Shown piece by piece: positions 1 through 64,000 of a DNA stretch of 64,000 nt. The DNA lies in assembly GCF_008634025.1 (NCBI RefSeq), contig NZ_PDCM01000002.1, forward strand, positions 3,683,001 through 3,747,000, written 5' to 3'. The stretch comes from Streptomyces albofaciens JCM 4342 (GTDB lineage Bacteria > Actinomycetota > Actinomycetes > Streptomycetales > Streptomycetaceae). The notes under the pieces are model-generated. The model had not been told where the DNA came from, did no database searches, and saw nothing but the letters and a program-made list of their open reading frames with translations. Numbering within the stretch: position 1 is the stretch's first letter; every line of letters starts with the position of its first letter. Position numbers and translations under genes: made by a program.

Positions 1-82
1 CGGCGTTGGAACAGGCGGCTTCCTGGATGAGCGCCTGCAGCCGTTCGTTCGGCTGCCGCGCGACGAGTGGCCTGGCGGCCAT
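1..82 (-). CDS. NsdA-like regulator, N-terminal fragment
   Basis: Only the first 27 codons lie in the window; the gene continues beyond the left edge. The peptide starts MAARPLVARQPNERLQALI and continues to an alanine, cysteine and serine-rich stretch. This opening is typical of a Streptomyces regulator family that includes NsdA, a negative regulator of development and antibiotic production, with a helix-turn-helix-like N-terminus followed by a long tetratricopeptide-like region. The family call rests on recall of that opening, and the rest of the protein cannot be seen. The start ATG is at 80-82. The gene is divergent from the primase-like gene at 596. Confidence 0.65.
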   Translation of the reverse strand, partial: MAARPLVARQPNERLQALIQEAACSNA

Positions 83-595
83 GCTGCACCCCCTGATTAC
101 TGCTGCGCGTTCACCGTCGAACGCCGTACCCGTTGATCGATTCCCCGCGCATATGCCGGATATCCGGGGATATCTCAGATGTGCGTCATGTCCGCCAAAG
201 CCTTGACATTGCCTGGAACGGAGTGGACGGACCGGCCGGCCGGCGGATCGCTCCGCCGGATTGCGGTGTCCGGTAGGCCCTGCCGCTCCGCGCTTCGGTG
301 GGACGGTGATGCCGGAAATCGACGCTCCGGGACCCGGCGTGCGGTGCCCGCGTTCTGCTGGCGACGCCGCCGCCCCGGGCGGGCCCGGCGTTCGCTCCGG
401 GACCGTCACGGCCGTGCCGCGGCCTTGCCGCCGGGCGGCCTCTCCGCCCGTCACGCAGGTGGCTACCCGTTCTCCGGACGCCACCCCGCACGCGCCCCCG
501 GACATGCTTCCATGCGCCCCACGTGCGGGAACGATGCGCCGGGGTGGTGCACGTGTCGGCCGTAACCCTTGGTGACAGGGGAAGTTGTCCACCAC
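83..595. other. Divergent intergenic region with two dyads
   Basis: This 513-bp region separates two divergent genes and shows no convincing coding frame. It contains a perfect 12-bp palindrome, CCGGATATCCGG, at 156-167, about 75 bp upstream of the regulator start. A perfect 8-bp stem with a TCGC tetraloop lies at 240-259. A TTGACA hexamer at 203-208 has no good -10 at 17-18 bp. The palindrome is well placed to be an operator of the regulator gene, but that is inference. Confidence 0.5.
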
Positions 596-1267
596 GTGGA
601 AGACACCATCGGAGTCACAGGAGCCTCTCAGGTCACCGAGCAGCGAGGCGAGCTGTTGATCGAAACTGCGGTGCGTTACGCGGAGGAGCGGCATTGGGAC
701 GTGCTGCCCGGCGCATGGCTCGAAGACGAGGGCGGGGTGCCGCGCTGCTCGTGCGGTGCGGCCGACTGCTCCGCGCCCGGCGCGCACCCCACGGCGCCCG
801 GCTGGGCCGGCCACGCCACCGGCAGCGCGACGGCCGCCCGCCGCCTGTGGAGCAGGACTCCACGCGCCTCGATCCTGTTGCCGACGGGCCGTACGTTCGA
901 AGTGCTCGACGTGCCCGAGGCCGCCGGCTGCCTGGCCCTGGCCCGGATGGAACGCATGGGCCTGCAGCTCGGCCCGGTCTCCAGCACCCCCGACCGGCGG
1001 ATGCTGTTCTTCGTGCTGCCGGGCGCCTCGGTCAAGGTGCCCGAACTGGTACGGCACCTGGGCTGGGCGCCCGCGGCGCTGGACCTGATCACGCGGGGCG
1101 ACGGCGATTACGTCGCCGCGCCGCCGACGCGCATGGGGGCGCACGGGGCGGTGCAGTGGGCGCGCAGGCCCACCGCCGCCAACCGCTGGCTGCCGGACGC
1201 GGAGGAACTGATCAGTCCGCTCGCGTACGCCTGTGCGCGGGAAGCCGTGGCGGCGCGGGGGCGGTAG
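596..1267 (+). CDS. Bifunctional DNA primase/polymerase-like (PrimPol N-domain) protein
   Basis: The 223-residue product resembles the short Streptomyces proteins annotated as bifunctional DNA primase/polymerase N-terminal (AEP/PrimPol) domain proteins. Visible landmarks are RYAEERHWDVLPG near the N-terminus, a CSCGAADCSAPGAHP cysteine/histidine segment, LLPTGRTFEVLDVPE, and a C-terminal AANRWLPDAEELISPL. The length fits a stand-alone AEP-like domain with no helicase partner. GTG 596 was chosen because AGGGGAAG at 577-584 precedes it. A GTG at 572 in the same frame has no ribosome-binding site. Polymerase activity is not established for these short homologues, so the name is a domain call only. 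Confidence 0.7.
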   Translation: MEDTIGVTGASQVTEQRGELLIETAVRYAEERHWDVLPGAWLEDEGGVPRCSCGAADCSAPGAHPTAPGWAGHATGSATAARRLWSRTPRASILLPTGRTFEVLDVPEAAGCLALARMERMGLQLGPVSSTPDRRMLFFVLPGASVKVPELVRHLGWAPAALDLITRGDGDYVAAPPTRMGAHGAVQWARRPTAANRWLPDAEELISPLAYACAREAVAARGR

Positions 1268-1518
1268 GACCGTCGGCTCCGGCGGGACGGCACGGCCACC
1301 CGTCCCCCGGGCGGGGCCCCGGCCCCTCCCGTACGGCGGGCATGCGCCCTCCGCTGCCCCGGGCGTGTGCGCCGGGCTCCCCGGCCGTTCCGCGCGCCCC
1401 CGCGCACTCCTTGCCGCTCGTCCAACCTGCCGTACGGCCGCGTCGCACACCCGCCCGTATCGTGGACCGCGGACGGGGGTACGACCGGCCCCCGCGGGGA
1501 CGTGGAAGGGCAGGCCAG

Positions 1519-2376
1519 GTGGCCAGAAAACCGGAACACATCGACCAGCCGGCCGCAGCCGGCGCGGCACCGGCCGGACCGGCCGCCGGGCAGGACGGGG
1601 CGGTGCCGCCAGCCGTCCGCGTACGGGGGCTGTGGAAGAAGTACGGCGAGCAGGTCGCCGTCGCGGGGATCGACCTGACGCTGCCCGCGGGCCGGTTCAT
1701 CGGCCTGGTCGGCCCGAACGGCGCGGGCAAGACCACCACCCTGTCGATGGTGACCGGCCTGCTGCGCCCGGACGCCGGGCAGGTGGAGATCGGCGGCCAC
1801 GACGTGTGGCAGGACCCGGTCACGGTGAAGTCCCGGATCGGCGTACTGCCCGAGGGACTGCGCCTGTTCGAGCGGCTGTCCGGCCGTGAGCTGCTGTCGT
1901 ACATCGGGCGGCTGCGGGGGCTGCCCGGTGCCGAGGTCGACAAGCGCGCCGACCAGCTGCTCGAAGTCCTGGACCTGTCCGGCGCGCAGAACAAGCTCGT
2001 CGTGGACTACTCGACCGGCATGCGCAAGAAGATCGGTCTGGCGGCGGCGCTGCTGCACAATCCCGAGATCCTGTTCCTGGACGAGCCGTTCGAGGGCGTG
2101 GACCCGGTGTCCGCGCAGACCATCCGCGGCGTCCTGGAGCGCTACACCTCGTCCGGGGCCACCGTCGTCTTCTCCAGCCATGTGATGGAGCTGGTGGAGT
2201 CGCTGTGCGACTGGGTGGCGGTGATGGCCGGCGGGCGCATCCGGTCGGACGGGCCGCTCGCGGAGGTACGCGGCGACGCGCCGACCCTCCAGGACGCGTT
2301 CCTCGAACTGGTCGGCGCGGGCGGCCGCGCCGCCGGGCACGACCTGGACTGGCTGGGCGGCGGGGGCGCCCGATGA
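1519..2376 (+). CDS. ABC transporter ATP-binding protein
   Basis: A 285-residue ABC ATPase. Walker A is GPNGAGKTT (about residue 71), the signature is DYSTGMRKK, Walker B is ILFLDEPFEG and the switch histidine is in SSHVMEL. The degenerate signature (STGM instead of SSGQ) is usual for exporter subunits of the CcmA/YhaQ type. GTG 1519 was chosen because GGAAGG lies about 10 nt upstream and the frame upstream of it is low-quality arginine/proline sequence. Its stop overlaps the permease start by ATGA, so the two are translationally coupled and presumably form one exporter. The substrate is unknown. Confidence 0.88.
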   Translation: MARKPEHIDQPAAAGAAPAGPAAGQDGAVPPAVRVRGLWKKYGEQVAVAGIDLTLPAGRFIGLVGPNGAGKTTTLSMVTGLLRPDAGQVEIGGHDVWQDPVTVKSRIGVLPEGLRLFERLSGRELLSYIGRLRGLPGAEVDKRADQLLEVLDLSGAQNKLVVDYSTGMRKKIGLAAALLHNPEILFLDEPFEGVDPVSAQTIRGVLERYTSSGATVVFSSHVMELVESLCDWVAVMAGGRIRSDGPLAEVRGDAPTLQDAFLELVGAGGRAAGHDLDWLGGGGAR

Positions 2377-4034
2377 CCGCCTCCACCTCCGCGGCGCTCA
2401 CCCGTACGCCCGGCGGTTCCGCCGCGGCCCCGGGCCCGTCGCTCACCTCCGTCTTCGTCCGCCTCAAGCTGTCCCTGCTGCGCAACGGGCTGCGCCAGTC
2501 GTCCGGCCGGACCGTCGCGTATGTGGCGTCGCTGCTGGTGGCCCTGCTGTGTGCGGCGGGCGTGCTGGTCGGCCTGGTGGCCCTGCGCGGCGTCGCGCAC
2601 GCGGGCGCGCTGGGCGTGCTGCTGGTGGCCCTGCTGACGCTGGGCTGGGCGGTGATGCCGCTGTTCTTCCCGGCCAGCGACGAGACCCTGGACCCGACGC
2701 GGCTGGTCATGCTGCCCCTGCGGCCCCGGCCGCTGATCGCCGCGCTGCTGACGGCGTCCCTGGTGGGCATCGGCCCGGTCTTCACCCTGGCGCTGGCCGC
2801 CGGCTCGGTGATCATGCTGGCGCACGGCGCGGCGGCCACGGTGACCGGTGTGCTCGCCGTGGTCCTGGTCATCCTGGTGTGCGTGGCGCTGGCGCGGGCC
2901 GTGGCCACCGCCAACGTACGGCTGCTGACCAGCCGCCGGGGCCGCGACCTGGCCGTGCTGAGCGGCCTGTTCATCGCGCTCGGCGGGCAGGCCGTGAACC
3001 TCGCCTCGCAGAAGCTGTTCGGGGCGGGGGCGGCCGGGCTGTCCGCCCTGGAGCCCGCGTCCGACATCGTGCGGTGGATCCCGCCCGCCTCGGCCGTGGA
3101 CGCGGTACGCGCGGCGAGCGAGGGGGCGTACGGACGCGCCGTAGTGGGCCTGGCGCTGGCCGCGGTGGCACTCGTCCTGCTGCTGTGGTGGTGGCAGCGC
3201 ACGCTGACGACGGTGATGACCTCGCCCGACTCGTCCACCCTCCAGGCCGTCGAGAAGGACAGCGGGCGCAAGCGGCGTTCCGCGGGCGGCGGGCTGCAAC
3301 GGCTGCTGCCGGAAGGCCGTACGGGTCCGGTCATGCTGCGGATGCTGCGCTACGCCTGGCGCGACCCGAAGACCAAGATGGGCTGGGCGATGGCGTTCGG
3401 CGTCGGCCTGCTGATCCCGGTCATCTCCGTCGTCCAGGGCAACGGCAGCATCTACACGGCGTTCTCCGCCTCGGCCCTGCTGGGCATGCAGATGTACAAC
3501 CAGTTCGGGCAGGACACCTCGGCGTTCTGGATGGTCGCCTCGACGATCTCCACACCGCGCGACGCCTACCTGGAGCTGCGCGGGCGGGCGTTGGGCCTGG
3601 CGCTGGCGGCGGTGCCGTTCGTGACGGTGGTCGTGGTCGGCGCGGCGGCCCTCCTCGGCCCGTGGTCCGCGTTCTGGGACGTCTACGGGCTGTCGCTGGC
3701 GCTGCTCGGCGCGCTGGTGGCGACGGGCGCGCTGGCCTCGGCGCTGTTCCCGTACTCGATCCCCTCGGAGGGCAACAAGAACATCGCCCCGGGGCAGGGC
3801 GCCATCGCCTGGTTCAGCCTGCTCGGCGGGATGCTGGTGAGCACCGTGTTCGCGGCCCCGATGGCCGGGCTGACGATCTGGCTGCACGTGGCGGGGCTGC
3901 ACGGTCTGCTGTGGCTGCTGGTGCCGGTGGGGGCGGCGTACGGCGTCGGCGTCGCGCTCCTCGGGATGCGGATCGCCGCGCCCCGGGTGGTGGCGCGGCT
4001 GCCGGAGATCCTGGGGGCGGTCAGCAAGGGATGA
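2373..4034 (+). CDS. ABC transporter permease
   Basis: A 553-residue, very hydrophobic protein with about 10-12 membrane segments, for example VASLLVALLCAAGVLVGLV near residue 55 and paired segments after residue 390. It begins at an ATG that overlaps the ATPase stop by 4 bp. The length and the lack of an extracytoplasmic domain fit permeases that pair with the adjacent ATPase type. It ends in a 4-bp overlap with the next small membrane protein. With the genes at 1519 and 4031 it forms a tight three-gene operon; the exported compound cannot be told from sequence. Confidence 0.85.
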   Translation: MTASTSAALTRTPGGSAAAPGPSLTSVFVRLKLSLLRNGLRQSSGRTVAYVASLLVALLCAAGVLVGLVALRGVAHAGALGVLLVALLTLGWAVMPLFFPASDETLDPTRLVMLPLRPRPLIAALLTASLVGIGPVFTLALAAGSVIMLAHGAAATVTGVLAVVLVILVCVALARAVATANVRLLTSRRGRDLAVLSGLFIALGGQAVNLASQKLFGAGAAGLSALEPASDIVRWIPPASAVDAVRAASEGAYGRAVVGLALAAVALVLLLWWWQRTLTTVMTSPDSSTLQAVEKDSGRKRRSAGGGLQRLLPEGRTGPVMLRMLRYAWRDPKTKMGWAMAFGVGLLIPVISVVQGNGSIYTAFSASALLGMQMYNQFGQDTSAFWMVASTISTPRDAYLELRGRALGLALAAVPFVTVVVVGAAALLGPWSAFWDVYGLSLALLGALVATGALASALFPYSIPSEGNKNIAPGQGAIAWFSLLGGMLVSTVFAAPMAGLTIWLHVAGLHGLLWLLVPVGAAYGVGVALLGMRIAAPRVVARLPEILGAVSKG

Positions 4035-4516
4035 GCGGAGCGACGGGGGAGGCCCGGGGGCACCCGCCCGCGGGCCTCACGGGCGGGGCCGGGCAGGGCC
4101 TCCGGCATCGGTGGGGCCGGCTGCCGGTGTGGGCGCGGTGGGTCACGGTGGTGTACGCGATCGGCTTCGCGCAGGGAGCGTGCGCCCACCTGCTCGACCT
4201 CGCACGCGGCGGCATCCACGTCTACGCCACCTACCCGCACGTGTCCTACGAGGTGTACTTCATCGGCCTGGTGGTCCTCGACCCGTTGGCCGCGCTGCTG
4301 GTGGTGCGGCTGCGGCGGGCGGGGGTGTGGCTGGCGTGCGGTGTGATGACCACGGACGTCACCGCGAACTGGACCGGCAACTGGCCGTCCCTACAGGCCG
4401 ACTGGGCACAGTTGCTGCGCCCGGTCGGCCTGCTGCCCATCACGCTCTTCGGCCTGTTCGTCGTCGCGACGAGCGGTGCCCTGCACCGTGCGTTCGGCCG
4501 GACCGCCGCTACGTGA
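4031..4516 (+). CDS. Small membrane protein, third gene of ABC operon
   Basis: A 161-residue protein with a roughly 30-residue polar N-terminus followed by four hydrophobic segments, including WVTVVYAIGFAQGA, EVYFIGLVVLDPLAALLVV and PVGLLPITLFGLFVVATS. I do not recognise a named family. Its ATG overlaps the permease stop (ATGA), so it is very probably co-translated with the transporter and may be an accessory membrane subunit. Its last 8 bp overlap the convergent epimerase-like gene. Confidence 0.7.
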   Translation: MSGATGEARGHPPAGLTGGAGQGLRHRWGRLPVWARWVTVVYAIGFAQGACAHLLDLARGGIHVYATYPHVSYEVYFIGLVVLDPLAALLVVRLRRAGVWLACGVMTTDVTANWTGNWPSLQADWAQLLRPVGLLPITLFGLFVVATSGALHRAFGRTAAT

Positions 4517-5477
4517 ACGAGCCGGGCGCCTGGTTCGCGAGGACCGCGCTCTCCTCCTCGGGCGTGTAGCCGAGGCGGAGCGGCGGCTCGCCGCGGGCGC
4601 GGTCCCAGGCCAGGACGTCGGCCGCGGTGACCTCCAACGGCGTCGCGGGGAGGCCCGCCCGACGCGCGCGGGCCGCGCTGCGCTGCTGGGTCGGCCAGTT
4701 CGGGCGGACGAGCGGGAACATCGGCGGCGCGCCCTCGGAAGGGACCGGGACGATCTCGACCTCGGTGCCGGCGGCCCGCGCGCACGTCCCGATCAGCCCG
4801 CCGAGCGTCGTCGGCTCCGCCGGGCCCACCGCCTGGAAGGCACCGGGCCGGTCGTCGGTGATCAACCGCACCACCAAGCGGGCCAGATCCCGCGAGTCGA
4901 CGACCTGCACCGGTTGCGCGGGGTCGCCCGGCAGCGCGACCCGGCCGCCGCGCGCGGCACGGCGTACCCAGTAGGTGAACGTGTCCATCGAGTCGTGCGG
5001 CCCGGCCACCTTGCCCGGCCGTACGATCGTCGCCCGGTCGCCGTACCGGGCCGTCACATCGTCCTCACAGGCCACTTTGAGCGGGCCGTACGTGGCCTCG
5101 CTCAGCTCCTCGGTGTCCCGGACGGGCGGGCGGCGCGGGGTGTCCTCGTCGCTGCCGGGGGCCAGGCCCGTACGTTCGTAGACCGCGTGGCTGGAGATGA
5201 ACAGATACCGGCCGACGCGGTCGCCGAGGACGTCCATCGCCTGCCCGACATGGCGCGGGACATAGCCGCTGACGTCCACGACGGCGTCCCAGGCGCCCTC
5301 GCGCAGGGCCGCGTAGTCGCCGGTGTCGCGGTCGCCGATGAGGCGGGTCAGTTGGGGGAACAGGTCGGGATTGGTGCGGCCCCGGCCGAACAAGGTCACT
5401 TCGGCACCGGTCCGCAGGGCATCCTCGACGATGGCGCGCCCGACGAAGGACGTGCCGCCAAGTACTAGAAGGTGCAT
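4509..5477 (-). CDS. NAD-dependent epimerase/dehydratase family protein
   Basis: A 322-residue extended-SDR-type protein. The N-terminal MHLLVLGGTSFVGRAIV gives the GxxxxxG dinucleotide-binding loop immediately after the start, which fixes the ATG at 5475-5477. Later landmarks are VVDVSGYVP, an FISSHAVYE strand leading to the active-site region, and RPGKVAGPHD. The canonical YxxxK is not obvious, as in many atypical SDR reductases of this kind, so the substrate cannot be assigned. It stands alone, convergent with the ABC operon. Confidence 0.8.
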   Translation of the reverse strand: MHLLVLGGTSFVGRAIVEDALRTGAEVTLFGRGRTNPDLFPQLTRLIGDRDTGDYAALREGAWDAVVDVSGYVPRHVGQAMDVLGDRVGRYLFISSHAVYERTGLAPGSDEDTPRRPPVRDTEELSEATYGPLKVACEDDVTARYGDRATIVRPGKVAGPHDSMDTFTYWVRRAARGGRVALPGDPAQPVQVVDSRDLARLVVRLITDDRPGAFQAVGPAEPTTLGGLIGTCARAAGTEVEIVPVPSEGAPPMFPLVRPNWPTQQRSAARARRAGLPATPLEVTAADVLAWDRARGEPPLRLGYTPEEESAVLANQAPGSFT

Positions 5478-5635
5478 GGTTTTTGAGCCTAGTGGGGTTC
5501 CGGTGGCCGCGGCCCGGAATTCCGGGCGGGTCCGCGGCCCCGGGGCGTCGTGCGGTCGGGACGGGCGGTGGCGCGGGTGTGACTGGCGTTGCGGGTGGGC
5601 CGAGTGGTGCGGGCGGCGCTGTGGAGCCGTGTGTG

Positions 5636-6529
5636 TCAGGCCGGGAGCACGGATGCCAGGAACGGGCCGAGGACGGCCCGCCACTCCTCGGGGGCCTCCC
5701 AGGGGAGCCAGTGCCCGGCGTCCGGTATCTCGGCGTAGACGCCGCGCGGGAGGACGCGGACCATCTCCTGGGCCTCGGCGCGGCCCAGTTCGCCGTCCAG
5801 GCCGCGGACCACGAGCGTGGGGCACCGCACCTGGGCGAGATCCTCCCAGTGCGCGTCGTGGACCCAGGTCTCGCGGGCGCTGAGCATCTGGTGGCGGGAG
5901 AAGACCGGCCGCCAGCCGTCCGCGCGCTCGGCCATGACCTCGGCGAAGAACTCACCGCGGGCCGGCGCGGGACGCTCCAGGGTCGGGTCGTCCTCCCCGA
6001 ACCACTTGCGTACGTCCGCGAGCGTGGCGAACGGGACCGGCCAGGAGCGGAACCAGTCCGCCCACTCCTGCTGCGAGGCCGAGCCCAGGGCCGAGGCCCG
6101 CATGTCGCAGACGACCAGCGCGCTGACCAGGTCGGGCCGGCGGGCGGCCACCTGCCAGGCCGTCAGGGCGCCCATGGAGTGGCCTATCAGGACGGCGGGG
6201 GCCAGGCCGAGCTGTTCGACGGCGGCGATGGCGTCGGCGACGTACGCCTCGCGGTCGTACGGGCCGTCCTGGGGTTTCTCGCTGCGGCCGTGGCCGCGCT
6301 GGTCCAGCCCGACGGGGCGGCACCGGGAGCCGAGCCAGCGGGCGGTCTCGGCCCAGTGCGACGCACGCCCCATGAGGCCGTGCAGGAGGAGCACCCCCGG
6401 GCGGTCCCGCTCGCCTTCCTCCCCTCCCCCGCCGGGCTTCGGCGGGTCGGTGAACTCCCAGGCGGCGAGCCGGACGCCGCCGGCACCCGTCACATCGATA
6501 CGGCGCACCATGAGCCCTGGCACCCCCAT
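5636..6529 (-). CDS. Alpha/beta hydrolase
   Basis: A protein of about 297 residues with an alpha/beta hydrolase fold. It has an oxyanion-loop motif LLLHGLMG, the nucleophile elbow LIGHSMGALTAW (GHSMG), and a late VVRGLDGELG / DAGHWLPWEAPEE region giving the acid and histidine. The DQRGHGRSEKP segment is typical of the family. The start is uncertain: ATG 6529, GTG 6550 and ATG 6511 are all in frame, and 6529 is a compromise. It lies downstream of dmdR1 on the same strand but 800 bp away, so it is probably transcribed independently. The substrate is unknown. Confidence 0.83.
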   Translation of the reverse strand: MGVPGLMVRRIDVTGAGGVRLAAWEFTDPPKPGGGGEEGERDRPGVLLLHGLMGRASHWAETARWLGSRCRPVGLDQRGHGRSEKPQDGPYDREAYVADAIAAVEQLGLAPAVLIGHSMGALTAWQVAARRPDLVSALVVCDMRASALGSASQQEWADWFRSWPVPFATLADVRKWFGEDDPTLERPAPARGEFFAEVMAERADGWRPVFSRHQMLSARETWVHDAHWEDLAQVRCPTLVVRGLDGELGRAEAQEMVRVLPRGVYAEIPDAGHWLPWEAPEEWRAVLGPFLASVLPA

Positions 6530-6742
6530 TCGGTCTTCGAGCAGCCCCACACTATCGAACCTCTATTCGAGTAGGCCGTTCCTGCGCTCAATAACCCTCG
6601 TTCGGGTGACCACGCCCAAGGGTTGCCGGTCGTCGCCGAGGGGAGACACGTAGCGGGAGGCGGGCCCCACCGGGAAGGGGGCCCACGGGGAGAGACCCTG
6701 GGAGCTCGGGGCTCCGGGTCTTGGCGGGGGGACATGGGGAGG

Positions 6743-6776
6743 CGGGGCCCCGGCTGCTCGCAGCGCCGGGGCCCCG
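6743..6776. terminator. Strong GC hairpin
   Basis: Perfect 12-bp stem CGGGGCCCCGGC with its complement, separated by a 10-nt loop (6755-6764). There is no U-tract, as usual in Streptomyces. It lies upstream of the hydrolase gene and far downstream of dmdR1, so it could end read-through from dmdR1 or be a regulatory dyad. Confidence 0.5.
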
Positions 6777-6853
6777 GATGTGCGCGGGCCGGCGGCCGCT
6801 GCCCCACCGGACGGGCCGGCAACCCCTCACGACTTGCCGAAGTCGCGGTGTGC

Positions 6854-6934
6854 GCGAAAGCCGCGCGATGCGTGCGATGCGCGAAAACCGCGGGCCGCGT
6901 GCAATGCCCGGAAGCCGCGGGACGCGTGCGACGC
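6854..6934. repeat. 27-bp tandem repeat, three copies
   Basis: Three consecutive 27-bp units (6854-6880, 6881-6907, 6908-6934) with only a few substitutions, followed by a decaying fourth start. Each unit reads GCGAAAGCCGCG then GATGCGTGCGATGC or close variants. In one plus frame it would encode a 9-residue repeat ARKPRDACD, but no credible gene surrounds it, so I treat it as a non-coding minisatellite. Confidence 0.75.
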
Positions 6935-7340
6935 GCGCAACCAGCGGCGCGTACGAGCGCGAAACGCGGCGCGGGCACCGGACACCCCTGGCCCGGAAGC
7001 GGTGTTCGCGGTCGCCGGACCGGGGATTGCGGTGGACCGCCCCTCACCCGAGCCCCCTCCCCGGCCCGGGCCCACGGCGGCAGGGGGCATCCCGTCCCCG
7101 TCCGTCCTCGGCCGCCTCGCCCCAGGCCTCAGGCAACACACGTCATGAGCCGCCGTGCTCGCGCGCACGCACGCCGCGCGGCTCCCGGCCGCCCTCGCGC
7201 ACATGCTCAGCGCCAGGGTGACACGCCACCGGCCGCTCCGCTCGCGGTTCGCCAACTCCGCCCGGCGAAGCGGCCGTCGAGCGCCGCACCGGACCGGCCG
7301 TCGTGCCAGGCCGGCCGGGGAAACGGGCGGCCGTACGAGG

Positions 7341-8033
7341 TCAGCGCTTGGCGACGAAAACGTGCGCGGCGATCTCCGACTCCAGCTCCGCGGCCTCACC
7401 GCTGCTGCCGATGAGCACACCGGTGGGCGACTCGGTCACGCTGACCACCGCGCCCGGCTGCACACCGGCCCGCCGCAGCGTGTACATGAGCTGGGCGTCC
7501 GCCTGGATGGGCTCGCCGATCCGGCGCACCACGACCGTCTTGCCGTCCGCGCCGGCCTCCAGGTCCATCAGGCTCACCATCCCGGCGTCCAGGAACGGGT
7601 CGGCCTCGGCCTTCTCGCCCAGCTCCTCCAGCCCCGGGATCGGATTGCCGTACGGCGACTCCGTCGGATGCCGCAGCAGCTCGACGACGCGGCGCTCGAC
7701 CGCCTCGCTCATCACGTGCTCCCAGCGGCACGCCTCGGCGTGCACCTGCTCCCACTCCAGGCCGATGACGTCGACGAGCAGGCACTCGGCGAGGCGGTGC
7801 TTGCGCATGACACGGGTCGCCAGCCGGCGGCCCTCCTCGGTCAGCTCCAGATGGCGGTCACCGGCGACCGTGAGCAGGCCGTCGCGCTCCATGCGCGCCA
7901 CGGTCTGGCTGACCGTCGGGCCGCTCTGTTCGAGCCGCTCCGCGATCCGGGCGCGCATCGGGACCACACCTTCCTCTTCCAGCTCAAGGATGGTGCGGAG
8001 ATACATCTCCGTGGTGTCGATCAGTCCGGACAT
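7341..8033 (-). CDS. dmdR1: Iron-dependent repressor DmdR1 (DtxR/IdeR family)
   Basis: A 230-residue DtxR/IdeR-type metalloregulator. An N-terminal winged helix (about residues 1-70) contains RLEQSGPTVSQTVARMERDGLL, close to the recognition helix of IdeR. It is followed by a metal-binding/dimerisation domain with CLLVDVIGLEWEQVHAEACRWEHVMS, which carries the Cys, Glu and His ligands, and a C-terminal SH3/FeoA-like domain from about residue 150. In Streptomyces DmdR1 uses ferrous iron to repress siderophore genes. A 254-codon ORF runs fully antisense (7303-8067), the arrangement reported for S. coelicolor dmdR1/adm. A possible promoter, TTGTCA-17-TGAGGT, lies about 35-65 bp upstream of the ATG on the minus strand. 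The locus faces the SIS gene across a DasR-like site. Confidence 0.9.
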   Translation of the reverse strand: MSGLIDTTEMYLRTILELEEEGVVPMRARIAERLEQSGPTVSQTVARMERDGLLTVAGDRHLELTEEGRRLATRVMRKHRLAECLLVDVIGLEWEQVHAEACRWEHVMSEAVERRVVELLRHPTESPYGNPIPGLEELGEKAEADPFLDAGMVSLMDLEAGADGKTVVVRRIGEPIQADAQLMYTLRRAGVQPGAVVSVTESPTGVLIGSSGEAAELESEIAAHVFVAKR

Positions 8034-8231
8034 GCGTGCCCCTCGATGTGTCGTGCGGTGGCCCTGACCTCAATTCTGACGCATCCCACTGACAACGGTT
8101 CCGCGTCCGCTCCGCCCGCCGCCGCCGGGGACCCGGCGGAGCGGCCGCCGCCCTGCGGCGGGACGGCAACCGGGCGACGCCCGGGCGGCCGGAAGGTTGC
8201 CACCCGGTCGCGAGCGGCGGCGTACACCGTA

Positions 8232-8257
8232 TTGACAGGGCACTGGTCCAGACCGCA
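8232..8257 (+). promoter_or_regulatory. TTGACA -35 with DasR-like operator
   Basis: The 405-bp divergent gap 8034-8439 contains a perfect TTGACA at 8232-8237. Immediately downstream ACTGGTCCAGACCGCA (8242-8257) matches the DasR consensus ACTGGTCTAGACCACT at 13 of 16 positions and keeps the core dyad. A repressor bound there would cover the -35 to -10 interval of the SIS gene. DasR is the N-acetylglucosamine-responsive GntR regulator, and the downstream gene is an amino-sugar-type isomerase. The rest of the gap shows nothing recognisable. Confidence 0.62.
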
Positions 8258-8439
8258 ACGTGATCCGCGCCACGGGCGAGGACCGACGGGGACCGCGGGG
8301 ACTGGTGGGGGCGGCGTTTCCCGGCGCCGGCCGGGCGCCAGTACGTGCCGGAACGCGTCGGAACACGTCAGAACGTGGACAAACGTACGAGGACCAACGT
8401 ACAAGACCGAGGAACACCGACGAGAGGGGCCCCGCGGCG

Positions 8440-9198
8440 ATGGGCGAGAGCAACCGGTTGGCCGGGCAGTACTTCGACGCCGCGATCGACCTGCTGCGCC
8501 GGGTGCGCGACGAGGAGGACGAGCGGATCGGCGCGGCCGGCACGCTGATCGCCGACACCGTCGAGGCCGGCGGCCGGGTCTTCGCCTTCGGCGCCGGGCA
8601 CTCCTCGCTCCCCGCCCAGGACACCGTCTACCGGGCCGGCGGGCTCGCGATCATGAACCTGCTGACCGTCCCGGGCGTCGTCGGCGTCGACGTACGGCCC
8701 GCCACGCTCGGCAGCGCGCTGGAGCGGGTGGACGGGCTGGCCGGGGCCGTCCTGGACACCAGCCCGCTGGAGGCCGGTGACGTGCTGATCATCATCTCGC
8801 TCTCCGGGCGCAACTCGCTGCCCGTCGAGATGGCGATGAACGCGCGGGCGCTCGGCCTGAAGGTCATCGGACTGACCTCGGTGGCGTACGCCGAGGAGAC
8901 CAAGTCGCGGCACGTCTCCGGCACCCACCTCAGGGACCACTGCGACCTCGTCCTGGACAGCAAGATCCCGGTGGGCGACGCGGAGTTGACGGTGCCGGGC
9001 ATCGAGGCGCCGTTCGCGCCCGCCTCCACGGTCGTCACCAGCGCGATCATGCAGGCGGTGGTCGCGACGGCCGCCGGGGTGCTGGCCGACCGCGGCATCG
9101 AGCCGCCGCTGCTGCGCTCCGGGAACGTCGACGGCGGGCACGACTGGAACGGCCGGGTGATGCGGGAGTACGCGGACCGGATCTACTACCGGCAGTAG
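8440..9198 (+). CDS. SIS-domain sugar isomerase (UPF0309 type)
   Basis: A 252-residue protein with a single sugar-isomerase (SIS) domain. Landmarks are VFAFGAGHSSLPAQD, the phosphosugar-binding loop IIISLSGRNSLPVEMAMNA, and GLKVIGLTSV. The C-terminal RSGNVDGGHDWNGRVMREY is characteristic of the UPF0309 group. SIS proteins bind or isomerise phosphosugars, and the DasR-like operator upstream suggests an amino-sugar phosphate. ATG 8440 is preceded by GAGAGGGG (8422-8429). It is divergent from dmdR1 and monocistronic, since the next gene lies on the other strand. Confidence 0.88.
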   Translation: MGESNRLAGQYFDAAIDLLRRVRDEEDERIGAAGTLIADTVEAGGRVFAFGAGHSSLPAQDTVYRAGGLAIMNLLTVPGVVGVDVRPATLGSALERVDGLAGAVLDTSPLEAGDVLIIISLSGRNSLPVEMAMNARALGLKVIGLTSVAYAEETKSRHVSGTHLRDHCDLVLDSKIPVGDAELTVPGIEAPFAPASTVVTSAIMQAVVATAAGVLADRGIEPPLLRSGNVDGGHDWNGRVMREYADRIYYRQ

Positions 9199-9319
9199 GA
9201 ACCGTTCGGGCGGCGGGACGCGTACGGGCGGTACGGCACGTACGGACGCCAGAGGCACGTGCAGGCGCCGGAGGCGGGTAAGGGCAGCAGGGGCCACCAC
9301 CGGCCGGCACCCCCGCGGT

Positions 9320-10831
9320 CTACCGCTCCTGCCCGCCCGGCCCGCCCGCCAGGTCCAGCGCCGCCGCGATCCGGGACGCGACGTCTTCCGCGTACGACGC
9401 GTCCGCGCGGTCGAACGGGCGCCGGGAGGGGCCGCGCAGGAACGTCGCCACGCCCAGCGTCCGCCCCCGGCTGCGCAGCACCACGCACAGGCCGTGCACC
9501 GTGCCGTCCGGCCACTTGCGGGCCGCGGCCCAGCCCTCCGCGACCGCCGGGCCCGCGCCGGCCCGCACCGAGCCGCATCGTTCCAGCGCCTGGGCGGCCG
9601 GGTGGCCGGGGCCGTAGGCCACCGGGATGCCGGTCGGCGGCACGGCCTCGGAGGGGCCGGGCGCACCGGCGGGCGAGGCGATGGCCCGTACGAGAACGGG
9701 CGGGCCGTCCGCGGGCGCGCCGGCGTCGCCACCCCCCTCGTCACCGGTCCCTCGGTCGCCGCCCACCACATCGATCAGCCCGTGATCGGCGAACCCCGCC
9801 AGCGCGAAGTCGAGGTGGACCGCCGCCGCCTCCCTGGGGTCCTCGCACTCCCCCGCGGCCCGGCCCGCGCGGTGCAGCTGCTGGGCGCGGAAGCGCAGCA
9901 GCGAGGCTTCCTGCTCGGCGCGCTTGGCGTCCGTGACGTCCTGGAAGATCCAGCCCACGCCGAGCGGTACGGGCTCCTCCGCCAGCGGTGAGGCCAGCCG
10001 GACGAAGCCGCTGCGCCAGCACCGGCGGACCTGTTCGGCCTCGTCGGACCGGAGCGTCACCCACAGTTCGGCGGCGGCCGGCGGCGTGCCCTCCGCCAGG
10101 ACGTGCGTCAGGGCGCTCTCCAGCTCCTCCACGCCCTGGCTCAGCAGATCGCCCAGCGGGCGCCCCAGGACGGCCGTGCGGCCCATTCCCAGGGCGCGCG
10201 CGGCGTGCGCGTTGACGACGGCGGGCCGCAGGTCGGCGTCGACCAGCACCACGCCCCAGGAGGCGTCCACGAACAGCGCCTCGCTCAGCGCGATGGAACG
10301 CTCCAGGTCGATCTGCGCGTGCACCTCGCTGAACGCGCAGTACACGCCCGCCGGGCGGCCGTCCGGCCCGAGCACCGCGGAGGACTGCGTACGCACCAGG
10401 ACGCGCCGCCCGTCCTTCGTCAGCAGCGCGAACTCGTGGACCTGGCGTCCGGGCGAACGGGTCGCCGCCAGCAGGTCGGCCTCGACCTCGTCGGCGTCCT
10501 CCTTGCGGACCGCCCAGCCGGCCAGCCCCTGCCTGCCGACCGCCTCGGCCGCCGTCCAGCCGAGGAGCCGCTCGGCCTCGCGGTTCCAGTGGGTGACCGT
10601 GCCGTCGGCGCCGAAGGCGCACAGCGCGGCGTCCATGCCGTCCAGCAGGGCGGCGAGCAGGCCGGAGTCCTCGCTGTCCGGCTGCGGGTCGGGACCGTCG
10701 GCGGGCCGGCCGCCCGCGCACGTGTCCCGCGGCGGGTCGCCCCGGTCCGCGGCCCGGCCCGGCCCCCCGGGCGGTACGGGCTCGAAGCGGTGCGACGAGG
10801 ACGACGAGGACGACGAAGACGAAGCAGCCAC
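9320..10831 (-). CDS. PAS/GAF-domain signalling protein
   Basis: About 503 residues. After a tract of ten serines and a proline/glycine linker (residues 1-55) come two PAS-like domains: GMDAALCAFGADGTVTHWN with GWTAAEAVGRQ, and SWGVVLVDADLRPAVVNAHA. A PAC-like segment and a C-terminal GAF-like region (AARKWPDGTVHGLCVV to SRIAAALDLA) follow. There is no kinase, phosphatase or cyclase domain, so it is a sensor that must act through a partner. GTG 10831 is preferred because AGGGGG lies just upstream; GTG 10837 would leave no spacing. The serine tract comes from a TCG/TCC-type codon repeat and may vary in length. Confidence 0.8.
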   Translation of the reverse strand: MAASSSSSSSSSSHRFEPVPPGGPGRAADRGDPPRDTCAGGRPADGPDPQPDSEDSGLLAALLDGMDAALCAFGADGTVTHWNREAERLLGWTAAEAVGRQGLAGWAVRKEDADEVEADLLAATRSPGRQVHEFALLTKDGRRVLVRTQSSAVLGPDGRPAGVYCAFSEVHAQIDLERSIALSEALFVDASWGVVLVDADLRPAVVNAHAARALGMGRTAVLGRPLGDLLSQGVEELESALTHVLAEGTPPAAAELWVTLRSDEAEQVRRCWRSGFVRLASPLAEEPVPLGVGWIFQDVTDAKRAEQEASLLRFRAQQLHRAGRAAGECEDPREAAAVHLDFALAGFADHGLIDVVGGDRGTGDEGGGDAGAPADGPPVLVRAIASPAGAPGPSEAVPPTGIPVAYGPGHPAAQALERCGSVRAGAGPAVAEGWAAARKWPDGTVHGLCVVLRSRGRTLGVATFLRGPSRRPFDRADASYAEDVASRIAAALDLAGGPGGQER

Positions 10832-10939
10832 TGGCACCCCCTACGAACGCGGCCGCACGTGCTGCATGTCGGATCATTCAACTGGAACGTGACGCGGGCC
10901 ACACCCCATTCGCCGAAATCGCCGCCACGGGAAATTCGG

Positions 10940-10969
10940 TTGTGCGGTCCCGGGACCGGTTCCTAGGGT
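10940..10969 (+). promoter_or_regulatory. Predicted promoter upstream of short ORF
   Basis: TTGTGC (10940-10945), an 18-bp spacer and TAGGGT (10964-10969). TAGGGT is a good Streptomyces -10. Transcription would run rightward into the short ORF at 11003, which has the strongest Shine-Dalgarno in the neighbourhood. Confidence 0.55.
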
Positions 10970-11002
10970 GTGGGGCACACGAGAAGGGAGGTGGTTCGGC
11001 AG

Positions 11003-11041
11003 ATGATTTCTCACCGGACGCGTGAGGTGACTGCGGGCTAG
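11003..11041 (+). CDS. Very short ORF (12 aa) with strong RBS
   Basis: ATG at 11003 encodes MISHRTREVTAG and stops at TAG 11039-11041. An in-frame GTG at 10991 would extend it by VVRQ. GGGAGG at 10986-10991 sits 11 nt before the ATG, and a promoter-like pair lies at 10940-10969. It is followed by a three-armed hairpin at 11125-11193. The promoter, ribosome site, micro-ORF and hairpin together look like a leader peptide or small-protein transcript that ends before the convergent pdxH gene. I recognise no family. No downstream gene on this strand is in position to be attenuated, which argues for a stand-alone small protein or RNA. Confidence 0.35.
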   Translation: MISHRTREVTAG

Positions 11042-11124
11042 CGGCCCGTCGTCGCACTCAGTGTGCAGCGCCGGACCAGCGCGGGAGACAGCCGCGCAGC
11101 CGGCCCAATCCCAAGCAGTCACCC

Positions 11125-11193
11125 GACCCGCGGGCTGCCGGTTCGTCCGACCGGCCCTTCGCGCCTCAGGCGCGGGGAAGCAGCCCGCGGGTC
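11125..11193. terminator. Three-armed hairpin / bidirectional terminator
   Basis: The outer stem is a perfect 14-bp inverted repeat, GACCCGCGGGCTGC at 11125-11138 with its complement at 11180-11193. Inside are a short CGGT/ACCG hairpin (11139-11153) and a 6-bp CGCGCC/GGCGCG hairpin with a TCA loop (11160-11174). The fold is a three-way junction. It lies between the rightward short ORF and the leftward pdxH stop at 11257, which fits a terminator serving both. It is unusually elaborate for that role. Confidence 0.6.
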
Positions 11194-11256
11194 GTCTGCG
11201 TTCCCGGGCGCGGACGCCTGCGCGGGCACCGGCGCGCAGCGGTGCCCGCCCGGCCC

Positions 11257-11952
11257 TCAGGGCGCCAGCCGTACGACGGACCAGCCGTCCCCGTCCCCCT
11301 GCCGCTCGTACCGCAGCCGGTCGTGCAGGCGGTTCTCCCGGCCCTGCCAGAACTCGACGGTCTCGGCGACGACCCGGATGCCGCCCCAGTGCGGGGGCGC
11401 CGGCACCTGCTCGCCCTCCGGGTAGCGGGCGGCCAGCTGGGCCCAGTCGCGCTCCAGTTCGGCGCGGGAGGCGACCGGCGCGGACTGGTCGCTGGCCCAG
11501 GCGCCCAGCTGCGAACCGTGCGGGCGGGTACGGAAGTACGCGGCGGTCTCATCGCGTCCGATGCGGGCGGCCGGTCCCGTGATGATCACCTGGCGGGCGA
11601 GCGGGTGCCACGGGAAGAGCAGCGAGGCGTACGGGTTCTCCGCCAGGTCGCGGCCCTTGCGGCTGGTGTAGTTGGTGAAGAACACGAAGCCGTGCTCGTC
11701 GAACCGCTTGAGCAGCACGGTCCTTGAGCTGGGGCGGCCGGCCGCGTCGGCGGTCGAGACGACCATCGCGTTCGGTTCGTGCAGTCCGCTCGCGGCCGCT
11801 TCCTTGAACCAGCGCGCGAACTGGTCGTAAGGGCTGGGGGCGAGGTCTGTCTCGTCGAGTCCCTCGGCGCGGTACTGCGCCCGCATGGCGGAAGGATCGA
11901 ACGGATCGGGGAGCGGCGTGTCGGCGGAGTGCACGGCCACATCTTGCAGCAT
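11257..11952 (-). CDS. pdxH: Pyridoxamine 5'-phosphate oxidase
   Basis: A 231-residue FMN-dependent oxidase that converts pyridoxine or pyridoxamine 5'-phosphate to pyridoxal phosphate. The family signatures are present: [22 protein letters not shown] near residue 60, [17 protein letters not shown], and the C-terminal [19 protein letters not shown] with the Arg/His residues that bind substrate phosphate. The length fits the family. ATG 11952 is the first plausible start, but no ribosome site is visible and a GTG at 11934 in the same frame is possible. It is divergent from the citrate synthase gene. Confidence 0.93.
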
Positions 11953-12387
11953 GAAGGGCTGTTGGGGCAGCCGGGTGGCAGGGAAGTCTGCCCTTGGACG
12001 GCCCGGTGTAACCCTCCCGTAAGCGAATCGCCCGGTGTGCCGGATCTCACGCTTCCCGGTAAGTGCCGGACCGGCCAAAATCGTGCCGCTGGGCACTGTG
12101 GCATCGGGACAACGCGGGATATCGTGTCCGCCCTGAAGTGATCGAAGTGACGTGCTCCGGGCGGGCTGCCACGGGTGCCGGTCGGGTGACCAACGCCCGC
12201 GCGGGGCATGACGGGAGTGACCGGTACGGACCGCGAGCCGCATGCCTGGCCGCGTACCCGGACCGGTGCCCGGCCGGCCGCGCGACGTCCGTGAACCGCC
12301 GAACCGCCCAGCCTGACCTGACAGATCTTGAACGCACGGCATCTTGGTCATGAGCCGCATGTCGTCCGAATCTTGAGGAGCCGCCTG
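11953..12387. other. Divergent pdxH/citrate synthase intergenic region
   Basis: These 435 bp show no supported gene. A possible rightward promoter near the citrate synthase start is TTGAAC (about 12328) with TGAGCC 17 bp downstream. ATCTTG occurs three times within 50 bp just before the start codon. A 96-codon plus-strand frame across the region lacks any recognisable motif and is not called. Confidence 0.4.
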
Positions 12388-13485
12388 ATGTCCGACTTCG
12401 TACCCGGACTCGAAGGAGTCGTCGCGTTCGAAACGGAGATCGCCGAACCGGACAAGGAAGGCGGCGCGCTCCGGTACCGCGGTGTCGACATCGAGGACCT
12501 CGTCGGCAAGGTCTCCTTCGGGAACGTGTGGGGGCTGCTGGTCGACGGGTCGTTCAACCCCGGCCTGCCGCCTGCCGAGCCGTTCCCGATCCCCGTCCAC
12601 TCGGGTGACATCCGGGTGGACGTGCAGTCGGCGCTGGCCATGCTCGCGCCGGTGTGGGGCCTGAAACCGCTGCTGGACACCGACGAGCAGACGGCCCGCG
12701 ACGAGCTGGCGCGGGCCGCGGTCATGGCGCTGTCGTACGTCGCGCAGTCGGCGCGCGGACAGGGCCTGCCGATGGTGCCGCAGAAGGAGATCGACAAGGC
12801 CGGGACCGTCGTCGAGCGCTTCATGAAGCGGTGGCGGGGCGAGCCGGACCCGAAGCACGTCGCGGCCGTGGACGCGTACTGGACCTCGGCGGCCGAGCAC
12901 GGCATGAACGCGTCCACCTTCACGGCCCGGGTCATCGCCTCCACCGGCGCCGACGTGGCGGCGGCGCTGTCCGGCGCGGTGGGCGCGATGTCCGGGCCGC
13001 TGCACGGCGGGGCGCCGTCCCGGGTCCTCGGCATGATCGAGGAGATCGAGCGGACGGGTGACGCGACGGCGTACGTGAAGCGGGCGCTGGACCGCGGCGA
13101 GCGGCTGATGGGCTTCGGCCACCGGGTGTACCGCGCCGAGGACCCGCGGGCGCGGGTGCTGCGGCGCACGGCGCGCGAGCTGGGCGCGCCGCGCTTCGAG
13201 GTCGCGGAGGCGCTGGAGAAGGCCGCGCTGGAGGAGCTGCACAACCGGCGCCCGGACCGCGTTCTGGCGACGAACGTGGAGTTCTGGGCGGCGATCGTGC
13301 TGGACTTCGCGGAGGTCCCGGCGCACATGTTCACGTCGATGTTCACCTGTGCCCGTACGGCGGGCTGGAGCGCGCACATCCTGGAGCAGAAGCGGACCGG
13401 CCGCCTGGTCCGGCCGTCGGCCAAGTACGTGGGCCCGGGGCCACGCGGCCCCGAGTCGGTGGAGGGCTACACGCTGCCCGCGTAG
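12388..13485 (+). CDS. Citrate synthase 2 family protein
   Basis: A 365-residue citrate-synthase-fold enzyme that would condense acetyl-CoA with oxaloacetate, or a related 2-oxoacid, to start the TCA or 2-methylcitrate cycle. Active-site segments are present: [12 protein letters not shown] (first His), [18 protein letters not shown] (second His) and [13 protein letters not shown] (catalytic Asp). It is shorter than the main type II enzymes, and Streptomyces carry several such paralogues, so the in vivo substrate is uncertain. ATG 12388 follows GAGGAG by about 8 nt. The last 19 bp overlap the convergent VOC gene. Confidence 0.88.
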
Positions 13486-13901
13486 GTGTCGGCTCCCCCG
13501 GCCGGGCGTTCCTGGCGCCGTACGGCGTCCTCGGTGACGGGCGTGAAGAGGTTGACCAGGTTGCCGTCGGGGTCCCGCAGCAGCAGGGAGCGGTTGCCCC
13601 ACGGCATGGTCGTCGGGTGCTGGACGAAGGTGTGGCCGAGGGCGGACAGGCGGCGGTGTTCCGCGTCCACGTCCGGGACGCGGAACTCGATGATCACCGA
13701 TCGGTTGGCGGCGGCCCGCGCGGTTCCCTCCCCGAACAGGGCGACCGTGCGGCTGCCGGCAATCGCCAGGGTGCAGGCGGGCGTGCGGAGTTCGGCGAAT
13801 TCCGGGGTCGCCCATGCGGCCCGTACGCCGGTGACGCGCTCGTAGAACCCGACGAGGCGGGCGACGTCGTCGGTGATCACGCGGATGGAGACGAAGTTCA
13901 T
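13467..13901 (-). CDS. VOC-family (glyoxalase/bleomycin resistance) protein
   Basis: A 144-residue protein with two beta-alpha-beta-beta-beta modules: [25 protein letters not shown] at the start and [32 protein letters not shown] at the end. The fold is that of glyoxalase I, fosfomycin/bleomycin resistance proteins and ring-cleavage dioxygenases. The usual metal-binding positions appear only partly kept, so enzyme versus binding protein cannot be decided. The start is ATG 13901. It is divergent from the WYL regulator at 14018 with a dyad between them. Confidence 0.85.
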
Positions 13902-13974
13902 GGGTCCGGCTTTCTGGCGTGCGGAAGTGCGGGGGATACGCCCTGATCTGCGGGCTCGGCTCACGCTAGGCCCC

Positions 13975-13999
13975 ATACCGGACAGGTTCCGCCCGGTAT
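13975..13999. promoter_or_regulatory. Dyad between VOC and WYL genes
   Basis: ATACCGG at 13975-13981 and CCGGTAT at 13993-13999 form a perfect 7-bp inverted repeat with an 11-bp spacer. CAGACT at 14006-14011 just downstream would be the WYL gene -10. Position and symmetry suggest the autoregulatory site of the WYL protein, also controlling the VOC gene. Confidence 0.5.
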
Positions 14000-14017
14000 C
14001 CGCGGCAGACTTTCCGG

Positions 14018-15019
14018 GTGACCACTTCGACCACCGCCCGGGTGCTCGCCCTGCTGGAGATCCTCCAGGGCGGCGGCATCCGTACCGTTCCCGAGCTGGC
14101 CACCCGCCTCGGCGTCGACGAGCGCACCGTCCGCCGCTATGTCGGCCACCTGCTGGACCTGGACATCCCCGTCGACGCGGTGCGGGGCCGCTACGGCGGC
14201 TACCGGCTCGCCCCCGGCTACCGGATGCCCCCGCTGATGCTCACCGACGAGGAGGCATTGGCCGTACTGCTGGGCCTGCTCGCGGGACAGCGCGGCGGGC
14301 CGGGCGCCGTCTCGGCGGCGGCCGGTGAGAGCGCGGCGGCGAAGGTGCGGCGGGTGCTGCCGGTGGCCCTGCGGCGGCGGCTGGAAGCGCTGCTGGAGAC
14401 GGCCGACTTCACCGACCGGCCCCGTCCCGCCGCCCCGCCGGAGGCGGCGGTGCTGCTCGAACTCGCCGAGGCCGTGCGCCGGCGGCGGCCGGTGGCGTTC
14501 GCGTACACCGACCGCGAGGGCCGCGGCAGTGCCCGTACGGTCCTGCCGTACGGGCTCGTGGCGCACTCCGGGCGGTGGTACCTGACCGGGGCCGGCCGGG
14601 ACGGCGGGGAGATGCGGATCTTCCGGCTGGACCGGATCGCCTCGGTGCGCGTGCTGTCCGGTTCGTTCGACGTCCCGGACGGTTTCGACCCGGCGGCGAC
14701 CGTCCTCGGCCATCTCGCGCGGACGCCGTGGAAACACGACGTGTCGCTGCGCGTCCGCGGCAGCGTCGAGCACCTGCGCGGGCACCTCCCGGCCGGGATC
14801 GCCGCCCTGTCCGACGACGGGCCCGACTGGGTCCGCGTCCGCATCCGGGCCGAGCGGCTGGAGTGGATCCCGCCCGTACTGGCGGCGCTGGACCGCCCGT
14901 TCGTCATCGAGCGCCCGGCGGCCCTGCGCGACCTTGTCCGCGCGCTGGCCGGCCGCCTCGGCTCGTACGCGGACACCGACGCCGACACCGACCCCGACAC
15001 CGACGACCACCCCCGCTGA
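14018..15019 (+). CDS. WYL-domain transcriptional regulator
   Basis: A 333-residue DeoR/YafY-like regulator. The N-terminal winged helix RVLALLEILQGGGIRTVPELA with VDERTVRRYVGHL (residues 6-50) is followed by GRYGGYRLAPGYRMPPLMLT and a WYL domain (about 145-230) with HSGRWYLTGAGRDG. WYL domains sense ligands and often repress an adjacent divergent enzyme gene, here the VOC protein. GTG 14018 has a possible -10 (CAGACT) only 6 nt upstream and no ribosome site, so the mRNA is probably leaderless. The C-terminus ends in an Asp/Thr repeat tail (DTDADTDPDTDD). Confidence 0.88.
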   Translation: MTTSTTARVLALLEILQGGGIRTVPELATRLGVDERTVRRYVGHLLDLDIPVDAVRGRYGGYRLAPGYRMPPLMLTDEEALAVLLGLLAGQRGGPGAVSAAAGESAAAKVRRVLPVALRRRLEALLETADFTDRPRPAAPPEAAVLLELAEAVRRRRPVAFAYTDREGRGSARTVLPYGLVAHSGRWYLTGAGRDGGEMRIFRLDRIASVRVLSGSFDVPDGFDPAATVLGHLARTPWKHDVSLRVRGSVEHLRGHLPAGIAALSDDGPDWVRVRIRAERLEWIPPVLAALDRPFVIERPAALRDLVRALAGRLGSYADTDADTDPDTDDHPR

Positions 15020-15025
15020 CCCCCT

Positions 15026-15652
15026 TCACCCCCCGTTCAGCACGGTGTCCAGGATCCGCGCCCACTGCGTCACCACCCGCCGCCTGCGGGCCGTGTCGTC
15101 GGTGAGGAGCGTGGCGAGACCGAGGCCCCGGGACATGTCGAGCAGCCCCTGTACGGTCTCGCGGACGCCGGGGACCGACTCGTCGGCGCCCAGGAGGGCG
15201 ACCGCCGTGCGGTGCGCCTCGCGGCCCACCCGGGCCTCCAGGGCGGTGACCCGGTCGCGCAGCGGCTCCTCGTCGGAGGCGGCCACCCACAGGTGGAGGG
15301 CGGCGCGGAAGAGGGGGCCCGTATAGAGGCCGACGATCTCCTCGACGACGATACGGGTGCGGGCCGGCGATCCGGTGGGCGGCAGGTCGTTCGCCACCGC
15401 CTTGAGCGCGCTCTGCCGCATTTCCGCGACGTGCTCGACGGCGGCCGTGAACAGGTCCTCGCGCGTGCGGAAGTGGTGCTGGGCGGCCCCCCGCGAGACG
15501 CCCGCGCGCTCCGCGACGACGGAGACCGTACTGCCGCTCCAGCCGTGCTCGGCGAGGCAGGAGACTGCCGCTTCCAGCAGGGCGCGGCGGGTGGCGCGGC
15601 TGCGTTCCTGCTGGGGTTCCTTGGCGGCGCGGGAGGAGGTCACCGTGCCCAT
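15026..15652 (-). CDS. TetR-family regulator of the CoA catabolic locus
   Basis: A 208-residue TetR protein. The N-terminal helix-turn-helix is RRALLEAAVSCLAEHGW through SRGAAQHHFRTREDLF (residues 22-68), and the C-terminal helical ligand domain is typical in size. Its start overlaps the end of the crotonase gene by 13 bp on the same strand, so it is the last gene of the leftward locus and probably its repressor. The likely inducer is a pathway acyl-CoA or acid, by analogy with other catabolic TetR proteins. Confidence 0.88.
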   Translation of the reverse strand: MGTVTSSRAAKEPQQERSRATRRALLEAAVSCLAEHGWSGSTVSVVAERAGVSRGAAQHHFRTREDLFTAAVEHVAEMRQSALKAVANDLPPTGSPARTRIVVEEIVGLYTGPLFRAALHLWVAASDEEPLRDRVTALEARVGREAHRTAVALLGADESVPGVRETVQGLLDMSRGLGLATLLTDDTARRRRVVTQWARILDTVLNGG

Positions 15653-16485
15653 GACGGTTCCCGGCGCTGGAGGAAGGCGGTCATGCCCTCGCGGGCCTCT
15701 TCGGAGGCGAAGAGGCGGGCGGAGGTCTCGGCGAGGGCCGCGGTGTCGCGGTCGAAGGTCCGCAGGACTTCGGCGGTGACCAGGGCCTTGGACTCCGCCA
15801 GGCCTTGCGGGGAGCCCTTGCGCAGCCCGGCCAGTACCGGTGCGAGGGCGGCGTCGGGGTCGTCGGCGGCCAGCGTCACCAGGCCGGTGCGGGCCGCTTC
15901 GGCGGCGTCGAAGCGTTCGCCGGTGAGGTAGTAGCGGGCGGCGGCCCGCGGGTCCATACGGGGCAGCAGCGGCATGGAGATGACGGCGGGGGCGAGGCCG
16001 AGGCGGGCCTCGGTGAAGGCGAAGGTGGCGCCGGGTCCCGCCACCGACACGTCACAGGCGCCGAGGAGGCCGAGGCCGCCCGCGCGGACGTGGCCGGTGA
16101 CCTTGGCGACGACGGGCTTGGGCAGTTCGATGATCGTCCGCAGCAGACGGGCCAGACCGAGCGGGCCGGCGGCCGCGGTCCCGGCCCCGTCCGTCGCGTC
16201 CGTGGCCTCCGTGGCCTCCGTGGCCTCCGTGGCCTCCGTGGCCTCCGTGGCCTCCGTCAGGTCCGCTCCCGCGCAGAACGTCGTCCCGGTGTGGGTGAGC
16301 AGCACGGCGCGCGTCCCGGCGGACCCGGCCGCCGCCGCCAGCGCCGCGTGGAGCTCGCCCACCAGGCGCCGGGAGAGCGCGTTGCGGTTGTGCGGGGAGT
16401 CGAGGGTGAGGACGGTGACGCCCCGGTCGTGGGCGTGCCGTACCAGCGGTCCGTCCGGAGTGGCGTCCGGTGTGGCGTCGGTCAT
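15640..16485 (-). CDS. Enoyl-CoA hydratase/isomerase family (crotonase) with repeat insert
   Basis: A 281-residue crotonase-fold protein. LTHTGTTFCAGADL supplies the first oxyanion-hole amide, and GHVRAGGLGLLGACDVSVA supplies the second. In the second segment the position equivalent to catalytic Glu144 of rat hydratase appears to be glycine, while the Glu164 equivalent seems kept in AFTEARLGLAP. This pattern occurs in hydroxycinnamoyl-CoA hydratase-lyases and other specialised crotonases. After the oxyanion segment there is an inserted (Glu-Ala-Thr)n stretch encoded by a 9-bp repeat, in a loop that is normally variable. It overlaps the ligase gene (ATGA) upstream and the TetR gene downstream. 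Confidence 0.87.
   Translation of the reverse strand: MTDATPDATPDGPLVRHAHDRGVTVLTLDSPHNRNALSRRLVGELHAALAAAAGSAGTRAVLLTHTGTTFCAGADLTEATEATEATEATEATEATDATDGAGTAAAGPLGLARLLRTIIELPKPVVAKVTGHVRAGGLGLLGACDVSVAGPGATFAFTEARLGLAPAVISMPLLPRMDPRAAARYYLTGERFDAAEAARTGLVTLAADDPDAALAPVLAGLRKGSPQGLAESKALVTAEVLRTFDRDTAALAETSARLFASEEAREGMTAFLQRREPSWAR
16202..16255. repeat. 9-bp tandem repeat, six exact copies
   Basis: Six perfect copies of GTGGCCTCC (minus strand GGAGGCCAC) inside the crotonase gene, encoding consecutive Glu-Ala-Thr triplets. Length changes by slippage would stay in frame, so the loop can vary without destroying the protein. Confidence 0.95.
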
Positions 16486-18074
16486 GGGGCCGTGGAACTC
16501 CTTTCCCTGGCGCGCAGTTCGCGCCGCAGGATCTTGCCGGTGGCGGCGCGGGGCACGAGGTCCGTGAACTCCACCCGCCGTACCTTCTTGTACGGGGCGA
16601 CCTGCCCGGCAACGTACGCGATGACCTCCTCCTCGGTGAGCCGGGCCCCCGCCTCGCCGCGCCGCCGGACGACGTACGCCTTGGGGACCTCGTTGCCGTC
16701 CGCGTCGGTGACGCCGATCACCGCGGCGTCCGCGATGCCCTCGTGGGCGAGCAGCACCGCTTCGAGGTCGGCCGGGGCGACCTGGTAGCCCTTGTATTTG
16801 ATCAGCTCTTTGACGCGGTCGACGACGTGCAGCCAGCCGTCCGCGTCCACCCGCCCGATGTCGCCGGTGTGCAGCCAGCCGTCCGCGTCGATCATCGCGT
16901 CGGTCTCGGCGGGGCGCCCCAGGTAGCCCTTCATGACCTGCGGGCCGCGGATCAGGATCTCGCCGCTCTCGCCGGTCCCGAGGTCCTTGTCGGTGTCCAG
17001 GCAGCGGATGCGCATCTCGGTGCCGGGCAGCAGCTTGCCGACGGTGCCGGGCGGCGCGTCGGTGGCGCCCAGCGGTACGACGTGGGAGCCGGGCGACAGT
17101 TCGGTCATGCCGTACGCCTGCATGACGGGCGGGATGCCCAGGCGCCGGGCGCAGGCGTCGGCGAGCCGGGCGTCGAGCGGGGCGGCGGCGCTGACGAGGT
17201 AGTCGAGCGAGGACAGGTCGTACTGGGTGACGGCCGGGTGCTTGGCGAGGGCCAGGACGATGGGCGGGGCCACGTACACCGCGTTGATCCGGTACTTCTC
17301 GATGGTGCGCAGGAAGTGTTCGAGGTCGAAGCGGGGCAGCACGACGACGGTGGAGCCGTTGCGCAGCGGGGAGTTCATCAGGGCGGTCAGGCCGTAGATG
17401 TGGAAGAAGGGCAGTACGGCCAGCACGCGGTCGCCGGGGCCGCTGCCGATCAGCCGGTTGAGCTGGGCGAGATTGGTGGCGATGTTGCGGTGGGTGAGCA
17501 TCACGCCCTTGGGGCTGCCGGTGGTGCCGGAGGAGTACGGCAGCACGGCCACGTCCCGGGCTGGGTCGATGGTGACGGCCGGTTCGGGCGCGGTGGAGGC
17601 GATCATGTCGCGTACGGAGCGGTGGCCCATGGCGCCGTCGCAGACGAACACCTCGGTGATGCCGCCCGCCTGCTCGGCGGCGCTGCGCGCGGTCTCCAGC
17701 AGCGGGGCGACGGTGACGATCCAGTTGGCGCCGGAGTCCCGCAGCTGCTGGGCGAACTCCCCCGACGTGGCCAGGGGGTGCACGGTGGTGACGGCGGCGC
17801 CGCAGCGCGAGGCGGCGTAGCAGACGGCCGGGTAGGCGATGGTGTTGGGACTGTGCAGCGCGAGCACGTCGCCGGGGCGGACGCCCGCGTCGGCCAGGGC
17901 CGCGGCGATCCGGCGGCTGGCGCCGTCGAGTTCGGCGTAGCTGAGCGTGGTGCCGTCCTGGCCGTCGATCAGCGCGGGCAGGGCGGCGTGCTCGGTGGCC
18001 GACCGGCCCAGAACGGCTTCGTGGATCGGCAGGTCGACGGGCGCGACATCGGCGTACTGACTGTGAAAGACCAT
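16482..18074 (-). CDS. 4-coumarate/cinnamate-CoA-ligase-like AMP-binding enzyme
   Basis: A 530-residue adenylate-forming ligase that activates a carboxylic acid to its CoA thioester. The AMP-binding motif LPYSSGTTGSPKGV is at about 179-191 and YGMTELSPG at about 321. The 4CL box II motif GEILIRGP is near 381, and the catalytic lysine is in PRAATGKILRREL (about 514). This architecture fits 4-coumarate:CoA ligases; S. coelicolor has a characterised cinnamate:CoA ligase of this type, which I recall lies in a similar gene context. ATG 18074 is preferred over 18080 because GAGGGG is correctly spaced for it. Its stop overlaps the crotonase start. Confidence 0.88.
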   Translation of the reverse strand: MVFHSQYADVAPVDLPIHEAVLGRSATEHAALPALIDGQDGTTLSYAELDGASRRIAAALADAGVRPGDVLALHSPNTIAYPAVCYAASRCGAAVTTVHPLATSGEFAQQLRDSGANWIVTVAPLLETARSAAEQAGGITEVFVCDGAMGHRSVRDMIASTAPEPAVTIDPARDVAVLPYSSGTTGSPKGVMLTHRNIATNLAQLNRLIGSGPGDRVLAVLPFFHIYGLTALMNSPLRNGSTVVVLPRFDLEHFLRTIEKYRINAVYVAPPIVLALAKHPAVTQYDLSSLDYLVSAAAPLDARLADACARRLGIPPVMQAYGMTELSPGSHVVPLGATDAPPGTVGKLLPGTEMRIRCLDTDKDLGTGESGEILIRGPQVMKGYLGRPAETDAMIDADGWLHTGDIGRVDADGWLHVVDRVKELIKYKGYQVAPADLEAVLLAHEGIADAAVIGVTDADGNEVPKAYVVRRRGEAGARLTEEEVIAYVAGQVAPYKKVRRVEFTDLVPRAATGKILRRELRARERSSTAP

Positions 18075-18216
18075 GGCCATCCCCTCAGCAGCGGCGCGCG
18101 CCCGGTGCCGGTACGGGCCGCGGGCGGGCGCCTGTCCGTGTGCGTGCAGCATCGCGGTTGCCGGTGCGGTTGTCAGCACGGCGACCGCGATGCCGCGCAC
18201 GGCCGGACACGGGTCC

Positions 18217-19416
18217 TCAGTACGACTTGGGGAGCCCGAGGCTCTGGTGGGAGACGTAGTTGAGGATCATCTCCCGGCTGACCGGGGCGATCCGCGCGAC
18301 GCGGGCCGCGGTGATCAGGGAGGCGAGGCCGTACTCGTGGGTCAGGCCGTTGCCGCCGAGGGTGTGCACCGCCTGGTCCACGGCCTTGACCGCCGCTTCG
18401 GCCGCCGCGTACTTGGCCATGTTGGCGGCCTCGCCCGCGCCCATGTCGTCGCCCGCGTCGTAGAGGTGGGCGGCCTTCTGCATCATCAGGCGGGCGAGTT
18501 CCAGCTCGATGTGCACCTGGGCGAGGGGGTGGGCGATGGCCTGGTGGGCGCCGATGGGCGCCTTCCAGACCTGGCGGGTCCGGGCGTAGTCGACGGCCCG
18601 CTCGACCGCGTACCGGCCCATGCCGAGGGCGAAGGCGGCGGTCATGATGCGTTCGGGGTTGAGCCCGGCGAAGAGCTGGAGCAGCCCGGCGTCCTCTCCC
18701 CCATGGCCTTCGGCCTGGGAGGCACCCCCGCCCACCAGCGCGTCCGCGGGCAGCCGTACATCGTCCAGCGTCAGCTCGAACTGCTTCTCCGGCGCGCCCA
18801 GCTCCATGGCTATCCGGCTGCGCCCGAACCCGGCGGCGTCGCGGGGCACGATGAACAGGCACGGCTTGAGCCTGCCGGTACGGGCGTCCTCCGTCCGGCC
18901 GACGATCAGCGTGGCCTCGGCGATGTCCACACCCGAGATGAAGACCTTGCGGCCGTTGAGGACCCACTCGCCGGTGGCCGGGTCGCGGCGGGCCGTGGTG
19001 GTGATGCGGTGGGAGTTGGAGCCGGCGTCCGGTTCGGTGATGCCGAAGGCCATCTTGCGGGTGCCGTCGGCGAGGCCGGGCAGCCAGGCGCGCTTCTGCT
19101 CCTCGGTGCCGAAGCGGGCGATGACGGTGCCGCAGATGGCGGGCGAGACGACGAGCATGAGCAGCGGGCAGCCTGCCGCGCCCAGTTCTTCCAGCACGAT
19201 GGAGAGTTCGGCGATGCCGCCGCCTCCGCCGCCGTACTCCTCGGGGAGGTTCACGCCGAGGTAGCCCAGTTTGGCGGCCTCCGCCCACAGTTCGTCGGTG
19301 TGCTTGCCCTCGGCCACGACGCGGGCGAAGTACTCGCGTCCGTAGCGCTTGCCGAGCGCGGCGACGGACGCGCGGAGGGCGCGGTGTTCCTCGGTTTCGA
19401 TCACGGGGGTGCTCAC
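18217..19416 (-). CDS. Acyl-CoA dehydrogenase
   Basis: A 399-residue FAD acyl-CoA dehydrogenase that would oxidise an acyl-CoA to the enoyl-CoA. The family blocks are in order: LGYLGVNLPEEYGGGGGG (about 50-67), KMAFGITEPDAGSNSH, WVLNGRKVFISG, NPERIMTAAFALGMGR, and the C-terminal HTLGGNGLTHEYGLASLI. The usual catalytic glutamate positions are not obvious, so the substrate class is uncertain. GTG 19416 follows GAAGGAG. It starts 26 bp after the biotin carboxylase stop. The next 142 bp to the ligase gene hold nothing obvious. Confidence 0.88.
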   Translation of the reverse strand: MSTPVIETEEHRALRASVAALGKRYGREYFARVVAEGKHTDELWAEAAKLGYLGVNLPEEYGGGGGGIAELSIVLEELGAAGCPLLMLVVSPAICGTVIARFGTEEQKRAWLPGLADGTRKMAFGITEPDAGSNSHRITTTARRDPATGEWVLNGRKVFISGVDIAEATLIVGRTEDARTGRLKPCLFIVPRDAAGFGRSRIAMELGAPEKQFELTLDDVRLPADALVGGGASQAEGHGGEDAGLLQLFAGLNPERIMTAAFALGMGRYAVERAVDYARTRQVWKAPIGAHQAIAHPLAQVHIELELARLMMQKAAHLYDAGDDMGAGEAANMAKYAAAEAAVKAVDQAVHTLGGNGLTHEYGLASLITAARVARIAPVSREMILNYVSHQSLGLPKSY

Positions 19417-19442
19417 GGGGACTCCTTCGAGGGGGAGCGCCG

Positions 19443-21341
19443 TCATACGGTGACGACGGCCAGCGGCGTGCCGACCTCGACCTGCTGACCGGCCTTGACG
19501 TGCAGGGCGGTCAGCGTGCCGGAGGCGGGTGCGGTGATCTTGTGTTCCATCTTCATGGCTTCGAGCCAGAGCAGCGGGGCACCGGCCGCCACCCGGTCGC
19601 CCTCGGCCAGGCCGTCCGCCACGCGTACGACGGTGCCGGGCATGGGGGCGAGCAGCGAGCCGGGTTCGGTGCGCGCGGCGGGGTCGGGGAAGCGGGGCAG
19701 GGCGGTGAGGGTGCGGGACCCGGCGGCGGAGTCGACGTACACCTGGTCGCCGTGGCGGGCGACGGTGAACTCGCGTCGTACACCGTCCGCTTCGAGGACG
19801 ACTCGGCCCGGGGCGGACTGAAGGAGCCGTACGCCGGGGAAGTCCTCGGCGCGCAGCCCGTCGCGGCCCAGCCGGTAGCGGATCGCGTGCTCGGTGCCGC
19901 CGCAGGCGTACGTCTTGGTCTGCGGCTGCGACGGCACGTTGCGGAAGCCGCCGAAGCGGGACCGGCCGTGCGCGTCGGCGAGGGCGGCGGCCAGCGCGCA
20001 CAGGCCGGTGACCGTGGCGTCGGGGGCGGGCGCGAGGGCGTCCAGGTTGCGGTCGTAGAAGCCGGTGTCCAGGCCGGTGGCGGTGGCGAACTCGGGGTGG
20101 CGCAGGGACCGTACGAGCAGGTCGCGGTTGGTGACCGGGCCGTGCACGCGGGCCCGTTCCAGCGCGCCCGCCAGCTTGCGCACGGCCTCGGCGCGGCCCG
20201 GCGCCCAGGCGATGACCTTGGCGAGCATCGGGTCGTAGTGGACGCCGACGACCGTCCCGTCGGCCACGCCCGAGTCGAGCCGGACGCCGTCGGGCACGGA
20301 CAGGTGGTGCAGCGTGCCGGTCTGCGGCTGCCAGCCCGCCGCCGGGTCCTCCGCGTACAGCCGGGCCTCTACGGCGTGGCCGCGCGGCGCGGGCGGTTCC
20401 TCCGCCAGCGCCTCCCCCTCGGCCACCCGCAATTGCAGGGCCACAAGATCGACGCCGTACACCGCCTCGGTGACCGGGTGCTCGACCTGGAGGCGGGTGT
20501 TCATCTCCAGGAAGTGGGCGTGGCCGGTGGCGGAGACGAGGAATTCGACGGTGCCCGCGCCGCGGTAGCCGATGGTGCGGGCGGCGTCGGCGGCGGCCGT
20601 GTGCAGGGTGGCGCGCAGTTCGTCGGGGAGTCCCGGCGCGGGTGCTTCCTCGATGACCTTCTGGTGGCGGCGCTGGAGGGAGCAGTCGCGGGTGCCGAGG
20701 GTCCAGACGGTGCCGTGTGCGTCGGCGAGGACCTGCACCTCGACGTGCCGGCCACCGATCACGTACGGCTCGGCGAAGACCTCGCCGTCCCCGAACGCCG
20801 CCGCGGCCTCGGCCCGCGCCGCCGCCAGCTCCCCCGGCAGGTCCGCCAGGTCCCGTACGACACGCATGCCGCGCCCGCCGCCGCCCGCCGCCGCCTTCAC
20901 CAGCAGCGGCAGGTCGGCGGCGGTGGCGTGCGCCGGATCGACGGGGGCGAGCAGCGGCACCCCGGCCGCCGCCATCAGCTCCTTGGCGCGCGTCTTGGAG
21001 GCCATCGCCTCGATGGCGGCGGGCGGCGGGCCGACCCAGGCCAGGCCGGCGTCGGCGACGGCCGCGGCGAATCCGGCGTTCTCGGAGAGGAAGCCGTAAC
21101 CGGGGTGGACGGCGTCGGCCCCGGCGGCGTGCGCGGCCTTCACGACCAGGTCGCCGCGCAGGTAGGTGTCGGCCGGGGCGCTGCCCGGGAGGCGTACGGC
21201 GGCGTCGGCCTCCCGGACGTGCGGCGCGTCGGCGTCCGCGTCGGAGTACACGGCCACCGTGGCGATGCCCAGCTCCCGGCAGGTGCGGAAGATCCGGCGG
21301 GCGATCTCGCCACGGTTGGCGACGAGGAGGGAAGAGATCAC
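19443..21341 (-). CDS. Acyl-CoA carboxylase biotin carboxylase/BCCP subunit
   Basis: A 632-residue protein joining biotin carboxylase and biotin carboxyl carrier domains. ISSLLVANRGEIARRIFRT begins the carboxylase domain. Next come the ATP-grasp glycine loop KAAAGGGGRGMRVV, CSLQRRHQKVIEEAPAP and FLEMNTRLQVEHPVTE. The C-terminal EAMKMEH carries the biotinylated lysine at about residue 597. The size and fusion are those of 3-methylcrotonyl-, geranyl- or propionyl-CoA carboxylase alpha chains. GTG 21341 is preceded by GAGGAA and starts 7 nt after the carboxyltransferase stop. Confidence 0.93.
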   Translation of the reverse strand: MISSLLVANRGEIARRIFRTCRELGIATVAVYSDADADAPHVREADAAVRLPGSAPADTYLRGDLVVKAAHAAGADAVHPGYGFLSENAGFAAAVADAGLAWVGPPPAAIEAMASKTRAKELMAAAGVPLLAPVDPAHATAADLPLLVKAAAGGGGRGMRVVRDLADLPGELAAARAEAAAAFGDGEVFAEPYVIGGRHVEVQVLADAHGTVWTLGTRDCSLQRRHQKVIEEAPAPGLPDELRATLHTAAADAARTIGYRGAGTVEFLVSATGHAHFLEMNTRLQVEHPVTEAVYGVDLVALQLRVAEGEALAEEPPAPRGHAVEARLYAEDPAAGWQPQTGTLHHLSVPDGVRLDSGVADGTVVGVHYDPMLAKVIAWAPGRAEAVRKLAGALERARVHGPVTNRDLLVRSLRHPEFATATGLDTGFYDRNLDALAPAPDATVTGLCALAAALADAHGRSRFGGFRNVPSQPQTKTYACGGTEHAIRYRLGRDGLRAEDFPGVRLLQSAPGRVVLEADGVRREFTVARHGDQVYVDSAAGSRTLTALPRFPDPAARTEPGSLLAPMPGTVVRVADGLAEGDRVAAGAPLLWLEAMKMEHKITAPASGTLTALHVKAGQQVEVGTPLAVVTV

Positions 21342-21348
21342 GGGTTCC

Positions 21349-22943
<1,595 letters not shown>

Positions 22944-22947
<4 letters not shown>

Positions 22948-24668
22948 CGCAGTACCTCCGGTATGTCCAGGTGGCGGGCGCGCAGCCACTCCCCCACGGC
23001 CTTGGCCTGCGGGTCGAAGCGGGCCTGCGCGGCGACGCCCGCGCCGAGCAGGCCGTCGATCACGAAGTTGAGGGCGCGCAGATTGGGCAGGACGTGGCGG
23101 GTGACGGGCAGGTCCGCGGTCTCGGGGAGCAGTTCGCGCAGCCGGTCGGCGGTCAGTTCGTGGGCCAGCCAGCGCCAGGCCGCTTCCGTACGGGCCCAGA
23201 CGCCGACGTTGGCCGAGCCGCCCTTGTCGCCGCTGCGGGCCCCGGCCACCAGGCCGAGCGGGGCGCGGCGGGTCCGGCCGTCGTGGGCGAGGGGTACGGG
23301 GAGAGGCGGCTCGGTGAGCGGTGCCGGTTCGCGGGTTTCCGCCGGTGGCGGCACCGGGCTGCGGCTGCCGTCCGGGAGTACGGCGGTGTGCGGTACGTCC
23401 GCCGCGGCCACGTACTCCGCCTCGAAGACCCCGTACGGCTCGCCCTTGCCCGGCGGCGCCGTCACGTGGAAGCCGGGGATGCTCCCCAGCGCCAGTTCGA
23501 CGGCGGCCCCGCTCACCACCCGGCCCACCGCGTCCTGGTCGGCGTCCCGCACCACCAGCCGCAGCAGGGCGCTCGCCTCCTCCTGGACGGCGGCGTCCGG
23601 GTGGTCGGTGCGGGCCAGCGTCCATTCCACGGATGCCGGACGGCGTTCGGCCGCGTCGAAGGCCGCTTCCATCTGGTCCCGTACTAGGGCGGCCTTGGCC
23701 TCGATGTCGAGGCCGGTCAGCACGAACGTGACCGCGTTGCGCCAGCCGCCCAGGCGGGTCAGGCCCACCTTCAGCACCGGCGGCGGCGCCTCGCCGCGTA
23801 CGCCGTCGACGCGCACCCGGTCGGCGCCGTCCTGGGTCAGCCGTACGGTGTCCAGGCGCGCCGTCACGTCCGGCCCCGGATACCGCGCGCCGGCCGTCTC
23901 GTACAGCAGCTGCGCGGTGACCGTGCCGACGGTCACCGCGCCGCCCGTGCCCGGGTGCTTGGTGATCACCGAGGAGCCGTCGGCGGCGATCTCGGCGAGC
24001 GGGAAGCCGGGACGGCGCAGGTCGTGGGCGGCGGGGAAGTCCCGGTCGGCGAAGAAGGAGTAGTTGCCGCCGGTCGCCTGGGTGCCGCACTCCAGGACAT
24101 GGCCCGCGACGACCGCGCCCGCCAGCCGGTCGTGGTCCGTGGGCGCCCAGCCGAAGTGGGCCGCCGCGGCCCCGCTGACCAGCGCGGCGTCCGTGACCCG
24201 GCCGGTCACCACCACATCGGCGCCGGCGCGCAGGCAGGCGGCGATGCCCGCGCCGCCCAGGTAGGCGTTGGCGGTCAGCACGCCCTGGCGCCCGCCGTAG
24301 CGGGCCATGAGGTCGTCGCCCTCCACATACGCCACCCGCGCCGGGACGCCGACCCGGCCGGCCAGCTCTTCCACGGCCTCCGCGAGCCCGGCGGGGTTCA
24401 GTCCCCCCGCGTTGGCGACGATCCGCACCCCCCGCTCGACGGCCGTCCCCAGGCTCTCCTCCAGCTGCCGCAGGAACGTCTTCGCATAGCCGCGCGCGGG
24501 ATCCTTCAGCCGGTCGCGGCCCAGGATCAACATGGTCAGCTCGGCCAGGTAATCGCCGGTCAGGACGTCGAGCGGGCCGCCGGTGAGCATCTCGCGCACG
24601 GCGTCGAAGCGGTCGCCGTAGAAGCCGGAGGCGTTGCCGACGCGCAGCACACCCCCGCCGCCGGTCAC
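22944..24668 (-). CDS. AtuA-like acyclic terpene utilisation protein (DUF1446)
   Basis: A 574-residue protein of the AtuA/DUF1446 family. RVGNASGFYGDRFDAVREML is at the start, followed by VRIVANAGGLNPAGLAEAV, VVVTGRVTDAALVSG, HVLECGTQATGGNYSFF, and the C-terminal LGLVAGARSGDKGGSANVGVW. In Pseudomonas atuA is the first gene of the citronellol/geraniol catabolic cluster beside geranyl-CoA carboxylase, but its biochemical role is unknown. Here too it is immediately upstream of a carboxyltransferase. GTG 24668 overlaps the preceding stop; GTG 24650 is an alternative. Confidence 0.87.
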
Positions 24669-25471
24669 CGGGCGCCCTTCCGCGCGCCCCCGCCCGGCTT
24701 CCGGCCCGTGCCGGGCGGCCCGGCGAACGCCTGGGCGATGTCCAGCCAGCGGTCCGCGTCCGCGCCCTCGGCCCGTACGTCCACGTCGTCGCGGTGCGCG
24801 CGCTGCGTGACCAGCAGGCAGAAGCCGAGGGCGTCGCCGGTCACCCGCTGCGCCGCGTCCTCCGGCCCGTACGTCCAGGTGCCGCCGCCGGGGGCACGCA
24901 GCTCGACGTGGAACTCCTCGGCCGGGGCCGCCAGTCCGTTGGCCGCGAACGCGAAGTCCCGCGCGCGCACGCCGATACGGGCCACATGCCGCAACCGCGC
25001 CGTGGGCTCGCGCCGTACGCCCAGCGTGTCGGCGATGTCCTGGCCGTGCGCCCAGGTCTCCATCAGCCGCCCCGTGGCCATGGATGCGGTGCTCATCGAG
25101 GTCGCGAACCACGGCATCTTGTCCCGGGCGGTACGGGTGGCCAGGGCCTCGTGCAGCTCGGTCCGGACCGCCCGCCAGCGCGCGAGCAGCTCCTCGGGCG
25201 GCGCCTGTGCCTCGCGCCGCGCGCCCTCGTCGACGAAGGTTTCGGGAGAGGCCAGGGCCCGCTCCGCCGCTTCCCGGAAGGCGGCGGGGTCGGTGGCGGA
25301 CAGCAGGGCCTGCCGGTCGGTCCAGGCCAGATGCCCGATCTGGTGGGCGATCGTCCAGCCCGCGGCCGGTGTCGGCTCCGCCCACCGGGCCGGCGCCAGC
25401 CCGCCGACCAGCGCGTCGAGCGCGTCCCCCTCGTCCCTCAGATCCGCCAGTACGGCCTCGGCGTCGGACAC
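24665..25471 (-). CDS. TIGR03084-like metal-binding (DinB/mycothiol isomerase fold) protein
   Basis: A 268-residue protein with the DinB / maleylpyruvate-isomerase-N fold. GWTIAHQIGHLAWTDRQAL carries the first histidine of a probable metal site, TGRLMETWAHGQDIADTLG carries the second pair, and a C-terminal strand domain follows from about residue 165. Actinobacterial proteins of this type (TIGR03084) sit next to AtuA-like genes, as here. Enzymes of this fold often use mycothiol, so a thiol-dependent isomerase or detoxification role is possible but unproven. GTG 25471 follows GAGGGGAG. It is the first gene of the leftward locus. Confidence 0.75.
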   Translation of the reverse strand: MSDAEAVLADLRDEGDALDALVGGLAPARWAEPTPAAGWTIAHQIGHLAWTDRQALLSATDPAAFREAAERALASPETFVDEGARREAQAPPEELLARWRAVRTELHEALATRTARDKMPWFATSMSTASMATGRLMETWAHGQDIADTLGVRREPTARLRHVARIGVRARDFAFAANGLAAPAEEFHVELRAPGGGTWTYGPEDAAQRVTGDALGFCLLVTQRAHRDDVDVRAEGADADRWLDIAQAFAGPPGTGRKPGGGARKGAR

Positions 25472-25911
25472 CCGGCACTCCCCTCGTCGGCCATCTGCCG
25501 TGCGGGCAGGGCGCGTTGACTCATGCGGTGCGGGTATCGAGCGTGACAGCGCCGGGAGAAACAATCAAGCACGCATGCATGATTTTCTACGGGGGCGGCG
25601 GGAAGCGACAGGGGGCGGCGAGGCGGCACACCGGGGTGCGAGGCCAGGGTGGACGGCGGGTCGGGCGGCAGGACATACGGCGGGACACGGAGCAGCCGCG
25701 GCACTGGCGCCGCCACGACACACGATGGCACCCACGTCGGCACCACACGGCGTCAACGTGGCACCACGACGGCACATCCGTACGCCACTCAAGCCTCACC
25801 ACGGCGCCACGGAACAGCAATTTTCCAACAAAGCCGCAGGTCAGGCCCGTATACGCCATCACGCCGCCACCTTGGCTCGCCATGGCGCCATCAATGTGCC
25901 ATGATGGCGTC
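25472..25911. promoter_or_regulatory. Divergent control region rich in GGCGCCA/GATGGCGT dyads
   Basis: These 440 bp separate the catabolic locus from the HicB-like gene and hold no supported ORF. Near the HicB-like start there are repeated dyad elements. ACGCCATCA (25853-25861) and TGATGGCGT (25902-25910) are a perfect 9-bp inverted pair. CATGGCGCCATC (25881-25892) with GATGGCGTCATG (25903-25914) match at 11 of 12 positions. TGGCGCC or CGGCGCCA variants recur at about 25705 and 25802. The right arm includes the ATG of the HicB-like gene. A GCATGCAT-centred dyad at about 25560-25585 may serve the leftward operon. Confidence 0.55.
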
Positions 25912-26433
25912 ATGGACCTCACGCCCTACGTCGACAACCTCCGGCAAGAGCTGGCCGTCGCCGCGGACGCGGGCGGCGACGACGCCCGCGCCCTCGCCGA
26001 GCGGCTCACCGCCCCCTTGGAGTCCGCCGCCCGGCTGACCCTCCTGAACGCACTGTCCGCCGCCATGGGCGAGGTCACGCGGGAACTGGCGCCGGGCTCG
26101 GTCGACGTACGGCTGCGCGGACTCGACCCGGAGTTCGTGGTGACGGCGCCGCCCGCCCCGGAGCCGCTCCGGGAGCAGCCGGAACCGGTCGCGGCGCCCG
26201 TGCCGCCCCCGCCGCCCGCGGACGCCGACGACGGCGCCATGGCGCGGATCAACTTCCGCCTCCCCGCCCACCTCAAGGCCCGCGCCGAGGACGCCGCGAC
26301 GGCGGAGGGCCTGTCGGTCAACGCCTGGCTGGTGCGGGCCGTGTCCGCCGCCCTCGACGGCGGGCAGCGCGCGAACCCGCCGGGCCGCGGCGCCCCTTCG
26401 GGCGGCCGGAGCTTCACCGGCTGGGTCCGCTAG
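25912..26433 (+). CDS. HicB-like ribbon-helix-helix regulator
   Basis: A 173-residue protein. The N-terminal 75 residues are helical with no known family. A proline/alanine linker leads to a C-terminal RHH-like module, ARINFRLPAHLKARAEDAA followed by EGLSVNAWLVRAVSAAL, the pattern seen in HicB/Arc-type DNA-binding proteins. No HicA toxin or other toxin gene is adjacent, so a transcription-factor role is more likely than a toxin-antitoxin role. Several dyads overlap its start codon, suggesting autoregulation. It heads the run of DUF4097, ABC and P450 genes. Confidence 0.72.
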   Translation: MDLTPYVDNLRQELAVAADAGGDDARALAERLTAPLESAARLTLLNALSAAMGEVTRELAPGSVDVRLRGLDPEFVVTAPPAPEPLREQPEPVAAPVPPPPPADADDGAMARINFRLPAHLKARAEDAATAEGLSVNAWLVRAVSAALDGGQRANPPGRGAPSGGRSFTGWVR

Positions 26434-26544
26434 CACCGGCCCGCCCCACCCCCTTCCACCGGCGGATCGCCGATCCGGCCGACGTTCGTCATCACCCGCC
26501 TGACCAGCGGGAACACCCACACGAGCCAAGAGGACGGCACAGCC

Positions 26545-27435
26545 ATGCCTGCTTACGAGACCCCCGAACCGATCACCGCCACCCTGGAGCTGGACTGCGG
26601 CACCGCCCGCATCACCGCCGGCAAGCGCGCCGACACGGTCGTCGAGGTGCTGCCGCGCAACGCGGCCGACGACAAGGACGTACACGCCGTACAGCAGACC
26701 CAGGTCACCTGCTCGGGCGGGCGCCTCGCGATCAGGACACCCAAGAAGCGGTCCCTGTTCGGCAAGCCGGGCGCCATCGAGGTGACCGTCGAACTCCCGG
26801 CGGGATCGGACGTCCGGGGCACGTCTGCACTCGGCGGCTTCTTCTGCGAAGGCCGCTTCGGGGACGTCACGCTCAAGACCTCGCTCGGCGACGTCCACGT
26901 GGACGAGGCGGCCGGCGCCGACCTCAGGACCGGCCACGGCGACATCCGGCTGTACCGCGCGGCCGGGGACGTCGAGGTCGTCGGCTCGGGCCGGATCGAG
27001 ATCGGCACCGTCACCGGCGCGGCGACCGTCAAGAACAGCAACGGCGCCACCGAGATCGGCGAGGTCACCGGCGGCCTGACGACCAGTGCGGCCAACGGCG
27101 ACATCTCCGTCGGCGTCGCGCACGGCGACGTCAGCACCAAGTGCGCCAATGGCCGCACCGACATCGGCACCGCCCACGCCGGAGTCGAGGCCTCCTCCTC
27201 CAGCGGCGGCATCCGCGTCGGCGACGTCGCCCGCGGCCGTATCGACCTGCGCACCTCCGTCGGCGACCTCGAAGTCGGCATCCGCCAGGGCACCGCCGCC
27301 TGGCTCGACACCCACACCAAGTACGGCGCCGTACGCAACTCGCTCGGCGCCGCCGACGGCCCCGCGGACTCCGACGAGACCGTCGAGGTGATCGCCCGGA
27401 CCTCGACCGGCGACATCATCGTCCGCCGCGCCTGA
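26545..27435 (+). CDS. DUF4097 beta-strand repeat protein
   Basis: A 296-residue protein made of short repeating beta-strand units such as VTLKTSLGDVHVDEAAGADL, LRTGHGDIRLYRAAGDVEVV and TTSAANGDISVGVAHGDV. About eight such rungs from residue 90 onward predict a right-handed beta-solenoid of the DUF4097/bactofilin-like type. There is no signal peptide or membrane segment, so it is cytoplasmic. It sits 41 bp before the ABC ATPase gene, a common pairing in actinomycetes whose meaning is unknown. Confidence 0.85.
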   Translation: MPAYETPEPITATLELDCGTARITAGKRADTVVEVLPRNAADDKDVHAVQQTQVTCSGGRLAIRTPKKRSLFGKPGAIEVTVELPAGSDVRGTSALGGFFCEGRFGDVTLKTSLGDVHVDEAAGADLRTGHGDIRLYRAAGDVEVVGSGRIEIGTVTGAATVKNSNGATEIGEVTGGLTTSAANGDISVGVAHGDVSTKCANGRTDIGTAHAGVEASSSSGGIRVGDVARGRIDLRTSVGDLEVGIRQGTAAWLDTHTKYGAVRNSLGAADGPADSDETVEVIARTSTGDIIVRRA

Positions 27436-27476
27436 CCCCATCCATCCGCACGCTCCACCGCCGAAGGGAACACGGC

Positions 27477-28481
27477 ATGACAGTCACCCAGGCCTCCGCG
27501 CCGATCGCCGCCCCCACGAGGGCACCGGCGATCACCGCCACCGGACTGCGCAAGTCCTACGGCGACAAGCTCGTGCTCGACGGCATCGACCTGAACATCG
27601 CCGAAGGCACCGTCTTCGCGCTGCTCGGGCCCAACGGCGCCGGCAAGACCACCACGGTGGAAATCCTCTCCACACTCATCGAGGCCGACGCGGGCGAGGC
27701 CTGGGTCGCGGGCCGCCATCTGACCCGCGCCGCCGACGCGGTGCGCTCCTCGATCGGCGTCACCGGCCAGTTCTCGGCCGTCGACAACCTCCTGACCGCC
27801 GAGGAGAACCTCCTCCTCATGGCGGACCTGCACCACCTCGACCGGCGCGAGGGCAAGCGGCGGGCCAGGGACCTGCTGCGCCGCTTCGACCTGTCGGAGG
27901 TGGCGGGCAAGACCGCCGTCACCTTCTCCGGCGGTATGCGGCGCAAGCTGGACCTGGCGATGACGCTGGTCGGCGATCCGCGGATCATCTTCCTCGACGA
28001 GCCCACCACCGGGCTCGACCCGCGCAGCCGGCGCACCATGTGGGAGATCATCCGCGGCCTCGTCGCCGACGACGGCGTGACCATCTTCCTGACCACCCAG
28101 TACCTCGAAGAGGCCGACCAGCTCGCCGACCGGATCGCCGTGCTGGACCACGGCAGGCTGATCGCCGAGGGCACCGCCGACGAGCTGAAGCAGCGCATCC
28201 CCGGCGGCCACATCCGGGTGCGGTTCGCCGACGCCCGGAGCCTGGACACCGCGGCGGGAGTCTTCGGCATCGCCACGCGCGACGAGGAGTCCTGCGCCCT
28301 CCAGATCCCCAGCGACGGCTCCATCCCCAACCTGCGGGCCGTCCTCGACACGCTGGAGAACACCGGCGTCCGGGCCGAGTCGCTCACCGTGCACACCCCC
28401 GACCTCGACGACGTCTTCCTGACCCTCACCGGTCAGCCCCACCCCGCCCACACCGGCGCCCCGACCAAGGAGAACGTCTGA
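27477..28481 (+). CDS. DrrA-type ABC exporter ATPase
   Basis: A 334-residue ATPase of the daunorubicin-resistance DrrA type. Walker A is [16 protein letters not shown], the signature is VTFSGGMRRKLDLAM, Walker B is [16 protein letters not shown], and the switch region is [19 protein letters not shown]-terminal domain of about 100 residues is typical of DrrA proteins. The ATG follows GAAGGGA. Its stop shares one base with the permease start (TGATG). Proteins of this type expel hydrophobic compounds, including polyketides and peptides. Confidence 0.92.
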   Translation: MTVTQASAPIAAPTRAPAITATGLRKSYGDKLVLDGIDLNIAEGTVFALLGPNGAGKTTTVEILSTLIEADAGEAWVAGRHLTRAADAVRSSIGVTGQFSAVDNLLTAEENLLLMADLHHLDRREGKRRARDLLRRFDLSEVAGKTAVTFSGGMRRKLDLAMTLVGDPRIIFLDEPTTGLDPRSRRTMWEIIRGLVADDGVTIFLTTQYLEEADQLADRIAVLDHGRLIAEGTADELKQRIPGGHIRVRFADARSLDTAAGVFGIATRDEESCALQIPSDGSIPNLRAVLDTLENTGVRAESLTVHTPDLDDVFLTLTGQPHPAHTGAPTKENV

Positions 28482-29272
28482 TGGCCACCCTGTCCTACGC
28501 CGCCAGGGACTCCAGAACGATGCTGCGGCGCAACCTCAAGAAGGCCCTGCGCTACCCGTCCCTGACGCTCACCGTCGTCATCATGCCCCTCGCGATGCTG
28601 CTGCTGTTCAACTACGTCTTCGGCAGCGCCCTGGGCACCGGCATCAGCGGCCTGCCCACCGGCAGCGGCGACTACATCGACTACCTCGCGCCCGGCATCA
28701 TCCTGATGGCCGCCACGTCCGGCGCCCTGACCACCGCGATCAGCGTGTGCGCCGACAAGACCGAGGGCATCGTCAACCGCTTCCGCACGATGCCGATCTC
28801 CCGCGCCTCGTTCCTGACCGGCCATGTCGTCGGCAGCGTGATCCAGACGATGGTCAGCGTCGCGCTGGTCACCGGCGTCGCCCTCCTGATGGGCTTCCGC
28901 CCCAGCGCCACGCCCGTCGAATGGCTCGCCGCCATCGGTCTGCTCGCCCTGCTCACCCTGGCGCTGACCTGGGTCTGCGCGGGCATCGGGCTGGTCGCCA
29001 AGAACGTCGAGACCGCCAGCAACATCCCGATGCCGCTGACGTTCCTGCCGTTCCTCGGCAGCGCCATCGTGCCGACCGAGTCCATGCCCACCGGCCTGCG
29101 GTGGTTCGCCGAGTACCAGCCCTTCACGCCGATCATCGAGACCCTGCGCGGACTGTGGCTCGGCACCGGGATCGGCTCCAGCGCGGCCATCGCCCTCGCC
29201 TGGTGCGCGGGACTCTGCCTGGTCGGCTACCTGTGGGCGCGCCGCACCTTCAAGACCGGCGCGAAGCGGTAA
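28481..29272 (+). CDS. DrrB-type ABC-2 exporter permease
   Basis: A 263-residue ABC-2 membrane protein with about six transmembrane segments. It contains YLAPGIILMAATSGA and KTEGIVNRFRTMPISRAS, followed by LGLGTGI-type C-terminal loops and a basic end RRTFKTGAKR. The EGIVNRFRTMPISR segment is the conserved ABC-2 coupling region. It is coupled to the DrrA-type gene by an overlap and followed 72 bp later by the P450 gene. Confidence 0.9.
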   Translation: MATLSYAARDSRTMLRRNLKKALRYPSLTLTVVIMPLAMLLLFNYVFGSALGTGISGLPTGSGDYIDYLAPGIILMAATSGALTTAISVCADKTEGIVNRFRTMPISRASFLTGHVVGSVIQTMVSVALVTGVALLMGFRPSATPVEWLAAIGLLALLTLALTWVCAGIGLVAKNVETASNIPMPLTFLPFLGSAIVPTESMPTGLRWFAEYQPFTPIIETLRGLWLGTGIGSSAAIALAWCAGLCLVGYLWARRTFKTGAKR

Positions 29273-29344
29273 CCACCGCCCTCCGCACGCCACTTCACCG
29301 CACCACACCGTTCACATCCCGCACGGCGATCACAGGAGGACTCC

Positions 29345-30589
29345 ATGTCGTACAACCCGACGGCCCCCGACACCACCGCCGACCGCACCACCGGAGAACC
29401 GGCCACCCTGCCCACCGACCGGCGCACCGGCTGCCCCTTCGACCCGCCCGCCGGACTCACCGCGCCGGACGACCGGCCGCTGCGCCGCATGCGCTACGCC
29501 GACGGGCACATAGGCTGGCTGGCCACCAGCCACGCGGCGGCCCGTGCGGTGCTGTCCGACCCGCGCTTCAGCGCGCGCTACGAACTCCTGCACCTGCCGG
29601 TACCGATGCCGGGCATGGAGGGGATGACGCAGGTGCCGCCCGCGTCGCCCGGCGACTTCCTCGGTCTCGACGCTCCCGAGCACACCCGCTTCCGGCGGCT
29701 GCTCACCGGCAAGTTCACGGTCCGCCGGATGCGTCAGCTCGCCGAGCGGGTGGAGGGGTTCACGCACGAGTGCCTGGACGCCATGGAGCAGGCCGGGCCC
29801 GTCGTCGACCTGGTGGAGGCGTTCGCGCGGCCGGTGCCCGCGCTCATGATCTGCGAACTGCTCGGCGTGCCGTACGCCGACCGGGACCGCTTCCAGGGAC
29901 ACGTGGCGACCGTCTTCGACCAGACGTCGGACGCGGAGGCGAGGGGCGCGGCGTTCGCCGCCGTCGGACAGTTCATCGGGGAACTCGTGGCCGCCAAGCG
30001 CGCCGAGCCCACCGACGACCTGCTCAGCGACCTGACCACCTCGGACCTCACCGAGGAGGAACTGATCGGGGTCGGCGGGGTGCTGCTGGCCGCCGGGCTC
30101 GACACCACCGCGAACATGCTCGGCCTCGGCACCTTCGCCCTGCTCAGCAACCCCGGCCAGCTGGACGCCCTGCGCGCCGACCCGGGCCTCGCCGAGCAGA
30201 CCGTCGAGGAACTGCTGCGCTACCTCAGCGTGGCCGACCCCATCGCGCGGGCCGCCCTGGAGGACGTCGAGATCGAAGGTCAGTTGGTCAGGGCCGGTGA
30301 GACGGTGACCGTCTCGGTCCAGGCCGCCAACCGCGACCCGCTGAAGTTCCCCGAGCCCGACCGGCTCGACATCCACCGCAGGGCCACCGGGCACCTGTCG
30401 TTCGGCCACGGGCCCCACCAGTGCCTCGGCCAGCAGCTCGCCCGCGTCGAGATGACCGTCGCCTTCCCGGCGCTCTTCGCCCGCTTCCCCACCCTGCGCC
30501 TCGCGGTGCCGCCGCAGGAGGTCCCGCTGCGCGACCGCGCCAACATCTACGGCGTGATCAGCCTGCCCGTCACCTGGGACAAGGAGTAA
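29345..30589 (+). CDS. Cytochrome P450
   Basis: A 414-residue soluble bacterial P450. The I-helix oxygen-activation segment is [11 protein letters not shown], the K-helix ExxR is EELLR, and the heme loop is [10 protein letters not shown] with the ligand cysteine at about residue 360. The overall pattern is close to the CYP105/CYP107 groups that modify polyketides and xenobiotics. In the I-helix motif AGLDTT, Leu-Asp replaces the common His-Glu; this is tolerated in the family. The ATG follows an AGGAGG-like site (CACAGGAGGA). Its ferredoxin partner is encoded 4 bp downstream. Confidence 0.93.
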
Positions 30590-30593
30590 CGCG

Positions 30594-30827
30594 ATGAGCG
30601 ATCCGAACGAACGGCTGCGTCTCGGCGTCGACCGTGACCGCTGTGTCGGCGCCGGAATGTGCGCCCTGACCGCTCCCGAGGTCTTCGACCAGGACGACGA
30701 CGAAGGCCTGGTGGTGCTCCTGCACCCCGAGCCGGCCCCCGGGCACCGGGCCGCCGCCCGGATGGCCGCCGGCCTCTGCCCCGCCCGGGCCATCATCCTC
30801 CACTCCCCGGACCCCACGGACCCGTAG
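30594..30827 (+). CDS. [3Fe-4S] ferredoxin, P450 partner
   Basis: A 77-residue ferredoxin. DRDRCVGAGMCALTAPEVF gives the C-x5-C motif, and GLCPARAI near the C-terminus gives the third cysteine followed by proline. Three cysteines without the fourth indicate a [3Fe-4S] cluster, the usual electron donor of actinobacterial P450s. The ATG is 4 bp after the P450 stop with GGAG upstream, so the two are co-translated. No ferredoxin reductase is nearby; a housekeeping one must supply electrons. Confidence 0.92.
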   Translation: MSDPNERLRLGVDRDRCVGAGMCALTAPEVFDQDDDEGLVVLLHPEPAPGHRAAARMAAGLCPARAIILHSPDPTDP

Positions 30828-30847
30828 CGACCGTGGCACTCCGGGCC

Positions 30848-30882
30848 GAGAACCCCGCACCGCACACCGGTGGGGGGCTCTC
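30848..30882. terminator. Terminator after P450/ferredoxin
   Basis: Imperfect hairpin GAG-AA-CCCC-G-CACCG facing CGGTG-G-GGGG-CT-CTC with a 7-nt loop, 20 bp after the ferredoxin stop. It lies in the convergent gap to the EamA gene and probably ends the rightward transcript. Confidence 0.6.
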
Positions 30883-30955
30883 GCGCGTGCGGGCCCAGGC
30901 TCGCCCCCGCCCCTGCTTCGGCCCCGGCTCCGGCTCGGTCTGCCCCGCCCCGGGC

Positions 30956-31960
30956 TCAGCCCGTCCCGGCCCCGCCCGTGCTCCGTACGGCACCGACGCT
31001 CGCCAGCACCACCAGCCCGATCGCCACCACCTCGGCCCAGCCGAGCGCCTGGTGCAGCACCAGGAACCCGGCGAGCGCCGCGGCGGCCGGCTCCAGACTC
31101 ATCATCACGGCGAAGCCGGAGGCCGGGAGCTTGCGCAGGGCGAGCAGTTCGAGGGTGTACGGCGTGACCGAGGACAGCAGCGCGACAGCGGCGCCCAGTC
31201 CGATCGTGACCGGGTCCAGCAGCGCCGTACCGGCGCTGGAGATGCCGACCGGCAGGCTCAGCAGCGCCGCCACCGACATCGCCAGGGCCAGGCCGTCCGC
31301 CTGCGGGAAGCGCTGCCCCGTACGGGACGAGAGCAGGATGTACGCGGCCCACAGCGCGCCCGCCGCCAGGGCGAGCCCGGCGCCGAGCGGGTCCAGCCCG
31401 TCGAAGCCCTCGCGGCCGAGCAGGGCGACACCGCCCAGCGCGAGCGCCGCCCACACCAGGCTCAGCGCCCGGCGCGAGGTGACCACCGAGAGGATCAGCG
31501 GCCCCATGAACTCCAGCGTGACGGCGGCGCCCAGCGGAATGCGGTCGATGGCCTCGTAGAAGAGCGAGTTCATGCCGCACAGGGCGACACCGAAGGCGAC
31601 GATCGTGGCCCAGTCGCCCCGGCTGTAGCCGCGCATCCCGGGACGGCAGGCGATCATCAGGACGAGCGCGGCGACCACCAGGCGGAGCGTGACCACACCG
31701 AGCGCACCGGCCCGCGGGAAGAGCAGCACCGCGACCGAGGCGCCGAACTGGAGCGAGATGATGCCGCCGATCACCAGCGCCACGGACACCAGCCGCCCGC
31801 CCGCCGCCGCGTCCCGCTCGGCGGCGCGGACCTCCGGGGAGGCCGGGACCGGCTCGGGAACCGGAGCTACGGGCGGCGGACCGGAGGCGGTGCCTTCGGC
31901 CGTGGCACCGGCCCGGCCGGCGGACTGCGGGTTGCTGGACTCGTGGCGCGACTCGTTCAC
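30956..31960 (-). CDS. EamA-family (DMT) transporter
   Basis: A 334-residue inner-membrane protein with a 60-residue polar N-terminus and ten hydrophobic segments in two EamA repeats. Examples are SVALVIGGIISLQFGASVAV, GALGVVTLRLVVAALVLMIA and LTVEFMGPLILSVV-like segments. The VTLRLVVAALVL and AAVTLEFMGPLILSV motifs resemble RhtA-type amino-acid or metabolite exporters. GTG 31960 is the likely start. It is divergent from a LysR gene with a 70-bp gap, the usual arrangement for an inducible exporter. Confidence 0.87.
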   Translation of the reverse strand: MNESRHESSNPQSAGRAGATAEGTASGPPPVAPVPEPVPASPEVRAAERDAAAGGRLVSVALVIGGIISLQFGASVAVLLFPRAGALGVVTLRLVVAALVLMIACRPGMRGYSRGDWATIVAFGVALCGMNSLFYEAIDRIPLGAAVTLEFMGPLILSVVTSRRALSLVWAALALGGVALLGREGFDGLDPLGAGLALAAGALWAAYILLSSRTGQRFPQADGLALAMSVAALLSLPVGISSAGTALLDPVTIGLGAAVALLSSVTPYTLELLALRKLPASGFAVMMSLEPAAAALAGFLVLHQALGWAEVVAIGLVVLASVGAVRSTGGAGTG

Positions 31961-31993
31961 GGGGGCCACGCTACGGGCCGCCGCGCGCGCCGT

Positions 31994-32022
31994 GAAATGC
32001 GATTTCCACCTGCTGTTATGCT
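31994..32022 (+). promoter_or_regulatory. LysR promoter and dyad
   Basis: GAAATGCGATTTC (31994-32006) has GAAAT/ATTTC arms around a 3-bp centre. TATGCT (32017-32022) is a good -10 only 8 nt before the LysR ATG. The dyad sits at the -35 position and fits a T-N11-A-like LysR box controlling both divergent genes. Confidence 0.5.
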
Positions 32023-32030
32023 CCGGCCGC

Positions 32031-32891
32031 ATGACCGTCGAACTGCGGCACCTCCGCTGTTTTCTGGCCATTGCCGACACGCTCAGCGTGACCCGCGCCG
32101 CCGAGCGGCTGCACCTCAGCCAGCCCGCCGTCTCCCGCGCCCTGCGGCAACTGGAGCAGGAGACCGGCGCCCGGCTCGCCGACCGGTCCACCCATCACCT
32201 GGAGCTGACGCCGGAGGGCCGCGCCTTCCGCGTACGGGCCGAGGCCGCCGTCACCGCCTTCGACGACGCCCTGGCCCACACCCGCCCGACACCCCGGCCG
32301 CTGCTCCTCGGCCACGCCTGGTCCGCCGCCGGCCCGTACACCACGCCCTTGCTGCGCCGCTGGCACGAGCGGCACCCCGGCACCCCGCTGGAGCTGCGCC
32401 GGATCGACGACCGCACGGCGGGCCTGCTGCGCGGCGACGTGGACGCGGCGCTGCTGCGCGGCGAGCTGCGGGACGAGGGTCTGGTCGCCGACCGGCTCGG
32501 CACCGAGCCGCGGGTGGCGGCCCTGCCCGCCGACGACCCGCTGGCCCGGCGCCGCTCACTGACTCTGGCGGACCTCGCCGGGCGCACCCTCGCGCTCAAC
32601 ACCGTCTCCGGCGTCACCACCCCGGACCTGTGGCCGGCGGACGCGCGGCCCGCCGCGACCGTTCCGATCACCAACACCGACGACTGGCTGGCCGCCATCG
32701 CCGCCGGGCGCTGCTTCGGTGTCACCTCCTCGGCCACCGCGGAGGTGCATCCGCACCACGGCGTGCGCTACGTGCCGCTGCGCGGCGCGCCGCCCGTCAC
32801 CGTGCGCCTCGTCCGACGCGCCGGGCCGGGGCACCCGGCCGCACCCGACCTGGTGGCGCTGGCGCACGAGGTGTTCAGCGAGGCGCTGTGA
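32031..32891 (+). CDS. LysR-family transcriptional regulator
   Basis: A 286-residue LysR protein. The winged helix is VELRHLRCFLAIADTLSVTRAAERLHLSQPAVSRALRQLE (residues 3-42), followed by a periplasmic-binding-like effector domain (about 90-285). The SQPAVSRALRQLE recognition helix is canonical. A -10 8 nt before the ATG implies a leaderless or near-leaderless mRNA. The likely target is the divergent EamA exporter. Its last 17 bp overlap the convergent FAD/Fe-S gene. Confidence 0.9.
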   Translation: MTVELRHLRCFLAIADTLSVTRAAERLHLSQPAVSRALRQLEQETGARLADRSTHHLELTPEGRAFRVRAEAAVTAFDDALAHTRPTPRPLLLGHAWSAAGPYTTPLLRRWHERHPGTPLELRRIDDRTAGLLRGDVDAALLRGELRDEGLVADRLGTEPRVAALPADDPLARRRSLTLADLAGRTLALNTVSGVTTPDLWPADARPAATVPITNTDDWLAAIAAGRCFGVTSSATAEVHPHHGVRYVPLRGAPPVTVRLVRRAGPGHPAAPDLVALAHEVFSEAL

Positions 32892-35757
32892 CCGCCCCCT
32901 CGCCCCCGCCCGCCAGCCCCTCCGCCAGCACCTCGGCCAGGTGGCGGGCGCGCCGGTCGGTGAGCTGACCGATCTGGGTGCGGCAGGAGAAGCCGTCGGC
33001 GAGCACTTCGGTGGTGGGGTCCGCTTGCCGTACGGAGGGCAGGAGCTGTTCTTCGGCGCAGGCGACGGACACGTCGTAGTGGCCGCGTTCGAAGCCGAAG
33101 TTTCCGGCCAGTCCGCAGCAGCCGCCGCTCAGACCGCCCGCCAGTCCGGCCCGTTCGCGCAGGCGCTGTTCGGCCGCCTCGCCCAGGACCGCGTGCTGGT
33201 GGCAGTGGGTCTGGCCGACGGCCGGACGGTCGAGGCGCGGGGGCTCCCAGGCGGGCGCCCGTTCCTCCAGGGTCTGCGCGAAGGTGCGTACGGAGGCGGC
33301 CAGCCGGGCCGCGCGCGGGTCGTCGGGCAGCAGCTCCGGCAGGTCGGTGCGCAAGGCCGCCGCGCAGCTCGGTTCGAGGACGGTCAGCGGGGTGCCGTCG
33401 GCGAGCAGCGGGTCGAGGGCGTCCACCGTACGGCGCATGACCGTGCGTGCCTGGTCGAGCTGGCCGGTCGAGACGTAGGTCAGCCCGCAGCACAGGGGCG
33501 GCCGGCGGCCGGCCACCGGCAGCCGGACGGTGAGGCCGGCGGCCTCCAGGACACGTACGGCGGCACGGCCGACCTCGGGCGCGAGGTAGTTGGTGAAGGT
33601 GTCCGGCCACAGCAGGAGCGCCGGTCCGGCCGTGGGCGGGGCGGGCGTGCGCCGCGCCCACCACCGTACGAACGGCTCGGTGGCCAGCTCCGGGATCGCC
33701 CGCTGCGGCGCGATGCCGCCGAGGCGCTTGGCCGCGCCCGCCAGCGGGGTCCGGGCCAGGGCGTTGAGCAGCGGCGCGACCGGGGCAGCGGCGCGCAGCC
33801 AGCGCGGCAGCCGGCCCATCGAGTAGTGCGCGGCGGGCCGCAGCCGCCCCGCGTAGTGGTGGTGCAGGAACTCGGCCTTGTACGTGGCCATGTCGACGCC
33901 CACGGGGCAGTCGCTGCGGCAGCCCTTGCAGGACAGGCACAGGTCCAGCGCATCCCGTACCTCCCCGGAGCGCCAGCCACCGGTGATCACTTCGCCGGCG
34001 AGCATCTCGTGCAGCAGGCGGGCGCGGCCGCGGGTGGAGTGCCGTTCCTCGCCGGTGGCGCGGTACGACGGGCACATGACGGCCGAGCCGCCCGGGGCGG
34101 CGTTGCGGCACTTGGCGACGCCGACGCAGCGCCGTACCGCCGCCGAGAAGTCGCCGCCGTCGTGCGGGTAGCCGAACTCCACGTCCACCGGGCGCTTCGG
34201 CAGCGGTGCGAAGCGCAGGTTGTCGTCCATCCGGTCCGGCCGGACGAGCATGCCGGGGTTCAGGCCGCCCGCCGGGTCCCACAGGTCCTTGAAGCGGCCG
34301 AAGAGGCCGACCAGGCCGGGTCCGTACATCCTGGGCAGCAGTTCGGCGCGGGCCTGCCCGTCGCCGTGCTCCCCGGAGAGCGAGCCGCCGTGCGCCACGA
34401 CCAGCTCCGCGAGGTCGCCGGAGAACTCCCGGAACCGCCGGATGCCGGGCGCGGTCAGCAGGTCGAAGTCGATACGGACGTGGATGCAGCCGTCGCCGAA
34501 GTCCCCGTACGGCGTGCCGCGCAGGCCGTGCTGGGCCAGCAGGGCACGGAAGTCGCGCAGGTAGGCGCCGAGGCGCCGCGGCGGCACCGCGCAGTCCTCC
34601 CAGCCGGGCCACGCCTCCGAGCCGTCCGGCATCCGGGTCGCGGTGCCGGACGCGTCCTCGCGCACCCGCCACAGGGCGCGCTGCCGCGCCGGGTCGGTGA
34701 CGACGGTGTGGTCGGTCGTGGCCGCCCCCGCGTCCCGGCACAGGCTCTCGGCGCGGGCCAGCGCTTCTCCCGGTTCGTCGCCGCCCATCTCGACGAACAG
34801 CCAGGCGCCGCCCTTGGGCAGGCCCGCCGCGCTGCCCACCAGGTCGGCGGCCATGCCCTCGACGGTCAGGGGCCGGTACGGCAGCAGGGTGTGCGCCGCT
34901 TCGGCCGCCGCGCTCTCGTCCTCGTAGCCGAGTACCGCCAGCACCTTGGCGGCGGGCGGCCGGACCAGCGCGACCGTGGCCTCGGTCAGCACGCCGAGCG
35001 TGCCCTCGCTGCCGGTGAGCGCCCGCGCCAGGTCGGTGCCCTGCTCGGGCAGCAGGGCGTCCAGCGCGTAACCGGAGATGCGGCGCGGGAGGCCCGGATA
35101 CCCGGTGCGGAGCAGCGCCAAGTCGCCGTCCACCAGGCCCCGTACGCCGTCCCGCAGCCGTTGCGGCAGCGCGTCCAGGGCCGCGGTGCCGCGCCCGGCG
35201 CGCAGCCGCTCGCCCCCGTACGTCAGCACCTCCAGTTCGCGCACGCTGTCGGCGGTGGTGCCCCAGGCCACCGAGTGCGAGCCGCAGGAGTTGTTGCCGA
35301 TCATGCCGCCGAGGGTGCAGCGGCTGTGCGTGGACGGATCCGGGCCGAAGGTCAGGCCGTGCGCGGCGGCGGCCGCCCGCAGGTCGTCGAGGACCACGCC
35401 CGGCTGGACGACCGCCGTGCCGGCCTCCGGGTCCAGCGACACGATCCGCCGCAGGTGGCGGGTGCAGTCCAGCACCACGCCGAGGCCGGTGGCCTGCCCC
35501 GCGATGCTCGTGCCGCCGCCGCGCGGCACCACCGGCACACCGCGCTCGCGGCACACGCGCAGGACGGCGGCGACATCCTCCGCGTCCCGTGGCGCGACCA
35601 CCGCCCGCGGCACCCGGCGGTAGTTGGACGCGTCCATCGTCATCAGCGCCCGGTCCCCGGCGGCGGCCGACACCTCGCCGCGCACCGCGTCCGCCAGCTC
35701 CCGGGCCAGCTCCCGCGTCCCGCCCTGCGTCCCGTGTGTCTCCGTACGATCAGCCAT
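32875..35757 (-). CDS. FAD-linked / Fe-S 2-hydroxyacid dehydrogenase (GlcD-GlpC fusion, YdiJ-like)
   Basis: A 960-residue fusion. Residues 50-500 are an FAD-binding oxidase domain (VVPRGGGTSIAGQATGLG, MIGNNSCGSHSVAWG, LSGEHGDGQAR). From about 560 there are two Fe-S motifs (CVGVAKCRN with MCPSYRATGEERHSTRGRA, and CLSCKGCRSDCPVGVD). The C-terminus has CCG-type segments (LCCGLTYVSTGQLDQ, GGCCGLAGNFGFE). Proteins of this build oxidise D-lactate or D-2-hydroxyglutarate and pass electrons to the membrane. The first Fe-S motif is the modified form usual in YdiJ-like proteins. It is apparently monocistronic. Confidence 0.9.
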   Translation of the reverse strand: MADRTETHGTQGGTRELARELADAVRGEVSAAAGDRALMTMDASNYRRVPRAVVAPRDAEDVAAVLRVCRERGVPVVPRGGGTSIAGQATGLGVVLDCTRHLRRIVSLDPEAGTAVVQPGVVLDDLRAAAAAHGLTFGPDPSTHSRCTLGGMIGNNSCGSHSVAWGTTADSVRELEVLTYGGERLRAGRGTAALDALPQRLRDGVRGLVDGDLALLRTGYPGLPRRISGYALDALLPEQGTDLARALTGSEGTLGVLTEATVALVRPPAAKVLAVLGYEDESAAAEAAHTLLPYRPLTVEGMAADLVGSAAGLPKGGAWLFVEMGGDEPGEALARAESLCRDAGAATTDHTVVTDPARQRALWRVREDASGTATRMPDGSEAWPGWEDCAVPPRRLGAYLRDFRALLAQHGLRGTPYGDFGDGCIHVRIDFDLLTAPGIRRFREFSGDLAELVVAHGGSLSGEHGDGQARAELLPRMYGPGLVGLFGRFKDLWDPAGGLNPGMLVRPDRMDDNLRFAPLPKRPVDVEFGYPHDGGDFSAAVRRCVGVAKCRNAAPGGSAVMCPSYRATGEERHSTRGRARLLHEMLAGEVITGGWRSGEVRDALDLCLSCKGCRSDCPVGVDMATYKAEFLHHHYAGRLRPAAHYSMGRLPRWLRAAAPVAPLLNALARTPLAGAAKRLGGIAPQRAIPELATEPFVRWWARRTPAPPTAGPALLLWPDTFTNYLAPEVGRAAVRVLEAAGLTVRLPVAGRRPPLCCGLTYVSTGQLDQARTVMRRTVDALDPLLADGTPLTVLEPSCAAALRTDLPELLPDDPRAARLAASVRTFAQTLEERAPAWEPPRLDRPAVGQTHCHQHAVLGEAAEQRLRERAGLAGGLSGGCCGLAGNFGFERGHYDVSVACAEEQLLPSVRQADPTTEVLADGFSCRTQIGQLTDRRARHLAEVLAEGLAGGGEGAVTAPR

Positions 35758-35819
35758 GCCCCCAGCCTGCCCACTCGGCCGGGGCCGCTCCCCGCCCGAC
35801 GCCCGACCGTTGCCCGCGC

Positions 35820-37172
35820 CTACGCCCGGAACACGTTCTCCGGGTCGTACGCGGCCTTGGCACCGGCCAGCCGCCGGCGCAGCGGCTCCTCGTACGCGTC
35901 GGCCACCGCGTCACCGTGATCACCGAACAGGAAGTTGACGGCGCGGCCGACCGCCCACGGCGCCAGCGCCTCCCGCACCTCCGCGTGCAGCGCGCGGACG
36001 GCCGCCACGTCCGTGCCGTCCAGCGGCGACAGCAGGCGCAGCAGGTAGCGCGCGTCCCGGTGGCCGACGGAACCGCCGCCCGCCGCGAGCGCGCCGCCGA
36101 GGTGGTTGAGCTGCACCACGGTCATCATCGGTGCGTCCGGGCCGGTCAGCGCGGCCACCGTGCGGAGCGCGTCCGCCTCCAGTCCGCTGAGCAGCACGCT
36201 GTCGCCGTCGTAGGCGTGCGGCGTGGCCGGGTCCTGGTGAATCGTGTGGGAGTCGGTGTACGGCATCTCGCGCAGCGTGTCGGCCACCCGGGGCCCGACC
36301 GCGCGCAGCGGGGCGGCCAGCCGGTCGCCCTCTTCCGCCGTGCCCGTGTACGCGATCCGGATCTGGGCGAGGTGGCGGCCGCGCAGGTGGGGCGGCACGG
36401 CAGGTGCGTCCGGGTACACGATCAGGCCGACCGACGAGGTCAGCGCGTCGGGCAGGTCCTCGGTCCAGGCCAGGTACGCGGCCAGCGCCTCGTCCAGCAG
36501 ATCGGCGCCGAAGATCAGTTGGCCGCCGTACACCCGCTCGACCGGCACCAGCCCGGACTCCAGGCCGGTCACCACGCCCAGGCCGTGGCCACCGCCGAGC
36601 AGCGCCCGGAAGAGGTCCGGTTCGTGCGCCTCGGACACCCGCCGCACCTCCCCGTCGGCGGTGACCAGTTCCACCGTCCGGACGTGGTCCGACGCGTATC
36701 CGAACTCCCGGCCCAGGATGCCCAGTCCCCCGTACCCGACGACGCCCACCCCGGGCGACGACCCGTTCACCGGCGCCAGCCCGTACGGCGCGGCCTCCTC
36801 GATCAGCTGCCCGCAGAGCACGCCCGCCCCGGCCCACGCCGTCCGCGCTGCCGCGTCGATCCGTATCCCGTCCATCCGGCGGGTGCTGATCAGCAGGCCA
36901 CCGTCGGTGGCCGCCGCCAGGCCGTGCCCGGTCGACTGCACGGACACCGGCAGGCCGTGGGCGCGGGCGTAGCGCACCGCCGCCACGGCGTCGGCTGCCG
37001 AGGCCGCCCCGACGATCACCGAAGGACGGTGGGAGTACCCGATCTGGTAGCCGGAGCGCTCCGCGTCGTACCCCTCGTCACCGGGGACGAGGACGACGCC
37101 GGTTACCTGGGCGGCCAGCTCGGCAAGGGTGGGGGAAGCTGCGGGAACGGTGGTGTCGTTGGTGAGGTTCAT
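35820..37172 (-). CDS. FAD-binding oxidoreductase with BBE domain
   Basis: A 450-residue berberine-bridge-type flavoprotein. The PCMH FAD-binding domain spans about 20-200, with VQSTGHGLAAATDGGLLISTRRM (its TGHG carries the histidine used for covalent FAD) and the SSPGVGVVGYGGLGILGR glycine region. The cysteine of bicovalent enzymes is absent there, so flavin attachment is probably by histidine only. The C-terminal BBE motif is AYDPENVFR. Substrates of the family include sugars and natural-product intermediates. ATG 37172 follows GGAGAG. It is divergent from a WYL regulator. Confidence 0.88.
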   Translation of the reverse strand: MNLTNDTTVPAASPTLAELAAQVTGVVLVPGDEGYDAERSGYQIGYSHRPSVIVGAASAADAVAAVRYARAHGLPVSVQSTGHGLAAATDGGLLISTRRMDGIRIDAAARTAWAGAGVLCGQLIEEAAPYGLAPVNGSSPGVGVVGYGGLGILGREFGYASDHVRTVELVTADGEVRRVSEAHEPDLFRALLGGGHGLGVVTGLESGLVPVERVYGGQLIFGADLLDEALAAYLAWTEDLPDALTSSVGLIVYPDAPAVPPHLRGRHLAQIRIAYTGTAEEGDRLAAPLRAVGPRVADTLREMPYTDSHTIHQDPATPHAYDGDSVLLSGLEADALRTVAALTGPDAPMMTVVQLNHLGGALAAGGGSVGHRDARYLLRLLSPLDGTDVAAVRALHAEVREALAPWAVGRAVNFLFGDHGDAVADAYEEPLRRRLAGAKAAYDPENVFRA

Positions 37173-37192
37173 GGCCGGGACTCTCCTGCCAT

Positions 37193-39492
<2,300 letters not shown>

Positions 39493-39507
39493 GGCCTCTC
39501 GCTCCAC

Positions 39508-39550
39508 ACGGCCGGGCCCCGGCGGGACACACCCGCCGGGGCCCGGCCGT
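39508..39550. terminator. serC terminator, perfect 19-bp stem
   Basis: ACGGCCGGGCCCCGGCGGG at 39508-39526 and its exact complement at 39532-39550, with a 5-nt ACACA loop. It lies 15 bp after serC and 46 bp before the convergent permease stop, so it can act in both directions. Confidence 0.92.
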
Positions 39551-39596
39551 CGCGCTGTCCCCAAACGCCCTTCCAGAAGGCCCCTTCCAAAGGCTC

Positions 39597-40421
39597 TCAG
39601 CGGCTCAGATGCTGGAAGCGGCGTACCGCCAGCGGCAGGAAGACCGCGGTGAGGACGAGCGGCCAGACGACCGCCATCAGCACGGCGTGCTGCTCGATCC
39701 AGCTGCCGCCGATCGTGCCGGGCCGGCCGAACAGTTCCCGGACGGCGTTCGCCGTCGAGGAGACCGGGTTCCACATCGCGATCGCCCCGAGCCAGTCCGG
39801 CATCATCGACGGCGGCGTGAAGACGCTGGAGATCATGCCGAACGGGAAGGCCAGCGCGAACAGCCCGCCCGCCGCCTCCTGGTTGGGCACCAGCAGGCCC
39901 AGCAGCACACCCACCCAGATGAGGGCGAAGCGCAGGTGCAGCAGCAGGGCGAAGGCGGCCAGCGTGGCGAGCGCGCCGCCGTCCGAACGCCAGCCGACGA
40001 CGACGGCGATCAGCGCCAGCACCGCCAGGTCCAGCGCCGCGCCGAACACGTCCGAGACGCCGCGCCCGCTGACCACCGCCGACCGCGCCATCGGCATCGA
40101 GCGGAAGCGGTCGGTCACGCCCCGGTCCTTGTCGACCGCGACCAGCATCGCGGTGTTCATGAAGCCGAACGCCATCGTCATGGCGAACATCCCGGGCATC
40201 GCGTAGTCCCGGTAGGAGCCCTGGCCGCCGACGTCCATCGCGCTGCCGAAGACGTAGACGAAGAGCAGCACGGAGACGATCGGGAAGCCCAGCTGCCAGG
40301 CGATGTTGACGGGCTGCTTGACGAGGTGGGTCAGATCGCGGCGGACGATGGTCCAGCAGTCGGCGAAGGCCCAGTACAGGCGCCGCTCCGGAGGGGCGGG
40401 GGCGGTGGCGGGGGCGCTCAT
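39597..40421 (-). CDS. DrrB-type ABC-2 exporter permease
   Basis: A 274-residue ABC-2 permease with six predicted transmembrane segments. [21 protein letters not shown] is the conserved cytoplasmic coupling region, and [20 protein letters not shown] precedes the last helices. The ATG overlaps the ATPase stop (ATGA), so the two are coupled. Same architecture as the DrrB-like protein at 28481 but with its own regulator. Confidence 0.91.
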
Positions 40422-41446
40422 GCGGCGGCCTCCGTCCCGTACGTACGGCCGGCCGCGTCCGTACCGTTCCCGGCCCCGTCCGTCTCCCCCGCCGCCGTAC
40501 GGTGTCCCGTCAGCCGCAGGAAGACCTCGTCCAGCGTCGGCCGCCGCAGCCCGATGTCCGCCACACCGACCCCCGCGTCCTGGAGCGCCCGCGCCGCCTC
40601 GGTCAGCGCCGCCACGCCGTCCGTCACCGGCACGCCGACCCGCCGCTCCGCCACGTCCGTGTCCGGCGCGGCGCCGTCCGCCGCCACCCGGGCCACGATC
40701 CGCGCCGCCCGCGGCAGTTCGGCGGCGTCGCGCAGCACCACCTGGACGCGGTCGCCGCCGACGCCGTGCTTGAGGCCGTCCGGGGTGTCCTCCGCGACGG
40801 TCCGGCCGTGGTCGATGACGGCGATCCGGTCGGCCAGCTGGTCGGCCTCGTCGAGGTACTGGGTGGTGAGCAGGACGGTCGTACCGCCCGCGACCAGGTC
40901 CCGTACGGTCTCCCAGACCTCGTTGCGGCTGCGCGGGTCGAGCCCGGTGGTCGGCTCGTCCAGGAACAGCACCTCGGGCGCGAGCAGGACGCTCGACGCC
41001 AGGTCCAGGCGCCGCCGCATGCCGCCGCTGTAGTGCTTGACCTGCCTGCCGGCGGCGTCGGCCAGCCCGAACCGCGTCAGCAGCTCGTCGGCGCGGGCCC
41101 GCGCCCGCCGTCCGTCCAGGTGGAACAGCCGCCCGAACATCTCCAGGTTCTGCCGCCCCGTCAGGATCTCGTCCACGGCGGCGTACTGCCCGGTCAGACC
41201 GATCCGCTTGCGTACGGCGTGCGGCTCGCGCGCCACGTCGTGCCCGGCGACGACCGCCCGCCCGCCGTCCAGCCGCAGCAGCGTCGCCAGGATCCGTACG
41301 GCGGTGGTCTTGCCCGCCCCGTTGGGCCCGAGCAGGCCCTGTACGGTGCCAGGCGGTACGGCCAGGTCGAAGCCGTCGAGCGCCCGCTTGTCCCCGTACC
41401 GCTTGGCCAGCCCCTCCGCCAGGACCGCCACGTCGGATGTCTTCAT
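40418..41446 (-). CDS. DrrA-type ABC exporter ATPase
   Basis: A 342-residue DrrA-like ATPase. It contains [48 protein letters not shown] and [16 protein letters not shown], with a C-terminal domain ending in a glycine/threonine-rich tail. ATG 41446 is followed by a normal N-terminus, [18 protein letters not shown]. First gene of a two-gene exporter operon, divergent from a TetR gene; the pair probably forms a drug-inducible efflux module. Confidence 0.92.
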
Positions 41447-41531
41447 GCGCCTCCCCGTCCTCCTCGTTCGCGCCGGGCGCCGGGCACCGGGTACCGGTCG
41501 CCTCACAGCGAGCACCAAACCCCGGAACCGA

Positions 41532-41585
41532 GTACGGCGTACCCAGTAGCACCCCCACCGTACCCGACGACCGCGTACGCCGTAC
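41532..41585. promoter_or_regulatory. Paired GTACGSCGTAC operators (TetR/ABC)
   Basis: GTACGGCGTAC at 41532-41542 and GTACGCCGTAC at 41575-41585 are 11-bp near-palindromes, each followed by CC, in the divergent gap between the exporter and TetR genes. The second ends where the TetR -35 would be, with TAGACT (41607-41612) as its -10. Likely TetR operators controlling both directions. Confidence 0.6.
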
Positions 41586-41621
41586 CCGGTTTTTTGCGCG
41601 GCGGCATAGACTGACCGCACC

Positions 41622-42389
41622 ATGACGACAGAACACAGTGGCAGCGGCGACGCGGCCCGCAGCATGGAGCTGCTCTGGGGCACCGGCGAGCGCCCCACCC
41701 GCGGCCCCAAGCCCGGCCTGACCCTCGACCGGATCGTCACCGCCGCGGTGGCGGTCGCCGACGCCGAGGGGATCGGCGCGGTGTCGATGCGCCGGGTCGC
41801 CGCCGAACTGGGCGTCGGCACGATGTCGCTCTACCGCTACGTCCCCGGCAAGGGCGAGCTGCTGGACCTGATGCTCGACAAGATCGCCGCGTACGGCGCC
41901 GACGAGTTCCCCGGCCCCGAGGCCGGCTGGCGGGCCGTCCTGGAGAACGTCGCGCGCCGCGCCTGGCGGCTCCACCACCGCCACCCCTGGCTGCTCCAGG
42001 TCGACCAGACGCGCCCGCTGCTGGGCCCCAACTCGGTCAACGCGCTGGAGCACACCATCCGCGGACTGTCCGGCGTCGCCCTGCCCGACCCCGAGAAGAT
42101 CCGGCTCCTGACGGTCGTGGAGGGCTACGTCGCCGGCGCGGCCCGCACCCGCCTCAACTCGGCCATGGCCGAGAAGCGCACCGGCATCACCGACGAGGAA
42201 TGGTGGAAGATCCAGGGCCCGTTCCTGATCCAGGCCATGGAAAGCGGCCGCTACCCGTACCTCGCCGCACTCTCCGAGGACACGTTCGCGTTCGACGACG
42301 AGCGCGACGAAGGCGACGCCCTGTTCGAACTGGGCTTGGCGCGGCTGCTGGACGGGTTCGCGGCCTATATCGAGAAGCAGGGGGCCTGA
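41622..42389 (+). CDS. TetR-family regulator of the DrrAB-like exporter
   Basis: A 255-residue TetR protein with a 25-residue polar extension. The helix-turn-helix is [47 protein letters not shown] (about 33-80). The C-terminal domain begins near [22 protein letters not shown] and is the TetR_C class that binds drugs. The -10 TAGACT ends 9 nt before the ATG, so the leader is at most a few nucleotides. Its last 25 bp overlap the convergent esterase gene. Confidence 0.9.
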
Positions 42390-43345
42390 GGGCGGACGAG
42401 GCCCTCGTCGCTCTCCCCGGCGCCCACGGCGGGAAGGTGCTCCTCGGCGAAGGCGACGGCGTCGGCGACCGCCTTGTCAGCAGCGGGGAGGTGCCCGGCG
42501 AGCAGATGCCACACGTGCCCCATCGCCGGCGCGACGTCCAGGCGTACGGGTACGGCGTCCTCGGCCAGCCTGGCGGCCAGCCCGACCGCGTCGCTGAGCA
42601 TGACCTCGTGACCGCCGATCTGGATCAGGACCGGAGGCAGCCCGCGGGTGTCGGCGAAGACCGGTGAGGCCAGCGGACCGTTCCGCGGCGCGCCGCCCAG
42701 GACGAGGTCCGCGGCGCGGCACAGCCCCACACGGCTGACGGACGGGTCCACACCGTCCAGCGTGCACATCGTGGCCCCGGTGTGTTCGAGATTGGCCCAG
42801 GGCGAGATGGCGACCGAGGCGGCCGGCATCGGAAGACCCTGGTCACGGGCGGCGACCAGGGCACTGACCGCCATCGCTCCACCGGCGGAGTCGCCGGCGA
42901 ACACCACGTTCTCCGGCTCGGCACCCTGTTCCAGCAGCCGGCGGTAGGCGGTGACGGCGTCCTCGACGGCGGCGGGAAAGACCGCCTCGGGTGCGAGCCG
43001 GTAGTCCGGTACCAGAGCGCGGGCGCGCAGGCGCCGGGCGAGACCGCCGACCAGGCCGCGGTAGCCCCGCGGATCCCCCACCAGGTAGGCACCGCCGTGC
43101 AGATAGAGCAGGTGCCGCCCGGGGACGGCGTTCGCGGGGGTCGCGCACTCGGCGGCCACCCCGTCCGCGTCCACGGAGTCGAAGGTCACCCCGTCCGGTG
43201 CCGGAAAAGTGTCCTGGAAGAACTTCCGGTAGGCGAGCCGGACATCCTCCAGGGTCCCGGGGCCCGCCCCGGTGGCAGCGTCCAAGACGTCGCCGCTGCG
43301 AGTCGCCCACTCACGGTAGAAGGCGGGAACATCGATCGAGACCAT
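42365..43345 (-). CDS. Alpha/beta hydrolase, HSL-type esterase
   Basis: A 326-residue esterase of the hormone-sensitive-lipase group. [19 protein letters not shown] carries the HGGAY oxyanion motif, [14 protein letters not shown] follows, and [15 protein letters not shown] carries the nucleophile (GDSAGG). The late GHEVMLSD and [13 protein letters not shown] supply the Asp and His regions. It is cytoplasmic with no signal peptide. It is expressed from a stretched MerR-type promoter at 43399-43431 and is therefore the likely target of the divergent MerR protein. Confidence 0.9.
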
Positions 43346-43398
43346 GGCAGGTCCTCCTCATCGCGGATGCAATGCGGCTGCGTCCCAGCCGCTCCGCG

Positions 43399-43431
43399 AG
43401 TCTCAGGCCCTCACATCTGTGTGAGGGTCAA
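43399..43431 (-). promoter_or_regulatory. MerR-type stretched promoter with 8-bp dyad
   Basis: On the minus strand TTGACC (43426-43431) is a good -35, with CTGAGA or TGAGAC (about 43400-43406) as the -10 after a 19-20 bp spacer. The spacer holds a perfect 8-bp inverted repeat, CCCTCACA-TCTG-TGTGAGGG (43408-43427). Over-long spacing plus a spacer-centred dyad is the hallmark of MerR-activated promoters. It fires toward the esterase gene. Confidence 0.75.
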
Positions 43432-43468
43432 ACCGGAGGGCCGAAGGCGGCGCCGTAGGCTCGGCGGC

Positions 43469-43897
43469 ATGAGGATCGGAGAGCTGGCGGAACGCACCGG
43501 CACCTCCCGGCGGCTGCTGCGCTACTACGAGGAACAGCAGCTGATCACGCCCGGACGTTCCTCCAACGGCTACCGTGAGTACGAGGAATCCCACGTGGGC
43601 CGCGTGCTGCAGATCAAGGGCCTGCTCGGCGCCGGCCTGCCGACCCGGATCATCCGGCAGCTCCTGCCCTGCCTGGACAAGCCCCGGAGCATCTACTTCG
43701 ACGACCTGACACCAGAGATGCTCAGTGTTCTGGAACGCGAACACGATCAGCTGACGCAGCGCATCGACTGCCTGACCCGCAACCGGGACGCGATCGGCGG
43801 CTACCTGGAGACCGTACGCGGCATGCGAGCCGCCGCCGATGCCGCCGGCCGGGCGGACGCGGCCGGTCTCTCCGGCCGGACGGACGACGGCCCGTAG
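43469..43897 (+). CDS. MerR-family transcriptional activator
   Basis: A 142-residue MerR protein. MRIGELAERTGTSRRLLRYYEEQQLI is the canonical winged-helix start, and RYEES-type spacing leads to a coiled coil around residues 80-120 (LEREHDQLTQRIDCLTRNRDAI). A cysteine in LLPCLDKP and one in RIDCLTRN could sense ligand, but there is no metal-binding loop. TAGGCT (43456-43461) lies 7 nt before the ATG, so its own mRNA is probably leaderless. Confidence 0.9.
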   Translation: MRIGELAERTGTSRRLLRYYEEQQLITPGRSSNGYREYEESHVGRVLQIKGLLGAGLPTRIIRQLLPCLDKPRSIYFDDLTPEMLSVLEREHDQLTQRIDCLTRNRDAIGGYLETVRGMRAAADAAGRADAAGLSGRTDDGP

Positions 43898-43903
43898 CCT
43901 CCT

Positions 43904-44911
43904 TCACTTCCGCCGGAACAGTCTCCGCAAACCCAGCACCACCACCGCCCCCACCCCGAACGTCACCGCCGCCAGCAGGACGTTGCGGTTCTTGCCGGGG
44001 GCGTCCTGGTTCCGGTCGTCGGTGCCGCCCGTGCCGCCGGTCTTCCCGCCGGAGTTCTTCGCCGCCGACTCCGGCAGCTGGTCACCGCTCAGACCCACCG
44101 GCTGTACGCGGCTGGACCTGCCCTCCGAGCCGAACAGCAGCGTCCGCCCGTCGGGAGTGAAGCTGACGGACTCGCCCTGCATCTGGAGCGGTACGCCCAC
44201 GCTTCCGATGTCCTTCGGGCGGCCGCCTTCCCAGCGGTACATCTCCGCGCCGAAGTAGCCGCGCAGCAGCAGCCGTGTGCCGTCCGGGGAGAACGCGCCG
44301 TCGGTCACCCACTGGTCGACGGCCGCGATCCGCCGGAAGGTGTTGGTGCCGCGTGACGACAGGCGTTCCGGGCCCTCGTACAGGGCGGCGCCGCCGCTCT
44401 TCTTCTTGCTGGCGATGTAGACCCGGCCGGTCTTCGGGTGGACCATCATCGCCTCGGCGTCGCGCGGCCCCTCGTCGTACGTGACGGTGAGCTGCGCCGC
44501 GGTGACCGTCTGGTCGCGCAGCTGCCGCGGCTCCGGGAAGCGGTAGATCCAGACGTGGTTCCAGGTGCCGCCGAGGTTGTCCCCGATGTCGCCGACGTAC
44601 ACGTTGCCGTCCGGGCCGACCGAGATCGCCTCCACGTCGCGCGGGTCGCCGATGCCGCGCAGGGTGACGGTGGCGACCGTACGGCCGGTGCGCCCGTCCA
44701 CGGCGTAGACGTACGGGCCGTCGTCGCTGTCGTTGTGGGTCCAGTAGACCCCCGGGTGCGCCCGGCTGGCCGCCAGGCCACTGGACTCCTTGATCCGCGG
44801 GTCGCTGATCGTGAACCCGTCACCGCCCCCCGCGTCGTCGGCCACCACCGGCCCGGCCGCCGCGAACAGCAGTATCCCCGCGGCCCCGGCCGCGCACAGT
44901 AGCGAACGCAT
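43904..44911 (-). CDS. Secreted, membrane-anchored beta-propeller-like protein
   Basis: A 335-residue protein. A signal peptide (MRSLLCAAGAAGILLFAAAG, residues 1-24) precedes an extracellular region of repeating blade-like segments such as GVYWTHNDSDDGPYVYAVDG, PDGNVYVGDIGDN and GAFSPDGTRLLLRGY. A glycine/asparagine-rich stalk and a C-terminal membrane helix with RRLFRRK follow. It should be displayed outside the membrane. I do not recognise a characterised homologue; the blades resemble WD40/NHL-type scaffolds. An LPES sequence in the stalk is too far from the helix to be a sortase motif. Ends 6 bp from the convergent MerR gene. Confidence 0.72.
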   Translation of the reverse strand: MRSLLCAAGAAGILLFAAAGPVVADDAGGGDGFTISDPRIKESSGLAASRAHPGVYWTHNDSDDGPYVYAVDGRTGRTVATVTLRGIGDPRDVEAISVGPDGNVYVGDIGDNLGGTWNHVWIYRFPEPRQLRDQTVTAAQLTVTYDEGPRDAEAMMVHPKTGRVYIASKKKSGGAALYEGPERLSSRGTNTFRRIAAVDQWVTDGAFSPDGTRLLLRGYFGAEMYRWEGGRPKDIGSVGVPLQMQGESVSFTPDGRTLLFGSEGRSSRVQPVGLSGDQLPESAAKNSGGKTGGTGGTDDRNQDAPGKNRNVLLAAVTFGVGAVVVLGLRRLFRRK

Positions 44912-45066
44912 GGGGTCAGCTTGCCACTTCGGGGCGGCCGGTCCGCGGTTCCGGCCGGGCCCGGAGGCCCGGCACCGCCCGCCCGCCACGCGGCTCCCTA
45001 TGATCTCCGCATGAACACCCCGACCGCGCCCTCCGGCGCTCCCGGGCCGGCGGGCCGGGAGGCCGT

Positions 45067-45756
45067 ATGCGCGTGATGTTCGTCGGCGACTCGATGACGA
45101 TCGGCAGCGCCGGGGACTTCACCTGGCGTTACCGCATGTGGCAGCACCTGAACCGGACCTTCGGCGGGCCGTACCGCATCGTCGGGCCGCGCGGCGCGCT
45201 GTACGACACGGCCGCCGACGCGGCGGTCTCGTACGCCTACCGGGACCCGGACTTCCCCGAGAACGCGCGGCGGCACCTCGCCGGGTGGGGCGAGGGCTGG
45301 TGCCACATGGCACCGCTGATCGGCGAGGCCGTGCGGACGTCCAAGGCCGACACCCTGCTGGTCTCGCTCGGGCTGATAGACCTCGGCTTCTACACGAACG
45401 CGGAGCAGACCGCCGCGAACGTGCGCCGCTTCGTCGCCGAGGCGCGGGCCGCCCGCCCGTCCGTACGGGCCGTGCTGCTGCCCGTCATCCCGAACACCCG
45501 GGCCCTGTGCGACGCGCCCTTCGCCGCCGAGTGCGACCGCTTCAACGAGCTGCTGGCCAAGGCGGTCGCGGACCTGTCGACCCCCGCCTCGCCGCTGCTG
45601 CTGGCCTCCCACCCTGCGGGGTACGACCTGGACCGGGACACCTACGACGGAACGCACCCCTCCGCGTCCGGCGAGCACCTGCTCGCGGCGGCCTTCGCGG
45701 ACGCCATGCACCAGGCGTGGGGCGTCGGCGGACCGTACGTGGCGGCCGGGAACTGA
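45067..45756 (+). CDS. SGNH/GDSL-type hydrolase
   Basis: A 229-residue serine hydrolase. MFVGDSMTIGSAGDF holds the nucleophile block (GDSMT), LGLIDLGFYTN is in the block III position with Asp where Asn is usual, and DGTHPSASGEHLL gives the Asp/His pair. No signal peptide, so it is cytoplasmic or non-classically exported. ATG 45067 has GGGAGG just upstream. A 21-codon frame (45011-45076) overlaps the start out of frame; I judge it fortuitous. Confidence 0.87.
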   Translation: MRVMFVGDSMTIGSAGDFTWRYRMWQHLNRTFGGPYRIVGPRGALYDTAADAAVSYAYRDPDFPENARRHLAGWGEGWCHMAPLIGEAVRTSKADTLLVSLGLIDLGFYTNAEQTAANVRRFVAEARAARPSVRAVLLPVIPNTRALCDAPFAAECDRFNELLAKAVADLSTPASPLLLASHPAGYDLDRDTYDGTHPSASGEHLLAAAFADAMHQAWGVGGPYVAAGN

Positions 45757-45784
45757 GGGACGCGGGGCGCGTCCCGCGTCTTGA

Positions 45785-45800
45785 TTCGAGCGCGCTCCAA
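45785..45800. promoter_or_regulatory. Dyad upstream of aldo/keto reductase
   Basis: TTCGAGCGCGCTCCAA is palindromic except for one symmetric pair, centred about 25 bp before the AKR start, with TTGATT (45781-45786) overlapping its left end as a possible -35. No regulator gene is adjacent. Confidence 0.4.
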
Positions 45801-45817
45801 GGCGTTGGCTGGGGCCC

Positions 45818-46816
45818 ATGGAGTATTCGCAGCTCGGACGCACCGGACTCAAGGTCAGCCGCATCGTTCTGGGGACCATGAACTTCGGGCCGCAGACGGA
45901 CGAGGCCGACAGTCACGCCATCATGGACGCCGCGCTCGCCGCGGGCGTCAACTTCTTCGATACCGCCAATGTCTACGGCTGGGGCGACAACAAGGGCCGC
46001 ACGGAGGAGATCATCGGCTCCTGGTTCGCCCAGGGCGGTGGCCGCCGCGACAAGACCGTGCTCGCCACCAAGGTCTACGGCAACATGGGCGGCGACGGGG
46101 AGCGGGTCTGGCCCAACCACGACCGGCTCTCCGCGCTGAACATCCGGCGCGCGGTGGACGCCAGCCTCAAGCGGCTGAACACCGATCACATCGACCTCTA
46201 CCAGTTCCACCACGTGGACCGGCACACGCCGTGGGACGAGATCTGGCAGGCCGTCGACGTCCTGGTGCAGCAGGGCAAGATCCTGTACGCCGGGTCGTCC
46301 AACCACGCGGGCTGGCACATCGCGCAGGCCAACGAGGCCGCCGCGCGCCGCGGTTCGCTCGGGCTGGTCAGCGAGCAGTGCCTGTACAACCTCGCCGAGC
46401 GGCGCGCCGAGATGGAGGTGATACCGGCGGCCGAGTCCTACGGGCTCGGTGTCATCCCGTGGTCGCCGCTGCACGGCGGCCTGCTCGGCGGGGCCGTCCG
46501 TAAGGAGCGCGAGGGCGGCGGAGCCCGTACGAACGGGGGCCGCTCGGCCGGCGCGCTGGCGGACTCCGCGATCCGGGCGCAGATCGAGGCGTACGAGGAC
46601 CTGGTCGACAAGCACGGGCTGCGGCCCGGCGAGGTCGCGCTGGCCTGGCTGCTCACCCGGCCCGGTGTGACGGGGCCGATCGTCGGGCCGCGCACCTCCG
46701 AACAGCTCGACTCCGCGCTGCGCGCCGTGGAGCTGAAGCTGTCGCAGGAGCTGCTGACCGCGCTCGACGAGATCTTCCCGGCCACCGGTCCGTCGCCGGA
46801 GGCGTTCGCCTGGTGA
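45818..46816 (+). CDS. Aldo/keto reductase
   Basis: A 332-residue NADPH-dependent AKR of the YajO/Tas type. The catalytic tetrad is visible: Asp and Tyr in FFDTANVYGWGDNKGRTEEI, Lys in VLATKVYG and His in LYQFHHVDR. A late GPIVGPRTSEQL binds the cofactor phosphate. The start LGRTGLKVSRIVLGTM is standard. The substrate cannot be inferred. A dyad lies just upstream. Confidence 0.92.
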   Translation: MEYSQLGRTGLKVSRIVLGTMNFGPQTDEADSHAIMDAALAAGVNFFDTANVYGWGDNKGRTEEIIGSWFAQGGGRRDKTVLATKVYGNMGGDGERVWPNHDRLSALNIRRAVDASLKRLNTDHIDLYQFHHVDRHTPWDEIWQAVDVLVQQGKILYAGSSNHAGWHIAQANEAAARRGSLGLVSEQCLYNLAERRAEMEVIPAAESYGLGVIPWSPLHGGLLGGAVRKEREGGGARTNGGRSAGALADSAIRAQIEAYEDLVDKHGLRPGEVALAWLLTRPGVTGPIVGPRTSEQLDSALRAVELKLSQELLTALDEIFPATGPSPEAFAW

Positions 46817-46854
46817 GCCGAGCCCGTCGGCGGGCCGGGCGGCCGTCCGGTGCT

Positions 46855-46941
46855 TCAGCGCAGGGCGGCCGCCACGATCACGACGACGAGCAGCACGGCG
46901 AACAGACCGGACATGATCCGGTTACGGGTTTTGGGATCCAC
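46855..46941 (-). CDS. Single-pass membrane micropeptide
   Basis: A 28-residue product starting VDPKTRNRIMSGLFAVLL and ending in VVVIVAAALR: a short basic N-terminus and one membrane helix. GTG 46941 follows GAAGG closely; an internal ATG at residue 10 is the alternative. Similar DPKTRNRI-type micropeptides are annotated in many Streptomyces genomes. Function unknown. It lies between the AKR and thpR genes. Confidence 0.5.
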   Translation of the reverse strand: MDPKTRNRIMSGLFAVLLVVVIVAAALR

Positions 46942-46984
46942 CCTTCGAGCGTAACCGGCCCGGCCCGCGCGCCCGCGGCCAGGC

Positions 46985-47551
46985 TCAGCGGCCGAGCGGC
47001 CAGGCCGCCACCGTCTCGTACCGGGGCTGCTCGCCCGGCACCCCGCCGGCGGGCAGGTGGCTGCGGACGAGCGCAAGCTCCCGTACGGTCCAGGCGCCGC
47101 CCTCGAAGTCCGTCAGGGCCTCGACGAACGGGGCCAGGTCGAGGGCGCCGCCGCGGTTGCGCGCGACGGTCAGGTGCGGGGTGTACGCGCGGTGGCCGGA
47201 CATCTCCACCCCGGCCCGGCGGGCGGCCGCGTTCGCCGAGTCCGCCAGCTTGCGCAGGGCCGGCAGGCCGCCGTCGGCCCCGGCCCACACCACCCGGTCC
47301 GCGAAGCGCCCGCCGCCCTTGAGGCGCAGCGGGATCGGCTCGTGCCGCCGGGCCGCCCGGGCCAGCCGCTCGCGCAGGTCGGGGAGGACGGTCTCGGGCA
47401 CCTCTCCGTAGAACGCGAGCGTGAAGTGCCAGCCGGGCCGTCCGGTCCAGCGCAGCCGGTCCGCGCCGGGCAGCCGCCGCAGCCGGCGCACCCGGGCCGC
47501 GAGTTCCTCGGCGGCGGACTCGGGCGGGAGCGCTGCGGCGAAGAGTCTCAT
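46985..47551 (-). CDS. thpR: RNA 2',3'-cyclic phosphodiesterase
   Basis: A 188-residue 2H phosphoesterase (formerly LigT-like). Both catalytic HxT motifs are present: WHFTLAFYG near residue 42 and YTPHLTVARN near 126. The MRLFAAALPPE start is canonical and fixes ATG 47551. The enzyme opens 2',3'-cyclic phosphates on RNA. Apparently monocistronic. Confidence 0.92.
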   Translation of the reverse strand: MRLFAAALPPESAAEELAARVRRLRRLPGADRLRWTGRPGWHFTLAFYGEVPETVLPDLRERLARAARRHEPIPLRLKGGGRFADRVVWAGADGGLPALRKLADSANAAARRAGVEMSGHRAYTPHLTVARNRGGALDLAPFVEALTDFEGGAWTVRELALVRSHLPAGGVPGEQPRYETVAAWPLGR

Positions 47552-47687
47552 GCGGTCAGTGTCGCGCACGGGGCGGCGGCGGGACCGGGTTCGCGGGGAC
47601 CGGCCGCCTTGCGCCTGGGGGCCCGGACCGGGGAGCGCACCGGCCGGGATCGCCGTACGCGCGCGGTCCCGGCCCCGTACGGACCTC

Positions 47688-49100
47688 TCAGGCCGCCGCC
47701 GTCAGCCGCTCCGGTTCGCCGTCCCGCTGCCGGGGCACGAACCGTACGTGCTGGTGGCCGCGCCGCAGGTCGATCCGTACGCGCAGCCCGCCCGCGCGGG
47801 TCAGCATCAGGCCGACGCCGGCCGCGGCCAGCGCGGAGATCACGCCGCCCGCGAGGAAGCCGAGGCGGGCGCCGTACGCGTCGGTGACCCAGCCCACGAT
47901 GGGCGCGCCGAGCGGTGTGCCGCCCATGAAGACCATCATGAACAGGCTCATCACCCGCCCGCGCATCAGCGGGTCGGTCGCCAGCTGCACGCTGGAGTTG
48001 GCCGTGACGTTGATCGTCAGGCCGACCGTGCCGATGACGATCAGCAGCGCGCCGAAGACCCAGACGGCCGGGGAGAGGGCCGCGGCCATCTCCAGCACGC
48101 CGAACAGCAGCGCCGCGCCCACCAGCAGCCGCAGCCGGGAGGTGCTGCGCCGGGCCGCGAGCAGCGCGCCCGCCAGCGAACCGGCCGCCATCAGGCCGTT
48201 GAACCAGGCGTACAGGCCGGCGCCGCCGTGGAAGACCTTGTCGGCGAAGGCGGTCAGCCAGATCGGGAAGTTGAAGCCGAAGGTGCCGATGAAGCCGACC
48301 AGGACGATCGGCCAGATCAGTTCGGGGTGGCCCGCGACGTAGCGCACGCCCTCGCGCAGCTGGCCCTTGCCGCGCGGGGCGCGGTCGACCTTGTGCAGCT
48401 CACGGGTGCGCATCAGCAGCAGTCCGGCGAGCGGCGCGAGGAAGGACAGGCCGTTCAGGAGGAAGGCCCAGCCGCTGCCGAGGGAGGTGATCAGCGCGCC
48501 GGCCACGGCGGGGCCGATCAGCCGGGCGGACTGGAAGTTGGCCGAGTTCAGGCTGACGGCGTTGCGCAGGTCGTCCGGGCCGACCATCTCGACGACGAAC
48601 GCCTGCCGCGCCGGGTTGTCGACGACGGTGATCAGTCCGAGCACGAAGGCCATCAGGTAGACGTGCCAGACCGCGACGTTGCCGCTGAGGGTCAGCACGG
48701 CCAGCACGAGACCGGTCAGGCCCATCGAGGACTGGGTGATCAGCAGCAGCTTGCGCTTGGAGACCCGGTCGGCGATCACGCCCCCGTACAGCCCGAACAG
48801 CAGCATGGGCAGGAACTGGAGGGCGGTGGTGATGCCGACGGCGGCGGAGGAGCCGGTGATGCTGACCACCAGCCAGTCCTGGGCGATGCGCTGCATCCAG
48901 GTGCCGGTGTTGGAGACGACCTGTCCGGTGGCGAACAGCCGGTAGTTGCGGACGCGCAGCGAACGGAACATGCCCGCGCGCGGCTCGGCGGCGGTGTCCC
49001 GGGAGCCCGCGCGGGGCGCGGTCGCGGCGTCGGTGGCGTTGGCGGTGGTGTCGTTGGATATCGGTGCGGGGGCGGAGTCTGCTCCGGATCCCGTACTCAA
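47688..49100 (-). CDS. MFS transporter
   Basis: A 470-residue major facilitator of the MFS_3 (enterobactin/macrolide exporter-like) class. A 40-residue polar N-terminus is followed by FRSLRVRNYRLFATGQVVSNTGTWMQRIAQDWLV, typical of that class, and twelve membrane segments, with GGVIADRVSKRKLLLIT as the loop 2-3 motif. The start appears to be TTG 49100, with GGAGG 10 nt upstream. It lies 30 bp downstream of a MarR gene on the same strand, so MarR probably controls it. Confidence 0.9.
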   Translation of the reverse strand: MSTGSGADSAPAPISNDTTANATDAATAPRAGSRDTAAEPRAGMFRSLRVRNYRLFATGQVVSNTGTWMQRIAQDWLVVSITGSSAAVGITTALQFLPMLLFGLYGGVIADRVSKRKLLLITQSSMGLTGLVLAVLTLSGNVAVWHVYLMAFVLGLITVVDNPARQAFVVEMVGPDDLRNAVSLNSANFQSARLIGPAVAGALITSLGSGWAFLLNGLSFLAPLAGLLLMRTRELHKVDRAPRGKGQLREGVRYVAGHPELIWPIVLVGFIGTFGFNFPIWLTAFADKVFHGGAGLYAWFNGLMAAGSLAGALLAARRSTSRLRLLVGAALLFGVLEMAAALSPAVWVFGALLIVIGTVGLTINVTANSSVQLATDPLMRGRVMSLFMMVFMGGTPLGAPIVGWVTDAYGARLGFLAGGVISALAAAGVGLMLTRAGGLRVRIDLRRGHQHVRFVPRQRDGEPERLTAAA

Positions 49101-49130
49101 AGTGGGTTCGCCTCCTCGGCTTCTTCGGTT

Positions 49131-49592
49131 CTACAGCTGGGCGAGCTTCTCCAGTACGGGTGCGGCGGTCCGCAGGGCGGCCCACTCGTCCTCGTCCAGC
49201 CCGGAGGCCAGCTCGGCCAGCCACGCGTTGCGTTTGCGGCGGCTCTCTTCGAGCATCGCCTCGGCCTGTTCGGTCTGGGTGACGACCTTCTGGCGGCGGT
49301 CGTCGGGGTGCGGTTCGAGCCGGACCAGGCCCTTGGCCTCCAGCATCGCCACAATGCGGGTCATCGACGGCGGCTGGACGTGCTCCTTGCGCGCCAGCTC
49401 GCCGGGGGTGGCGTGGCCGCACCGGGCGAGGGTGCCGAGCACCGACATCTCGGTCGGGCTGAGCGACTCGTCGACCCGCTGGTGTTTGAGTCGGCGGGAG
49501 AGCCGCATCACGGCGGACCGCAATGCGTTCACGGCGTCGGCGTCGGCGGCAGCATCGTCGCCAGGGGACAGTTCCGGCATGGTCGTTAGCAT
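49131..49592 (-). CDS. MarR-family regulator
   Basis: A 153-residue MarR protein. The wing-helix segment LSPTEMSVLGTLARCGHATPGELARKEHVQPPSMTRIVAMLEAKGLV (about 46-90) with HPDDRRQKVV forms the wing. ATG 49592 has AAAGGG 9 nt upstream; ATG 49580 is an alternative. A dyad lies over its promoter. It forms an operon with the MFS exporter, a standard drug- or phenolic-responsive efflux arrangement. Confidence 0.9.
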   Translation of the reverse strand: MLTTMPELSPGDDAAADADAVNALRSAVMRLSRRLKHQRVDESLSPTEMSVLGTLARCGHATPGELARKEHVQPPSMTRIVAMLEAKGLVRLEPHPDDRRQKVVTQTEQAEAMLEESRRKRNAWLAELASGLDEDEWAALRTAAPVLEKLAQL

Positions 49593-49595
49593 AAC

Positions 49596-49614
49596 TCATT
49601 ACCCTTTCTAATGA
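49596..49614. promoter_or_regulatory. MarR operator-like dyad
   Basis: TCATTA (49596-49601) and TAATGA (49609-49614) are perfect inverted arms 7 bp apart, unusually AT-rich here and immediately upstream of the MarR ATG. The 19-bp size fits a MarR autoregulatory site. Confidence 0.6.
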
Positions 49615-49710
49615 AAGCCCGTTGACCCGAGCCCCTCCGCGTCACCCTTCCGAGTGAGGACGCAGCGGAAAGTGACCCACCTGACCAGGGAGTGAGAGGA
49701 CCGTGGCGGT

Positions 49711-49899
49711 ATGGGATCGGGAGTGCTCAGCCTGCGTATGGACGGGGAACTGCTGGAGCGCCTTCGGCAGCACGCCGCAAAACGCGGAATGAGCGTCCAG
49801 GACTATGTGACCCGGACGCTCATCCGCGAGGACTTCGACGAACGTTTCAAGTTGTCGGTGGACCGGACGGAGCGGTTCTACGCCGCCCCGCCGCTGTGA
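49711..49899 (+). CDS. Small ribbon-helix-helix-like protein
   Basis: A 62-residue protein. LSLRMDGELLERLRQHAAKRGMSVQDYVTRTLIRED reads as a beta strand plus two helices, the Arc/CopG ribbon-helix-helix pattern, followed by a short polar tail. It may be a DNA-binding regulator or orphan antitoxin; no toxin gene is adjacent. The ATG is preceded by GAGAGGACC. A bidirectional hairpin follows the stop. Confidence 0.7.
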   Translation: MGSGVLSLRMDGELLERLRQHAAKRGMSVQDYVTRTLIREDFDERFKLSVDRTERFYAAPPL

Positions 49900-49923
49900 G
49901 CCGGTCCCGCCGTACGGACCGGC
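49900..49923. terminator. Bidirectional terminator
   Basis: Perfect 8-bp stem GCCGGTCC/GGACCGGC with an 8-nt loop, directly between the convergent small RHH-like gene and the NCS2 permease stop at 49930. Confidence 0.7.
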
Positions 49924-49929
49924 CGGGCG

Positions 49930-51399
49930 TCACCGGACGCCCAGCGCCTGCTCGATCGGGTTGAGCAGGAAGTAGACGAGGAAGGCCAGGCCCACGGCGT
50001 TCAGCAGCCAGGGGATCTCCTTGAAGCGGCCGGTCGCCGTCCGCAGCAGGATGAAGGCCAGCACGCCCATGCCGATGCCGTTGGTGATGCTGTAGGTGAA
50101 CGGCATCGAGATGATCGTCAGGAACGCCGGGACGGCGACGGTGAAGTCGCTCCAGTCGATCTCCCGGACATTGGCCGACATGATCAGGAAGCCGACGACC
50201 AGCAGGGCGGGCGTCGCGGCCTGCGACGGGACGACCGTCGCCAGCGGCGTGAAGACCAGCGCCAGCAGGAAGAGCCCGCCGGTCACCACGTTCGCCAGCC
50301 CCGTACGGGCCCCCTCGCCGACGCCCGCGGTGGACTCCACGAAGCAGGTGTTGGCCGAGGCCGAGCCGACGCCGCCGGCCGCGACCGCGATGCCGTCCAC
50401 CATCAGGATGCGGCCCATGCCGGGCAGGCTGCCGTTCTCGTCGGTCAGCCCGGCCTCCTCGCCGACGCCGATGATCGTGCCCATCGCGTCGAAGAAGCCG
50501 GACAGCAGCACGGTGAAGACGAACAGGCAGCCGGTCAGCAGACCGACCTCCTTGAAGCCGCCGAACAGGCTGATCTGCCCGATCAGGCCGAAGTCCGGGG
50601 CGCCGACGATGCTGTCCGGCACGTTCGGTACGGCCAGGCCCCAGCTCGCGTCGGGGATCTCGGCGACGGCGTTGATGATGATCGCGACGACCGCCATCAC
50701 GACCATGCCGATCAGGATCGCGCCCTTGGTCTTCCGTACGGTCAGCAGGAACATCAGCGCCAGGCCGACCACGAAGACCAGCACCGGCCAGCCCTGGAGC
50801 TGACCGCCCTGGCCCAGCGCCAGCGGGACGGTGGTGTGCGCGGCGTCCGGGTTACGGGTGACGAAGCCGGCGTCGACCAGGCCGACCAGGGAGATGAACA
50901 GGCCGATGCCGATCGCGATGGCGCGCCGCAGCCCGTTCGGGATCGCGTCCATGACCCGCTGCCGCAGGCCGGAGGCGACCAGGATCATCAGCACCAGACC
51001 GGCGAGCACGACCATGCCCATCGCGTCCGGCCAGCTCATCTTGGGGGCGAGCTGGAGGGAGACGACGGCGTTGATGCCGAGGCCGGCGGCGACGGCGATC
51101 GGCACATTGCCGATGACGCCCATCAGGAGCGTGGACAGGCCCGCCATCAGGGCGGTGGCGGTGACCAGCTGGCCGTTGTCGAGGTGGTGCCCGAACTTGT
51201 CCTGGCCGGCACCGAGGATGATCGGGTTCAGCACGACGATGTACGCCATGGCAAAGAAGGTGGCGAGACCGCCGCGCAGCTCGCGGGAGACCGACGATCC
51301 CCGCTCGGAGATCTTGAAGAACCGGTCGAGACCGTTCTTCGGCGGCTGCGGGCCTGGGCTCTGGACGGCGTCGACCGGCGTGGTGGCCGAGGGGGACAT
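49930..51399 (-). CDS. NCS2-family purine (guanine/hypoxanthine) permease
   Basis: A 489-residue permease of the AzgA-like branch of NCS2, taking up nucleobases by proton symport. It has about 14 membrane segments. RGGLATFFAMAYIVVLNPIIL at the start, GNVPIAVAAGLGINAVV, and FFDAMGTIIGVGEEAG with SSANTCFVESTAGVGEGARTG-like segments in the second half are branch signatures. Apparently monocistronic. Its upstream region holds a perfect palindrome at 51484-51498. Confidence 0.9.
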   Translation of the reverse strand: MSPSATTPVDAVQSPGPQPPKNGLDRFFKISERGSSVSRELRGGLATFFAMAYIVVLNPIILGAGQDKFGHHLDNGQLVTATALMAGLSTLLMGVIGNVPIAVAAGLGINAVVSLQLAPKMSWPDAMGMVVLAGLVLMILVASGLRQRVMDAIPNGLRRAIAIGIGLFISLVGLVDAGFVTRNPDAAHTTVPLALGQGGQLQGWPVLVFVVGLALMFLLTVRKTKGAILIGMVVMAVVAIIINAVAEIPDASWGLAVPNVPDSIVGAPDFGLIGQISLFGGFKEVGLLTGCLFVFTVLLSGFFDAMGTIIGVGEEAGLTDENGSLPGMGRILMVDGIAVAAGGVGSASANTCFVESTAGVGEGARTGLANVVTGGLFLLALVFTPLATVVPSQAATPALLVVGFLIMSANVREIDWSDFTVAVPAFLTIISMPFTYSITNGIGMGVLAFILLRTATGRFKEIPWLLNAVGLAFLVYFLLNPIEQALGVR

Positions 51400-51718
51400 G
51401 CGCGGACCTCAGTCGTACGGGCCTGAAGAGGCGTGGGGGCCCCGGATCGGGCCCAGAACACAAACAGACCGGATCAGATTGGATGATTCGACGAATCAAA
51501 CCAGTCAGAACCGGATAGGTTCAGTATGAATAAACAAGTCGATGATCGCTATCTCCGCGCGTAGACCCATGGGGCAAACCGGCCGGACGCGTTTCGGCGA
51601 GGCCCCGCGCTCCGGCCGTGGCCGGGCCACGGCCCGGCCGCGGCTGCCCGGCGGCCGCGCCGCGCGACCCGGCCCGCCGGGACCGGCGCTGTCAGCGACT
51701 GCCCGTAAGCTGGGCCCC
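51400..51718. promoter_or_regulatory. Divergent region with AT-rich palindrome
   Basis: These 319 bp lie between the NCS2 permease and the DUF2530 gene. The stretch 51460-51545 is strikingly AT-rich for this genome. It contains TGATTCGACGAATCA (51484-51498), a perfect 7-1-7 palindrome 85 bp upstream of the permease start, overlapped on the minus strand by TTGATT as a possible -35. Probably a permease operator. TAAGCT (51706-51711) is the DUF2530 -10. No ORF is supported. Confidence 0.55.
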
Positions 51719-52000
51719 ATGTGGAAGAAGTCCGAACTGCGCGAGGCCCCGGAGCCTCTTGAGGGTCCCGTCGTCGGCACGATCACCGGCGGCACCATCA
51801 TCTGGTTCGTGCTCTTCCTGGCCCAGCTCCCCTTCTACGGCTGGTTCGCCGACCACGACCGCACCTGGTGGGTGTGGACCTGCCTGGCCGGCGGCGGCCT
51901 CGGCCTCCTCGGCATCTGGTACGTCCGCAAGCGCGACGCCGCGATCAAGCGCGCGGCCGCGGCGCGGGACGCCGAGCGGGCACCGGCGGACGCGGCCTGA
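51719..52000 (+). CDS. DUF2530 membrane protein
   Basis: A 93-residue protein. MWKKSELREAPEPLEGPVV then two membrane segments (TGGTIIWFVLFLAQLPFY and TWWVWTCLAGGGLGLLGIW) and a basic/alanine C-terminus. This is the DUF2530 pattern found across actinobacteria; function unknown. The -10 TAAGCT is 7 nt before the ATG, so the mRNA is probably leaderless. Confidence 0.85.
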   Translation: MWKKSELREAPEPLEGPVVGTITGGTIIWFVLFLAQLPFYGWFADHDRTWWVWTCLAGGGLGLLGIWYVRKRDAAIKRAAAARDAERAPADAA

Positions 52001-52031
52001 GGCGGGCTCGGCCCGGGGCGGGCTCGGCCCG
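52001..52031. repeat. 15-bp direct repeat with hairpins
   Basis: GGCGGGCTCGGCCCG occurs at 52001-52015 and again at 52017-52031, directly after the DUF2530 stop. Each copy can fold CGGGC-TCG-GCCCG, so together they may form the terminator of that gene. Confidence 0.55.
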
Positions 52032-52235
52032 AGACGGACACGCCCCTGGACGGGCGGGCCACGCCGGGGCGCCGTTCGGCGCTTCGGACGGCCGTCTCAC
52101 CCCCCGGACGATGTCACCCCATAGTGGACGCATCCCGGCCACCGACGGTTGACGCGCGCCCCTCCAACAACTCCCGCCACCTTCCTGTGCGTATCCAGCG
52201 GGTGAATCGTCCGTTCCGCCCGTAACGTCGAAGGC

Positions 52236-54629
52236 ATGACTCAGCGGGCGAAGACCGAAGCCGGAGGCCGCGAGCAGGCCACCGATACGGCCCACCGCGG
52301 CCTGACCGCAGCGGAGGTCGCCGAGCGGGTGTCCAGAGGCGAGGTCAACGACGTCCCCGTGCGGTCCTCGCGCTCCACCGCCGACATCGTCCGCTCGAAC
52401 GTCTTCACCCGCTTCAACGCCATCATCGGCGTGCTGTTCGTGATCATCCTGATCGTCGGGCCCATCCAGGACGGCCTGTTCGGCTTCGTCATCCTCGCCA
52501 ACACCGGCATCGGCATCATCCAGGAGCTGCGCGCCAAGAAGACGCTGGACAGCCTGGCCGTCATAGGCGAGTCCAGGCCGACCGTCCGGCGCGACGGCAC
52601 GGCCGCCGAGATCCCCACCTCCGAGGTGGTCCTCGGCGATGTCATCGAACTCGGCCCCGGCGACAAGGTGATCGTCGACGGCGAGGTCCTGGAGAGCGAC
52701 GGTCTGGAGATCGACGAGTCGCTGCTGACCGGCGAGGCCGACCCGGTGGTCAAGAAGCCCGGCGAGAAGGTGATGTCCGGCAGCTTCGTGGTCGCCGGCG
52801 GCGGCGCGTTCACCGCCACGAAGGTCGGGCGCGAGGCGTACGCGGCGCAGCTCGCCGAGGAGGCGTCCCGCTTCACCCTCGTCCACTCCGAGCTGCGCAG
52901 CGGCATCAGCCAGATCCTCAAGTACGTGACGTGGATGATGGTGCCGACCGCCATCGGCCTGATCCTCAGCCATCTGTTCACCCTGAACATGGCGGGCGAC
53001 GAAGCCGTACGCCGCATGGTCGCCGGCATCGTCCCCATGATCCCCGAGGGCCTGGTCCTCCTCACCTCGGTCGCCTTCGCGATCGGTGTCATCCGGCTCG
53101 GCCGCAAGAAGTGCCTGGTCCAGGAGTTGCCCGCGATCGAGGGCCTGGCCCGGGTCGACGTGGTCTGCCTGGACAAGACCGGCACGCTCACCGAAGGCGG
53201 CATGGACGTCAGCGAGCTGCGGCCGCTGGACGGGTCGGCCGAGGACCTGGCCAAGCAGGTCCTCGGCGCACTCGGCAAGTCCGATCCCCGCCCCAACGCG
53301 TCCCTCCAGGCGATCATCGACGCGTACCCGGCGGGGGACGGCTGGCACAGCACCGACGCGCTGCCGTTCTCCTCCGCCCGCAAGTACAGCGGCGCGGCCC
53401 TCCAGAGCCCGGACGGTGAACACTCCACCTGGCTGCTCGGCGCCCCCGACGTCCTCCTGCCCGCCGGCGACGACGCGCTCGCCGAGGTCGACGACCTGAA
53501 CGCGCAGGGCCTGCGCGTCCTCCTGCTGGCCCGCGCCGACCGCGATCTGCACGACTCCTCCATCGCCGACCACGTCCGACCCACCGCCCTGGTCGTCCTC
53601 GAACAGCGGCTGCGCCCCGACGCGATGGACACCCTGCGGTACTTCGAGGAACAGGGCGTCCAGGCGAAGGTCATCTCCGGCGACAACGCGGTCTCCGTCG
53701 GCGCGGTGGCCGGGAAACTCGGCATGCCCGGCGCGGAGTCCCCCGTGGACGCGCGCAAACTCCCCGACGACCCGGAGGAGATGGGAAAGGTCCTGGAGGA
53801 CGGCGCGGTGTTCGGCCGCGTCACGCCGCAGCAGAAGCGGGACATGGTCGGCGCGCTCCAGGCGCGCGGCCACAACGTCGCGATGACCGGCGACGGCGTC
53901 AACGACGTACTCGCCCTCAAGGACGCGGACATCGGCGTCTCGATGGGCGCGGGCAGCGAGGCCACCAAGGCCGTCGCGCAGATCGTGCTCCTCAACAACA
54001 GCTTCGCGACGCTGCCTTCGGTGGTCGCCGAGGGCCGCCGGGTGATCGGCAACATCACCCGCGTCGCCACCCTCTTCCTCACCAAGACCGTCTATTCGGT
54101 CCTGCTGGCGATCCTGGTGGCCTGCTGCCAGATCCCGTACCCCTACCTGCCGCGCCACCTCACCCTGCTGTCCACCCTCACCATCGGCGTACCGGCCTTC
54201 TTCCTGGCCCTCGCCCCCAACAAGGAGCGCGCGAAGCCGCACTTCGTCCGGCGGGTGATGCGGTACGCGGTCCCCTCCGGCCTGATCACCGGCCTCGCCG
54301 CGTTCGCCACCTACCTGCTGGCCCGCGGCCACTACGACGGCCCGGACGCCCTCCCCGCCGAGACCAGCGCCGCCACCCTGACCCTGTTCCTCAGCGCGAT
54401 GTGGGTCCTGGCGATCATCGCCCGCCCCTACACGTGGTGGCGCATCGGCCTCGTCCTGGCCATGGCCCTCGGCTTCCTGATCGTCCTCGTCACCCCCTGG
54501 CTCCAGCACTTCTTCGACCTGAAGCTGGTCGGCACGACGATGCCGTGGGCGGCGGTGGCGATCGCCGTGGTGGCGGCGGTGCTGCTGGAGGTGGCGTGGC
54601 GGGTGATGGGGCGGCGGTTCCCGGCGTAG
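52236..54629 (+). CDS. P-type cation-transporting ATPase (CtpE-like)
   Basis: A 797-residue P-type ATPase. IDESLLTGEADPVV is the actuator region (TGE), DKTGTLT carries the phosphorylated Asp at about 313, and MTGDGVNDVLALKDADIG is the hinge. The membrane helix before the phosphorylation site reads MVAGIVPMIPEGLVLL (PEGL, about 270-273) rather than CPC, excluding heavy-metal transport. Length and the PEGL motif match M. tuberculosis CtpE, a calcium-importing ATPase, so calcium is the best guess. TAACGT (52223-52228) is 7 nt before the ATG: probable leaderless mRNA. Confidence 0.9.
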   Translation: MTQRAKTEAGGREQATDTAHRGLTAAEVAERVSRGEVNDVPVRSSRSTADIVRSNVFTRFNAIIGVLFVIILIVGPIQDGLFGFVILANTGIGIIQELRAKKTLDSLAVIGESRPTVRRDGTAAEIPTSEVVLGDVIELGPGDKVIVDGEVLESDGLEIDESLLTGEADPVVKKPGEKVMSGSFVVAGGGAFTATKVGREAYAAQLAEEASRFTLVHSELRSGISQILKYVTWMMVPTAIGLILSHLFTLNMAGDEAVRRMVAGIVPMIPEGLVLLTSVAFAIGVIRLGRKKCLVQELPAIEGLARVDVVCLDKTGTLTEGGMDVSELRPLDGSAEDLAKQVLGALGKSDPRPNASLQAIIDAYPAGDGWHSTDALPFSSARKYSGAALQSPDGEHSTWLLGAPDVLLPAGDDALAEVDDLNAQGLRVLLLARADRDLHDSSIADHVRPTALVVLEQRLRPDAMDTLRYFEEQGVQAKVISGDNAVSVGAVAGKLGMPGAESPVDARKLPDDPEEMGKVLEDGAVFGRVTPQQKRDMVGALQARGHNVAMTGDGVNDVLALKDADIGVSMGAGSEATKAVAQIVLLNNSFATLPSVVAEGRRVIGNITRVATLFLTKTVYSVLLAILVACCQIPYPYLPRHLTLLSTLTIGVPAFFLALAPNKERAKPHFVRRVMRYAVPSGLITGLAAFATYLLARGHYDGPDALPAETSAATLTLFLSAMWVLAIIARPYTWWRIGLVLAMALGFLIVLVTPWLQHFFDLKLVGTTMPWAAVAIAVVAAVLLEVAWRVMGRRFPA

Positions 54630-54762
54630 TCGTCTTCGACGACGGTTCACGACGGCCCCACCGCCCCGCCACGACGGCGAGCCGCCGCAACGGCGCGGCC
54701 GGGCGGCACATCAGGCGCCGGTCCCCCAGCCCCCTCCTCCCACCCAGCCGCACCATGCGTCG

Positions 54763-57700
54763 CTAGTCGAACCAGCGGGCCTCCGCCAGTTCCTCCGCTC
54801 GGTCCGGGTCCTCCAGGAGGGCGGCGGTTTCGAAGCGGCGGGGCCACTGGCCGGCGGCCCAAGCGAGGCCGGCGGCGACGCCCTCCAGGGTGGCGGCGTG
54901 GAGGGTGCCGTCGGGGGTCCAGCGCCAGTCGAGTTCGGTGCCGTCCTCGACGGTCAGTTCCTCGTGCTCGACGTACGAGCGCGGGGTGTCCGGGCCGAGC
55001 AGCGTACGGACCGGTTCCGGGACCTCGTGCCGGATGCCCTCCGACCGTACGGGCGCCGGGAAGACCTCGCTCAGCCGCCTTACCTGGAACAGCTCGGCCA
55101 GCTCCGCCGCGCGTGCCGGGCGGACCGGCAGCAGCGGCAGGCCGGCGGCCAGCGGCATCAGATCGGGCGCGTCCGCGACGACCGCCTCGGCCGCGTCCAC
55201 GACCCGCACCTCACCGTTGACGACGGCCCGCAGCTCATCCGGCAGCGTCACCTGCTCGGGGTCCAGCTCCGCCAGCACCCCGTACAGCGCGTGCAGTTGA
55301 GCCGGACCCACCTCGCGCGCGGGGTCCGCGAGGCGGGCGAGCAGCTCGGCCGCGCCGCCCGGCTCCTCCAGCAGCGCGGCCACGGAGGTCCGCACACCGA
55401 GGGCGCGCAGCACCTGGGCGTCCACCTCGCCCGCGTCCGCCGACTCGTACAGCCCCGCCAGCAGCGGGTCACCGCCCGCGGCCCGCAGCCCCGCCGGGCG
55501 GCGGCCGTCCAGCACCGGGTGCCCGCGCAGCCACCACGCCGTGTAGGGGCGGACCAGTTCGGTCGTGCCGTCCGGCAGCAACACCCGTACGGGCGCGGTC
55601 AGCGCGTCCCGCAGCGGCGGCCGCGACAGCATCGCCAGCACCCGCGGCCACGCGTCGTCGTCGACCAGGTCCAGGTCCCGTACGGCCACGATCTCCGTCG
55701 CGACCGGCGGCACCGGCGTCTCCGGCAGCCCGTCGAGGACGTCCTCGCACCACACGTCCACGGCATCCAGCACACCGACGTCGTCCGGCTCGGTGAAGTC
55801 CCCGTCGCGCGGCTCCAGTTCGTCCGGATCCAGCACCACGTCGGGGGCCCGTACGAGAGCGAAGCCGGCCAGCACGCCGACGGCGGTCAGCGGCTGCTCA
55901 CCCCAGCGCGCGGCGAACTCCGCCTCCACGCAAGCGAGTTCGCCCTCCCGGATGACACTCTCGAAGTCGCTGCCGGGCAGCACCAGTTCGCCCGCGGGGG
56001 CCGGTTCGCCGTCCTCGTCGGGCAGGGCGAGCGCGGCCAGCCAGGGCTCGTCGCCGGGCGCGAGGTGCGCGTCGCGCACGAGGCCGAGCACGGCCTCCGC
56101 CAGCTCCTCGCCGCCCAGCCCGCCGAGTTCGCCCGGCTCGCCGTCGAAACCGAAGGCGTAGTCGTCCTCCGCCGCGTCCAGCGAACCCGCCACGGCCGCC
56201 CGGACCTGCGGAGTCGTCAGCACCGCGCGCGGATTCGCCGGAGTGGCGCCCAGCTTCTCCAGCAGCGGGTGCACGGCGTCCGGGTGGGCCACCTTCAGGC
56301 CCAGGCGGGCCAGGGTGCGGTGGCGCTCGGCGTCGTCACCCGCACCGCCGCCGGGCAGCGGCAGCAGAACCTGACGCGGGCCGATCGTGGTGCGCGCCGC
56401 CCGGCCGTCCTCGGCCCCCGAACCGGCGAGCGGTACGGGCAGGCCGCTCAGCCGCTCCGGATCCGTACCGGCCAGCGAGTCGTACAGCCGCCACCACCAC
56501 GCGGGCGTCCGGTCCACCCCGGCCAGCCGGTCGATGACCTCGCCCAGCGGCACCCGCGCCACCCCCAGCGCACGCAGCTCGGGCCGCCGCTCCAGCCCGG
56601 CGGGCAGCAGGCTCGGGAACAGCTCCGCCAGCACGCGGACCGTGTCGGCCCCCGCCCCCTCGACCAGCTCCGCGTCCACCGGACGCAGCACGTACGCGTC
56701 CTCCTCGCCGCGGGCGCCGCCCCAGCCGCCCCCCTCACCGGGAGCCAGCTCGTCCGGACCACCGGCGGCGGGCGACGCGTCGAGGTGCAGCCCCATGCCG
56801 CTCGCGGGCGCGGCCGCGCTCGGCAGGAACCGTACGCGCGGCAGCAGCTCCAGCACCTGCCGCCGCAGCTCGTTGTCCAGCTCGCCCTGCCCCAGCGGGC
56901 CCGGTACGAGATCGATCGTGCCCGTCGAGACCGGCTGCCAGGCGGCCAGCAGCGCCGCGTACGCCTCGGCGGCGCGCCGCACGAGATGATCGGCGAGCGC
57001 ACCGGGCGCGACGCGGCGCCGGGTCGGCTCCAGCGGGAACGAGGCGATCAGCAGCGCCGGCAGGCCGTGCCGCTCGTCGGTGGGCGTCGGCGCGTGCACG
57101 ACCGGCGCGGTCTCCGGGCGCACCGGAGCGCCTTCCTCGTCCACCGGAACCGCCCAGGTCACCGCCCAGTGCGGACGCAGACGCTCCTCCACCGGGCGGT
57201 CGGCCAGCAGCTCCGGGTCCAGCGCGCCGTTCTCGCTCCTGACCCGCCAGCGGGACGTGCCGCGCTCGCTGTCCTCGATGACGACGTACGCGCCCTCCTG
57301 GCGCCGCCTCAGCTCTCGTACGCCGTCCGGGGTCTCGATCACGACCTCGGCCAGCCCCGGCAGCGTCAGCAGCAACGCGGCGTCGATACCGGCCAGCAGG
57401 CGGACCGTCAGCTCGTGCGCGGCGCCGTCACGCAAGGGCAGCACGACGGACGTGTCGTAGCCCTGCGGCGCACTGCCCTCGGCCGGGAAAGGCAGCCGCA
57501 ACAGCGGTACGTGGCCGTCGCGGCGCCGCAGTTCACCACCCAGGCCGGGGCTGTGCGCGGCGAACTGGCTCGCCAGCTCGCGGGCCTCCGTCAGCGACCA
57601 GCGGACACCGCCGGTACGGCCGATCAGCGCGGGCTCGTCACTGACCGCGAGCACCGCCGAGAAGCCGACGCCGAAGCGGCCGACGGCCACTGCGGCCTCG

Positions 57701-58044
57701 GTCTCGCGCTTGGCGGAGGCGCGCAGGGTGGACAGGGACTCGACGCCCGTGGCATCGATGGGGGTACCGGTGTTGGAGGCGACCAGTACGCCTGGACCTT
57801 GGCCTTCGGCCGGGTGCAGGGTCAGGCGCAGCCGTCCGGGGACGCCGGCGCGGGCGGCGGCGTCCGAGGCGTTCTGCGCCAGCTCGACGGCGAGACGGTC
57901 GCGGTAGCCGCCGAGAGCGAGATCCTCCTCGGCGTTCGCATCCTCCCGAAACCGGGCCGGCGAGGCCGCCCACGCATCGAGCACCCCCCTACGCAGCCGG
58001 GCCGTCCCAAACGGATCCGCCTCTGCCCCTGCCGCTTCGCTCAC
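54763..58044 (-). CDS. Sacsin-like GHKL ATPase-domain protein
   Basis: A 1093-residue protein. Residues 30-250 form an HSP90/sacsin-type GHKL ATP-binding domain: the N-box LAVELAQNASDAAARAG (Asn about 58), LVASNTGTPIDATGVESLSTLRASAK as G1, and VGRFGVGFSA (about 121-130) as G2. The remaining 850 residues contain no domain I recognise. GTG 58044 is chosen because GGGAGA lies 6 nt upstream; ATG 58074 has no ribosome site. Streptomycetes widely carry such a protein, but its role (chaperone-like, stress or defence) is unknown. It is monocistronic, and a GGGGTT tract lies 60 bp upstream of its start. Confidence 0.82.
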   Translation of the reverse strand: MSEAAGAEADPFGTARLRRGVLDAWAASPARFREDANAEEDLALGGYRDRLAVELAQNASDAAARAGVPGRLRLTLHPAEGQGPGVLVASNTGTPIDATGVESLSTLRASAKRETEAAVAVGRFGVGFSAVLAVSDEPALIGRTGGVRWSLTEARELASQFAAHSPGLGGELRRRDGHVPLLRLPFPAEGSAPQGYDTSVVLPLRDGAAHELTVRLLAGIDAALLLTLPGLAEVVIETPDGVRELRRRQEGAYVVIEDSERGTSRWRVRSENGALDPELLADRPVEERLRPHWAVTWAVPVDEEGAPVRPETAPVVHAPTPTDERHGLPALLIASFPLEPTRRRVAPGALADHLVRRAAEAYAALLAAWQPVSTGTIDLVPGPLGQGELDNELRRQVLELLPRVRFLPSAAAPASGMGLHLDASPAAGGPDELAPGEGGGWGGARGEEDAYVLRPVDAELVEGAGADTVRVLAELFPSLLPAGLERRPELRALGVARVPLGEVIDRLAGVDRTPAWWWRLYDSLAGTDPERLSGLPVPLAGSGAEDGRAARTTIGPRQVLLPLPGGGAGDDAERHRTLARLGLKVAHPDAVHPLLEKLGATPANPRAVLTTPQVRAAVAGSLDAAEDDYAFGFDGEPGELGGLGGEELAEAVLGLVRDAHLAPGDEPWLAALALPDEDGEPAPAGELVLPGSDFESVIREGELACVEAEFAARWGEQPLTAVGVLAGFALVRAPDVVLDPDELEPRDGDFTEPDDVGVLDAVDVWCEDVLDGLPETPVPPVATEIVAVRDLDLVDDDAWPRVLAMLSRPPLRDALTAPVRVLLPDGTTELVRPYTAWWLRGHPVLDGRRPAGLRAAGGDPLLAGLYESADAGEVDAQVLRALGVRTSVAALLEEPGGAAELLARLADPAREVGPAQLHALYGVLAELDPEQVTLPDELRAVVNGEVRVVDAAEAVVADAPDLMPLAAGLPLLPVRPARAAELAELFQVRRLSEVFPAPVRSEGIRHEVPEPVRTLLGPDTPRSYVEHEELTVEDGTELDWRWTPDGTLHAATLEGVAAGLAWAAGQWPRRFETAALLEDPDRAEELAEARWFD

Positions 58045-58107
58045 GTTGTCTCCCGTTGTCGGTGCCAGGGTCATTTTCTACCGGGTGGGGGGTCACGCTT
58101 GCGTGAC

Positions 58108-58149
58108 GGGGTTGGGGTTGGGGTTGGGGTTGGGGTTGGGGTTGGGGGG
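58108..58149. repeat. GGGGTT tandem repeat (six copies), G-quadruplex-prone
   Basis: Six exact GGGGTT units (58108-58143) followed by a run of six G and then further G-tracts to about 58166. The G-rich strand is the plus strand, the template for the sacsin-like gene, and the tract starts 64 bp upstream of its start codon. Seven G4 runs with 2-nt loops can form stable quadruplexes. Confidence 0.95.
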
Positions 58150-58207
58150 CGGGGTTGGGGGCGGGGGCGTTGCCTTGCCCCGGTGGGGGTGCGGGTGCTG
58201 CGCGGTC

Positions 58208-58260
58208 GGTTCGGTGGGTGGGGGCGCGCGTCTCGCGCCTAGGGTTCGGTGGGTGGGGGC
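58208..58260. repeat. 18-bp direct repeat
   Basis: GGTTCGGTGGGTGGGGGC occurs at 58208-58225 and 58243-58260, flanking a small GCGCG/CGCGC hairpin, between the GGGGTT tract and the large inverted repeat. Confidence 0.85.
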
Positions 58261-58280
58261 TCGGGGCCCCGCAGGGGTCA

Positions 58281-58635
58281 CTCCTCGGCGCCGGGAGTCA
58301 TCCTTGTGTTCATTCGTAACCGGGGTCTCGGTCGTCCTGCGGGGAGACCCCTACGTGTCCCCGAGCCCGCGCCGTTCGCGGCTTTCCCACCCCCGTGGCT
58401 GGGGTCTTCACAGACCCCCGGCACGGCTTACGCACGACGTGGAGACGCCCGGGGCCCTGCGCCTACGCCCCGCGCGCCTCACCACACGGTGGGCGCGCAC
58501 CAAGGTCATCTTTTTCCTCCCCCACCGGCCCGCACCCGCCAAACCGGCGGGAGGGGGTGTGCAGGGGGACACTCCCCGCAGGACGACCGTAGCCCCGGTT
58601 ACGAATGACCACCTGGTTCACTCCAGGCGCCGAGG
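58281..58635. repeat. Inverted-repeat element, ~66-bp arms around ~230 bp
   Basis: The left arm (58281-58349) and the right arm (58571-58635, inverted) align without gaps at about 85% over 66 bp, with an identical core TCATTCGTAACCGGGG and a near-identical GTCGTCCTGCGGGGAG. Each outer end carries a CTCCTCGGCGCC-type dyad. The 220 bp between the arms has no supported gene. It may be a MITE-like element or two copies of a dispersed Streptomyces intergenic repeat in opposite orientation. The whole 58045-58730 gap between two leftward genes consists of this element plus the GGGGTT and 18-bp repeats. Confidence 0.75.
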
Positions 58636-58730
58636 AGATGGCCCCCTGCGCACCCCCGCCCCACAAACAAAGCAAACGCGTATCCGCGCGAAGCGCGGGC
58701 CCGGTACCCCCCACCCCACCACATCAGCGG

Positions 58731-59705
58731 CTAGCTGTGGCCGAACTCCTCACCCGGCCCCGCCGCCTCCACAGACCCTCCGGCCGGATCCGGCCGCAAC
58801 GGCATCGGATCGACGACGGTCTCGTCGATGACCGGCGGAGCCGGACGCGGGGGCTTCGGCATGACGGCGGCCTCGGAGTGACCCCCGCAGCCGTAGCCGA
58901 GGGAGACGACGTGCCCGTCCGCGGGCCCGAACTCGTTGGCGCAGATGCCGAAGGCCTGGCGGAGGGAGCCGGCCAGCGGGACCAGGAAGCCGCAGGAGAC
59001 GCAGTTGGCGGGGGCGGCCTGGGCCATGGCGGTCTTGGGGCCGTAGGCCTCTTCCCAGCGGTCGGCCGCGATGTGCAGGCCGTAGCGGGAGAGAACCCGG
59101 GGGCGCCCCATGCCCAGCTCGTCGGCCACGGCGGCGATGCTCCCGCGAGCGGTCGTGTCGGGCTGGACCGCGGGCGAACCGGGCTCGACGTCCGCGTCCT
59201 CGGCGTCGGCCAGCTCGGCGACCCCCGGCGCGACGGGCGTACTGTCCGGTGCCGTCGCGGGCCGAACCTCATCCGTCGCGGGCCAGCCCGCATCCGTCGC
59301 GGGCCGACCCGCATCCGTACCCGAGAAACCAGGCTCAAGGCGGAGATCCTCCGCCTCGGTGGGCAGCAGGTCACCGGGGCCCATGTCCCCGGGACGCAGC
59401 CGCTCGCTCCACGGCACCCACTCGGGGGCGAGCAGCGCGTCGGGGCCGGGGAGCAGGACGGACTCGTCGAGGGTGACGTGCTTGGCGCGGGACGCGCGGG
59501 CGACGGTCACGGCCCAGCGCCAGCCCCGGTAGCCGGGCTCCTTGCACTCGAACAGGTGTGTGACGACACGGTCCCCGTCGGCGACGGCGTCGACGTGCTC
59601 GCCGACCGTTCCCGGCGCCGCGGCCTCCTCGGCCGCCGCGCGGGCAAGGTCGACCGCCTCGGCGCACAGGCGGTCAGGGGTACGGCTTCGCATCGCAGCA
59701 CTCAC
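58731..59705 (-). CDS. DUF3027 protein
   Basis: A 324-residue actinobacterial DUF3027 protein. The N-terminal part has RTPDRLCAEAVDLARAAAEE, HLFECKEPGYRGWRWAVTVARA and KHVTLDESVLLPGPDALLAPEWVPW. A variable linker with a 7-residue repeat follows, and then a conserved C-terminal part with RWEEAYGPKTAMAQAAP, CVSCGFLVPLAGSLRQAFGICANEF and YGCGGHSE. The CxxC and later Cys residues suggest a metal site. Function unknown. GTG 59705 is preferred; an ATG four codons in is possible. Confidence 0.85.
   Translation of the reverse strand: MSAAMRSRTPDRLCAEAVDLARAAAEEAAAPGTVGEHVDAVADGDRVVTHLFECKEPGYRGWRWAVTVARASRAKHVTLDESVLLPGPDALLAPEWVPWSERLRPGDMGPGDLLPTEAEDLRLEPGFSGTDAGRPATDAGWPATDEVRPATAPDSTPVAPGVAELADAEDADVEPGSPAVQPDTTARGSIAAVADELGMGRPRVLSRYGLHIAADRWEEAYGPKTAMAQAAPANCVSCGFLVPLAGSLRQAFGICANEFGPADGHVVSLGYGCGGHSEAAVMPKPPRPAPPVIDETVVDPMPLRPDPAGGSVEAAGPGEEFGHS
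59252..59314. repeat. 21-bp tandem repeat, three copies
   Basis: Three units starting CCGTCGCGGGCC (59252, 59273, 59294) inside the DUF3027 gene, encoding ATDAGRP/ATDAGWP-type heptapeptides in the inter-domain linker. Confidence 0.9.
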
Positions 59706-60061
59706 AAGAATCGATTCTCTCTTCCACGCCGTCTCACGAGTGCGCCAGCCGGAGCTGTCCTGTCCTGTCCGGACGACCGGCGTGCCGGGGCGGGCGGAGC
59801 GGACCTGGGGACCGCGTCGACGTCCGCGCCCGGTCATCTCGGTCGAGCGCACCTCTTACGAACCATTCTGCGGGATCGCGGCAAGGCGCGCGGCCAAGAA
59901 CGACCGCCGGTGGCGCGCTACACACGCTACCCCTTCAACCGTGTGCGGCCCCTCGGCGGGAGCGGCAAATGTCACCGGCAGCGGCCACCAGCCGTGTGGC
60001 GCCGCGCAACAGGCCGTGGAAAGAGCCATGGCCCGGGCGAGTTGGGGGCACTATTGGCTGC
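59706..60061. other. Divergent DUF3027/MFS intergenic region
   Basis: These 356 bp are without a supported gene. ATCGATTCTC near 59710 abuts the DUF3027 start. CACTAT (60049-60054), 7 nt before the MFS start, is a possible -10. Open frames here are short and compositionally biased. Confidence 0.4.
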
Positions 60062-61627
60062 GTGGCTGCCGGACGGGCGTCTAGGAGGACGGGGCTGCCG
60101 CGGATGCCACGGGCGTCGCGGGCCCCCAGGCCGGGGACCGCGAAATCCTCCCGGGCCCCGCGGATCGCCAAGGCTTCGCGGATTTCCACCGGGCCGCGTG
60201 TGCCTAAGGGGGCACGGGTCTCGACGGCGTCCACGAGATCCGGCGGGGCCGGCGGCCGGGCGTGCCGCGCGGCGGGCCGGGCGCTGCGCCGCCCGTTCGC
60301 GGCGGCCGGGCGCGGCATACGGCGGGCGACCCACGCGCACGGGGCGGGCGAGTCGGGCCTCGGCAAGCTGATCGAGCTGCACGCGGTGAACTCGGCCGGC
60401 GACATGATGATCACGATCGCGCTGGCCTCGACGGTGTTCTTCTCCGTGCCGACGGACCAGGCGCGGGGCCGGGTGGCGCTGTACCTCGCCGTCACGATGG
60501 CGCCGTTCGCGCTGCTGGCACCGGTCGTGGGGCCGCTGCTGGACCGGGTGCCGCACGGCCGCCGGGCCGCGATGGCCGGGGCCATGCTGGCCCGCGCGCT
60601 GCTCGCGCTGACCATGGCGGGCGCGGTCGCGGGCGGCGGGCTGGAGCTGTATCCGGCGGCACTGGGCGTATTGGTGTCCTCGAAGGCGTACGGGGTGGTG
60701 CGGAGCGCCGTCGTCCCGCGCCTGCTGCCGCCCCGCATCTCCTTGGTGAAGGCCAATTCCCGGGTGACGCTCGCCGGGCTGCTGGCGACCGGGGCCGCGG
60801 CGCCGGTGGGCGGCGCGCTGCATCTGGTGGGGACGAGCTGGCCGCTGTACGGGGCGTTCGCGGTGTTCGTGGCGGGCACCTTCCTGTCGTTCTCGCTGCC
60901 GCACAAGGTGGACTCGGCGAAGGGCGAGGGGCGCGCGCGGCTGGCGTCCGGGGAAGAAGGCGAGCGGGCCGGGAAGGCGTCGGGCGAACGGCCGGGGAAG
61001 GCGGCGGCCGGCGGCCGGCGGCCGGGGCTGCGGACGGTGGGCCCGTCCGTACTGCACGGGCTCCAGGGGAACTGCGCGCTGCGGTCGCTGTCCGGGCTGC
61101 TGACGTTCTTCCTGGCGTTCCTGCTGCGCGAGCACCCGCTGGGCGGGCTCGGGCCGCAGCTCTCGCTGGGGCTGGTGGCGGTGGCGGCGGGGGCGGGCAA
61201 CGCGCTGGGGACGGCGGTCGGCGCGTGGCTGCGGTCCCGGGCCCCGGAGCTGATCATCGCGGTGGTGCTGGGGCTGGCGCTGGCCGTCACGGTCACCGCG
61301 GCGGTCTTCTACGCGGTGCTGGCCATCGTGGTGGTGACGGCCGCGGCGGCGACGGCGGGCCTGTGCCAGGCGCTGGCGAAGCTGTCGCTGGACGCGGTGA
61401 TCCAGCGCGATGTGCCGGAGCCGGTGCGCACCTCGGCGTTCGCCCGCTCCGAGACCGCGCTCCAGCTGTCCTGGGTGGTCGGCGGCGCCGTCGGGATCGC
61501 GCTGCCGCTGAGCGGGACGCTGGGTCTGGCGGTGGCCGGGGCGCTGGTGGCGACGGGCGCGGTGCTGGCCGTACGGGGCCTGCTGGGTGCGGCGCGGCAC
61601 GGCGCGCCCCACCCTCGTGTGGCGTGA
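60062..61627 (+). CDS. MFS-type membrane protein with basic N-terminal extension
   Basis: A 521-residue membrane protein. The first 95 residues are Arg/Ala/Ser-rich and disordered. About twelve hydrophobic segments follow, starting GDMMITIALASTVFFSVP and including VPHGRRAAMAGAMLARALLA. The sequence resembles MFS_3-type permeases but lacks strong loop motifs, so the substrate is unknown. GTG 60062 is chosen because homologues as I recall them start near VAAGRASRR; the open frame extends upstream. It is divergent from DUF3027 and 26 bp before the DUF2771 gene. Confidence 0.8.
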   Translation: MAAGRASRRTGLPRMPRASRAPRPGTAKSSRAPRIAKASRISTGPRVPKGARVSTASTRSGGAGGRACRAAGRALRRPFAAAGRGIRRATHAHGAGESGLGKLIELHAVNSAGDMMITIALASTVFFSVPTDQARGRVALYLAVTMAPFALLAPVVGPLLDRVPHGRRAAMAGAMLARALLALTMAGAVAGGGLELYPAALGVLVSSKAYGVVRSAVVPRLLPPRISLVKANSRVTLAGLLATGAAAPVGGALHLVGTSWPLYGAFAVFVAGTFLSFSLPHKVDSAKGEGRARLASGEEGERAGKASGERPGKAAAGGRRPGLRTVGPSVLHGLQGNCALRSLSGLLTFFLAFLLREHPLGGLGPQLSLGLVAVAAGAGNALGTAVGAWLRSRAPELIIAVVLGLALAVTVTAAVFYAVLAIVVVTAAAATAGLCQALAKLSLDAVIQRDVPEPVRTSAFARSETALQLSWVVGGAVGIALPLSGTLGLAVAGALVATGAVLAVRGLLGAARHGAPHPRVA

Positions 61628-61653
61628 GCGGAACCGACCGATAGCCTGCCCGC

Positions 61654-62166
61654 ATGACCGCGTTCTCTTCTTGGGGCACAGGCCGCCGCGCCGCTGCCGC
61701 CCTCGGTGCCGTGTCCCTGGGGCTCGTCACCCTTTCCGCCTGTGAGAAGCCGACCCCGCTCGCCACGGTGACCGCCGGCAAGGACACCGTGACCGCCGAG
61801 GCGGCCTGCTACGACGACGGCAAGGTGCTCGGCGATCTGGCCTCCACCGACAAGAAGGCGCAGGCCGAGTTCACCAAGTGCCTGACCACCGACCCCAAGA
61901 AGATGATCACCCTGCACCCGGGTGAGAAGCTGCGGCTCGGCGTCGAGCCGGACGTGGCGGAGGACGGCTGGATCGCGCTGTCCAACAGCAGCCCGATCAC
62001 CAACATGAGCAAGCAGACGTACCAGGTCGTGCCCAACGCCGACCAGCTCTTCGTCAACCAGCAGACCCGCAGCCTGGCCGACTCCACCGTGGTGTCCGTC
62101 GTCGCCTCCAAGGGCGGCAAGTACACCGGCGTGTGGAACGTCAAGCTCAAGCGCGCCGAGTCCTGA
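61654..62166 (+). CDS. DUF2771 lipoprotein
   Basis: A 170-residue protein. A lipoprotein signal (AAALGAVSLGLVTLSAC, Cys about residue 30) precedes a small extracytoplasmic domain with VTAEAACYDDGKVL, ITLHPGEKLRLGVEPDVAEDGW and SVVASKGGKYTGVWNVKLK, the DUF2771 pattern. Function unknown. TAGCCT (61642-61647) is 6 nt before the ATG, suggesting a leaderless mRNA. Confidence 0.85.
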   Translation: MTAFSSWGTGRRAAAALGAVSLGLVTLSACEKPTPLATVTAGKDTVTAEAACYDDGKVLGDLASTDKKAQAEFTKCLTTDPKKMITLHPGEKLRLGVEPDVAEDGWIALSNSSPITNMSKQTYQVVPNADQLFVNQQTRSLADSTVVSVVASKGGKYTGVWNVKLKRAES

Positions 62167-62202
62167 GCCCGCTGACATCCGCGCGAGGCCGGTGGTGATG
62201 AG

Positions 62203-62961
62203 GTGACCGAGATACGGGTCCTGGCCGTCACCGCCGTCCCGGCCGAGCGCGACGCGGTGGTCACGGGCGCGGCCGGGGACGGTGCCGCCGAGGTCGTCGC
62301 GCTGCCGGTGGGCGGCTACGCGCTGCACCGGGTACGGGCCGGTGAGCGGCCCGCCGTGGTCCTCGACGTGCTCGCCGCCGGTGTCGGCCCGGCCGCCGCT
62401 GCCGCCGGCACCGCCGCCGCGCTGACCGCCGCGGTGTGCGGCGGATCGGGCTACCACCTCGTGATCTCGGCCGGCATCGGCGGCGGCTTCGCGCCCGCCG
62501 CCCCGGTGGGCGCGACCGTCGTCGCGGACGAGATCGTCGCGGCCGACCTGGGCGCGGAGACTCCGGACGGCTTCGTTCCGGTGACCGAGCTGGGCTTCGG
62601 CACGGTCGTCCACACCCCGCCGCCGGACCTGGTGCGGGCCCTCGCCGCGGCCACCGGCGCGGCGTGCGGCGCGGTGCTCACCGCCTCGACCGTCACCGGC
62701 AGCGCCGGGCACGCCGCGCGGCTCGCCGCCCGCCATCCGCGCGCCCTCATCGAGGCGATGGAAGGTTTCGGCGTCGCCGAGGCCGCCGCCGCGCAGGGCC
62801 TGCCGGTGCTCGAAATCCGTACGGTCTCCAACCCTGTCGGCCCGCGCGACCGCGCCGCGTGGCGCATCGGGGACGCGCTCGGCGCGCTCTCCGCCGCCTG
62901 CGCCGCGCTCCCCCGCGTCCTGACGGCGGCCGGGACCCCGACCTCCTGGAGGACGCCATGA
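62203..62961 (+). CDS. mqnB: Futalosine hydrolase
   Basis: A 252-residue nucleoside hydrolase of the phosphorylase/MTAN fold. It splits futalosine to hypoxanthine and dehypoxanthine futalosine in the menaquinone pathway used by streptomycetes. It contains VLAVTAVPAERDAV at the start, GYHLVISAGIGGGFAP, and ALIEAMEGFGVAEAAAAQGLP (the EAMEG substrate-ribose glutamate), followed by RTVSNPVGPRDRAAWRI. GTG 62203 follows GTGATGAGG. Its stop overlaps the mqnD ATG (ATGA). Confidence 0.93.
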   Translation: MTEIRVLAVTAVPAERDAVVTGAAGDGAAEVVALPVGGYALHRVRAGERPAVVLDVLAAGVGPAAAAAGTAAALTAAVCGGSGYHLVISAGIGGGFAPAAPVGATVVADEIVAADLGAETPDGFVPVTELGFGTVVHTPPPDLVRALAAATGAACGAVLTASTVTGSAGHAARLAARHPRALIEAMEGFGVAEAAAAQGLPVLEIRTVSNPVGPRDRAAWRIGDALGALSAACAALPRVLTAAGTPTSWRTP

Positions 62962-63809
62962 GCGACCCGCTCAAGATCGCCTACTCGCCGTGCCCGAACG
63001 ACACCTTCGTCTTCCACGCGTGGGCGCACGGCAAGGTCCCGGGCGCGCCCGCGCTGGACGTCACCTTCGCCGACATCGACATCACCAACGGCATGGCCGA
63101 GCGCGGCGAGGGCGACATCCTGAAGGTGTCGTACGCGGTGCTGCCGTGGGTGCTGGAGGAGTACGCGCTGCTGCCCTGCGGCGGCGCGCTGGGGCGCGGC
63201 TGCGGCCCGCTGGTGCTCACCAAGGAGCCGGGCGAGGCCAGGGACCTGGCCGGGAAGACGGTCGCGGTGCCCAGCGAGCGGTCGACCGCGTACCTGCTGT
63301 TCCGGCTGTGGGCGGCCGACGAGGTGCCCGGCGGCGTCGGCGAGGTGAAGGTGCTGCCGTTCGACGAGATCATGCCGGCGGTACGGGACGGCCGGGTGGA
63401 CGCCGGACTGGTCATCCACGAGGCCCGCTTCACGTACCGGAACTACGGGCTGAGCTGCCTCGCGGACATGGGCGAGCACTGGGAGCGCACCACCGGACTG
63501 CCGATCCCGCTGGGCGCGATCATCGCCAAGCGGTCGCTGGGCGCCGAGCGGTTGCGCGAGCTGGCCGCGGCGGCCCGCACGTCGGTGCGGATGGCCTGGG
63601 ACGACACCGAGGCGTCGCGCGCGTACGTACTGGAGCACGCGCAGGAGATGGACCCGGCCGTCGCCGACCAGCACATCGGCCTGTACGTGAACGAGTTCAC
63701 CGCCGACCTCGGCGAGGACGGCTACGCGGCGGTCCGCGGCCTGCTCACGCGCGCCGCGGCCGAGGGGCTCGTACCGCCCCTCGGCCGCGATGCGCTGAGC
63801 TTCGGCTAG
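62958..63809 (+). CDS. mqnD: 1,4-dihydroxy-6-naphthoate synthase
   Basis: A 283-residue periplasmic-binding-fold enzyme that opens cyclic dehypoxanthine futalosine to 1,4-dihydroxy-6-naphthoate. The start KIAYSPCPNDTFVFHAW is the family signature. ADIDITNGMAERGEGDILKVSYAV and VIHEARFTYRNYGL (with the catalytic His) are also diagnostic. ATGA overlap with mqnB shows translational coupling; the remaining mqn genes are not in the window. Confidence 0.95.
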   Translation: MSDPLKIAYSPCPNDTFVFHAWAHGKVPGAPALDVTFADIDITNGMAERGEGDILKVSYAVLPWVLEEYALLPCGGALGRGCGPLVLTKEPGEARDLAGKTVAVPSERSTAYLLFRLWAADEVPGGVGEVKVLPFDEIMPAVRDGRVDAGLVIHEARFTYRNYGLSCLADMGEHWERTTGLPIPLGAIIAKRSLGAERLRELAAAARTSVRMAWDDTEASRAYVLEHAQEMDPAVADQHIGLYVNEFTADLGEDGYAAVRGLLTRAAAEGLVPPLGRDALSFG

Positions 63810-63819
63810 CCGCCGGCCG

Positions 63820-64000
63820 TCACACGTCCAGCTGGTCGGCGACCGCGCGCAGCATGCCCGCGATCTTCCCGCCGTGTGCCTTGTCGGGGTAGCGGCCGCG
63901 CTCCAGCTGCTGGGCGACGTTCTCCAGGAGCGTGGTGAGGTCCTGCACGATCGACGCCAGCTCGTCCGGCTTGCGGCGCTGGGCCGCCGCCACCGACGGC
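63820..64000 (-). CDS. Unidentified gene, C-terminal fragment
   Basis: The last 59 codons of a leftward gene that continues past the right edge. The visible end contains DELASIVQDLTTLLENVAQQ, then RGRYPDKAHGGKIAGML and RAVADQLDV: helical, charged, no membrane segment. I do not recognise the family from this piece. It is convergent with mqnD, stops 11 bp apart. Confidence 0.7.
   Translation of the reverse strand, partial: PSVAAAQRRKPDELASIVQDLTTLLENVAQQLERGRYPDKAHGGKIAGMLRAVADQLDV

What the first reader, a model, noticed from the sequence alone, without database searches (positions are those of the whole stretch)
15026..25471. Eight-gene CoA-thioester catabolic locus with AtuA and a TIGR03084-like protein
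TIGR03084-like, AtuA/DUF1446, carboxyltransferase and biotin carboxylase genes overlap or nearly touch, then acyl-CoA dehydrogenase, 4CL-like ligase, crotonase and TetR follow on the same strand. In Pseudomonas atu clusters AtuA and a geranyl-CoA carboxylase handle acyclic terpenes. Here the ligase is of the cinnamate/4-coumarate type and the crotonase lacks one catalytic Glu. The substrate (isoprenoid acid, branched acid or aryl-propenoate) is unresolved, and the roles of AtuA and the DinB-fold protein are unknown. This is the best candidate for an undescribed pathway.
Basis: partly seen in the sequence, partly recalled or inferred. Interest (0 to 1): 0.7.

Follow-up and report, generated by a model that had tools for sequence, protein, structure and literature searches.

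The report
Actinobacterial Atu-type methyl-branch removal operon
This Streptomyces gene cluster most likely takes apart acids with a blocking methyl branch, such as pieces of terpenes, and it appears to be the counterpart of a mycobacterial operon whose substrate was left an open question.

Summary
The eight genes are real, on one strand and tightly packed. AtuA is in 115 of 121 genomes of the genus; 54 of 69 Streptomyces loci with enough flank carry all eight in order.

Best reading: an Atu-type pathway. A 3-methyl-branched acyl-CoA is dehydrogenated, carboxylated on the branch methyl, hydrated to a tertiary alcohol, then cleaved by AtuA to a 3-oxoacyl-CoA plus a C2 unit.

The 4CL-type ligase is missing in 12 of the 69 loci, so it is a poor guide to substrate. 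The core has the same order in mycobacteria, matching the accD2-accA2 operon of unknown substrate. A palindrome, CAAGCRYGCTTG, lies upstream in 72 of 76 Streptomyces loci but not in the two Mycobacterium-type loci tested.

Substrate, TIGR03084's role and AtuA's energetics are inference. No enzyme was assayed.

The parts
24665..25471 (-). TIGR03084 protein (DinB / mycothiol maleylpyruvate isomerase fold), first gene; proposed mycothiol-dependent isomerase
   Evidence: TIGR03084 352 bits, cut-off 248; PF11716; His47, Glu138, His142 kept in 99 of 99 loci (97 distinct sequences)
22944..24668 (-). AtuA family protein (PF07287 residues 8-430 fused to the AtuA ferredoxin-like domain 470-564); proposed tertiary-alcohol C-C lyase
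21349..22947 (-). acyl-CoA carboxylase beta subunit (carboxyltransferase), AccD2-like, with the geranyl-CoA-carboxylase-type pocket signature
   Evidence: PF01039; alignments to 3u9r, 4q0g, 5ikl; motif survey
19443..21341 (-). acyl-CoA carboxylase alpha subunit (biotin carboxylase, MCC-alpha-type BT domain, biotin carrier)
   Evidence: PF00289, PF02786, PF02785, PF21139, PF00364
18217..19416 (-). acyl-CoA dehydrogenase
   Evidence: PF02771, PF02770, PF00441; co-ordinates
16482..18074 (-). 4CL-like AMP-forming CoA ligase (facultative member; start could be 18080)
   Evidence: best solved relatives are 4-coumarate--CoA ligases; absent in 12 of 69 Streptomyces loci
15640..16485 (-). crotonase-fold hydratase, NCBIfam PRK07827 family, AtuE-like in lacking the first catalytic Glu
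   Evidence: alignment to 4zu2
15026..15652 (-). TetR-family regulator (position matches Sco4385)
   Evidence: PF00440; S. coelicolor sco4383 ligase, sco4384 hydratase, sco4385 TetR (PMC12093943, passages)
25563..25584 (-). 22-bp imperfect palindrome AATCATGCATGCGTGCTTGATT, candidate TetR operator about 90 bp upstream of the first gene

Best explanation
The locus is an actinobacterial Atu-type pathway that removes a methyl branch which blocks beta-oxidation. The ligase, or another one where it is missing, makes the CoA ester of a 3-methyl-branched acid, probably isoprenoid. The dehydrogenase makes the 3-methyl-2-enoyl-CoA. The two-subunit biotin carboxylase adds CO2 to the branch methyl, giving a 3-alkylglutaconyl-CoA. 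The crotonase adds water, giving a 3-hydroxy-3-alkylglutaryl-CoA, a tertiary alcohol that cannot be oxidised. AtuA breaks the C-C bond on the free-carboxylate side and releases a 3-oxoacyl-CoA for thiolysis, plus acetate or an activated form of it. TIGR03084 is proposed as a mycothiol-dependent isomerase setting the Z geometry that the carboxylase needs. TetR controls the unit through the palindrome. Shown here: genes, conservation, sequence marks, fold match, palindrome. Inferred: every reaction, the substrate, the role of TIGR03084, TetR binding to the palindrome. The same pathway is proposed for the mycobacterial accD2-accA2 operon.
Against: By overall score the carboxyltransferase is nearer MCC beta (579 bits) than GCC beta (489), so the GCC-like pocket need not mean shared descent with AtuC. 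LiuE, not AtuA, is credited with the lyase step in Pseudomonas by one review (PMC4097962). AtuA has no carboxylase pair nearby in 12 of 40 sampled loci (a few of these contigs are short), so it is not tied to this pathway. Some AtuA-linked carboxyltransferases outside this clade have other segments: insertions in Roseibium and Sulfitobacter and longer inserts in L055, L057, L060; the Rhodococcus plasmid copy L158 has one Gly shifted. The citramalate lyase match is at 18% identity and says nothing about the size of the substrate. TIGR03084 is missing in 2 of 69 loci with enough flank. The palindrome is absent from the two Mycobacterium-type loci L037 and L039. A shared fold and gene context are not activity.
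Confidence: 0.7

Rival explanations
1. Aryl-propenoate catabolism: the 4CL-type ligase activates cinnamate or 4-coumarate and the downstream genes degrade the CoA ester.
For: Best solved relatives of the ligase are 4-coumarate--CoA ligases; a cinnamate:CoA ligase of S. coelicolor, ScCCL, is active on cinnamate in vitro (PMC4719340, passages); that it is SCO4383 is recall.
Against: Ligase missing in 12 of 69 Streptomyces loci that keep the core and absent or unlike 4CL in Mycobacteriaceae-type and Rhodococcus loci. Gamma-carboxylation is impossible on cinnamoyl-CoA (established chemistry).
Confidence: 0.07
2. A second leucine/isovalerate (3-methylcrotonyl-CoA) pathway.
For: Carboxyltransferase scores highest with MCC beta; alpha subunit has the MCC-type BT domain.
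Against: MCC motif absent while a paralogue with the motif and an HMGL-family gene sit together elsewhere in the genome; M. smegmatis without accD2-accA2 grows on isovalerate like wild type (PMC4347857, passages).
Confidence: 0.08
3. A biosynthetic or precursor-supply role: the unit makes branched glutaryl-type or 3-oxoacyl-CoA building blocks rather than catabolising food.
For: Overexpression of sco4385 raised caprazamycin output (PMC12093943, passages); TIGR03084 relatives also occur outside AtuA loci.
Against: Near-universal in the genus and shared with mycobacteria; deletion of sco4385 had no significant effect on antibiotic production.
Confidence: 0.08
4. AtuA is a hydratase, a partner protein or a binding protein, and the lyase step is done by the separate HMG-CoA-lyase-family enzyme.
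For: LiuE is reported to have that activity in Pseudomonas (PMC4097962, passages); an HMGL-family gene lies near the MCC paralogue in this genome.
Against: Fold match to citramalate lyase; ThnQ/ThnS report.
Confidence: 0.12

Closest known systems
Pseudomonas acyclic terpene utilisation (atuABCDEFGH, AtuR)
   Same: AtuA, two-subunit carboxylase with GCC-type signature, hydratase without the first Glu, acyl-CoA dehydrogenase, ligase, TetR regulator (Atu gene roles from PMC4847356 and PMC4097962, passages)
   Different: No AtuB/AtuG dehydrogenase pair in the locus; TIGR03084 added; carboxyltransferase nearer MCC than GCC overall; ligase of 4CL type and facultative
Mycobacterial accD2-accA2 operon (Rv0971c-Rv0976c; echA7, fadE12 or fadE10, accA2, accD2, fadE13)
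   Same: Same families in the same order in Mycobacteriaceae-type genomes; same carboxyltransferase signature
   Different: A second acyl-CoA dehydrogenase in place of the ligase; no palindrome in the two Mycobacterium-type loci tested; substrate unreported (PMC4347857). Rv names from PMC9283954 and recall; the M. tuberculosis sequence was not compared
Leucine/isovalerate (liu) cluster
   Same: Carboxylase pair, dehydrogenase, hydratase logic
   Different: MCC motif, HMG-CoA lyase gene, no AtuA
Citramalate lyase subunit A (PDB 9erq, 9evf)
   Same: Fold over 391 residues; named AtuA family protein
   Different: 18% identity; a C-terminal ferredoxin-like domain is fused here; substrate here expected to be a CoA ester
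ThnQ/ThnS AtuA-like lyase of naphthalene degradation
   Same: Reported cleavage at a tertiary hydroxylated carbon of an acyl-CoA (PMC12016498)
   Different: Two gene products, cyclic substrate; sequences not compared here
Cinnamate:CoA ligase ScCCL of S. coelicolor
   Same: 4CL-like ligase; same position by the published gene numbers if ScCCL is SCO4383 (recall)
   Different: Identity to the window gene not computed

Membership tests
Atu-type pathway | AtuA family protein in one unit with a biotin-dependent carboxylase pair | tested here: met
Atu-type pathway | AtuE-type hydratase lacking the first Glu | tested here: met
Atu-type pathway | growth on citronellate/geranate depends on the genes | not testable with these tools
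   no growth data
Geranyl-CoA carboxylase (GCC) | no three-residue insertion and Gly in place of MCC Phe191 | tested here: met
Geranyl-CoA carboxylase (GCC) | GCC beta is the nearest characterised relative | tested here: not met
   579 bits to MCC beta against 489 to GCC beta; so GCC-like, not filed as GCC
Geranyl-CoA carboxylase (GCC) | activity on geranyl-CoA | not testable with these tools
   no assay
Methylcrotonyl-CoA carboxylase (MCC) | RQDEVFPDREHFGRIF segment with Phe191 | tested here: not met
   motif as given in PMC4347857; alignments and survey
AtuA/citramalate-lyase fold family | PF07287 and PF23544, common fold with 9evf | tested here: met
AtuA/citramalate-lyase fold family | C-C lyase activity, ATP/ADP involvement | not testable with these tools
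   9evf title names ADP and pyruvate
TIGR03084 / mycothiol-dependent isomerase superfamily | model over curated cut-off; metal triad | tested here: met
   (which residues form the triad is recalled from maleylpyruvate isomerase)
TIGR03084 / mycothiol-dependent isomerase superfamily | mycothiol dependence | not testable with these tools
   no assay
4-coumarate/cinnamate CoA ligase | nearest solved relatives are 4CLs | tested here: met
Mycobacterial accD2-accA2 operon type | AtuA - dehydrogenase - CT - BC - dehydrogenase - hydratase order | tested here: inconclusive
   order seen in L037 and L039 (one genus, L037 carboxyltransferase 93% to Mycolicibacterium) and in L040, L042, L045 of the same family; the window shares the families but has a ligase instead of the extra dehydrogenase

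The most novel reading that the evidence does not exclude
A near-universal actinobacterial pathway recycles the cell's own or environmental polyisoprenoids (menaquinone side chains, polyprenols, terpenoid acids) by clipping each methyl branch, using a mycothiol-dependent Z/E isomerase (TIGR03084) to feed the carboxylase and a nucleotide-using AtuA lyase that saves the released C2 unit in activated form; this is what the hypoxia-induced mycobacterial accD2-accA2 operon does.
Probability: 0.15. Interest if true: 0.85.

Novelty: new variant of a known kind. Interest (0 to 1): 0.6.

Why it matters
It gives a concrete substrate class and reaction order for a unit found in 115 of 121 genomes of this genus and shared in its core with mycobacteria. 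The substrate of the mycobacterial AccD2-AccA2 complex was left open in print (PMC4347857), and its operon is reported as 20-300 fold induced in hypoxia and stationary phase (PMC9283954). It also links AtuA, named after terpene use but given different roles by different papers, to a C-C lyase fold, and offers a testable role for TIGR03084 proteins.

Tried and rejected
Cinnamate/4-coumarate as the core substrate: rejected because the ligase is facultative and on chemistry. Leucine: rejected on the MCC motif and the separate paralogue. Sequence search of AtuA alone against the PDB found nothing; the profile and the fold did. A paper search with TIGR03084 and acyl-CoA showed no paper with TIGR03084 among its ten listed rows. 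The Nocardia farcinica record had no gene table in the stretch; its layout was read by tblastn instead. AtuA loci without a carboxylase: ten neighbouring genes from five of the 12 loci were put to Pfam (gene calls): transporter parts in L064 and L065, an SDR in L063, nothing in L048, and in the Streptomyces paralogue L036 a cupin, a CoA-transferase and two dehydratase-fold genes; no single pattern. No tree of the carboxyltransferases was built; only part of the GCC beta sequence was seen. Whether a paper holds both AccD2 and AtuA: none does in the held library (0 papers), which lacks most subscription journals. Kaneko 2003 was not held and is known here through PMC3992019 (passages). The palindrome was expected in mycobacteria and was not found in L037, L038, L039, L044 or the Nocardia locus L157 at up to one mismatch. 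At up to two mismatches the long operator pattern has no more hits in the genome than its reversed control (3 against 3, two of the 3 overlapping at the window site).

Full report
WHAT IS THERE. Eight minus-strand genes between 15026 and 25471 form one compact unit: TIGR03084, AtuA, carboxyltransferase, biotin carboxylase, acyl-CoA dehydrogenase, 4CL-like ligase, crotonase, TetR. Every assignment holds under NCBIfam or Pfam. The genome is a 9.25 Mb assembly of two contigs; near named AtuA relatives are all Streptomyces, among them S. rimosus and Streptomyces sp. CB02923 at 91-92%. The neighbour at 14018-15019 (+) is a WYL regulator and is not part of the unit.

CONSERVATION. AtuA occurs in 115 of 121 genomes of the genus and 102 of 396 genomes drawn from the phylum (E <= 0.001, distant paralogues included). 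Of the 80 named Streptomyces loci kept (the best 80 of 563 confirmed), 69 have enough flank; 54 of the 69 carry all eight genes in order and on one strand, judged by identity thresholds per gene. The ligase is absent from 12 of the 69; in nine of these the dehydrogenase and crotonase matches are 28 to 204 bp apart, in three 1.5 to 4.3 kb of other DNA lies between, without N. Crotonase and TetR are absent in three of the 69 and TIGR03084 in two. TIGR03084 lies directly upstream of AtuA on the same strand in 78 of 117 loci with 1.2 kb of room.

BEYOND THE GENUS. In genomes of one other family (L037, L039, L040, L042, L045) the order is AtuA, a second dehydrogenase, carboxyltransferase, biotin carboxylase, dehydrogenase, crotonase, often TetR, with no ligase match. 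The carboxyltransferase of L037 is up to 93% identical to named Mycolicibacterium proteins, L039 is of the same genus, and named mycobacteria hold AtuA orthologues at about 70%. This is the gene content described for the M. tuberculosis operon Rv0971c-Rv0976c with echA7, accA2, accD2 and fadE13 (PMC9283954, passages); the M. tuberculosis sequence itself was not compared, and the place of each gene within Rv0971c-Rv0976c is partly recall. On a Rhodococcus plasmid the families carboxyltransferase, biotin carboxylase, hydratase, TIGR03084, AtuA, dehydrogenase, ligase, TetR stand together in another order, with a ligase only 30% like the window's and a TetR that gave no match. Of 40 AtuA loci that I picked have a carboxylase pair nearby and 12 do not.

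THE CARBOXYLASE. Jurado and co-workers give two sequence criteria separating GCC from MCC: MCC has Phe191 and three extra residues before it, GCC has Gly162 and none (PMC4673880, passages). The window protein aligns without a gap to GCC 5ikl in this segment and is three residues short of MCC. The genome's nearest paralogue carries VFPDREHFGRIF. The GCC-like segment is in 120 of 120 listed homologues of the L037 protein, where Ehebauer and co-workers noted the divergence of AccD2 and left its substrate open (PMC4347857, passages). Further out it is not universal: Roseibium and Sulfitobacter copies keep an insertion, L055, L057 and L060 have longer inserts, and the Rhodococcus plasmid copy differs. 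Overall score is higher with MCC (579 bits) than with GCC (489 bits), so this is filed as GCC-like, not as GCC.

THE HYDRATASE. The crotonase has Gly where the classical hydratase has its first Glu, and keeps the second; AtuE (4zu2) shows the same in the alignment. Of 101 loci, 99 have Gly and 98 the second Glu (99 distinct sequences).

TIGR03084. His47, Glu138 and His142, which by recall correspond to the metal triad of maleylpyruvate isomerase, are kept in 99 of 99 loci. Its matches on plasmids are actinobacterial in 48 of 49 records, the other being Sphingomonas, as expected for a mycothiol enzyme. The GCC authors infer that the trans isomer does not fit the active site (PMC4673880). A Z/E isomerase role is therefore proposed, as inference only.

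REGULATION. A palindrome with core CAAGCRYGCTTG lies within 300 bp upstream of TIGR03084 (or of AtuA where TIGR03084 gave no usable match) in 72 of 76 named Streptomyces loci at up to one mismatch (55 exact); in 76 equal-length stretches inside AtuA none reaches fewer than three mismatches. The pattern was read from some of the same loci, and the loci are related, so this is a description, not an independent test. In the second set of 28 loci 12 have it: the nine Streptomyces loci and three of the family of L037 (L040, L042, L045); 16 do not. The two loci of the Mycobacterium-type genus, L037 and L039, have no site at up to one mismatch in 18 kb, nor has the Nocardia locus L157, whose best upstream site has two mismatches. 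An 18-base version has one exact site in the genome, at 25560-25577 of the window; at up to two mismatches there are no more hits than in the reversed control. Binding by the TetR protein is not shown; a 23-bp Sco4385 consensus is published but its letters were not in the text seen.

JUDGEMENT. The unit is an Atu-type methyl-branch removal pathway with actinobacterial additions. What is new is the assembly of the evidence: the GCC-like pocket, the AtuE-like hydratase, the lyase fold of AtuA, the upstream palindrome, and the shared layout with the mycobacterial accD2-accA2 operon. No paper in the held library has both AccD2 and AtuA. Substrate and chemistry remain to be tested.

Noticed in passing
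window 16190-16257: A 9-bp tandem repeat (7.6 copies) inside the crotonase gene adds an (ATE)n stretch missing from S. rimosus and three other relatives looked at (five loci, two of them the same S. rimosus contig).
   Followed up: partly
L162 6727-9690; L165 4733-7672: Degradative HMG-CoA reductase, AtuA and a small downstream gene overlap in two haloarchaeal genera, suggesting a mevalonate-degrading unit.
   Followed up: partly
L167 6952-9356: A phosphate acyltransferase gene overlaps AtuA in Rhodococcus gordoniae, hinting at an acyl-phosphate product.
   Followed up: no
L174 4648-7648: Citrate:proton symporter followed by AtuA and a small gene in Mycetohabitans.
   Followed up: no
L036 6394-10379: A second, more distant AtuA in a Streptomyces genome follows a family III CoA-transferase and two dehydratase-fold genes; no carboxylase match in the 18 kb.
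   Followed up: partly
protein P0253: One protein of 924 residues joins carboxyltransferase and acyl-CoA dehydrogenase domains; fusion or assembly error not checked.
   Followed up: no
proteins P0005, P0062, P0159 and others: Several AtuA proteins carry the source name exopolyphosphatase, which nothing here supports.
   Followed up: no
phage records CAKLQH020000054.1, CAKLQF020000033.1: Two Acinetobacter phage records hold a DUF1446 gene, perhaps host DNA.
   Followed up: no
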